Below, one piece after another: positions 1 to 33,041 of a stretch of DNA of 33,041 nucleotides. How positions within the stretch are numbered: the first letter of the stretch is position 1; each line of letters begins with the position of its first letter. A program made the position numbers and the translations under genes. Origin of the DNA: Sphingobacteriales bacterium (GTDB lineage: Bacteria; Bacteroidota; Bacteroidia; Chitinophagales; CAIOSU01); assembly GCA_027486795.1 (NCBI GenBank), contig JAIXOI010000043.1:1-33041 (forward strand), written 5' to 3'. Below the pieces are notes generated by a model that was given only the letters and a program-made list of their open reading frames with translations, was not told the DNA's origin and searched no databases.

Positions 1-1017
1 ACCGTTGGTTGTGCAGGTGCTATCCCTACCGTTTGTTCTCAGTTACCTCCAGCTACCGCTGGCGCCCCTTACGACGAGTCTTTCACCTTCTTTTTCCCTA
101 GTGTTTTCGATTTGAAAGCACTTTTACCACAAGCTATTAAAGATGTTATTCAAGCACAAGGTGGTGCCGTGGGTATTGATACTAACTCAATCCCTGCCTT
201 CCCTGTTAGCCAGTTCTATATTGAGCTTACCAACTTGCCACAAGGCTTTAGCTGGGAGAGCGATCAGTCGGGTGGCAACAACTTCTACTACCCTAACAAG
301 CACTCTAGCGCACAGTACGGTTGCGTATCGGTTTGTGGTAATGACTGCGACGTGGCTGGCGACTACCTAACCTTTGTGGTTTATGCCGAAGCACCTGCAA
401 ATATTATCACACTGCTTAACACCATTAACCCGCTATTGGGTATAGTTGGTGTAAGCTTGCCTATAACCGTACAAGGCAACTACTTGGGTATTCCGCTACC
501 GCTTACCTCACTTACTTTTGATTATGTAAGCACCCTTACTGTAACGCCAGATGGCAGCACCGAAATTACGGAAGGTGATACCCTAGGCTTGGAAGCAAAC
601 ACTGGCTTTACTGATTACGTTTGGAGCACTGGCGAAACTACTACCAACATTTCGGTAACCGAGCCAGGCACTTATGTGCTTAGTGCTACCGATGCCAATG
701 GTTGTGTACAAGTTGTTGAAACTGAGGTTACCTTGTTCAGTTCAATTGCTGATTTGAACGCTTTCGACCAAAGCTTGAACATCTTCCCTAACCCTAACAC
801 TGGTAACTTCAGCATCAACTTCGTATTGGCTAAAAACCAAATCGTAAACGTTGAGATGATTAACCTACAGGGTCAAGTAGTTAGCACCCAGAGCATCAAA
901 GCCACAACTGGTAGCAATAGCCTACCGGTGAATGTAAGCAGCGTTGCCAAAGGCATCTATTTCGTTAAGATTCAAACCATCGATGGCGCTATTACTCGTC
1001 GCGTATCGGTTCAATAA
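1..1017 (+). CDS. T9SS-secreted Ig-like/adhesin protein, 5'-truncated by window edge
   Basis: The frame is open from base 1, so the gene starts outside the window; 338 residues are visible. A cysteine-containing beta-rich region comes first. It is followed by a PKD/Ig-like segment typical of Bacteroidota surface proteins (WSTGETT, then EPGTYVLSATDANGC). The last roughly 75 residues form a type IX secretion C-terminal domain: the FPNPNTGNF motif, a QGQ turn, KGIYFVKI and a terminal RRVSVQ. By family knowledge, such proteins cross the outer membrane by T9SS, lose this domain and become surface-attached or released. No enzymatic motif is visible, so the role (adhesin or structural surface protein) is inference. 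A strong hairpin terminator follows directly. The first ATG-like codon inside the frame (112, TTG) is not the true start because coding-like sequence continues upstream of it. Confidence 0.85.
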   Translation, partial: TVGCAGAIPTVCSQLPPATAGAPYDESFTFFFPSVFDLKALLPQAIKDVIQAQGGAVGIDTNSIPAFPVSQFYIELTNLPQGFSWESDQSGGNNFYYPNKHSSAQYGCVSVCGNDCDVAGDYLTFVVYAEAPANIITLLNTINPLLGIVGVSLPITVQGNYLGIPLPLTSLTFDYVSTLTVTPDGSTEITEGDTLGLEANTGFTDYVWSTGETTTNISVTEPGTYVLSATDANGCVQVVETEVTLFSSIADLNAFDQSLNIFPNPNTGNFSINFVLAKNQIVNVEMINLQGQVVSTQSIKATTGSNSLPVNVSSVAKGIYFVKIQTIDGAITRRVSVQ

Positions 1018-1038
1018 TTAAGGGTTATACCATGATGT

Positions 1039-1074
1039 AAACGGGCGTGCCACATGGCGCGCCCGTTTTGTTTT
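1039..1074 (+). terminator. Rho-independent terminator
   Basis: A 13-bp stem (1039-1051 with 1056-1068, one G-U pair) closes a CAT-containing tetraloop and is followed by a T-rich tract. It lies 22 bp after the stop of the T9SS gene and separates it from glpK. Confidence 0.85.
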
Positions 1075-1157
1075 AGGTAGTTGCTTGTCATTTTTCCTCA
1101 TGTGGCTGAAAAATTATAGTTTTAAGCCCCGCACCATCGCTAATGGTGTTATACTAA

Positions 1158-2672
<1,515 letters not shown>

Positions 2673-2895
2673 GCGATAGGCTTGAGAAGTGATGTTTGGC
2701 TATTGTGCCTGCTATTTTTCGTTTCTCATTTCAAACTTCCTATTTCACATTCGCCGGGTTTTGTCGTCCACGAATGTAGTTTTGAAGGGGATTTCGTGGT
2801 GATAGAAGCAATTTGCTACTCCGTTATTACAGCTCTTTTGCCGTGGACGGTCGTCTGTCGACCATGGACCGCCCAAATATGCCTATCTTACTACA

Positions 2896-3516
2896 ATGAA
2901 ACACTTGCACTTGTTGTTTGGGGCCCTTGCCTGCACTGCCCTTTGGGGCTGCGATGCCAGCCATATTGGCGAAGAAGAGCGCAACGACATAGTGCGCCGC
3001 TTTGCCGAAGAATACTACTGGAACGTGGCAGGTAAAGAGGGCTACGAGTTTATCTCGTTGGAAGAGATTGACGAAGTGCTGTACCAAGATAACATTGATT
3101 ATCGCCGCCAATATATTCAGCAGCAAATTACCGATAACGAAGGCATGTTGGCCGTTGCGCTTACTAAGCGCGACAGTTTCCCAGACCTGATGGTGGGCAA
3201 AGACTCCATACCTTACTACGACCTTAAAATAGCCGACTACCAAGGCAAAATAAACCGCTACCAACAAGTACTGTTAGGCATTGATAGCCTTGCCGAAGCA
3301 CTGGGCGATACAGCCAAGCAAGTGGCCTCGTACACCTACCGCTATACCCTAATGGGCAAAAACGAACAAGGCCAGCCCGATACCTTGGTGTTTTACCTAC
3401 AAACCAACCCCGGCTTTGGCGTCCTCCAGTTTAGGCCCGACACCGCCGACCTATACCCCAACCCCAACGATTTCCCCGGGTATAGAGAGATGGCGGGTAG
3501 GGTGCTGGGGGAGTAG
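2896..3516 (+). CDS. Predicted lipoprotein, function unknown
   Basis: The product has 206 residues. The N-terminus is a lipoprotein signal: a hydrophobic stretch LLFGALACTALWGC, with Cys19 as the predicted lipidated residue. The mature part is charged, with alternating E/R-rich helical segments, and ends in a beta-like stretch (TLVFYLQTNPGFGVLQF) and a YREMAGRVLGE tail. I do not recognise a family. The 223-bp gap upstream holds an imperfect dyad around 2839-2872. The gene converges on the restriction-modification operon, whose last gene ends about 105 bp away with no obvious terminator between them. It is probably anchored to a membrane and exposed in the periplasm or at the surface. Confidence 0.7.
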   Translation: MKHLHLLFGALACTALWGCDASHIGEEERNDIVRRFAEEYYWNVAGKEGYEFISLEEIDEVLYQDNIDYRRQYIQQQITDNEGMLAVALTKRDSFPDLMVGKDSIPYYDLKIADYQGKINRYQQVLLGIDSLAEALGDTAKQVASYTYRYTLMGKNEQGQPDTLVFYLQTNPGFGVLQFRPDTADLYPNPNDFPGYREMAGRVLGE

Positions 3517-3622
3517 GTGTTGGGTTGATTTTTTAACTAAAATTGCCCTTTCTCTAAAACGCTGTTATGAGCTGGCTATGTATAGTTTGCAAATGTCTGA
3601 GCTAATTGGACTTGTGCTTTGA

Positions 3623-4201
3623 TTACCTTTTCAATATTTCTACTAATTCTTTGAAAGACGATATTCCGTTAATTTCCGCTGTGTTAATCCAGTCAATGCC
3701 TCCTGATGGCAAATAGTTTATTATACCTGTTTTGAAATTATACTGTTCGTTAATTTTCTTCATGTCAATAAACCAGTCCATAGGAAGCTTTTTTAGTCGC
3801 ACAATTTCTTGAAAGTCATTTGATAATTTGTTTGGTGACATTTGTTTTTGAATAAGAAGCAGTAAGCCCAAATCTATGGATTTAGCAACTTGTAAATATC
3901 CGACCAACTGCGAATAGTCTTTTAAACTTAACTGCTTTAAATATTTTGCCTCAATTAAAACCAATCTTACTTTTTTGTTCGGGCAGATAATAGAAAATAC
4001 TATGTCAACTTTCAATTTAGGAATGTACGTTCCTTTTTCTCTTATTATCATCCCCGCTTGACTTTCTAAATCTGACACTATGAAATCTAAAGTTTTGTTG
4101 CAAGAAAAGTAAACACTGTAATTATCCCCAAGATATGTATTTAGGTATTGAGTGAATTTCTTCGAAAATTCTTGATAATAACTGATTTCGTTCTGGAGCA
4201 C
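3623..4201 (-). CDS. PD-(D/E)XK-type endonuclease, presumed cleavage subunit of the R-M system
   Basis: The product has 192 residues. The central segment reads VDIVFSI, then 13 residues later LVLIEAKYLKQ, fitting the D-Xn-E-X-K active site of PD-(D/E)XK nucleases with D66, E84 and K86 as candidates. A helix rich in polar residues follows (DYSQLVGYLQVAKS), usual after this core. No separate DNA-recognition domain is apparent at this length. The start is GTG: the TAG stop of the upstream gene and this GTG share one G (TAGTG), indicating translational coupling. The next possible start, at residue 51, would leave only the core. It is the last gene of the operon after the methyltransferase and the LAGLIDADG-like protein. 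The DNA is AT-richer than neighbouring housekeeping genes. The nuclease assignment is motif-based; the restriction role is inferred from context. Confidence 0.65.
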   Translation of the reverse strand: MLQNEISYYQEFSKKFTQYLNTYLGDNYSVYFSCNKTLDFIVSDLESQAGMIIREKGTYIPKLKVDIVFSIICPNKKVRLVLIEAKYLKQLSLKDYSQLVGYLQVAKSIDLGLLLLIQKQMSPNKLSNDFQEIVRLKKLPMDWFIDMKKINEQYNFKTGIINYLPSGGIDWINTAEINGISSFKELVEILKR

Positions 4202-5523
4202 TATTTCAAATTTACGGTAAGACTATCTACGCTAATTTTTGTTTTGATTAGCTGTTGGTTCAAACTGTTGTTAACAGAAGAACAAATGAAAGCTCGTTCA
4301 TTTATTGAACTAATGACCAACAAGGGGCTGTCAAATGTTTTTCCAATAGTTATTAATGTTAATATTTCAGTTGTGTGTTTATTGATAATATCTTCCATTG
4401 AACCTCTGTGTCTCTTTCCATTTAATGCATCTGCAAAGAGATAAGCAACACCTTGGTCAATTCCTGTAAATCTCTCAAAATCTTGATGTTCTATAAGTCT
4501 TGATACTTTTACTTTATGCGTGGATATTTCTAACTCGGGAAAATATTTTGATTGAATTTCTTTCAACTTTTTCAAAAGTTCTGCTTTAGTTCCTTTTGAC
4601 AATTGAGGGAAGAAGTTAATGTAACTGCTTTTGTGCTTTACTAATTTTCTAATTTCTTCAATAGGAGCATGTTGACAACCCAAAACTGCACAAAAATGAT
4701 GATAGTGAAAAAATAATTTATTTCTAACATCAATTGGCAATTCATCTGAATTTTGGTCCGTATGAACTGAAACAGGACTTGGTGTTCTTAGTTTTCTTAG
4801 AACACAGGGAATTTGTTCTTCCTTTCTTTGGTGCTTTTCAATTATTGTTACGTCGATAGACTTGGCTTGTAGTGCAAAGGAGTATTGTGTAAGAAATGAG
4901 CGAACCAAGAACCGAATTTTAAAACCTTTTTTCCATCCTTTGTAATCAGGGTCTGAGCCCGAATGTTGGTTAGGATGATTGTATAAAATTTGATCTGTTG
5001 TTGAACCTAAATCAGTTAACCAAGAACATAACTGTATGACCAATTTAAAATTTCTTGTGCTTCCCGGAATTTCTACAGAAACAACAGGTGCGTCATTTGT
5101 AAATCTTCTATGAGTTAATGCCAAACTTGCTCTTGTATCAAAAATTCCAGACAAGAAACTTGATATATTTATGCCAACCAGTTTTGATTTAGCTGTTGAT
5201 AAGTCAGCGGTAGAAAGTAGAAAACCACCTATCGGCAATCCTAAATATTGCAGGTCATTTTTCAAACTTGAAATGTCAGAATTGTCAATTGGCAAAATCA
5301 ACCATTTGCCATTTCCAATTTCATAAGTTACATTAAAGTTGTATGATGAATTAAAATATTGGCAAATTTTCGAAAGAATATCTGTGGCAATAATATTCAT
5401 ACGTTTTGGTTCCATACCCCATTTTTTGAACGGAAGGTCGATAACAAAAGTGTTTTCGTCTATTTTCCCACTTCCTACCAACAGCCCAAGTATGTACGCT
5501 TTAATATGATTAATCGGCTCCAT
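4201..5523 (-). CDS. LAGLIDADG-like protein of the R-M operon, probable DNA-recognition subunit
   Basis: The product has 440 residues and lies between a C5-methyltransferase and a PD-(D/E)XK protein. It overlaps the methyltransferase by 14 bp and the nuclease by 1 bp. Two segments resemble LAGLIDADG helices: ILGLLVGSG (residues 11-19) and LSGIFDTRA (124-132), about 110 residues apart as in single-chain two-repeat enzymes. Beta-like stretches follow each, such as WLILPID and KGFKIRFLVRSF. In LAGLIDADG nucleases the eighth motif position is the catalytic acid. Here it is Ser18 in the first motif and Arg131 in the second, so metal-dependent cleavage by this fold seems unlikely. The C-terminal roughly 200 residues are basic and helical, with a YHHFCAVLGC segment, and match no family I know. 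I infer DNA recognition for the partner nuclease. A fused or repurposed homing endonuclease is the alternative. Confidence 0.55.
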   Translation of the reverse strand: MEPINHIKAYILGLLVGSGKIDENTFVIDLPFKKWGMEPKRMNIIATDILSKICQYFNSSYNFNVTYEIGNGKWLILPIDNSDISSLKNDLQYLGLPIGGFLLSTADLSTAKSKLVGINISSFLSGIFDTRASLALTHRRFTNDAPVVSVEIPGSTRNFKLVIQLCSWLTDLGSTTDQILYNHPNQHSGSDPDYKGWKKGFKIRFLVRSFLTQYSFALQAKSIDVTIIEKHQRKEEQIPCVLRKLRTPSPVSVHTDQNSDELPIDVRNKLFFHYHHFCAVLGCQHAPIEEIRKLVKHKSSYINFFPQLSKGTKAELLKKLKEIQSKYFPELEISTHKVKVSRLIEHQDFERFTGIDQGVAYLFADALNGKRHRGSMEDIINKHTTEILTLITIGKTFDSPLLVISSINERAFICSSVNNSLNQQLIKTKISVDSLTVNLK

Positions 5524-6802
5524 TTTCTAAGTGCTTTTCTAAAGCTTTGGCTATAACCCAAGCAAATACAGGAGGTACTGCATTGCCAATTACTTTATAG
5601 GCGTTTGCTATAGTTTTATAAGGAAAACAAAAATTATCAGGAAACGATTGTATCCTTGCAATCTCTCTAATTGTAAATCGTCTATCTTCAAATGGATGAG
5701 TAATGCCACAATTTTCTGGTTGAGCCGAAGCGGTAATTGTACCATTAATTTCGCCTAATGCAAACCTTCGATAAAAATTAGGTGCGTGATATTTTTTTGG
5801 GTTATCCCAAATTTTTCTAAAACGCTCTGACATGTCTTCAGGGTTCATACTTTTCCATGACTTCCCTTTGGAAATTGTTTGACTAATTTTATTTAGCGGT
5901 ATTTTCTTTTTGAATTTTGTTAATGCTTCTTTTCCATCTTCGCAAGGTCCAATTTTATCTATCATATATTGCCCACCTGGAGAATATTTCCAATAGTCAT
6001 TTGCTTGAGGAGCGTTTTTAGGAATATCACACAATACAGAGCCAAGATATAAGTCATAAGGATTGTCAGTTTCATTAGGCAAATTGTATTCCGCTACAAT
6101 TTGGTCTAATAAACTAAAATCAAAATATCCAAGATCTTCTCTAATTCCAACAATTATTAAACGCTGACGATTAGAAGGCACTCCGTAATTGCTAGTTTTT
6201 AAAAGTTTGTAACAAGTTTTAAATCCTAATATTTCTGTTCTTTTTACAATTTCATCAGGAATGCTTGTTCCATCTTCCATTTTGGAGGACATAATACCTT
6301 TTACATTTTCAAAAACAAAACCAATTGGTTTATTTTCTCTTTCCAAACCTACTTTGAGTAATCTTTCACATTCTTCAAATAGATTCCCTCTTTCATCATT
6401 TATACCTTTTCTCAATCCTGCATTTGAAAATGGTTGACAAGGAAAACCTGCAAGTAAAAAATCAAAGTCGGGAATATTCTCAAAATTTATATCTTTAATA
6501 TCTTCACGATGCAATTCGTGATTGTTGAAAAAAGAAGTATTTGCGTTATAAACGTATTCTGCAGCAGGGTCAATGTCATTTGAATATTCAATTTTGAATT
6601 TGGTTTTGTCAAAATGTCTGTCCCGAAAATCAAAGTTTCCAGAAAACCCTAAATCCAATCCTCCGCAACCACTAAATAGCGAAACGATTTTTAAGGCTTT
6701 CTGTTGAATTGCAGATGTTCTTTGTTTGTTGGTTCTAAAATCAATAAACATTTGAGGTTCTTCCACAGTTGAAATTGCTTCTAATTCTGTTGGGTTGTAC
6801 AT
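5510..6802 (-). CDS. DNA (cytosine-5-)-methyltransferase
   Basis: The product has 430 residues and transfers a methyl group from S-adenosylmethionine to C5 of cytosine in a specific site, protecting host DNA from the paired nuclease. The ordered C5-MTase motifs are visible: motif I VSLFSGCGGLDLGF (about 40-53), motif IV GFPCQPFS with catalytic Cys122, motif VI FENVKG (164-169), motif VIII NRQRLIIVGIRED, and motif X IGNAVPP near residue 411. The target-recognition region lies between motifs VIII and IX (about 225-345) and predicts no recognition site by eye. It is the first gene of a three-gene operon with overlapping downstream genes. A TTTG-N21-TATTTTTG promoter lies about 125 bp upstream. 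Methyltransferase-first order suits protection before restriction. AT-rich composition suggests transfer. Confidence 0.95.
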   Translation of the reverse strand: MYNPTELEAISTVEEPQMFIDFRTNKQRTSAIQQKALKIVSLFSGCGGLDLGFSGNFDFRDRHFDKTKFKIEYSNDIDPAAEYVYNANTSFFNNHELHREDIKDINFENIPDFDFLLAGFPCQPFSNAGLRKGINDERGNLFEECERLLKVGLERENKPIGFVFENVKGIMSSKMEDGTSIPDEIVKRTEILGFKTCYKLLKTSNYGVPSNRQRLIIVGIREDLGYFDFSLLDQIVAEYNLPNETDNPYDLYLGSVLCDIPKNAPQANDYWKYSPGGQYMIDKIGPCEDGKEALTKFKKKIPLNKISQTISKGKSWKSMNPEDMSERFRKIWDNPKKYHAPNFYRRFALGEINGTITASAQPENCGITHPFEDRRFTIREIARIQSFPDNFCFPYKTIANAYKVIGNAVPPVFAWVIAKALEKHLENGAD

Positions 6803-6927
6803 AATGTTTATAGCTTTATTGTTGGATGTTTTGTGTTTTTCAGTCTAATGAATTTCACTTTCCCTTCTGCAAGTGCAAGTACATTATCATTGCATTTGTT
6901 ATGAAGTTTTAGCCTTGTCGACTCTTA

Positions 6928-6960
6928 CAAAAATAAACATTTATACCCTACTCTGCCAAA
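6928..6960 (-). promoter_or_regulatory. Bacteroidota-type promoter of the R-M operon
   Basis: On the minus strand, TTTG (6960-6957) and TATTTTTG (6935-6928) are separated by 21 bp, matching the Bacteroidota TTTG-N19-21-TAnnTTTG consensus. Transcription would begin near 6921, giving a leader of about 120 nt before the methyltransferase ATG. Confidence 0.6.
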
Positions 6961-7005
6961 TTTTTTAGTACAATATTAAGAATGTTCGAGCATAGGTGGT
7001 TTTTA

Positions 7006-8367
7006 TCACTTTCCTATACAAAACTTCGAAAAGATATTCTCCAACAAATCGTTGGTGGTGATTTCGCCAGTGATTTCGCCGAGGTGGTGGAGGGCACGGC
7101 GGATGTCGAGGGCCATGAGGTCACCAGGGTTTTGGTTGGCTAGGCCAGTAAGTACCGCGTTTAGGGCTTCTTGGGTGGCGCGTAGGCTATCGTAGTGGCG
7201 GGCACTGGTCACTATGGTGTCTTCGGTGCCGAGGCCTTGCCCTGCAATGGTTTGCACTAGGGCCTGCTCCAGCGCTGCAATGCCCTCGCCCGTTTTTGCA
7301 GATACGAAAATAATATCGGGGTGCTTTTTGGTATAAGGCTCCAAGGCGCGGCGGTCGGGCAGGTTATCAATTTTGTTGCCCACCACTAGCACGGGTATGT
7401 TATCAGCTTTTAGGTGGTTCAAATCGTGCAGCAACATTTCTGGGCTAAGGCTGCTTATATCAAACAAATATACCACAAGGGCGCTTTGGCTTATTTTCTG
7501 GAAAGTACGCTCCACGCCCAGTTTTTCGATGGCATCGGTGGCCTCGCGTATACCTGCGGTATCAATAAGGCGAAAAAGAATGCCGCCAATGCTGATGGAC
7601 TCCTCGATGGTATCGCGGGTGGTGCCAGGTATATCGCTCACTATGGCGCGCTCCTCTTGCACTATGCGGTTTAGCAGCGTGCTTTTGCCCGAGTTGGGGC
7701 GGCCCGCTATTACAGTGCTCACGCCCGTTTTTATCACGTTGCCCAACTGAAACGAGCGTATCAAGCGCCCAATAATGTCTTGCAGTTCGTTGGTCAGGTT
7801 TTCGAGGGCGGCGCGGTCGGCAAACTCCACGTCTTCTTCGCCGAAATCGAGTTCCAGCTCAACCATACTAGCAAAGTGCACCAGCTTGCCGCGCAGTTCT
7901 TTAATGCGGTTGCTAAACCCGCCGCGCATTTGCTGCAGGGCCAAGGTATGCGAGGCCGCGCTATGCGACGATATAAGGTCTGCCACGGCCTCGGCTTGGC
8001 TGAGGTCCATGCGGCCGTTAAGGAACGCACGGAGCGTAAACTCGCCTGGCTTGGCGGCACGCGCGCCTTGCTCAATGAACAGTTCTATAACCTGTTGTAG
8101 TATATATGGCGAGCCGTGGCACGATATCTCGGCCACATCTTCTTTGGTGTACGAATGTGGGGCACGGAAAAGTGCCACCACTACCTCATCAATAAGCGCA
8201 TCGCCACGCGCAATGCTGCCAAAATGTAGGGTGTTGGCGGGCTGCGTGGTAAGGTCTTTGCCCTTGAACACGCCCGCAACTATATCAATGGCCCTTGGGC
8301 CCGATAACCTGATTACGCCTATTGCCCCTGTGCCTTGTGGCGTAGAGAGGGCCACGATAGTTTCCAT
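7006..8367 (-). CDS. mnmE: tRNA modification GTPase MnmE
   Basis: This homodimeric GTPase works with MnmG to install the aminomethyl-type group on C5 of wobble uridine 34 in tRNAs. The 453 residues are the normal length. The N-terminal tetrahydrofolate-binding domain opens with ETIVALSTPQGTGAIGVIRLSG. A helical domain carries the G domain, with G1 GRPNSGKST (222-230), G3 DTAG (269-272) and G4 NKID. The C-terminal FCIGK contains the conserved catalytic Cys. The ATG sits at the edge of a 24-bp sequence repeated at 10247-10270. In the distant copy the equivalent codon is GTG, so an inserted cassette appears to have replaced the start codon and everything upstream. The DUF4276 gene ends 16 bp before this start, so mnmE is probably cotranscribed with the cassette. 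Confidence 0.97.
   Translation of the reverse strand: METIVALSTPQGTGAIGVIRLSGPRAIDIVAGVFKGKDLTTQPANTLHFGSIARGDALIDEVVVALFRAPHSYTKEDVAEISCHGSPYILQQVIELFIEQGARAAKPGEFTLRAFLNGRMDLSQAEAVADLISSHSAASHTLALQQMRGGFSNRIKELRGKLVHFASMVELELDFGEEDVEFADRAALENLTNELQDIIGRLIRSFQLGNVIKTGVSTVIAGRPNSGKSTLLNRIVQEERAIVSDIPGTTRDTIEESISIGGILFRLIDTAGIREATDAIEKLGVERTFQKISQSALVVYLFDISSLSPEMLLHDLNHLKADNIPVLVVGNKIDNLPDRRALEPYTKKHPDIIFVSAKTGEGIAALEQALVQTIAGQGLGTEDTIVTSARHYDSLRATQEALNAVLTGLANQNPGDLMALDIRRALHHLGEITGEITTNDLLENIFSKFCIGK
8343..8366. repeat. 24-bp direct repeat, copy A (5' end of mnmE)
   Basis: This is identical over 24 bp to 10247-10270, and both flanks diverge immediately. It covers the first eight codons of intact mnmE except the first base of the start codon. 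It marks the mnmE-proximal boundary of the ATPase/DUF4276 insertion. Confidence 0.92.
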
Positions 8368-8383
8368 AGAATCATATTTGACT

Positions 8384-8941
8384 TTACCCTTTGAAAATTT
8401 TCATTAGTCTATGAAAATCATCCTTAAAATCGGTTGAAAGCATTTCGGTATCCAACAGGGGAAGTATCGAAGCCCCATCTTTAACTTTGTGATACTTTCC
8501 TTTTCTTGAATCCTTGGTTATATCAGCTAGAAAATCACTTGGGTCGGGGATATTAGAAGCGTGTTTTGCCGGAATACGCTTTGAAACGTTGCTTTTAAAG
8601 TAGTTATCTAACATCTCTGTTTGCGATAAAAACCAAGCTTCCATTTCTTGAACCATTAGAAAAACATTATCTTTTTCATCTTTTAATCCTAACTTCAATA
8701 TTACATCCTCCCTATTAGCATTTGGTAAATCTGAATCAATTAGCAAGGCCTTTTTCCCTTTACTTGCGTAATTTAAAAATTTTCTGGTGGTGGCAACTTG
8801 GTCATCACCCATTATAATTCGAGGCATTTTCCCTTTGAGTTTTTTCTCAAATAATAGGGAAAATCCTTTCTTAAGGTTTCCGTTCGTGTCGTCCGTAGTA
8901 CCTTCTATAAAAATTATGTAGTCCATATACTTATTTACCAA
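8384..8941 (-). CDS. DUF4276 family TOPRIM-like protein, presumed nuclease partner
   Basis: The product has 185 residues. The N-terminal strand IIFIEGTTD holds an acidic residue (Glu13), followed by ALLIDSDLPN with the DxD pair (Asp69, Asp71) and MVQEMEAWFLS, a segment I associate with DUF4276. Together these fit a TOPRIM fold, which in OLD-type systems is a metal-dependent nuclease working with an ABC-type ATPase. The gene overlaps the end of the ATPase gene by 7 bp if it starts at 8941. A second Met at 8926 would place the start 8 bp after the ATPase stop and directly before the conserved strand. It ends 16 bp upstream of mnmE. The pairing suggests a two-gene phage-defence module; that function is inferred from families and context. 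Confidence 0.75.
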   Translation of the reverse strand: MVNKYMDYIIFIEGTTDDTNGNLKKGFSLLFEKKLKGKMPRIIMGDDQVATTRKFLNYASKGKKALLIDSDLPNANREDVILKLGLKDEKDNVFLMVQEMEAWFLSQTEMLDNYFKSNVSKRIPAKHASNIPDPSDFLADITKDSRKGKYHKVKDGASILPLLDTEMLSTDFKDDFHRLMKIFKG

Positions 8942-10125
8942 CGATTACCGCCAATATCTCCTTGGCGCCACATTTTGCCTACAACAAAGTCATCATACCA
9001 TCCTTTAAATTCATCTTCCGAGTATCGTTTTCCAATTGTAGAGTTATTGGAATCTTTATCAAAAACAAGCACATTCGGCAAGTTAAATAAATCTAACAAA
9101 TGGCTAGAATGCGTTGCTATAATAAATTGTGACGTTTCTGAAGCAATCTTAACTCCTTCAGCAACTCCCTGTATCATATCGGGATGTAGACCATTTTCAG
9201 GCTCGTCAATACATATTATGGATCCCCTATTAGAATTGTGTAAAATTGCCAAAAGACACAAATATTTTAATGTTCCATCAGAAATTTTTGAAACGTGTAT
9301 TGAACGGTTTAAGCCTTTTTCAGCCAACATAATCTCTATGTTATTTCCAATATGATTAAAACTAAAATCTTCATATTGGCTGTTAATTTCAAAAAAGCTG
9401 TCTTTCAAAAGTTTATAGCTTTTTCTATCAGCAGTTGACATAGTATTTATTACTTGCGCTAAATTTGATCCATCTCCAAGCAACCTCTTTTCCGATGTTG
9501 ATAAAATAGGTTTTCTAATTTTAGAACTTGGGCTAGTATCTAAATAGCCATAATTTGCAATGTCTTCTATGGCCTTCCGGATTGTGCTAATAGGATAAAA
9601 TCTGTCTGGGTCATTCAGTAAATTCAATACAGATTCCTGGGGGTCAAAGTCGCTGTATCGAATGCTTTTAGGTGTGGAGCCCTTATCAGACTTTTCACTA
9701 GCGAATCCATTCCCTCTTTCAAACTCAAAATATACCCAATCTGGTTTATTGTCCTTTAAGGTATATAGCTTTTCGGCTAGGGTATAATTTTGAGTGCTAC
9801 CTACCTTTCTAATTGAAAGTAAGTAGCATATTGGCTCACGAAACTTCATTCCATAATTACTCACGACTTCATTATCTAGCTCCCATAGTAATTCTACTTT
9901 ATCATCAGCTGTGTCGCCAGCAAAAAAAATCTCGTCAAAACCACCCCATTTGTCTAAAACAAGATTTTTAAGCCCGCCTGAAACAATAGCCTTAAGAAGC
10001 TCAATAGATCGAATAAAATTACTTTTACCCGATCCATTTATTCCTATGAGTAAATTTTGATCCGCAAGTTCAATAGAAGTATCCTTAAAACTAAAGAAGT
10101 TTTTCAACCTAATGTTCTTAATCAT
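8935..10125 (-). CDS. AAA family ATPase (AAA_15/AAA_21, OLD-like)
   Basis: The product has 396 residues and is an ABC/SMC-type ATPase of the kind paired with TOPRIM nucleases in defence modules. The start IKNIRLKNFFSFKD is characteristic. Walker A is GINGSGKSN (28-36), the signature-like region is VSKISDGTLKYLCLLAIL, Walker B is IICIDEPENGLHP, and the H-loop is FIIATHSSHLLDLF near the C-terminus. There is no fused nuclease domain; that activity is presumably supplied by the overlapping DUF4276 gene. The ATG at 10125 directly precedes the conserved first strand. A TAAATTTG -7 element lies about 20 bp upstream, inside the insertion, so the pair may carry its own promoter. Composition is AT-rich relative to mnmE. 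Confidence 0.87.
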   Translation of the reverse strand: MIKNIRLKNFFSFKDTSIELADQNLLIGINGSGKSNFIRSIELLKAIVSGGLKNLVLDKWGGFDEIFFAGDTADDKVELLWELDNEVVSNYGMKFREPICYLLSIRKVGSTQNYTLAEKLYTLKDNKPDWVYFEFERGNGFASEKSDKGSTPKSIRYSDFDPQESVLNLLNDPDRFYPISTIRKAIEDIANYGYLDTSPSSKIRKPILSTSEKRLLGDGSNLAQVINTMSTADRKSYKLLKDSFFEINSQYEDFSFNHIGNNIEIMLAEKGLNRSIHVSKISDGTLKYLCLLAILHNSNRGSIICIDEPENGLHPDMIQGVAEGVKIASETSQFIIATHSSHLLDLFNLPNVLVFDKDSNNSTIGKRYSEDEFKGWYDDFVVGKMWRQGDIGGNRW

Positions 10126-10143
10126 GATAGTAACCTTTAATTA

Positions 10144-10171
10144 CAAATTTATTAGAAAATATTCTAGCAAA
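10144..10171 (-). promoter_or_regulatory. Possible cassette promoter upstream of the ATPase gene
   Basis: TAAATTTG (10151-10144 on the minus strand) matches TAnnTTTG. A TTTG at 10171-10168 lies only 16 bp upstream, shorter than the usual 19-21 spacing, so this is tentative. Confidence 0.35.
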
Positions 10172-10238
10172 GCTCCTTTGGACGAATGTGAAAATTACAA
10201 AAATTGATTTTTTGACAGTTCATCTAGAATTAGTTTAG

Positions 10239-10271
10239 TTAATAGCTAGAGAGGGCCACGATAGTTTCCAC
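10239..10271 (-). pseudogene. 5' remnant of mnmE (ten codons) left by the insertion
   Basis: The distant copy of the mnmE start reads GTG GAA ACT ATC and so on, encoding (M)ETIVALSSY followed by TAA. The first eight codons match mnmE and the last two are insertion sequence. It lies on the ancestral upstream side, so mnmE probably began with GTG before the insertion. Confidence 0.7.
10247..10270. repeat. 24-bp direct repeat, copy B
   Basis: This is a perfect match to 8343-8366 in the same orientation. Beyond it lies non-cassette DNA with a decayed HTH gene, taken here as the former upstream flank of mnmE. Confidence 0.92.
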
Positions 10272-10421
10272 AAATTTTGGATATGAAATGACAGATAAGA
10301 AATGAGAAACCTCAAACCAATAGCAAGTTACGGATTTTGGAGGGGTGAGAAAAGAGAAGCGTTTTTTAGCGCGTGCTTCGACAAACTTTTTTGTAATACT
10401 TTTTGATTTTGTCTTTGGCAA

Positions 10422-10638
10422 TCAAAGCATAAACTCCTCAAAACGCTCCCAAGTAACCAACTGAAAAGTGGCCTCTGGGTAATTTTCAGTAAACACTTTA
10501 GGTGCGCAAGTCCAAATAACGGTCAACGGTTTTTTTACTCATGCTTAGTCTTCTGCCCAACTGATCCAACGATACCTACTTGATGGGCCAGTAATTTGAG
10601 CAGATCAAATATTTTGGAGGCTTTCTTTATCGTTTCAT
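10422..10638 (-). pseudogene. Relic of a WYL/HTH-type transcriptional regulator
   Basis: Reading the minus strand across frameshifts gives KASKIFDLLKLLAHQVGI, then SLDQLGRRLSMSKKTVDRYL, then PKVFTENYPEATF and VTWERFEEFML. The first two pieces together resemble an HTH of the DeoR/WYL-regulator type: helix, turn, then a SKKTVDRYLD recognition helix. At least two frame changes and early stops interrupt it and the body of the protein is missing. The relic lies directly outside the mnmE insertion. Frame assignments were made by hand translation. Confidence 0.5.
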
Positions 10639-10834
10639 ATTTTCGATATTGAGCGTTACCTATTTACCATTTAAGTTGCTGCCAATGGTATGCATTAGTT
10701 ACGTTTTGCACATTGTACGGGTGCCATACATTAGCAGCATCTAATTCAGATTAGGGGTTTTTGGATGCTTCTTAATATGGTTCGGTTAGTGCTTTCCATA
10801 GCCTAACTTTGATTTAACGGTACCCATTTCCCGT

Positions 10835-10880
10835 AATTCAGTCAGTTGACTGACGCAATTTAGCTAAATTCAGTCAGTTG
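10835..10880. promoter_or_regulatory. Clustered direct and inverted repeats, operator-like
   Basis: A 14-bp direct repeat (10835-10848 and 10867-10880) is spaced 32 bp start to start, about three helical turns. The first copy overlaps a 6-bp dyad (10839-10844 with 10847-10852). Between the copies is a perfect 14-bp palindrome (10857-10870). It lies 70-110 bp before the next plus-strand gene. A dimeric regulator site is plausible but unproven. Confidence 0.45.
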
Positions 10881-10923
10881 CGCTTGGAATTGGGCAATCA
10901 AGCCTTATAAGAAGGGGATTTGT

Positions 10924-10931
10924 TAAATTTG
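10924..10931 (+). promoter_or_regulatory. Possible -7 element (TAAATTTG)
   Basis: TAAATTTG fits the Bacteroidota -7 consensus and would start transcription about 10 bp before the ATG at 10948. No TTTG box is found at the expected -33 distance. Confidence 0.35.
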
Positions 10932-10947
10932 CGTCTCATTGAGCATT

Positions 10948-11253
10948 ATGACAAGCAAAGAAATAGCAGCAATAATATTGGCCGAAGTAGAAGCAGATAC
11001 CAGTTTGGATGTTTTTATGAAGGTTTTCTTGAAGAAAAACCTGATTGAGCCTACCAAAGAAACCTACATTGATTCATTGGACGAGTCGCAGACTTTTGAG
11101 TTTTGGACGGTGTTGGTAGAAGGCGAAGACGGCCATAGAATAGCATACGATGAGGCCGATAAAAGCTTCGTACTTGGTATGCTCAATATCGATAACCAAT
11201 TAGAATATATCGGCCATCAAGGCACTTTTATCGAAACGTTTCGTGCCATGTAA
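10948..11253 (+). CDS. Small protein of unknown function
   Basis: The product has 101 residues from the ATG at 10948. A TTG three codons earlier is less likely. The sequence is acidic: an N-terminal helix (SKEIAAIILAEVEADTSL), then alternating beta-like segments (FEFWTVLVEGEDGHRIAYDEADKSFVLGML) and a C-terminal strand ending FIETFRAM. It is soluble, with no signal peptide or transmembrane segment. I do not recognise a family. Operator-like repeats lie upstream and a helicase-nuclease gene begins 110 bp downstream on the same strand. Codon use resembles the neighbouring genes. It may be a small binding or immunity-type protein, but nothing in the sequence establishes that. Confidence 0.6.
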   Translation: MTSKEIAAIILAEVEADTSLDVFMKVFLKKNLIEPTKETYIDSLDESQTFEFWTVLVEGEDGHRIAYDEADKSFVLGMLNIDNQLEYIGHQGTFIETFRAM

Positions 11254-11363
11254 GTGGCAGTTTCAGGGTTGCTAAACTCCGCTTAAAATTCATTCCTTCG
11301 TAGTCCTGCATTCCACTTCCCTCAAACTAAATTTCCTTAACTTTATAGCAAACTGCTAAAAGT

Positions 11364-14300
11364 ATGGGAATGGGCATCGAAAATGGGCAATTTGAACAAG
11401 AGCTGAACAAGCTAAATGCAGCACAGCGACGCGCCGTGGATACCATTGATGGACCTGTGCTGGTAATTGCTGGCCCAGGTACGGGCAAAACCCAAATTTT
11501 GGCCGCCCGTATTGGCAACATCCTTGCCCAAACCGATGCCCGACCCGAAAACATACTTTGCCTTACCTATACCGATGCAGGTGCCATAGCCATGCGCCGC
11601 CGCCTGCTCAAGTTTATTGGGCCCGATGCGCATAAAGTTACCATCAGTACATTTCACGCGTTTTGTAATAGCGTAATCAAAGACAATCTCGACTTGTTTG
11701 GCATACGCGCTTTGGATAGCATTACCGACTTGGAAAAACGCCAACTGCTTCGCAAACTTATTGATGGGTTTGGTGCCAAACACCCTTTGAAACGATTTAC
11801 AGGCGACGTGTACTACGAAGCCCAAAAGCTGGACAACCTATTCAGCTTAATGAAAAAAGAAGATTGGAGCCCAGCGTATATTTCTGCTAAAATTGACGAG
11901 TACTTAGAGTCGTTGCCAGAGCGCGAGGAGTACAAGTATAAGGTAAACAACAGCAAAGCAGGGTATAAAAAGGGCGACCCGAAGCAAAAGGACATTGATG
12001 CCGAAACGGATAAAATGTTGCAATTGAAGGCCGCTTGCCAGGAGTTTCCGAGGTTTATGGAAATGATGGCCGAGCGCAAGCGCTACGATTTTGACGACAT
12101 GATTTTGTTGGTGCTCAATGAGTTTAAGCGCAATGAGAACTTGCTACGCCAATACCAAGAGCGTTTTTTATACTTTTTGGTGGATGAGTATCAAGATACC
12201 AATGGTGCCCAAAATGAGATAATTGATAAGCTGGCCGATTTTTGGGAACGGCCCAACTTGTTTGTGGTTGGCGACGACGACCAATCTATCTACCGCTTTC
12301 AAGGGGCCAACGTGGAGAATATTTTGCGTTTCCATAACAAATACAACCCTGAGCTAGTAATGCTCACCGACAATTACCGTAGCACGCAGTATATTCTAGA
12401 TGCTGCAAGGCATTTGATACAAAACAATACAGAGCGTTTAATAAACGCTATTAAGGGTTTGAGCAAAGACCTTAAGGCCGCCAACCCTACTTATGCCGAT
12501 TTGCCCGTGAAACCCGAAGTGCGCGAGTACTATAACCTTTCGCACGAAACGGTGGGTATTGCGCAAGAAGTAGAGAAGCTGCAAAAAGAGGGCGTAAAGC
12601 TATCCGAAATAGCCATTATCTATCGCGGGCATAGGCAAGCCGAAGACATAGCTCGGTACCTTGAAAGCCAAGGCATACCCTTGTTTGTGCGCCGCAAGTT
12701 AAACATCCTGGAGTCGCCATTTATAGGCAATGTACTTACGCTGCTGGAGTATATTAACGAAGAGGCCAAAAAACCGCATAGCCGCGAAGATTTGCTGTTT
12801 CACATCATGCACTTCAACTTCTTTGGCATTGAGCCATTGATAATAGCCAAAGTAGCCGCAGGCTTACGAAACGATTATAAAACCCGCTGGCGCGAAGCCT
12901 TGCGCAGCGTGCAGGCACAGGCAGGCACCAACTTGTTTGATAGTAATGCTAACGAGAGCTACCGCCGCATAAAGCAACTAAGCGATAACATTGAGTATTG
13001 GATAAAGGAGCTGCACAACACCACGCTGCAAACCCTATTCGAGAAAGTAATGACCCGTGGCGGATTGTTGCGCGAAATAATGCTTTCGCCACAGAAGTTT
13101 GAGCTGCTAGATAAACTGACAACCTTGTTCCAGTTTATTAAAGATGAAACCGTAAAAGACCCTAAGCTAAAGTTAGATGGTTTTTTGCGAACCATTAAAG
13201 AAATGAGGGACGAAAGCATCTCGTTGGAAGTACATAAAAAAGGCTTTTTTGAAGATGGCGTAAACCTAGTAACTGCCCACAGCTCAAAAGGCTTGGAGTA
13301 CGAGTATGTGTTTTTGATTGGCTGCGACAAAAGAACCTGGGATGGGTCGTCGGCGCGTAGCAGCGATTTTAAGTTTCCGGACAATCTGCACACCAGCGTT
13401 GGCGATGGAGACGATGCCGAAGAGGGTAGGCGATTGTTTTATGTAGCCCTTACACGTGCCAAAAAACAGTTGGTGGTGAGCTATGCGGTAGCATCAATGG
13501 ATGGCAAGAAGATGGAGTGTAGCCGCTATGTGGATGAACTGAGAACCAGCCAAGATATTGAAGTTAGAGAGGTGCATTTGCCGGACGAGGCCCTTACGGC
13601 TTTCCATTTAACCATCCTTTCTGAGCCGCCGCTACCCAATTTGCCGTTGTTGGAGGAAACCTTATTGCGTCGCATATTGGAGCATTACTCGCTAAGCGTG
13701 AGCCATTTGAATACTTATTTGAAGTGTCCCGTTAGTTTTTATTATGGCACGCTGCTGCGCATACCAGTGGCTAAAAATGCTGCAATGGCCTTTGGATCGG
13801 CAGTGCACTTTGCTATGGAGCACGTTTTCGTGAAAATGAAAAACAACCACGATGAGTTTGTAGGCCCAACAACTTTGGTGCAAGACTTTGAGTGGTATAT
13901 GCGCCGCCACCAAGACTCGTTTACGGACGAGGATTTTGACCGCCGAATGGAGTATGGTCGCCTTATTTTGCCCCAGTACTACCACAAATACGTTGATATT
14001 TGGAATAAAGTAGCCATTGTAGAACGGAACTTGAAAACGGTAATTGACGACATCCCTATCAACGGAAAGCTTGATAAATTAGAGTTTGATGGTAAATCGG
14101 TAAATGTGGTGGATTATAAAACGGGCAAGTTTGAAAACGCTAAGAAGAAGTTTTACCCACCCACCGAAGACTTTAAGAAGGAAGAACCCACTCACGAAGA
14201 AAAGTATGGTGGCGACTATTGGCGCCAAGGGGTGTTCTATAAATTGCTGGTAGACAACGAGGACACTAAGGGCTGGACAGTGGTATCAACAGAGTTCGAT

Positions 14301-14528
14301 TTTATTGAACCCGACCGCAAAACCAACGAATACTACAAACAGAAAATCATCATCAACCCCGAGGATTTGAATGTGGTACGCGCCCAGATAAAAGAAGCCT
14401 ACCGCGGCATACAAAATCTAGAATTTAAACGAGGCTGCAACGATAGTAACTGCCAGTGGTGTAACTTCGTGAAAAACAACTTTCAGCTTGATGCGAGTTT
14501 GGTGGGCGAAGATGGGGAGTTGGAGTAA
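11364..14528 (+). CDS. UvrD/AddB-like ATP-dependent DNA helicase with C-terminal PD-(D/E)XK nuclease
   Basis: The product has 1054 residues. The SF1 helicase motifs are in order: Walker A AGPGTGKTQ (36-44), FLVDEYQDTN (Walker B), VVGDDDQSIYRFQGA (motif III), LTDNYRS (motif IV), VTAHSSKGLEYEYVFLIG (motif V) and RRLFYVALTRAKKQLVV (motif VI). The C-terminal part is a RecB-family nuclease. YLKCPVSFYYG near residue 789 supplies one Cys, VVDYKTGK near 915 is the active-site strand, and GCNDSNCQWCNF near 1023-1033 supplies three more Cys. By family knowledge this arrangement holds a 4Fe-4S cluster, as in AddB and Cas4. The enzyme probably unwinds and trims DNA ends in recombinational repair. No AddA-like partner is adjacent. 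The gene is convergent with ftsH and shares a terminator with it. Confidence 0.9.
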   Translation: MGMGIENGQFEQELNKLNAAQRRAVDTIDGPVLVIAGPGTGKTQILAARIGNILAQTDARPENILCLTYTDAGAIAMRRRLLKFIGPDAHKVTISTFHAFCNSVIKDNLDLFGIRALDSITDLEKRQLLRKLIDGFGAKHPLKRFTGDVYYEAQKLDNLFSLMKKEDWSPAYISAKIDEYLESLPEREEYKYKVNNSKAGYKKGDPKQKDIDAETDKMLQLKAACQEFPRFMEMMAERKRYDFDDMILLVLNEFKRNENLLRQYQERFLYFLVDEYQDTNGAQNEIIDKLADFWERPNLFVVGDDDQSIYRFQGANVENILRFHNKYNPELVMLTDNYRSTQYILDAARHLIQNNTERLINAIKGLSKDLKAANPTYADLPVKPEVREYYNLSHETVGIAQEVEKLQKEGVKLSEIAIIYRGHRQAEDIARYLESQGIPLFVRRKLNILESPFIGNVLTLLEYINEEAKKPHSREDLLFHIMHFNFFGIEPLIIAKVAAGLRNDYKTRWREALRSVQAQAGTNLFDSNANESYRRIKQLSDNIEYWIKELHNTTLQTLFEKVMTRGGLLREIMLSPQKFELLDKLTTLFQFIKDETVKDPKLKLDGFLRTIKEMRDESISLEVHKKGFFEDGVNLVTAHSSKGLEYEYVFLIGCDKRTWDGSSARSSDFKFPDNLHTSVGDGDDAEEGRRLFYVALTRAKKQLVVSYAVASMDGKKMECSRYVDELRTSQDIEVREVHLPDEALTAFHLTILSEPPLPNLPLLEETLLRRILEHYSLSVSHLNTYLKCPVSFYYGTLLRIPVAKNAAMAFGSAVHFAMEHVFVKMKNNHDEFVGPTTLVQDFEWYMRRHQDSFTDEDFDRRMEYGRLILPQYYHKYVDIWNKVAIVERNLKTVIDDIPINGKLDKLEFDGKSVNVVDYKTGKFENAKKKFYPPTEDFKKEEPTHEEKYGGDYWRQGVFYKLLVDNEDTKGWTVVSTEFDFIEPDRKTNEYYKQKIIINPEDLNVVRAQIKEAYRGIQNLEFKRGCNDSNCQWCNFVKNNFQLDASLVGEDGELE

Positions 14529-14557
14529 ACGGCAATGGGGCTAGAAGTCAGTGAACG

Positions 14558-14599
14558 AAAACGGGTAATGCAGCAAACGCTACATTACCCGTTTTTCAT
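14558..14599. terminator. Bidirectional terminator between the helicase gene and ftsH
   Basis: A perfect 13-bp stem (14558-14570 with 14583-14595) is topped by a further 3-bp stem and flanked by A-rich and T-rich tracts. It can therefore end transcription of the convergent genes on both strands. Confidence 0.85.
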
Positions 14600-14617
14600 T
14601 TTAAACTACTAATTGTG

Positions 14618-16756
14618 CTACACTGCTGCATCATTGCTGGGCAGCGGTGTGTCGCTATCAAGGTTAGGCTTATCTGTGTCATCCGTTTTCGGGCTATCGC
14701 TTGCAACGGTTATTTCAGGTTCAATTACAGGCGGTGTGTTGTCTGAGCCTGCAATATGCGGTTTGGCATTCTCTTCTGGGTGGCGGTCGCCTTTATCATC
14801 ATATGGACGTTTGCCAACCAAGCGTTCCAAATCGTCTTTAAAGATAATTTCGCGGGCCAACAATTCCTGTGCTACGGCTTCCAGCTCGCTGCGCTTGCTT
14901 AGCAGCAGGGCTTTGGTGCGCTCATAAGCCTCATCAATCATCAGCTTCACTTCCATGTCAATCAACTTGGCCGTGTCTTCAGAGTATGGTTTTTTGAACT
15001 GATAGTCGCCATTAGGGTCGTTAAAGCTCAGGTTACCAATTTTCTTGTTGAGGCCATAAATGGTTACCATGCTGTAAGCCATACGGGTAATACGCTCCAA
15101 GTCGTTTTGTGCACCAGTGGTAATGCGGCCAAACACTATTTCTTCGGCAGCGCGGCCACCTAATGCCATGCACATACTATCCAATAGTTGCTCTGTGCTA
15201 TATAGGTACTGCTCTTTTGGCAAATACTGTGCATAGCCTAAGGCTGCCATACCACGCGGCACTATCGATACTTTTACTAACGGGTCGGCATACTGAAGGA
15301 ACCAACCGCAAATGGCATGGCCCGCTTCGTGGTAAGCCACCACTTTTTTCTCTTCGGGGCTAATTATTTTGTTCTTTTTCTCCAAGCCACCAATCACGCG
15401 GTCAATAGCATCTTGGAAGTCTTTCATTTCCACCGAATCCTTATTGCGGCGGGCAGCTATCAACGCAGCTTCGTTGCAAACGTTCGCAATTTCGGCACCG
15501 GCAAATCCAGGAGTTTGTGCCGATAGTTTACCGGCATTAACTTCTTCGGCAGTTTTAATGCCTTTCAAGTGTACCCTAAAAATTTGTTCACGGCCTACTA
15601 AATCGGGCTTATCAATACCAATCTGCCTATCAAAGCGGCCAGGGCGCAATAGGGCGCTGTCCAACACATCGGGGCGGTTGGTGGCTGCCATTATAATTAC
15701 ACCGGTATCGGTACCGAAACCATCCATTTCCACCAGCAATTGGTTTAGGGTGTTTTCGCGCTCATCGTTGCTCTGTACCATGTTTTTACCACGGGCACGA
15801 CCAATTGCATCAATCTCATCAATAAAGATGATACATGGTGCTTTTTCGCGGGCTTGCTTAAACAAATCCCTAACACGGCTAGCACCCACACCTACAAACA
15901 TCTCCACAAAATCGGAACCCGAAATAGAGAAGAAAGGTACTTGCGCTTCGCCTGCAACGGCTTTCGCCATCAAGGTTTTACCTGTTCCTGGAGGACCCAC
16001 CAAAAGCACGCCTTTCGGTATTTTGCCACCAAGGCGGGTATACTTTTTAGGGTTCTTAAGAAAATCGACAATTTCCATCACCTCTTCCTTGGCTTCGTCC
16101 AATCCGGCTACATCCTTGAAGGTGATGTTTATTTTGCTTGCATCAAACAACGCCGCTTTCGATTTGCCGATATTGAATATCTGACCACCAGGGCCGCCGC
16201 CACCGCTACCTACTCGGCGCATAATGAATATCCAGATACCAATAATCAGTATTATGGGCAATATAAGACCTACTTTATCTACCCAGCTACCACGGGTTTC
16301 GTGCAATACTTTTACTCGAGAGGTTAAGTTTGCATCCGTTTGAACCTTGTCCAACTCTTCGCGAAAGTATTTTTCGTCGCCAATTTGAAGCTTAAACTGC
16401 TCTTCGGTGTTTTCACCACCAAACGGGCTTTTAGATACCTTTTCGTACTTTTTTAACTTATCAGCATTAGTGGTATATACCTTGTCGGTTTCAGATGTTT
16501 TGAGGGTATCTTGGTAAATAAATACCTCCACCTGCTCACTGTTAACGATAATGATTTTCTCCACGTCGCCTTCGCGCACCATCTTGAAAAAATCCTGCTC
16601 ATTGGTCACATCAGGATTTGACGAGCGAACCTGAAACAGCTGAAAACCGATTAGCAACAGCGCCACAAGGCCATATATCCAATAGTAGTTAAATTTGGGG
16701 TTCTTGGGCAAAGGTAGCTTGCCCTTTGGTTTATCTTGATTTTCCTTGTTTTCCAT
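14618..16756 (-). CDS. ftsH: ATP-dependent zinc metalloprotease FtsH
   Basis: This membrane-anchored AAA+ protease degrades damaged or unassembled membrane proteins and regulatory proteins. The 712 residues contain two transmembrane segments (about 24-43 and 162-180) enclosing a periplasmic domain. They are followed by Walker A GPPGTGKT (254-261), Walker B IIFIDE (309-314), the second region of homology [21 protein letters not shown], and the zinc site HEAGH (476-480). Asp552 in NDLERIT is the likely third ligand. A glycine-rich linker follows the second membrane helix. The C-terminal roughly 65 residues form a low-complexity acidic and proline-containing tail, as in many Bacteroidota FtsH. 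The gene lies 22 bp downstream of rsfS in the same operon. Confidence 0.97.
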
Positions 16757-16778
16757 GTTCTATTCTTGCCTGTATTGT

Positions 16779-17159
16779 TTATTCAAATTCCTTCAGTTCA
16801 GCATCTGCCCACAACTCTTCCAACTGATAAAACTTACGGTTCTCGGTTCGGAAAATGTGCACCACAATGTCAATGTAATCCAACACTACCCACTCCATGG
16901 TTTTGAAACCTTCTTTATGGTTAGGATATTCGCCAGTGTCTTTTCTTATTTTGTCAACTATATGGTCGGCTATAGCTTTTACTTGTATGGTAGTAGTGGC
17001 ATCGCAAACAACAAAAAAATCGCAAACGGCATCAGGTAATTTCCTAAGATCGAGGCTGATTACATTTTCGGCTTTTTTATCCAAAGCAGCTTCTGCTATT
17101 TGGGTTCTAAGTGCCTCTATCTCTTTTTTCTTATTTTTTTGGGCTAATTTGGTGCTCAA
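16779..17159 (-). CDS. rsfS: Ribosomal silencing factor RsfS (RsfA/Iojap family)
   Basis: The product has 126 residues. It binds ribosomal protein uL14 on the 50S subunit and blocks subunit joining when nutrients are scarce. The Iojap fold is evident: VISLDLRKLPDAVCDFFVVCDA, then TIQVKAIADHIVDKIRK, then the diagnostic WVVLDYIDIVVHIF and a YQLEELWADAE tail. A short lysine-rich N-terminal extension precedes it. It is the first gene of an rsfS-ftsH operon and divergent from birA, with about 60 bp between starts. The birA-rsfS-ftsH order is common in Bacteroidota. Confidence 0.95.
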   Translation of the reverse strand: MSTKLAQKNKKKEIEALRTQIAEAALDKKAENVISLDLRKLPDAVCDFFVVCDATTTIQVKAIADHIVDKIRKDTGEYPNHKEGFKTMEWVVLDYIDIVVHIFRTENRKFYQLEELWADAELKEFE

Positions 17160-17220
17160 AATCTCTTCTGTTCTAGTATTCGGTTCGTTTTATATAATCC
17201 TACGCAATTTACTAATTCTT

Positions 17221-17979
17221 TTGTTCACAACTACAAACAACATCCTACTAGGAAAGGTTTTGCAGCAGCATGACTTCGTTGATTCGACGAATAGCCAGGC
17301 TAAAATATTGTTAGCAAAAAGCAAGCCAGTAGAAGGAACTGTCATAATAGCACACACCCAGCACCAAGGAAAAGGACAATATGGCAACAATTGGGCGGCG
17401 ATTGGCGGTCAGAATTTAACTTTAAGTATTATTCTATATCCCAAATTTGTACCAGCTGCTCGTCAGTTTTTGCTCAGCCAAGCGGTTGCATTGGGCATCC
17501 GCGATGGGCTAGAGCCATATCTACCTCAGCCTGCCTACATTAAATGGCCAAACGACATTATTAGTTCGGATAAAAAAATTTGTGGGGTATTGATAGAAAA
17601 TAGCTTGCAGGGCAATGTTATAGCAGATTCCATTATTGGCATCGGGGTTAATGTTAATCAGTCCGATTTTGATGGCTTGCCCCATGCCGCCTCTTTGCAC
17701 ACCCTTACTGGCCGCACTTTCGATTTGGACCGCGTATTTCACCGCATCCTTTCTTGCATTGAAGGCTACTATCTGCAACTGCTGGCGCGCCGGGAAACTA
17801 CCGTGGAAAATACTTATCTAAAACATTTATACCTGCTAAACCAACCAGCAACCTTTATAGCCGGATGTAACCAATTTGAGGGCACCATAAGAGGCGTTGA
17901 CATTAACGGTAGATTATTAATTGAGGATAGCGCTGGTGTAAAAGCTTATGCTTTAAAAGAAGTGAGCTTTAGTTATTGA
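17221..17979 (+). CDS. birA: Biotin--[acetyl-CoA-carboxylase] ligase
   Basis: The product has 252 residues from a TTG start at 17221. It activates biotin with ATP and attaches it to the biotin carboxyl carrier protein. Visible features are VDSTNSQAK, the nucleotide-binding loop TQHQGKGQYGNNW (normally GRGRxGRxW, so slightly divergent), LTLSIILYP, the KWPNDI biotin-site motif, KICGVLIEN and IIGIGVNVNQ, with a small C-terminal domain. There is no N-terminal DNA-binding domain, so it is the monofunctional type. Going upstream in frame, no ATG occurs until well inside the antisense of rsfS. TTG directly before FTTTNNILLGKV fits the usual start of family members, and the upstream open frame is treated as spurious. 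Confidence 0.9.
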   Translation: MFTTTNNILLGKVLQQHDFVDSTNSQAKILLAKSKPVEGTVIIAHTQHQGKGQYGNNWAAIGGQNLTLSIILYPKFVPAARQFLLSQAVALGIRDGLEPYLPQPAYIKWPNDIISSDKKICGVLIENSLQGNVIADSIIGIGVNVNQSDFDGLPHAASLHTLTGRTFDLDRVFHRILSCIEGYYLQLLARRETTVENTYLKHLYLLNQPATFIAGCNQFEGTIRGVDINGRLLIEDSAGVKAYALKEVSFSY

Positions 17980-18042
17980 GGTTTACCGAAGTATTGGTGC
18001 GTAAAGCACTTGTCTTACACAAGCACTATCTTTAGTATCGAA

Positions 18043-18897
18043 ATGGGGAAAGCAATCGTAAATATCACTAAAGCCTCTGGGCAAAAAGCTCCTTTTAATA
18101 AGGGTAAGCTGAAACAATCATTATTAAGAGCGGGCGCTACCAGCAATAAAGCCGACGAGGTGGTGGCTGAGATAATGGATATGCTGGTAGAGGGCATGAG
18201 CACTAAAAAAATTTACAAAGAGGCATTCCGTATGTTGCGCAGCGTTTCGCGACCTGCTGCTTCAAGGTACAAGCTAAAGCAGGCTTTGGTTGAGTTGGGT
18301 CCCACAGGATTCCCGTTTGAGTTATTTATCGGCGAACTACTTAAGTTCCGTGGCTACCAAGTGAAAGTTGATGAAGTAGTACAGGGGCATTGTGTAAACC
18401 ACGAGATTGATGTGCTGGCCGAAAAGGGCAATGAGCAGCTAATAATTGAGTGCAAGTTCCACAACCGCCAAGGTTATATCTCTGATGTGAAGATACCGTT
18501 GTATATACAATCACGATTTCTGGATGTACAGACTTTTTGGAACCAAACAAAAGGAGAGGAGGAGAAAGCGCTGCAAGGATGGGTGGTAACCAATACCCGT
18601 TTTTCGACAGATGCAGTGCAGTATGGCAATTGTATGGGTCTGCATCTCATGAGTTGGGATTATCCGCTCAATAGCGGCATTAGAGATTGGGTTGACCAAT
18701 CTGGCTTGCACCCGCTTACTAGCCTCACTACCCTTACCAAGGCCGAAAAACAGCACTTGTTAGATAAAAAGGTAGTGTTATGCAAAACGTTGCATCAAAA
18801 GCCAGAGTTGCTAGAAGGTATTGGCGTGCGAGAGTCTAGGCTGCAACGGGTGCTTGACGAATGCTTGCAACTTTGCCAAGCGCATTTGCCAGAGTAG
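18043..18897 (+). CDS. ATP-cone domain fused to Mrr-like PD-(D/E)XK nuclease
   Basis: The product has 284 residues from the ATG at 18043. A TTG 11 codons upstream is less likely because AIVNITKASGQKAPFN is the usual ATP-cone beginning. The N-terminal 95 residues are an ATP-cone (FNKGKLKQSLLRAGA, then STKKIYKEAFRML), a nucleotide-sensing module best known from ribonucleotide reductases and NrdR. The rest is a restriction-endonuclease-like fold with NHEIDVLAEKGNEQLIIECK giving the D-X(n)-E-X-K site. FPFELFIGELLKFRGYQV resembles the first helix of the Mrr family. The C-terminal tail is helical. The architecture occurs in other Bacteroidota. A nucleotide-controlled nuclease for DNA quality control or defence is inference. 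It stands alone between birA and an MDR gene. Confidence 0.8.
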   Translation: MGKAIVNITKASGQKAPFNKGKLKQSLLRAGATSNKADEVVAEIMDMLVEGMSTKKIYKEAFRMLRSVSRPAASRYKLKQALVELGPTGFPFELFIGELLKFRGYQVKVDEVVQGHCVNHEIDVLAEKGNEQLIIECKFHNRQGYISDVKIPLYIQSRFLDVQTFWNQTKGEEEKALQGWVVTNTRFSTDAVQYGNCMGLHLMSWDYPLNSGIRDWVDQSGLHPLTSLTTLTKAEKQHLLDKKVVLCKTLHQKPELLEGIGVRESRLQRVLDECLQLCQAHLPE

Positions 18898-18938
18898 CCA
18901 ATTTTGTCGCCCATTCGAAATGAAGTTATTAGCCTTCC

Positions 18939-19964
18939 ATGAAAAAGATAGTTATCCATAAAGCGGGCAGTTTTGACCAGCTAAAGATTGAAGAGCACCC
19001 TGACCTTACCCCTGCTTCCGATGAAATTAAGGTGGCTATATGCGCTATTGGCATAAATTATGCCGATGTGATTATCCGATGGGGGCTGTATGATAGCGCG
19101 CGCAAGTTTGTGGGCTGGCCAATTACGCCAGGCTTTGAGTTTTCGGGCACTGTGGCGGCAATAGGCAAGGATGCAAAAGGCTTTGAAGTGGGCCAAAAAG
19201 TATTTGGCTTGAGCCTTTTTAATGGCTATGCAACCGAAATATGCGTAAAAGCCGACATGCTATATTCTTTGCCCAAAAACATGACCTTGGAACAAGCAGC
19301 GGGCTTCCCTGCCGTGTACATGACGGCCTACCATGCATTGCTGCAATTGGTTATTGTTCGCCCAATAGATAAAGCCATTGTTCACTCTGCCGCAGGTGGC
19401 GTAGGCAGTGCCCTATTGCAGCTGTGCCGCATAAAAGGCATTGAAACCGCTGGAGTGGTAGGTTCTAGCCACAAAGTGCAGCGCGCCAAAGAACTGGGTG
19501 CCACCTATGTAATAGACAAAAGCACCCAAGACCTATGGCCCGCCATACAAAAACTATACCCCGCTGGTCCCGATGTGATTTTTGATGCCAACGGCGGCGA
19601 AAGTCTGCAAAAGGGCTGGGACGCATTGGCCCGGGGCGGCAAAATGATATCATACGGCACACACACCATACTGCCCAAAGAAAGCGGCCACATCAATTAT
19701 TTAAAGCTAGCCTTGGGTTGGGTAAGGGCACCGAGGTTCAATTCATTGACCATGAACCAGCGCAGCATTATTACCTTCAACCTCAGCTTTATGTTTGATA
19801 AAAAGGACCTACTGAACGAGGCCATGACCGATTTGATAGCTTGGTTAGAAGCGGGCGAGATAGAACCCATTGCTGTTACTACCTATGCCTTTAACGATGT
19901 TGCCCAAGCCCACAAAGACCTCCAATCGGGCAACACGATGGGAAAGCTGGTGTTAGTGGTGTAA
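18939..19964 (+). CDS. Quinone-oxidoreductase-like medium-chain dehydrogenase/reductase (VAT-1 type)
   Basis: The product has 341 residues and is a cytoplasmic NAD(P)H-dependent MDR enzyme. The N-terminal GroES-like domain runs through GINYADVIIRWGLYD and PGFEFSGTVAAIG. The Rossmann segment is HSAAGGVGSALLQLCRIKG, followed by the GVVGSSHK cofactor-selectivity loop and DVIFDANGGESLQKGW. No zinc ligands in the usual positions are seen, consistent with the zinc-independent quinone reductase/VAT-1 branch. It ends with the usual AHKDLQSGNTMGKLVLVV. The substrate cannot be told from sequence. The ATG start lies 41 bp after the nuclease gene. A hairpin at 19968-19992 follows the stop by 3 bp and could end transcription. 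Confidence 0.88.
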   Translation: MKKIVIHKAGSFDQLKIEEHPDLTPASDEIKVAICAIGINYADVIIRWGLYDSARKFVGWPITPGFEFSGTVAAIGKDAKGFEVGQKVFGLSLFNGYATEICVKADMLYSLPKNMTLEQAAGFPAVYMTAYHALLQLVIVRPIDKAIVHSAAGGVGSALLQLCRIKGIETAGVVGSSHKVQRAKELGATYVIDKSTQDLWPAIQKLYPAGPDVIFDANGGESLQKGWDALARGGKMISYGTHTILPKESGHINYLKLALGWVRAPRFNSLTMNQRSIITFNLSFMFDKKDLLNEAMTDLIAWLEAGEIEPIAVTTYAFNDVAQAHKDLQSGNTMGKLVLVV

Positions 19965-19967
19965 AGC

Positions 19968-20016
19968 GCTTCGTAGGCACCGCCTGCGAAGCATCGAAGA
20001 AAAGAGGCTTTGCCTC
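19968..20016. repeat. Tandem hairpins of a dispersed CTTCGTAGGC family
   Basis: The first hairpin has an 11-bp stem (19968-19978 with 19982-19992, one mismatch). A second has a 5-bp stem (20004-20008 with 20012-20016). Related copies occur at 21469-21517 and 25770-25792, all directly after genes, suggesting intergenic palindromic repeats or terminators. Confidence 0.6.
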
Positions 20017-20035
20017 GCTAAAACGCCTCAATCCT

Positions 20036-20061
20036 AAATTTTCAATGCCGAATTTTAAATT
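20036..20061. repeat. 26-bp direct repeat, copy 1 (before the toxin-antitoxin pair)
   Basis: This AT-rich repeat matches 20703-20728 at 24 of 26 positions in the same orientation. It lies about 55 bp before the antitoxin start. Confidence 0.6.
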
Positions 20062-20116
20062 CAATGCCCGTAACGAATTTTTTGCCAAATAAAGCGTTAA
20101 TCATTATTATTACACT

Positions 20117-20365
20117 ATGGCAACATACACTATTTCGGTAAAAGATCCTGCGGACATGGAACGGCTTGAAGCGCTTATTAAAGAGCTTGAAAGTGCCACG
20201 GTACGAGAAAAATCGATTAATCCAAAAGGCCTTGAAAGAATAGAATCTGTTGAAGCCCTAAGCCGAAGGGTTGAGGAGGGTAGGCAGATGAACAAGGTAG
20301 GCTTGTATCTAACAGATAATGAACTGGACAAAGAGATACAGCAATGGCTCGGAGAAAAGCCCTGA
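20117..20365 (+). CDS. Putative antitoxin of a RelE/ParE-type pair
   Basis: The product has 82 residues. Its order is a beta-like start (ATYTISVKD), a long charged helix (MERLEALIKELESATVREKS) and a C-terminal helix (DNELDKEIQQWLGEKP). Small size, high charge and position before a RelE/ParE-like gene with a 22-bp overlap mark it as the antitoxin. The C-terminus likely wraps the toxin. The N-terminus is not a clear ribbon-helix-helix or AbrB domain, so the DNA-binding class is uncertain. The ATG start at 20117 has no competing start nearby. The pair would be autoregulated from the AT-rich upstream region, which also holds one copy of a flanking direct repeat. Confidence 0.72.
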   Translation: MATYTISVKDPADMERLEALIKELESATVREKSINPKGLERIESVEALSRRVEEGRQMNKVGLYLTDNELDKEIQQWLGEKP

Positions 20366-20682
20366 AAACAATTTGGTCCCTCCGCTCCATACAGAGCTTA
20401 AAAGACATTTATATTTGGTATACTGATGATTATTCAGTTTCTCGTGCCAAAAAGGTCGTCTTGTCCATCAGAAGCAAAGTCCGGCAAATAGTCAAGATTC
20501 CGTATGGCTATCCCATTTTCCCATACACCCAACCACAAGACGATTCTGTTCGATACGCAATAGTAAAAGGAACTTACTGGATAATTTATGAGATAACCGA
20601 AAATCAGTTAGAAGTAATTGACATCATTCATGCCTCGCAAAATCCTGATTTGTTTAAGGTTGCTAGTAGCCATGTAACTTAA
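20344..20682 (+). CDS. RelE/ParE-family toxin
   Basis: The product has 112 residues. The RelE/ParE fold is recognisable: a helical start with SIQSLKDIYIWYTDDYS, RAKKVVLSIRSKVRQI, the turn PYGYPIFPYTQ, the strand VRYAIVKGTYWIIYEI, and EVIDIIHASQNPD with the C-terminal R/H-containing strand of this superfamily. RelE members cut mRNA on the ribosome and ParE members poison gyrase; this sequence does not decide between them. It overlaps the antitoxin gene by 22 bp, implying translational coupling. The start ATG is followed by a basic segment MARRKALK. A direct-repeat copy lies 21 bp after the stop. Confidence 0.85.
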   Translation: MARRKALKTIWSLRSIQSLKDIYIWYTDDYSVSRAKKVVLSIRSKVRQIVKIPYGYPIFPYTQPQDDSVRYAIVKGTYWIIYEITENQLEVIDIIHASQNPDLFKVASSHVT

Positions 20683-20702
20683 AATCTTGCATACAGGCTG
20701 CC

Positions 20703-20728
20703 AAATTTTCAATCTCGAATTTTAAATT
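20703..20728. repeat. 26-bp direct repeat, copy 2 (before DUF3820)
   Basis: This matches 20036-20061 with two substitutions. It lies 18 bp before the DUF3820 start, so the toxin-antitoxin pair sits between two copies of this gene's upstream sequence. Looser similarity (an ATTTGCCA / TTTTGCCA word) continues beyond the repeat. Confidence 0.6.
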
Positions 20729-20746
20729 TTTAAGTAATTTGCCATC

Positions 20747-20989
20747 ATGGCCGAAGAAGCACAACCCGACTCGCAACTGCTGCTGCAACTAATGACCATG
20801 GAAATGCCGTTTGGCAAATACAAGGGAACCTTGCTTTACCGCTTGCCAGTTTCCTATTTGGAGTGGTTTGCCAAACAGGGTTTCCCAGAAGGGAAGTTGG
20901 GCATGCTGCTGCAAACCATTTACGAGATAAAGATTAACGGACTGGAATACTTACTCCAACCTTTGAAAACCCCAAACCCAAAACGCTGA
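20747..20989 (+). CDS. DUF3820 family protein
   Basis: The product has 80 residues. The family signature MPFGKYKGTLLYRLPVSYLEWF occupies the centre, split here as MPFGKYKG and LPVSYLEWFAKQGFPEGKLG. DUF3820 proteins are small and cytoplasmic; the same motif occurs near exonuclease domains in other proteins, but no activity is established. The C-terminus is proline-rich (TPNPKR). The stop codon overlaps the likely beginning of the next gene, so the two are probably an operon. Confidence 0.85.
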   Translation: MAEEAQPDSQLLLQLMTMEMPFGKYKGTLLYRLPVSYLEWFAKQGFPEGKLGMLLQTIYEIKINGLEYLLQPLKTPNPKR

Positions 20990-21462
20990 AACCAGCCACC
21001 ATTACCCAGCTAAAAAAAGAACTGCTAAACCGCCACCCCGGCGAGTTGGTAGACTTGGTGTTGCGCCTAACCAAATACAAGCTGGAGAACAAGGAGCTGC
21101 TGAACTACCTGCTTTTTGAGGCCGATGACGAGGAAGCCTACATTAAGAAAGTGGAGGAACAGGTGCAAGAAATGTTTGCCGAAATACCCCGAAACCTGAA
21201 CCAATACTTGGTGAAGAAAACGGTGCGCAAAATACTGCGCATTGCGAACAAACAGATAAAATACTCGGGCAACAAAGAGACTGAAGCGCGCCTGCGACTA
21301 TTCTATTGCCACTGTATGAAACAGTTCATTAACATGCACCACAACACGTATCTTACCAACCTATATGAGCTGCAGCTGAAGAAAATACGCCAGACCATTG
21401 AAAAACTGCACGAAGACCTGCAATACGATTTTGAGCAAGAATTGAAGGAGTTGGAGGGGTAA
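20986..21462 (+). CDS. DUF6155-like helical protein with a non-canonical start
   Basis: The first ordinary start in this frame is TTG at 21046 (138 residues). However, coding-like sequence continues upstream: LKPATITQLKKELLNRHPGE joins smoothly to LVDLVLRLTKYKLENKELL, which looks like the usual beginning of DUF6155-type proteins. The frame is open back to 20938, and the candidate start nearest the natural N-terminus is CTG at 20986, overlapping the TGA of the DUF3820 gene. ATA at 20947 is the other option. I give 20986 as the start and 21046 as the conservative alternative. The protein is charged and almost wholly helical, with no signal or membrane segment. Function is unknown. Two hairpin repeats follow the stop. 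Confidence 0.65.
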   Translation: MKPATITQLKKELLNRHPGELVDLVLRLTKYKLENKELLNYLLFEADDEEAYIKKVEEQVQEMFAEIPRNLNQYLVKKTVRKILRIANKQIKYSGNKETEARLRLFYCHCMKQFINMHHNTYLTNLYELQLKKIRQTIEKLHEDLQYDFEQELKELEG

Positions 21463-21468
21463 CCTTTT

Positions 21469-21517
21469 AGAGGCATAGCCTCTTTACTTCGGTGATTCGC
21501 AGACATAGCCTACGAAG
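21469..21517. repeat. Hairpin repeat copy after the DUF6155-like gene
   Basis: A 6-bp stem (21469-21474 with 21478-21483) is followed by CTTCG paired with CGAAG across 21487-21517, which includes GCCTACGAAG. It shares words with the repeats at 19968 and 25770. Confidence 0.45.
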
Positions 21518-21557
21518 AGTGGAGGGAGTGGGAGAAGTAAGGCACGAGTTAGTACGC

Positions 21558-22397
21558 TCACCCCAACAAAAACCCCAACGTAGCCCGCACCACACTAGCC
21601 GAAGGCTCGGGCAATGTTGTTTCTGTATAAGGATGGCGGGCATTGAAGGTGTGGTTGCCGCCAAGTATAGGCAGCAAGGTGGCCTTGGGGTTTAATGAAG
21701 CCAGTTTCTCGGCAGCGCTGAAGTCAACTACTAAATCGTCGGTGCCGTGCACTATCATGGTAGGCATGGCTATGCGGGCCATGGCTGCAGGTATATCCAG
21801 CCGCGCCTCGTTTGCATAAAAGTTTTCGTAAGTGCTGTAGTACATCGGCATGCGCTGGTTGGTGCGGCTATTGTCAATGTACATAACCCCATCGGCTTTC
21901 CATTGGGCCAATACTTTGGGGCTCCAAAAACGCCCAAACTCGGCTACCGATGCCCAAGTTACTACCCTTTTTACCCTAGCGTCCTCAGCAGCTTTAAGTA
22001 TGGTTATACCCCCACCGCGGCTGTGCCCAAGTAAATTTAGTCGCTCAGGGTCGATTTCGGTGGATAGTGTGCGGTTGCTTAGGGTCCAATCTATCACCGT
22101 GCCGAGGTCGTCCAGCTCAATGCTGAAATTGTTATGGCCAAATGCTTCCAAGTCGGCAAAATCAGTGGGCTGTTCGGGGGTGGTGCCGTTGTGGCTAAAA
22201 TTGAACTTAACAAATACAAACCCTACCTGCGCAAACTCCTCGGCCATCAAATTAAAGTGCCCCCAATCTTTAAACCCCTTAAAGCCATGCGAAAACACCA
22301 CCACAGGTTTCGGGCGGCCCGTTTGGTTATAGGTGGCATCAATTACTATGGGTTTGCCGTGCAGGCCATTAATAATCAAGTTTCCGGTGCGTAGCAT
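21558..22397 (-). CDS. Alpha/beta hydrolase
   Basis: The product has 279 residues and is cytoplasmic, with no signal peptide. The oxyanion region is PVVVFSHGFKGFKDWG. The nucleophile elbow GHSRGGG places Ser126, the acid is in IVHGTDDLVVD (Asp220 or Asp221), and His249 in GGNHTF completes the triad, all in standard order. The family resembles dienelactone-hydrolase/acyl-peptidase-like hydrolases, with unknown substrate. The ATG start is preceded by an AT-rich gap shared with the divergent secreted YHYH gene. There is no partner gene nearby. Confidence 0.88.
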   Translation of the reverse strand: MLRTGNLIINGLHGKPIVIDATYNQTGRPKPVVVFSHGFKGFKDWGHFNLMAEEFAQVGFVFVKFNFSHNGTTPEQPTDFADLEAFGHNNFSIELDDLGTVIDWTLSNRTLSTEIDPERLNLLGHSRGGGITILKAAEDARVKRVVTWASVAEFGRFWSPKVLAQWKADGVMYIDNSRTNQRMPMYYSTYENFYANEARLDIPAAMARIAMPTMIVHGTDDLVVDFSAAEKLASLNPKATLLPILGGNHTFNARHPYTETTLPEPSASVVRATLGFLLG

Positions 22398-22653
22398 TGC
22401 TTGGGGCTGTTATTGCTAAGGCAAGATGGGTGTTTTGCCGTACAATGCGAAATAACAGCAAGCCACTTTAACGTTTTGGGGCAATAAAACGCAATGCTTT
22501 TTGGAGCAGATACGATTCACTGCACCAACGATTGTCTCCATATTTAAGCTTTATTAGTGATGACATTTTTGGAGCGTAGATATTTCGTAAAATAAAAACA
22601 CTGCTGCCCGAAGGAAAATTTAAAAGAAGCTGTCTAACCAATAAAAGACAGAT

Positions 22654-23994
22654 ATGACTTCTAACAACTTCTTACCTGTAGCAATTATTTGTGCCCTTTT
22701 GCAGTGCTCCAATCTTTCGGCGCAAACAACTGTTCAAAAGGTCAATCCTTTGCTATTTTTAGATGGCACAAGTGTTACCGTTACTACAATTGGTTGTACT
22801 TTGTCAAATGGCACTAGCACCACTTGTTATCAAATAGTTTCCACTAGCACACCATCTGATCATACAATGGGGCCTTGGTGCCCAAGTAACATTAGCGATG
22901 ATGCAACCCAAGGTGGTATTTGGTTAGAAAACGGAGGCGTATATGATGTGGATGGCGCATTTATTGAAAATTTAAGCACTTTTTATAATGACCCTACTTG
23001 GCAAATGTATGATGCCTCAACTGGTGAAATCACGAGAACTTTGACCCAAGCTGATTGTGCCGCAGCAGCCAACCCCAATGTAGGTGTGCAGTATCAGAAC
23101 TATTGTGTGGAATGCTTGCCATCGTATGTTACAGGATTAACGCAAACCTATGTCTTTCCGGTTACACCCGTAAAGCTCACTTCATCTACATCATTTGGTA
23201 TGGGCCCCGGAGCTACTGGGCCAAGTGTGCGTGGCGTAGCATTTAACGGTGTTCGTTTTGATGCTCCGGCTCCGGTAAATGCCATTTTAGGTGCTTATAC
23301 TTTGGCTCCATTTGATGATGCTGGTGGGCATATAAATCTTGCAGCAGGCTATCACTACCACGCTGCCACAGGTGTTACTACAAACATTAACCAATGCGAT
23401 GGCCATGCACCTATGATAGGCTATGCTTTGGATGGTCACGGTATCTATGCACACGAAAATGAAGATGGAACATCGCCAACTGATTTGGATGCTTGCTTTG
23501 GGCATTCGGATGCTACGCGCGGCTACCATTATCATGTTGACGAGGCTGGAAACAACAACTTTATCAACTGCATTTTTGGCGCTTATGTTACTGCAAGCGG
23601 GTCGGCTACTATTGTTGATGCCGACAATGATGGATTTACCTTACTAAATGATTGCGATGACAACAATGCAGCTATCAATAGCAATGCTGTGGAAATAGAT
23701 GGTAATGCGATAGATGAAAACTGTGATGGGGTATTTTGCACTGGCGTTTCAGTCTCTTCAATTGCGGCAGCAAACCTAATTAGGCTTTATCCAAATCCAA
23801 TGAATGGTTTTGTACTATTGAATTCAACATTACCGATACTTAAAGTGGAAATATATGATATTGCTGGTAAGCTGATTAATTCAAAAATAGCCCCACAAAA
23901 CACTATTGATGTAAGTGATTTGAAATCAGGAAATTACATACTTAAGGTGCATACAAAAGAAGGGGTCACAAATGCCCAAATGATTAAAGAGTAA
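22654..23994 (+). CDS. T9SS-secreted YHYH-domain protein with MopE-like metal-binding motif
   Basis: The product has 446 residues. A signal peptide (FLPVAIICALLQCSNLSAQ) is followed by a YHYH domain. The two namesake motifs, GYHYHAATGV near residue 232 and RGYHYHVDEAG near 291, enclose GYALDGHGIYAH. Next comes a calcium/metal-binding segment of the MopE type (DADNDGFTLLNDCDDNN, then DENCDGVFC, about 323-363). A type IX sorting domain ends the protein (RLYPNPMNGF, then SGNYILKV). The His- and Asp-rich character suggests extracellular metal binding. YHYH proteins have no established function, and MopE is known as a surface copper-binding protein in methanotrophs. The next gene starts 52 bp downstream and may be cotranscribed. 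Confidence 0.88.
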   Translation: MTSNNFLPVAIICALLQCSNLSAQTTVQKVNPLLFLDGTSVTVTTIGCTLSNGTSTTCYQIVSTSTPSDHTMGPWCPSNISDDATQGGIWLENGGVYDVDGAFIENLSTFYNDPTWQMYDASTGEITRTLTQADCAAAANPNVGVQYQNYCVECLPSYVTGLTQTYVFPVTPVKLTSSTSFGMGPGATGPSVRGVAFNGVRFDAPAPVNAILGAYTLAPFDDAGGHINLAAGYHYHAATGVTTNINQCDGHAPMIGYALDGHGIYAHENEDGTSPTDLDACFGHSDATRGYHYHVDEAGNNNFINCIFGAYVTASGSATIVDADNDGFTLLNDCDDNNAAINSNAVEIDGNAIDENCDGVFCTGVSVSSIAAANLIRLYPNPMNGFVLLNSTLPILKVEIYDIAGKLINSKIAPQNTIDVSDLKSGNYILKVHTKEGVTNAQMIKE

Positions 23995-24046
23995 CTATTT
24001 TATGATAGGTTAAAACACGTTTATCGCTGCTTCAAGATGAAATTAT

Positions 24047-24583
24047 ATGATGAAAAATAAACTATGTAAAATGGGCGTAGTGGCGATGGTGGTCTTTACC
24101 TTGCTATCCTTCTCTTTCGCTGATATATTGCACAATCCAGAGCATTCCAGTACTATGTTGATTGAGCAAGAAGATGGTACTTGGGTTTTGCAGGTTAGGT
24201 CGGCTTTAACTGCTTTCGAGCATGAAGTGCATACAAATTATGGTAAGGATTGTTATAAAACGCCGAAAGAGTTTAACGCTTACGTTATTCAGCATTTAAC
24301 CAAAAACATCTCGATTACTACGAACGAAAAAAATGCTGTTACGCTTCAAAATGGTAAAGTGCAACTGGGCCATGAAACCGTTGCCGTTTTCGACGTTGTT
24401 GGGATGCCAAAAGAGGTAGCAAAAATTTCTTTAACCAATACTGGCTTTAAAGATATACATGCTAATCAAAGTGCATTAGTTATTTTAAAGAAAGGGTTTA
24501 CTAAGCAGCAATTTATACTAAGCAACCAAAATGGCTATACCGTTCAATTGAAAGCGGAACAAAATAAATTTGTACAGCAGTAA
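24047..24583 (+). CDS. Exported protein, DUF6702-like
   Basis: The product has 178 residues. The N-terminus is a cleavable or anchoring signal (MGVVAMVVFTLLSFSFADILHNPEHS). The mature part has the layout of DUF6702 proteins: an initial strand pattern WVLQVRSALTAFEHEV, a helix KTPKEFNAYVIQHLTKNI, a central strand pair and a final FILSNQNGYTVQLKAE. The family match is from memory of its pattern and is moderate. It follows the YHYH gene by 52 bp and may share its role. No metal or catalytic motif is clear apart from a His-containing start after the signal. Confidence 0.6.
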   Translation: MMKNKLCKMGVVAMVVFTLLSFSFADILHNPEHSSTMLIEQEDGTWVLQVRSALTAFEHEVHTNYGKDCYKTPKEFNAYVIQHLTKNISITTNEKNAVTLQNGKVQLGHETVAVFDVVGMPKEVAKISLTNTGFKDIHANQSALVILKKGFTKQQFILSNQNGYTVQLKAEQNKFVQQ

Positions 24584-24702
24584 ATTGTTTCAATGAACAC
24601 GTTAAAACAACGGGTAAATATGGTCACACTTTATAGTCATTCTGGAAAACAAAGCATGCTAATAGTGCAAGCATGTTTGCTGATATTGATATATTTGCTA
24701 CC

Positions 24703-25395
24703 ATGAAAAAGGCCTCCTCCTTAGTTATGGTAATATTCTGCAGCCTGCAGTTAGTTGCACAGCGCGACACCGTATTTTTTGATGCCGATTGGGACACTTT
24801 ACCTGCTAGCCACGACGCTTCTTACTTCCGATTGTTTGAAAAGCTGGATAGCGCTACCCAATTGTACTATTTTACCGATTATTATATCTCGGGCGAAAAG
24901 CAATCCATTAGCAGTTATAAGGATGTTAAAGGCAAAAGAAAAAGTGGCCAATGGCAGTGGTATCATAAGAATGGACAAATCTCGCAGCAGGGTACTTACA
25001 ATAAAAACGTGCGCGATGGCGATTGGTACGAATACTTTGACGATGGCAGCCTTAAAAGTAAACTCAAGTACATAAGCAATCCTGACCCCACCGTTGAATA
25101 TGTAGAGCTTTATGATTCAAAAACCCGAAAGCAAACCTTGATAAATGGTGAAGGCATCTACATTATATACTACGAAAACGGAGATACCAATACGGTAGGC
25201 AAAGTAACCAAAAAAGTAAAAACCGACATTTGGAAATCATACTACGAAGATGGGCAGCTTTACTATGTAGAAAAATATAAAATCGGGGTGCTCCAAAGCG
25301 GAAAGTCATATGATAAAGCCGGCAACGAGTATAAATACGAAGAGGAAGAAGTAATGCCCAGCTATGTAGGCGGGGAAAGTGCGTTAATGCAATAG
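24703..25395 (+). CDS. MORN-repeat protein, truncated by an in-frame stop before its TonB C-terminal domain
   Basis: The product has 230 residues from the ATG at 24703, which directly precedes a signal peptide (KKASSLVMVIFCSLQLVAQ). An upstream in-frame start at 24673 would bury the signal. The body holds MORN-like units such as GQWQWYHKNGQISQQGTY, GDWYEYFDDGSLKSKLKY and DIWKSYYEDGQLYYVEKY. The reading ends at MPSYVGGESALMQ followed by TAG. In homologous proteins that GGE segment leads straight into a TonB/energy-transducer C-terminal domain, and the same frame continues with LATFKYPAKA after the stop. The full gene is therefore 24703-25644, interrupted by one codon. Residue Tyr at that position is usual, so TAC or TAT changed to TAG is likely. 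Confidence 0.75.
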   Translation: MKKASSLVMVIFCSLQLVAQRDTVFFDADWDTLPASHDASYFRLFEKLDSATQLYYFTDYYISGEKQSISSYKDVKGKRKSGQWQWYHKNGQISQQGTYNKNVRDGDWYEYFDDGSLKSKLKYISNPDPTVEYVELYDSKTRKQTLINGEGIYIIYYENGDTNTVGKVTKKVKTDIWKSYYEDGQLYYVEKYKIGVLQSGKSYDKAGNEYKYEEEEVMPSYVGGESALMQ

Positions 25396-25644
25396 CTGGC
25401 AACGTTTAAGTACCCTGCAAAAGCCCGGGAAGACGATATTGAAGGAACCGTGTATGTGCAATTTTCAGTGGATAAGGAAGGTAATGTTACCAACGTATCT
25501 ATAGCTCGTACGTCCGGTTCATCGCTACTTGACGAGACGGCATCTAACCATGTAAGCAAATCGAAAAAATGGAATCCCGGCCTGCAGCGCAGACAAACGG
25601 TAGTAGTGCAATACGTAATCCCGATTAAGTTTATGCTTAACTGA
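25396..25644 (+). pseudogene. Detached TonB C-terminal domain of the MORN protein
   Basis: It is in the same frame as the preceding gene, immediately after its TAG. It encodes KYPAKAREDDIEGTVYVQFS, then VDKEGNVTNVSIARTSGSSLL and KWNPGLQRRQTVVVQYVIPI, a complete TonB C-terminal domain by pattern. It has no signal peptide or membrane helix of its own. A GTG at 25450 could start a shorter piece but would lose the conserved beginning. It is probably not expressed unless the stop is suppressed. Confidence 0.75.
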
Positions 25645-25769
25645 GGTGGGCATCTGTTAATAAAGCCGCTGGTAAGTTAATGAAGGAAGCTTTCACGCTT
25701 CAGCTATTCTTTGCGCTTGTGGTACATTTTGTAATCAAAAAAGGATTGGAATAAGTCACCGCCACCTCT

Positions 25770-25792
25770 CTTCGTAGGCTCCGCCCGCGAAG
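25770..25792. repeat. Hairpin repeat copy after the MORN/TonB gene
   Basis: A 10-bp imperfect stem (25770-25779 with 25783-25792, two mismatches) starts with CTTCGTAGGC, as in the copy at 19968. It lies between convergent genes. Confidence 0.5.
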
Positions 25793-25821
25793 CCCTCAAA
25801 TATAGCGGCTGCGCTTCGATA

Positions 25822-27825
25822 CTAATAATCAGCTAGCTCCTTAAGTTTCACCTTAAACCGCTCCTTTGGCAAGAAGTTCTGCTCCAGCGCTGCGGCGAAC
25901 GGTACTGGTGTGTCCAGCGATGCTTCACGCATTACGGGAGCATCGAGGTGGGTAAAACAATGCTCGCTTATCCATGCGGCTACTTCGGCGCCGATGCCGG
26001 CGGTGAGGGTGTCTTCGTAGAGCACTATAGCTTTACCAGTCTTTTTTACGGTGGCTTTGATGGCCTCGTAATCTAACGGTAACAAGGTGCGCAGGTCTAG
26101 TATTTCAGCGTTGATGTCTGGGTATTCCTTAAGCGCATCCAACGCCCAGTGCACACCCATGCCATAGGTGATGATAGAAAGGTCTTCGCCTTCGCGCACT
26201 ACTTTGGCTTTGCCGAGCGGAACGGTATAGTAGCCTTCAGGTACTTCGCCTGTAAGGCTGCGGTAGAGGGCTTTGTGCTCGAAGAACATTACCGGGTTCG
26301 GGTCGTCAATCGAGGCCAATAGCAAGCCCTTGGCATCGTAAGGGTTGCTCGGAAACACCACTTTTAGGCCAGGCGTATGTGCAAACCAGCTCTCGTTGCT
26401 CTGCGAGTGAAACGGACCAGCGCCCACGCCAGCGCCGCTGGGCATACGCACTACCACATCGGCGTTTTGGCCCCAGCGCCAATAGCTTTTGGCTAAGTTG
26501 TTTACCACAGCATTAAAACCCGAGGTTACAAAATCGGCAAACTGGATCTCAATTACCGATTTCATGCCGCCCACGCTCATACCAAGACCGGCACTCAATA
26601 TCACACTTTCGCAAATAGGCGTATTGCGCACGCGGTGTTTGCCAAACTCTTCTATAAAGCCATCGGTTATTTTAAACACACCGCCATACTCCGCCACATC
26701 TTGCCCCATTATCACGAGGTTATCGTGGTGGCGCATGCCTTCGCGCAGGCCATCGCTCACGGCATCTACCAAGCGCATTTCGCGCTTAGAGGAGTATGGT
26801 GATACCGGTTCGGCATGATAGGGTGCGTATACATCGTGCAGTTCTGCTTCGGTATTGGGCGTTACCTCGGGCTCATCAAAGGCATGTTTCAGGCCTTCCT
26901 CAATCTCCTCATCAATTGCCTTGCGGGTATTAGCTACAAAGTCGTCGTCTATCACGCCTTCAGCCAGTAGCCAGTTTTGGTAGTTCTCCACTGGGTCTTT
27001 TACCTGCCAAAGCTCAAACAACTCTTTAGGCACATACTTTACGCCGCTGGCCTCTTCGTGCCCACGCATCCTAAAGGTCATACACTCTATCAACCACGGT
27101 TCGGGCGTTTCGCGTATGTCTTGTGCTATCTCGTTTATGGTATGGTACACTTCCAATAGGTTATTGCCGTCAATGCGCTTGCCCTTCATACCGTATCCTT
27201 GTGCTCGGCTCACTAGGGTCTCAGCTTTATATTGCTCGTTGGTTGGCGTTGATAGACCGTAACCGTTGTTCTCAATTATAAAAATCACTGGTAGGCTCCA
27301 CACTGCGGCTACATTCAGGGCTTCGTGAAAGTCGCCCTCGCTGGTGCCGCCATCGCCCGTAAAGGCCACTGTTACTTTGCGCTTGTTCTGTAATACACCA
27401 GATAGTGCAATGCCATCGGCTACACAAAGTTGAGGACCAAGGTGCGATATCATGCCCACAATATGGTGCTCGTTGCTGCCAAAGTGGAACGACCGCTCCC
27501 TGCCCTTGCTAAAGCCGCTCATTTTGCCCTGCCACTGTGCAAACAATCGCCCCAGCGGCATATTGCGGCCCGTAAACACCCCCAAGTTGCGGTGTAAGGG
27601 CAGGACATACTCATCAGGTTCTAGCGCCTGGGTAACACCTACCGATATGGCTTCTTGCCCAATGCCGCTAAACCACTTGCTCACTTTGCCCTGTCGCAAT
27701 AGTATGAGCATTTTCTCCTCAATGCGGCGGGGTTTGCTTATGGCTACATACAACTGGCGCAATTGCTCGTTGGTGAGCTGGCGGCGCTCAAAAGTCATGG
27801 CAGGGGTGTCGGTGGTGTTAGCCAT
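25822..27825 (-). CDS. 2-oxoacid dehydrogenase E1, fused alpha and beta subunits (branched-chain/pyruvate type)
   Basis: The product has 667 residues. This thiamine-diphosphate enzyme decarboxylates a 2-oxoacid and passes the acyl group to lipoyl E2. The alpha part (about 1-330) holds HRNLGVFTGRNMPLG, the HFGSNEHHIVGMISHLG segment and the ThDP motif GDGGTSEGDFHEALNVA ending near IIENN. The beta part (about 350-667) begins with REMRLVDAVSDGLREGM and contains MGQDVAEYGGVFKIT and SVIEIQFADFV, then the transketolase C-terminal domain. Fusion of both subunits into one chain is common in Bacteroidota and usually annotated as branched-chain (2-oxoisovalerate) E1. Substrate choice is not certain from sequence. 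No E2 or E3 gene is next to it. Confidence 0.93.
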   Translation of the reverse strand: MANTTDTPAMTFERRQLTNEQLRQLYVAISKPRRIEEKMLILLRQGKVSKWFSGIGQEAISVGVTQALEPDEYVLPLHRNLGVFTGRNMPLGRLFAQWQGKMSGFSKGRERSFHFGSNEHHIVGMISHLGPQLCVADGIALSGVLQNKRKVTVAFTGDGGTSEGDFHEALNVAAVWSLPVIFIIENNGYGLSTPTNEQYKAETLVSRAQGYGMKGKRIDGNNLLEVYHTINEIAQDIRETPEPWLIECMTFRMRGHEEASGVKYVPKELFELWQVKDPVENYQNWLLAEGVIDDDFVANTRKAIDEEIEEGLKHAFDEPEVTPNTEAELHDVYAPYHAEPVSPYSSKREMRLVDAVSDGLREGMRHHDNLVIMGQDVAEYGGVFKITDGFIEEFGKHRVRNTPICESVILSAGLGMSVGGMKSVIEIQFADFVTSGFNAVVNNLAKSYWRWGQNADVVVRMPSGAGVGAGPFHSQSNESWFAHTPGLKVVFPSNPYDAKGLLLASIDDPNPVMFFEHKALYRSLTGEVPEGYYTVPLGKAKVVREGEDLSIITYGMGVHWALDALKEYPDINAEILDLRTLLPLDYEAIKATVKKTGKAIVLYEDTLTAGIGAEVAAWISEHCFTHLDAPVMREASLDTPVPFAAALEQNFLPKERFKVKLKELADY

Positions 27826-27857
27826 TGCGGTATGGTTTTCATTGCAAAGATACCATT

Positions 27858-27982
27858 GTCTGAATCAGAATTCGCAGAATTAAAGAATTGCTGAATTTTC
27901 TAAGTACTATCCAAATTACTAACAATGCTTGCCCCCAAATTGAATTTTAAAATTCTCCCATTCTGTAAATTCTGATTCAGAC
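27858..27982. repeat. 125-bp imperfect inverted-repeat unit
   Basis: A 15-bp arm starting GTCTGAATCAG (27858-27872) recurs inverted at 27968-27982. Similarity between the arms continues inward for about 15 more bases with mismatches (CAGAATT/CAGAATG, AGAATT). AT-rich words of GAATT repeat within. It lacks coding capacity and resembles dispersed intergenic palindromes. Confidence 0.65.
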
Positions 27983-28114
27983 CGAAACAAAAAGCCCCAG
28001 CCAAATTGCTTTGGCTAGGTCTACTACGTGGTTACTGGGTTTCTGTATTCACGGATTATGCTATTAAAACCCGCATTTTGTGCCGAGGGCGATTCCCCCG
28101 GCTATAACTATTAT

Positions 28115-28127
28115 GCCCCTTTGGGGC
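28115..28127 (-). terminator. Possible terminator hairpin for the secreted hydrolase gene
   Basis: A 5-bp GC-only stem with a 3-base loop lies 16 bp after the minus-strand stop and is followed by an AT-rich ATAATAG stretch. It is short, so only tentative. Confidence 0.4.
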
Positions 28128-28142
28128 GTTGTCTCAACTACG

Positions 28143-29579
28143 TTACTGTATGATCAGTTTTTCGCTGCTTACCTGCTCGCCCTGTTGCATGCGCACTATG
28201 TATGTGCCAAGGGTAAGGTAAGATAGGTCTATGGTTTGTGCCAAGCCTTGCTCTAAGGTGCCAGTATATACTTGTTGGCCCAATAGGTTTTGAATACTAA
28301 AGCTGCCGCCATCTTTGGCTTTGGTTTGCAATACTACCAACCCACGAGTTGGATTAGGGTAAACGCTTAGCTCAAGGTTATTTGCTTCGGTAATGCCTAC
28401 GCAAGGCGCCCTAAACGAATTGAAATATGCCAACCCATTGATAAGGGCATACTCCACACAACCACCGTGGGTGTATGGGCCTAGGTTTTGCTTTTCAACG
28501 CTTGGCGCACCGTTGGCGGTCCAACTGGAGAAGGCGTTTTCGCTGTTTAGGTATGTTACTTGTTCATCTTGGTCGCAATAAAAGAGCTTAACCGGCGATT
28601 GTGGTGCCCAATCCAATAAGTCGCTTTCCGCTAAAGCTACCCTCAACGGGTGCAAACTATCGGCAATAAAACTAGCCAATGTAGAATCTTGAACCATGTT
28701 TTTCGGTACTGGTGTAGCTTGGCCGTTTATGTAGCCTATGCCATAGTTTTTTGAGTAAAACAACGCAGGCATAGTGCTGTCGTAAGGAGTTTTAAGCACC
28801 TGCTGTATACTATCGTACAAGTTGCCGTATATAGATTGGTAAGACAAAATGATGAAAGGCAGATAGCCGGGGGTGGCATATACGCTATCAGAAATTATCA
28901 AGTCCTTCTGAGCGCCTTTAAGGTCAAATGCTCCGCTCATAGGGGCCGATGCGGTTACATTAAACTCGGAGGAGTAGTTGGCTTCTATTTCGCGAAGCGT
29001 TGCTGCGGTTGCAAACCCACCTTGTGAGTATCCGAAAATAAACAACTGGCCATTATCGGTTATGCCTAGCGAATCTTCCAGATGGCGGCCTGCACGAATC
29101 ATGTTAATGCCATCGTTGGCTTGCGACCAAGCATGGATGTATGGGTGGATGATAACCGAGGTGTCGCTATCGCCGAGGCCTGAGTAATCGGGCAACACCA
29201 CTATGTTGCCCAGCATGCCGAACAATAGGCCAATATTCATTTCAGATGAGCCGTATGATGGCACTCCCTCTTTATCGCTCACGGTACCATGCATGTACAT
29301 CGCCATGGGCACTGGGCACTCCGTATTTTTAGGCACTACCATGGCGCCGCTTACGGTAACCAGGTTGTTTAAGGTGCGGTAAGGGGTTTTATAGAGCACC
29401 TTGTATACATCCAGCTCGTAGTTAGGGGCTATAAGGCCTTGTGCGCCAAAAATATTCAAGATAGAATCGAGTTGGGCAAAATTGAGGGTGTTGATTTTGT
29501 AGTAAGATACAATCTCTCCTTGCGCAAAAGTACCAAGGTACAAGGCAAGAAAAAGCACTAGCGAGGAAATCTTTTTCAT
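28143..29579 (-). CDS. T9SS-secreted alpha/beta hydrolase (secretory-lipase-like)
   Basis: The product has 478 residues. The signal peptide KKISSLVLFLALYLGTFAQ is followed by an alpha/beta hydrolase of the secretory-lipase or prolyl-oligopeptidase-like kind. VVPKNTECPVPMAMYMHGT and VVLPDYSGLGDSD precede the nucleophile elbow GYSQGGFA (Ser185). The acid lies in KLFYCDQDEQVT and the His in GPYTHGGC. After residue about 400 comes a type IX sorting domain (LSVYPNPTRGLVVLQ, then LGTYIVRMQQG and a KLIIQ end). The enzyme probably acts on lipid or ester substrates outside the cell; the substrate is not determined. The ATG start is supported by the signal peptide. It stands alone. Confidence 0.9.
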   Translation of the reverse strand: MKKISSLVLFLALYLGTFAQGEIVSYYKINTLNFAQLDSILNIFGAQGLIAPNYELDVYKVLYKTPYRTLNNLVTVSGAMVVPKNTECPVPMAMYMHGTVSDKEGVPSYGSSEMNIGLLFGMLGNIVVLPDYSGLGDSDTSVIIHPYIHAWSQANDGINMIRAGRHLEDSLGITDNGQLFIFGYSQGGFATAATLREIEANYSSEFNVTASAPMSGAFDLKGAQKDLIISDSVYATPGYLPFIILSYQSIYGNLYDSIQQVLKTPYDSTMPALFYSKNYGIGYINGQATPVPKNMVQDSTLASFIADSLHPLRVALAESDLLDWAPQSPVKLFYCDQDEQVTYLNSENAFSSWTANGAPSVEKQNLGPYTHGGCVEYALINGLAYFNSFRAPCVGITEANNLELSVYPNPTRGLVVLQTKAKDGGSFSIQNLLGQQVYTGTLEQGLAQTIDLSYLTLGTYIVRMQQGEQVSSEKLIIQ

Positions 29580-29798
29580 GAGTTTTGTGAGAATAAAAGA
29601 TGAACGAATACGGAACTTGATGCTAAATTTAACAAAAGAACCAATCGAGTGTTAGGTTACTGTTAAGAATTTGGCTTTTTACATGCCTTCGTAAACTAAT
29701 AGTTAGGCCCCACGTTGGTCGTATGTAGCGGTAGTTGCAGACATGGCCGCTTCTGGTTTAACTATACTTTGCCTAACTTAGCTCCACAAACTATTATC

Positions 29799-30263
29799 AT
29801 GAACGCATATACTCCCCTGTTGCATTTACACAGCACCCTGCGCTATGCGGTGTTGCTCTTGCTGGTTATAGCTATCGTAAAAGCCCTGATGGGTTGGTTA
29901 GGCCGCAAGCCTTTTACCAAAGCCGACGATAAAATAGGCGTGATACTATTAGCCCTGGCCCACACTCAATTATTGCTGGGCATAGCCTTGTATTTTATAA
30001 GCCCTTACATACAAAGTATATTGGAGAACAAGGAAATGGCCGAAATAATGAAAGATGCGGGCATGCGCTTTTGGGTTATGGAACATGCCGTGGGTATGAT
30101 CATTGCCATTGTGTGCATCACTTTGGGCCGTATACTTAGTAAGCGTGCCACCAACTCAATCTTTAAGCACCGTAAAGCTGCGATTTGGTTCTCCGTGGCA
30201 TTAGCCATCATCATCTATATGATTCCTTGGGCTGAGCGTGGCTTTTTTGCCGGTGGTAATTAA
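29799..30263 (+). CDS. Four-helix membrane protein, cytochrome-b-like
   Basis: The product has 154 residues from the ATG at 29799. An upstream GTG/ATG-type extension from 29715 looks non-coding and would precede the natural start. Four hydrophobic segments lie at about 14-33, 46-67, 95-112 and 126-144. Histidines occur in the first and third helices (LLHLHSTLRYA and MEHAVGMIIAI) and in the loop before the fourth (FKHRKAAIW), which could bind haem as in small membrane cytochromes. The C-terminus is IPWAERGFFAGG. Similar Bacteroidota proteins are often called cytochrome B, but no activity is known. A TATACTTTG element lies about 30 bp upstream, a weak -7 candidate. Confidence 0.75.
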   Translation: MNAYTPLLHLHSTLRYAVLLLLVIAIVKALMGWLGRKPFTKADDKIGVILLALAHTQLLLGIALYFISPYIQSILENKEMAEIMKDAGMRFWVMEHAVGMIIAIVCITLGRILSKRATNSIFKHRKAAIWFSVALAIIIYMIPWAERGFFAGGN

Positions 30264-30431
30264 TCTGAACCTTGAATAGGAAAAAGATTTTACCTTGGTT
30301 TCGGTTTAACCGCCTCGTCTGAGCCGAGACCAGCTAACGCACGCAAACGAAAACGCAAAGGTCGCTAGTAGAATTTGCATCGCACTATTCGGGCAACCCG
30401 CAACTCGTAACCCGCAACTCGCAACCATAGT
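30264..30431. other. Spacer with 14-bp tandem duplication
   Basis: Between the membrane-protein gene and the end of rluF, the sequence near 30391-30424 carries repeated CCCGCAACTCG words in about a 14-bp period. No gene or clear terminator is visible. Confidence 0.4.
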
Positions 30432-31193
30432 TTATTCCTCGTCATCATTCAACCTCGAGGCTTCTTCGGTTTTAATTGAGCCTGCTGTTTGTTGGTTGAT
30501 GTAGGCCAGTTCTTCTTGGGTAAGGTTGCGCCATTTGCCAGGTGCAATTCCTTGCAGGGTAATGTTCATAATGCGCACCCGCTCTAGCTTGCGCACCTCG
30601 TAATCCAGATAATCGCACATGCGGCGTATTTGGCGGTTAAGGCCCTGCGTAAGCACAATGCGGAACACGAACGTGCTCATTTTCTCCACCTCGCACTTTT
30701 GGGTAACGGTATCCAGTATCGGCACGCCGTTTTGCATGGTTTTGATGAAGGCTGGGGTAATGGGTTTGTTTACCGTTACTATGTATTCCTTTTCGTGGTT
30801 GTTGCCCGCGCGCAATATCTTGTTTACAATATCGCCATCGTTGGTTAAGAAAATGAGGCCTTGCGACGGCTTATCGAGCCTACCGATGGGGAAAATGCGC
30901 TTGGGGTGGTTGATGTAGGTAATAATGTTGCCCCGGATATTGGTCTCGGTGGTGCAAGTAACGCCCACAGGTTTATTGAAGGCAATATACACGTCGTTTT
31001 CGGCACTTTTGATGGGCTTGCCATCCACGGTCACCTCGTCGCCTGGTAGTACTCGGTTGCCCAAAGCACCCACCACTCCATTAAGCATTACCCGCCCCGC
31101 CGCAATCAACTTATCCGCCTCACGACGGCTACAAAACCCCGTGCTGCTGATGTACTTGTTAAGGCTGATGGATTCGGGTGGGTTGGCGTGCAT
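30432..31193 (-). CDS. rluF: 23S rRNA pseudouridine synthase, RluF type
   Basis: The product has 253 residues and converts a uridine in 23S rRNA (U2604 region by E. coli homology; tRNA-Tyr U35 has also been reported for the E. coli enzyme) to pseudouridine. An S4 RNA-binding domain comes first ([20 protein letters not shown], then AGRVMLNG). The catalytic motif [16 protein letters not shown] with Asp107 follows, then the [15 protein letters not shown] motif that separates RluB/E/F enzymes. A charged tail [11 protein letters not shown] ends the protein. The ATG at 31193 lies 4 bp after the stop of the RhuM-Fic gene. The first 26 codons plus 7 bp of leader are duplicated at 32234-32317, so an inserted cassette now separates the gene from its former promoter. 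Confidence 0.93.
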
Positions 31194-31200
31194 GGGGCTA
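31117..31200. repeat. 84-bp direct repeat, copy A (5' end of intact rluF)
   Basis: This matches 32234-32317 at 82 of 84 positions in the same orientation. It covers codons 1 to about 26 of rluF and 7 bp upstream. The repeat end supplies the TAG stop of the RhuM-Fic gene. One difference is synonymous (GGG/GGC), the other changes Ala3 to Thr. Confidence 0.95.
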
Positions 31201-32187
31201 GTTGTTGGCGTTTATTAGATTGACTACTAGCTTAATCATAAAATCTTTCTCTTCTGGTTTACTTTCTGCAATCATAATGGTAATTGCAACAAGAGCATTA
31301 TCGGCGATGCGTTTTTCTCCTAACCTATTATATAGCTTAGTGTTTTTCTGCATAAAATAAATAAACAACCCTGCACCTATACGTTTGTTTCCATCAGAAA
31401 ATGAGTGGTTCTTAACAATAAAATAAAGCAAATTCGCTGCTTTTTCTTCTATACTGGGATACAGTTCTTCACCATTAAAGACTTGAAAAACCGAACGCAA
31501 CGAGCTTTTAAAAGTATCATCTTTCTCATTGCCAAATAGTGCACCTGCATTTTGGGCTTTTTTCCATACGGCTATTTGCTTTAGCCCTTCTTCATATGTT
31601 AGCTCCCAAGTGTACTCAGAAGGTTTAGCTTCTATGGTTAGTTGTTGATGATCGTATTTGTCTAGCGTATCTAAAGCAAATGCATACTGCTCTAGCACAA
31701 ACAAAATCCCCTCTGCCTCATCCCCAGTTAAAGCGGTTGAACGGGCAGTGTTTGCGGCAGTTGTTATCGCTTTTACCAGTTGTTGATAGTGCAATAAATG
31801 AGTATTGCCTTGCAAGCCTGCGTTTACAAGCACTCTTTGGGTAAGATATGTATTAAGTATTTTTGTGGCCCACCTTCTAAAGCTAGTACCCCGCTGTGAT
31901 TTAACCCTATATCCAACGGATATTATTACATCAAGGTTGTAATACTTTACCTTCCTGCTTACCGTTCTATTTCCTTCCGTTCTAACTGTCAAGCTTTCCT
32001 TGACAGTTGACTCTTTTGTTAACTCTCCTTCATTAAAAATATTACCTATGTGGAGGCTGATATTTTGCTTTGTTTGCTCAAACAAGGTCGCAAGCTGGTC
32101 TTGAGAAAGCCATACGGTATCGGTATCTATACCTACCCTTAAGGAAACACCACTTTCATTATATTCTTCTATATGTTCCGTTGGCAT
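31198..32187 (-). CDS. RhuM family protein with C-terminal Fic/DOC domain
   Basis: The product has 329 residues, the usual length for RhuM/Fic/DOC proteins. The RhuM part (1 to about 125) has [20 protein letters not shown], an HTH-like pattern, then the conserved [14 protein letters not shown] and [16 protein letters not shown]. After a helical linker comes the Fic domain with the complete active-site motif HSFSDGNKR (261-269), which in Fic enzymes transfers AMP or another nucleotide-type group to a target hydroxyl. No separate antitoxin gene is adjacent and no obvious inhibitory S/TxxxE(G/N) helix was located. The stop codon falls inside the repeated rluF leader, 4 bp before the rluF ATG. 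A TAAATTTG element at 32221-32214 may act as its own promoter. A role in phage defence or growth control is inference. Confidence 0.9.
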
Positions 32188-32193
32188 GCTTGC

Positions 32194-32310
32194 TTAGTCA
32201 GTTGATAAACATACAAATTTAATAAGCAATTTTGCCTCACGACGGCTACAAAAGCCCGTGCTGCTGATGTACTTGTTAAGGCTGATGGATTCGGGTGGGT
32301 TGGTGTGCAT
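32194..32310 (-). pseudogene. 5' fragment of rluF forming a 38-codon leader ORF
   Basis: The duplicated start ATG opens a frame that matches rluF for 26 residues ([14 protein letters not shown], then FCSRREA). It then runs 12 codons into the insertion (KLLIKFVCLSTD) and ends in TAA, 6 bp before the RhuM-Fic ATG. It keeps the natural rluF ribosome entry region, so translation could pass from it to the cargo gene. It is a truncated S4 domain and not expected to be functional. Confidence 0.75.
32214..32221 (-). promoter_or_regulatory. Possible -7 element before RhuM-Fic (TAAATTTG)
   Basis: This is the same octamer as upstream of the ATPase cassette, read on the minus strand, and lies inside the insertion. 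It would start transcription about 20 bp before the ATG. No TTTG box lies at standard spacing. Confidence 0.35.
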
Positions 32311-32317
32311 GGGGCTA
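32234..32317. repeat. 84-bp direct repeat, copy B (displaced rluF 5' end)
   Basis: This is the promoter-proximal copy of the rluF start, with two substitutions relative to 31117-31200. Homology stops abruptly at both ends. Confidence 0.95.
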
Positions 32318-32340
32318 AATTAAGCATCCATTACTAAATT

Positions 32341-32450
32341 GTAAGAACCTTGATTTTACTTGATTCCCTTGATTAGAAATGGATTTTTTACATAGTATGG
32401 TTAAAATCCTTTTCTAATCCTGCAATCCTTTTCCAAATCAAGGTTCTCAC
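32341..32450. repeat. 110-bp imperfect palindromic unit
   Basis: GTAAGAACCTTGATTT (32341-32356) pairs with its near-exact reverse complement at 32435-32450 (15 of 16). Arm similarity continues inward through a GATTAGAAA-GGATTTT word. It could fold into one long hairpin and resembles the unit at 27858 in style. Confidence 0.7.
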
Positions 32451-32556
32451 AATAAGCGAAACCAAACGGGGCAAAGTTAAAACCATTATCATAAAACCCT
32501 ATTAACCGTTCTATTTTTGCTAGAGTATATAATTTTGCGCTACAAGTCAATAGCAA

Positions 32557-32760
32557 ATGATCACCCACAGAAAAGCAGTAAGGGCAATTTACCTTAACCG
32601 AAGGACTTTTCTGGTGTTGACTATGGTTTTTGCTACAATCGTAATTGGCCTTAATAAGTACTACACTGATAAAAATGCCATCCCCGAGGGTGAAAGCATT
32701 CTGTTGCCCTACGTAAATAGTGCTATGCAAAATAATACCATAGCTAATGATAACTTATGA
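32557..32760 (+). CDS. Possible small membrane protein
   Basis: The product has 67 residues. A basic N-terminus (HRKAVRAIYLNRR) precedes one hydrophobic segment (TFLVLTMVFATIVIGL). A polar tail follows (NKYYTDKNAIPEGESILL). This layout is that of a single-pass small protein. Codon choice looks coding-like, and TATTTTTG and TAATTTTG -7-like words lie at 32512-32519 and 32530-32537. No family is recognised. It could equally be a chance open frame or a remnant, since it lies among repeats. An internal ATG at 32623 would remove the basic segment. Confidence 0.35.
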   Translation: MITHRKAVRAIYLNRRTFLVLTMVFATIVIGLNKYYTDKNAIPEGESILLPYVNSAMQNNTIANDNL

Positions 32761-32919
32761 TAAAGCAAGGAGTTCACGAAAGCAATAAAGTAGTAGTTAG
32801 TCGGCACCATGCATCGTCGCAAAAAGACTCCTCCGATCTCGCCCAAGGCGAGACGGGATGACAAACGGGGATGAACAAAAAAAGCACACAACTCGCTCCC
32901 CTCCTTCGCTTGGCCTTTT

Positions 32920-33008
32920 GAGCTGACTTGTCCTAAAATAGGTTTACAGGTTAATGGATAATTCGGTTATTGGTTTACGTTTTTGTGGTAATCCTGTTAT
33001 TGGTTTAC
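32920..33008. repeat. Spaced direct repeats, possible insertion-sequence end
   Basis: GTTATTGGTTTAC occurs at 32966-32978 and 32996-33008, 30 bp apart. A related GGTTTAC ends at 32947, also about 30 bp earlier. The stretch is preceded by TGACTTGTCC. Multiple spaced sites at one end are typical of IS21-type ends, but no transposase lies inside the window. Confidence 0.35.
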
Positions 33009-33041
33009 AAAGGTAATTTTCTTGGGGTAATAATTTTTCCA

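Follow-up and report, generated by a model that had tools for sequence, protein, structure and literature searches.

The 33,041-nucleotide stretch of DNA analysed here (the window) carries a three-gene cassette that is likely to be a Type II restriction-modification (R-M) system with a split restriction enzyme, composed of a catalytically dead LAGLIDADG protein as reader and a separate PD-(D/E)XK protein as cutter. The complex, the reading of the site, the cleavage and the stoichiometry are inferred. In the proposed mechanism the C5 methyltransferase would mark the host's own sites, protecting the cell. The two-repeat LAGLIDADG protein, with both catalytic acids lost, would serve as the sequence-reading subunit, and would bring the small PD-(D/E)XK protein, the putative cutting subunit, to unmethylated sites.

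In the ORF list three overlapping genes lie on the minus strand. They encode a 192-residue protein with a GTG start (3623..4201), a 440-residue protein (4201..5523) and a 430-residue methyltransferase (5510..6802). The first two genes overlap by 1 bp and the last two by 14 bp, in agreement with the layout drawn in the first-pass annotation. The only further ORF of at least 80 residues in the cassette (98 residues) is on the opposite strand, inside the three genes. The 430-residue protein matches PF00145 (E 1.4e-66; 225.6 bits against a cut-off of 22; residues 37-422), and its closest solved chain is M.HaeIII (E 2.2e-35). PCQ and ENV, which we take to be C5 methyltransferase motifs, can be read directly in it. 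Judged by its sequence the protein is certainly a C5-cytosine DNA methyltransferase, the predicted modification enzyme of the cassette.

The corresponding site in G447, a genome from another species of the genus, holds instead an unrelated Type IIG R-M cassette. The blastn alignment of the window with G447 joins at positions 3527 and 7010, leaving 3528..7009 as window-specific DNA. The G+C content is 32-34% in the cassette and 50-54% in the flanking housekeeping genes. In G447 a different R-M system stands in place of all three genes. A Type II R-M system is expected to combine a methyltransferase and a candidate endonuclease in an exchangeable unit; the gene unit, the cassette swap and the occurrence in many hosts fit this definition.

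In the AlphaFold2 model of the 440-residue protein the order helix-strand-strand-helix-strand-strand-helix occurs twice, and the two repeats form the saddle characteristic of the LAGLIDADG superfamily. The alignments used for structure prediction contained 64 LAGLIDADG and 55 PD rows, selected to thin near-duplicates. The model is of moderate quality (mean pLDDT 58.8): ten-residue blocks over residues 1-210 have pLDDT values between 56 and 88, and the part beyond residue 290 is mostly of low confidence. Foldseek gave 31 matches in the PDB at E≤1e-3, every one a LAGLIDADG protein by its title or known identity. VIA-align, which re-examined the matches from Foldseek, likewise had LAGLIDADG proteins in all 50 rows listed (best Z 13.3, rmsd 3.8, 184 residues aligned). 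These structures are matched by residues 1-240. Four LAGLIDADG_3 matches (L103-L106) were fetched as controls, of which L105, an intact two-motif LAGLIDADG protein, was used alone; L104 and L106 were left out as intein-like, and L103 yielded no reading frame in the scan. The profile comparison with L105 covered residues 87-180 (P 4.6e-6), and paired Arg131 with the catalytic Asp of the second helix of L105. The model and its structural matches show that the LAGLIDADG-like helices did not arise as a chance resemblance. The first-pass annotation had placed them about 110 residues apart and would have been refuted by a predicted structure lacking the saddle fold; the fold is present in the model and borne out by its structural matches, and the catalytic positions are 113 residues apart.

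None of the Pfam LAGLIDADG families matched the window protein above its curated cut-off, and searches of Pfam, NCBIfam, PADLOC, PHROGs and PDB sequences gave nothing over threshold; the LAGLIDADG family profile had no match in the PDB. Comparison of 64 members with Pfam at E≤1 gave Hom_end for 10 (best E 0.02), LAGLIDADG_3 for 3 (0.049) and LAGLIDADG_2 for 1 (0.013). Scattered weak matches to the unrelated Pfam family DUF2525 (19 of 64 rows, best E 0.0021), to NCBIfam colicin_Z (15 of 64, best E 0.0061) and to PADLOC PtuA (1 of 64, E 0.0007) were treated as chance.

The residues at the two catalytic-acid positions are Ser18, in GLLVGSGKI (codon 5470..5472, minus strand), and Arg131, in GIFDTRASL (codon 5131..5133, minus strand). 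At the first position 86 of 87 alignment rows have N and only the window has S, with H in L101 and G in L102; at the second, T is found in 86 rows and R, among the 87, solely in the window, with T in L101 and R in L102. None of the 89 members examined (the 87 rows, L101 and L102) has an acid at either position. Rows below 400 bits other than the window, namely two fragments of the interrupted L063 gene, were left out of the count. An active LAGLIDADG homing endonuclease has a catalytic acid ending each helix, and the 440-residue protein does not meet this requirement. The loss of the acid at both positions is a trait of the family across the members examined. Ser18 and Arg131 had been named from the start as occupants of the catalytic positions, and both losses were confirmed, that of Arg131 also by the alignment with L105. 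The assignment of Ser18 rests on motif and model, because the first helix is not covered by that alignment.

The 192-residue protein contains D66...E84-A-K86, which satisfies the D-(x)n-(D/E)xK motif of the PD-(D/E)XK superfamily (Asp66 codon 4004..4006; Glu84-Ala85-Lys86 codons 3944..3952; minus strand). D66, E84, K86, Q98 and Y102 are invariant in 85 of the 85 rows counted; rows scoring under 150 bits (L042, L063) were left out, the window excepted, and L071 has no PD row. L101 carries a D...E-C-K version of the motif. The match to Pfam PDDEXK_3 (19.1 bits, E 0.0017) stays below the 22-bit cut-off, and 12 of 55 members had a weak match to YhcG_C (best E 0.025). Aligned by hhalign with known PD-(D/E)XK families, the small-protein profile gave P values of 0.0022 and 0.0027 with the motif in register, at a probability of just 13 and 11 per cent; with three other folds P was 0.42-0.7. 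The AlphaFold2 model, with a mean pLDDT of 50, is poor; Foldseek found no match to it at E≤0.001 (best E 0.21). Nothing was drawn from the structure-search list, a mixture of splicing endonuclease, gelsolin, PaqCI, VRR_NUC and BamHI at E 0.2-1, nor from three chance-level matches of the family profile to the PDB (E 1.3-1.5). NCBIfam, PADLOC, PHROGs and PDB sequences gave nothing over threshold. The motif and the weak profile evidence make a PD-(D/E)XK nuclease fold probable, but do not prove it. Of the earlier identification of this gene as PD-(D/E)XK, the motif stood up, whereas neither a Pfam match over the cut-off nor a significant structural match was obtained.

A genome scan with the LAGLIDADG protein as sole query found relatives at 160 loci, of which the best 80 were kept and examined. 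The small gene is directly behind the LAGLIDADG gene in 79 of these 80, interrupted in two; in the exception, L071, it was not found by profile or tblastn. The pair is conserved, mostly overlapping, in bacteria, phages and plasmids, and it stays together while the upstream methyltransferases are swapped between loci. LAGLIDADG and PD distances are correlated (r 0.83 over 84 loci, leaving out L042, L061, L063 and L071; r 0.77 when the window is excluded; none of 1000 permutations gave as high a value), a pattern that simple co-inheritance would also produce. No relative turned up in the first viral scan, for which the window protein was the query. In tblastn searches the 440-residue protein had no match in plasmids and one in phages (E 0.03), which is credible only because its neighbours show the same layout; the 192-residue protein found nothing in either. 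L004, an adenine-plus-C5 relative, lies on a Lactiplantibacillus plantarum plasmid (L. plantarum proteins WP_220639322.1 and WP_253735072.1). L005, another plasmid that carries the system of L004, was not counted, and L009-L011 and L013-L016 are repeats of viral contigs already included.

The methyltransferases of 88 loci form several sets: 65 loci have an EcoRI-type adenine and a C5 enzyme, 17 an Eco57I-type adenine and an N4-type enzyme, 2 a C5 and an Eco57I-type adenine enzyme and 3 a C5 enzyme alone, and in one none was seen. An adenine-type and a cytosine-type enzyme thus occur together in 84 of the 88, the cytosine specificity being inferred from the motif in 17. In L084 the N4-type gene is accompanied by an adenine half that is visible only without the length filter. 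Such pairs suggest a non-palindromic site, which a single-chain pseudo-symmetric reader could read. The adenine enzyme of the other branch is missing from the window and from L102, its close relative. Since the window system shows a C5 enzyme alone, its site may differ in kind.

The split enzyme put forward in the first-pass annotation gained support, because the pair is conserved beside changing methyltransferases, the acids are lost, the motif of the small protein is kept and the cassette is swapped; cleavage, complex and site are still inferences. Points against a split enzyme are the absence of biochemistry, the poor model of the 192-residue protein, the low hhalign probabilities for the 192-residue protein, the moderate model of the 440-residue protein, the invariant Asp129, the lack of a small gene in L071, the ability of nucleases of this small size to act alone, the co-inheritance that could also explain the correlated distances, and the absence of an adenine methyltransferase from the window and L102.

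Nucleases as small as the 192-residue protein can be complete enzymes alone, and its size is within the range of small homodimeric restriction enzymes. In one rival explanation the small protein would by itself form a complete, homodimeric restriction enzyme, with the LAGLIDADG protein as a WhiA-like regulator of transcription or assembly of the cassette. WhiA (DUF199), which likewise has a LAGLIDADG fold that has lost cleavage (PMC7282813), is among the structural matches of the 440-residue model. Published abstracts describe WhiA as a regulator of transcription that contains a helix-turn-helix domain, whereas the neighbours of the window protein are a putative nuclease and a methyltransferase. 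We regard this explanation as unlikely. The LAGLIDADG gene overlaps both neighbours in the window, the pair remains adjacent across swapped methyltransferases, and the cassette of L101 is preceded by a helix-turn-helix gene of its own. The asymmetric site inferred from the adenine plus cytosine methyltransferase pairs would not be readable by a homodimer alone.

Asp129, Glu151, Lys33, His183 and Lys198 are invariant in all 87 LAGLIDADG rows, and a catalytic role is conceivable for Asp129, which lies two residues ahead of the second catalytic position. It is therefore imaginable that the LAGLIDADG protein still cuts by means of other residues such as Asp129 and Glu151, with the small protein as an accessory nickase. 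We give this very little credence: both canonical acids are replaced in every member examined, Asp129 aligns with a non-catalytic Asp of the intact homologue, and the small protein keeps its motif throughout the rows counted. That the LAGLIDADG gene is a functionless, decayed homing endonuclease that invaded the R-M operon is hardly tenable, for although LAGLIDADG genes are often mobile and may lose their catalytic acids as they decay, the frame is open in all but one (L063) of 88 loci, the family motifs, HPN and W-K included, are conserved, the substitutions and the position are the same, and no relative with intact catalytic acids was found among those examined.

The preferred reading, a dead LAGLIDADG reader with a PD-(D/E)XK cutter, can be compared with known systems. 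Two-repeat single-chain LAGLIDADG homing endonucleases (I-DmoI, I-Tsp061I, PI-SceI) match window residues 1-240 in fold and topology; the window protein differs from them in lacking both acids and in being encoded within an R-M cassette, beside a separate gene for a putative nuclease. The subunits of LlaJI are McrBC-like. LlaJI is a split Type II system with an R1 specificity and an R2 cleavage subunit and two methyltransferases, and thus divides recognition and cleavage between two proteins as proposed here (PMC11779793, available part of the text). In heteromeric Type IIT enzymes (BspD6I/BstNBI, BbvCI, Bpu10I) two different proteins make up one restriction enzyme, with two different catalytic sites, whereas the large protein of the window is predicted to be catalytically dead and of LAGLIDADG origin (PMC4081073, accessible portion). 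The same portion of this 2014 review of Type II enzymes groups the catalytic sites as PD-D/EXK, HNH, GIY-YIG and half-pipe; LAGLIDADG is nowhere mentioned in the available text. A phospholipase-D class is named in the abstract of PMC2630997.

The first-pass annotation was aware of no characterised Type II system built in this way, and no published description was found among the matches listed from open-licence PMC papers, a search that did not cover REBASE. Candidates for a prior description, each available only in part, were set aside: MhoVII of Mycoplasma hominis (a fusion of two other adenine methyltransferases), the group B Streptococcus SagCOH1 systems, Clostridium cellulovorans Clocel_4005/4006 (compared with LlaJI by its authors), the BsaXI paper (where LAGLIDADG is just an example of nicking) and the Bacteroides fragilis group methylomes (no relevant mention in the text available).

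With somewhat less assurance than for the window system itself, we favour the view that these loci represent a widespread unnamed Type II class, in which a LAGLIDADG meganuclease, domesticated and catalytically dead, recognises a site that is often asymmetric and brings a detachable PD-(D/E)XK cutter onto it, binding and cleavage being inferred. If so, LAGLIDADG, a fold not counted among those of restriction enzymes, would join them in the unexpected role of reading instead of cutting, in a natural modular reader-plus-scissors enzyme. Enzyme engineering would also profit from a reader that can be separated from its cutter, and how a homing endonuclease turns into a defence protein can be tested directly in this family. 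In four annotated phage and plasmid records the members are labelled hypothetical proteins, which together with the 160 loci indicates a class of defence genes probably missed by annotation.

In the window three genes overlap head to tail on the minus strand: a C5-cytosine methyltransferase gene (5510-6802; 430 aa; PF00145, E 1.4e-66; nearest solved chain M.HaeIII), the gene of a 440-aa LAGLIDADG-like protein (4201-5523) and the gene of a 192-aa small protein with a GTG start (3623-4201). These coordinates agree with the overlaps claimed in the first-pass annotation, 14 bp between the methyltransferase and 440-aa genes and 1 bp between the 440-aa and 192-aa genes. Neither the 440-aa nor the 192-aa protein had an above-threshold match in NCBIfam, PADLOC, PHROGs or the PDB.

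The operon lies in a cassette (3528-7009), whose only other ORF of at least 80 aa encodes 98 aa on the opposite strand. The flanks (90.6% and 96.1% DNA identity) align with those of the same-genus genome G447, with joins at 3527 and 7010. G447 carries at this site, which lies between mnmE and a 206-aa gene adjoining glpK, a helix-turn-helix protein, a 990-aa Type IIG enzyme (PADLOC PDLC03604, 1200.8 bits) and an Eco57I-type methyltransferase (locus L147, 746-5645). One restriction-modification (R-M) unit thus takes the place of another here, and the three window genes are what is available in the cassette for both modification and restriction. The G+C content of the window cassette is 32-34%, that of the surrounding housekeeping genes 50-54%.

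The fold of the 440-aa protein was examined in an AlphaFold2 model built from a 64-row alignment (mean pLDDT 58.8). Ten-residue blocks had pLDDT values of 56 to 88 in residues 1-210, and values below 50 in 11 of the 15 blocks past residue 290. In the model, residues 6-93 and 120-213 each follow the order helix-strand-strand-helix-strand-strand-helix, with short additional helices; the LAGLIDADG order thus occurs twice, in line with the two LAGLIDADG-like helices of the first-pass annotation. Foldseek listed 31 matches in the PDB at E<=1e-3; I-AniI, WhiA, inteins and I-DmoI stood at the top, and the superposition was modest (top match TM 0.27/0.42, rmsd 10.9). In a re-examination of the same list by VIA-align, which is not an independent search, all 50 rows listed were LAGLIDADG proteins, the best being I-Tsp061I (Z 13.3, rmsd 3.8, 184 aligned residues; I-DmoI Z 11.9). 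The family profile also aligned by hhalign with L105, an intact two-motif LAGLIDADG protein of the same order (probability 86.5, P 4.6e-6; with another family profile 63.7, P 6.7e-5).

Relatives were reached from a weak phage match (E 0.03), a 290-aa protein flanked by a methyltransferase fusion and a 165-aa protein carrying the same motif as the small protein. Searches from this phage protein led to one further phage, to two plasmids of L. plantarum and to four viral contigs. When the genome collection was scanned once with the LAGLIDADG alignment, 160 relatives emerged. The best 80 were kept; their record titles name Clostridia and further Bacillota, Bacteroidales, spirochaetes, Saccharibacteria and other groups, and many are metagenome-assembled genomes. 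Identity between the window protein and these relatives is 21-29%. Closer is L102, a locus of the same order (68% identity), where the gene likewise follows a C5 methyltransferase gene; its contig stops 123 bases past the LAGLIDADG gene, and a small gene cannot be seen. The score of L101, also of this order, was intermediate between those of L102 and the remoter relatives. A sample of 395 genomes of the phylum gave a match in the host alone, and 396 genomes drawn from the order gave four, the host included; one of the four, a match of only 28 positions that contains stop codons, was taken as spurious.

The hhalign alignment with L105 spans residues 87-180 and places Arg131 opposite the catalytic Asp and Asp129 opposite the preceding non-catalytic Asp. 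It does not reach the first helix, where the putative assignment of Ser18 to the acid position is based on the motif GLLVGSGKI and on the model. Both sites are presumed to be the catalytic positions of the helices after I-CreI and I-DmoI. In 86 of 87 aligned LAGLIDADG rows (83 distinct) the first position is Asn and the second Thr; the window has Ser and Arg, L101 His and Thr, L102 Gly and Arg. None of the 89 members examined (87 rows, L101 and L102) has an acid at either position, which bears out the proposed loss of both catalytic acids.

The small protein is a probable, not proven, PD-(D/E)XK protein. Asp44, Asp66, Glu84, Ala85, Lys86, Gln98 and Tyr102 are kept in 85 of 85 rows counted (81 distinct), and Asp66, Glu84 and Lys86 are present in L101 too. 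The strands (67-72, 78-83) and helix (93-105) of its model fit, together with the motif, a PD-(D/E)XK order, but the model was poor (mean pLDDT 50) and structure search with it uninformative. The Pfam score for PDDEXK_3 was 19.1 bits, under the 22-bit cut-off; the family touched by most members was YhcG_C (12 of 55, best E 0.025). In profile comparisons E84-x-K86 and Q98 fell on equivalent residues of PDDEXK_3 (P 0.0022) and YhcG_C (P 0.0027), at low hhalign probabilities (13 and 11 per cent); three cross-fold controls gave P 0.42-0.7. Rows share descent, and substitution counts are not independent events. Despite this, long-term constraint on the residues of both proteins is likely, because the subfamilies are so divergent.

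The LAGLIDADG and small genes are a two-gene unit with changing METHYLTRANSFERASES. Although only the LAGLIDADG protein served as scan query, the small gene lay immediately downstream in 79 of the best 80 loci of the 160. It was interrupted in L042 and L063, and in L071 none was detected by profile or tblastn. Spacing was -52 to +4 bases, the broken L063 excepted (starts being the first possible codon). Upstream of the pair, 65 of 88 loci have an EcoRI-type adenine and a C5 methyltransferase (31 fused), 17 an Eco57I-type adenine and an N4-type enzyme, and two a C5 and an Eco57I-type adenine enzyme. C5 alone was seen in three, the window, L060 and L067, the contigs of the latter two starting at the C5 gene. 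No methyltransferase is visible in L091, whose contig starts at the LAGLIDADG gene; L101 has a D12 adenine and N6_N4-type fusion. Types were assigned by Pfam for the seeds P0003 and L006 and by phmmer against these for the remaining loci. The N4-type enzymes are taken to methylate cytosine, as inferred from the TSPPY motif. By inference, a pair of one adenine and one cytosine enzyme is what would be required by a site that is not palindromic and whose strands have no target base in common. LAGLIDADG and small-protein distances correlated (r 0.83, n=84; 0.77 without the window; none of 1000 permutations as high), which is expected of partners but also of any linked pair.

Probably, the system works as a split enzyme. 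The methyltransferase would mark the site. The saddle of the LAGLIDADG protein, a single chain of two similar but unequal halves, would bind the unmarked site, presumably without being able to cut because the acids are missing; the small protein, supplied by coupled translation, would dock on it and cut. Either one or two small subunits may act, and the cut may fall within the site or next to it; all of this is inference. The main rival is that the small protein alone is the enzyme and the LAGLIDADG protein controls its expression, like WhiA, a LAGLIDADG protein without cleavage that turned regulator (PMC7282813). The strict pairing of the two genes, and the separate helix-turn-helix gene of L101, weigh against such a regulator but do not exclude it. 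Split restriction enzymes have precedents that the proposed scheme resembles: in LlaJI specificity and cleavage reside on different subunits (PMC11779793), and the Type IIT enzymes are heteromeric (PMC4081073). The likeness to WhiA is the LAGLIDADG fold without cleavage. The window system appears to be a Type II R-M system with a reader fold new for restriction enzymes, since no report joining a split restriction enzyme with a non-cleaving LAGLIDADG protein was found in open-licence PMC papers (REBASE and subscription papers were outside the scope).

In some relatives the gap between methyltransferase and LAGLIDADG genes encodes small proteins of 112-164 aa, as yet unnamed, that share an (E/Q)-x-R-(I/L)-Y pattern; 11 loci with such a gap, and L101, were inspected. 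The stretches concerned are L075 3749-4564, L080 6171-6985, L086 6183-6982, L073 6497-6985, L076 3989-4860, L092 6395-6877, L094 2378-2716, L090 6651-6992, L026 2487-2825 and L101 5551-5925. Three of the proteins were scanned against Pfam, without a match; a third component is possible. A protein downstream of the small gene in L006 (7374-7823) is similar by eye. L012 (2868-3944, 358 aa) and L077 (5926-6999, 357 aa) each encode a longer protein that begins with a small domain of similar kind. The C-terminal part matches NOV_C in L012 (E 5.5e-9); the likeness of L077 is by eye only. NOV_C is a nuclease-like domain, so that some of the systems would possess a second nuclease.

Elsewhere in the window, an AAA_21/AAA_15 ATPase gene (396 aa) overlaps a DUF4276 gene (185 aa; 8384-10125, minus strand, low G+C). 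The top PADLOC matches of the pair are the HEC-01A and HEC-01B models, and with the R-M cassette it makes up a small defence island around mnmE. A 1054-aa protein is encoded at 11364-14528 (plus strand), its helicase part matching UvrD-like GajB models. The R-M system with the LAGLIDADG protein is also carried by two very small L. plantarum plasmids, L004 and L005 (6.5 and 8.8 kb), where genes for replication and for a YafQ-type toxin stand beside it; these plasmids are convenient bench material.
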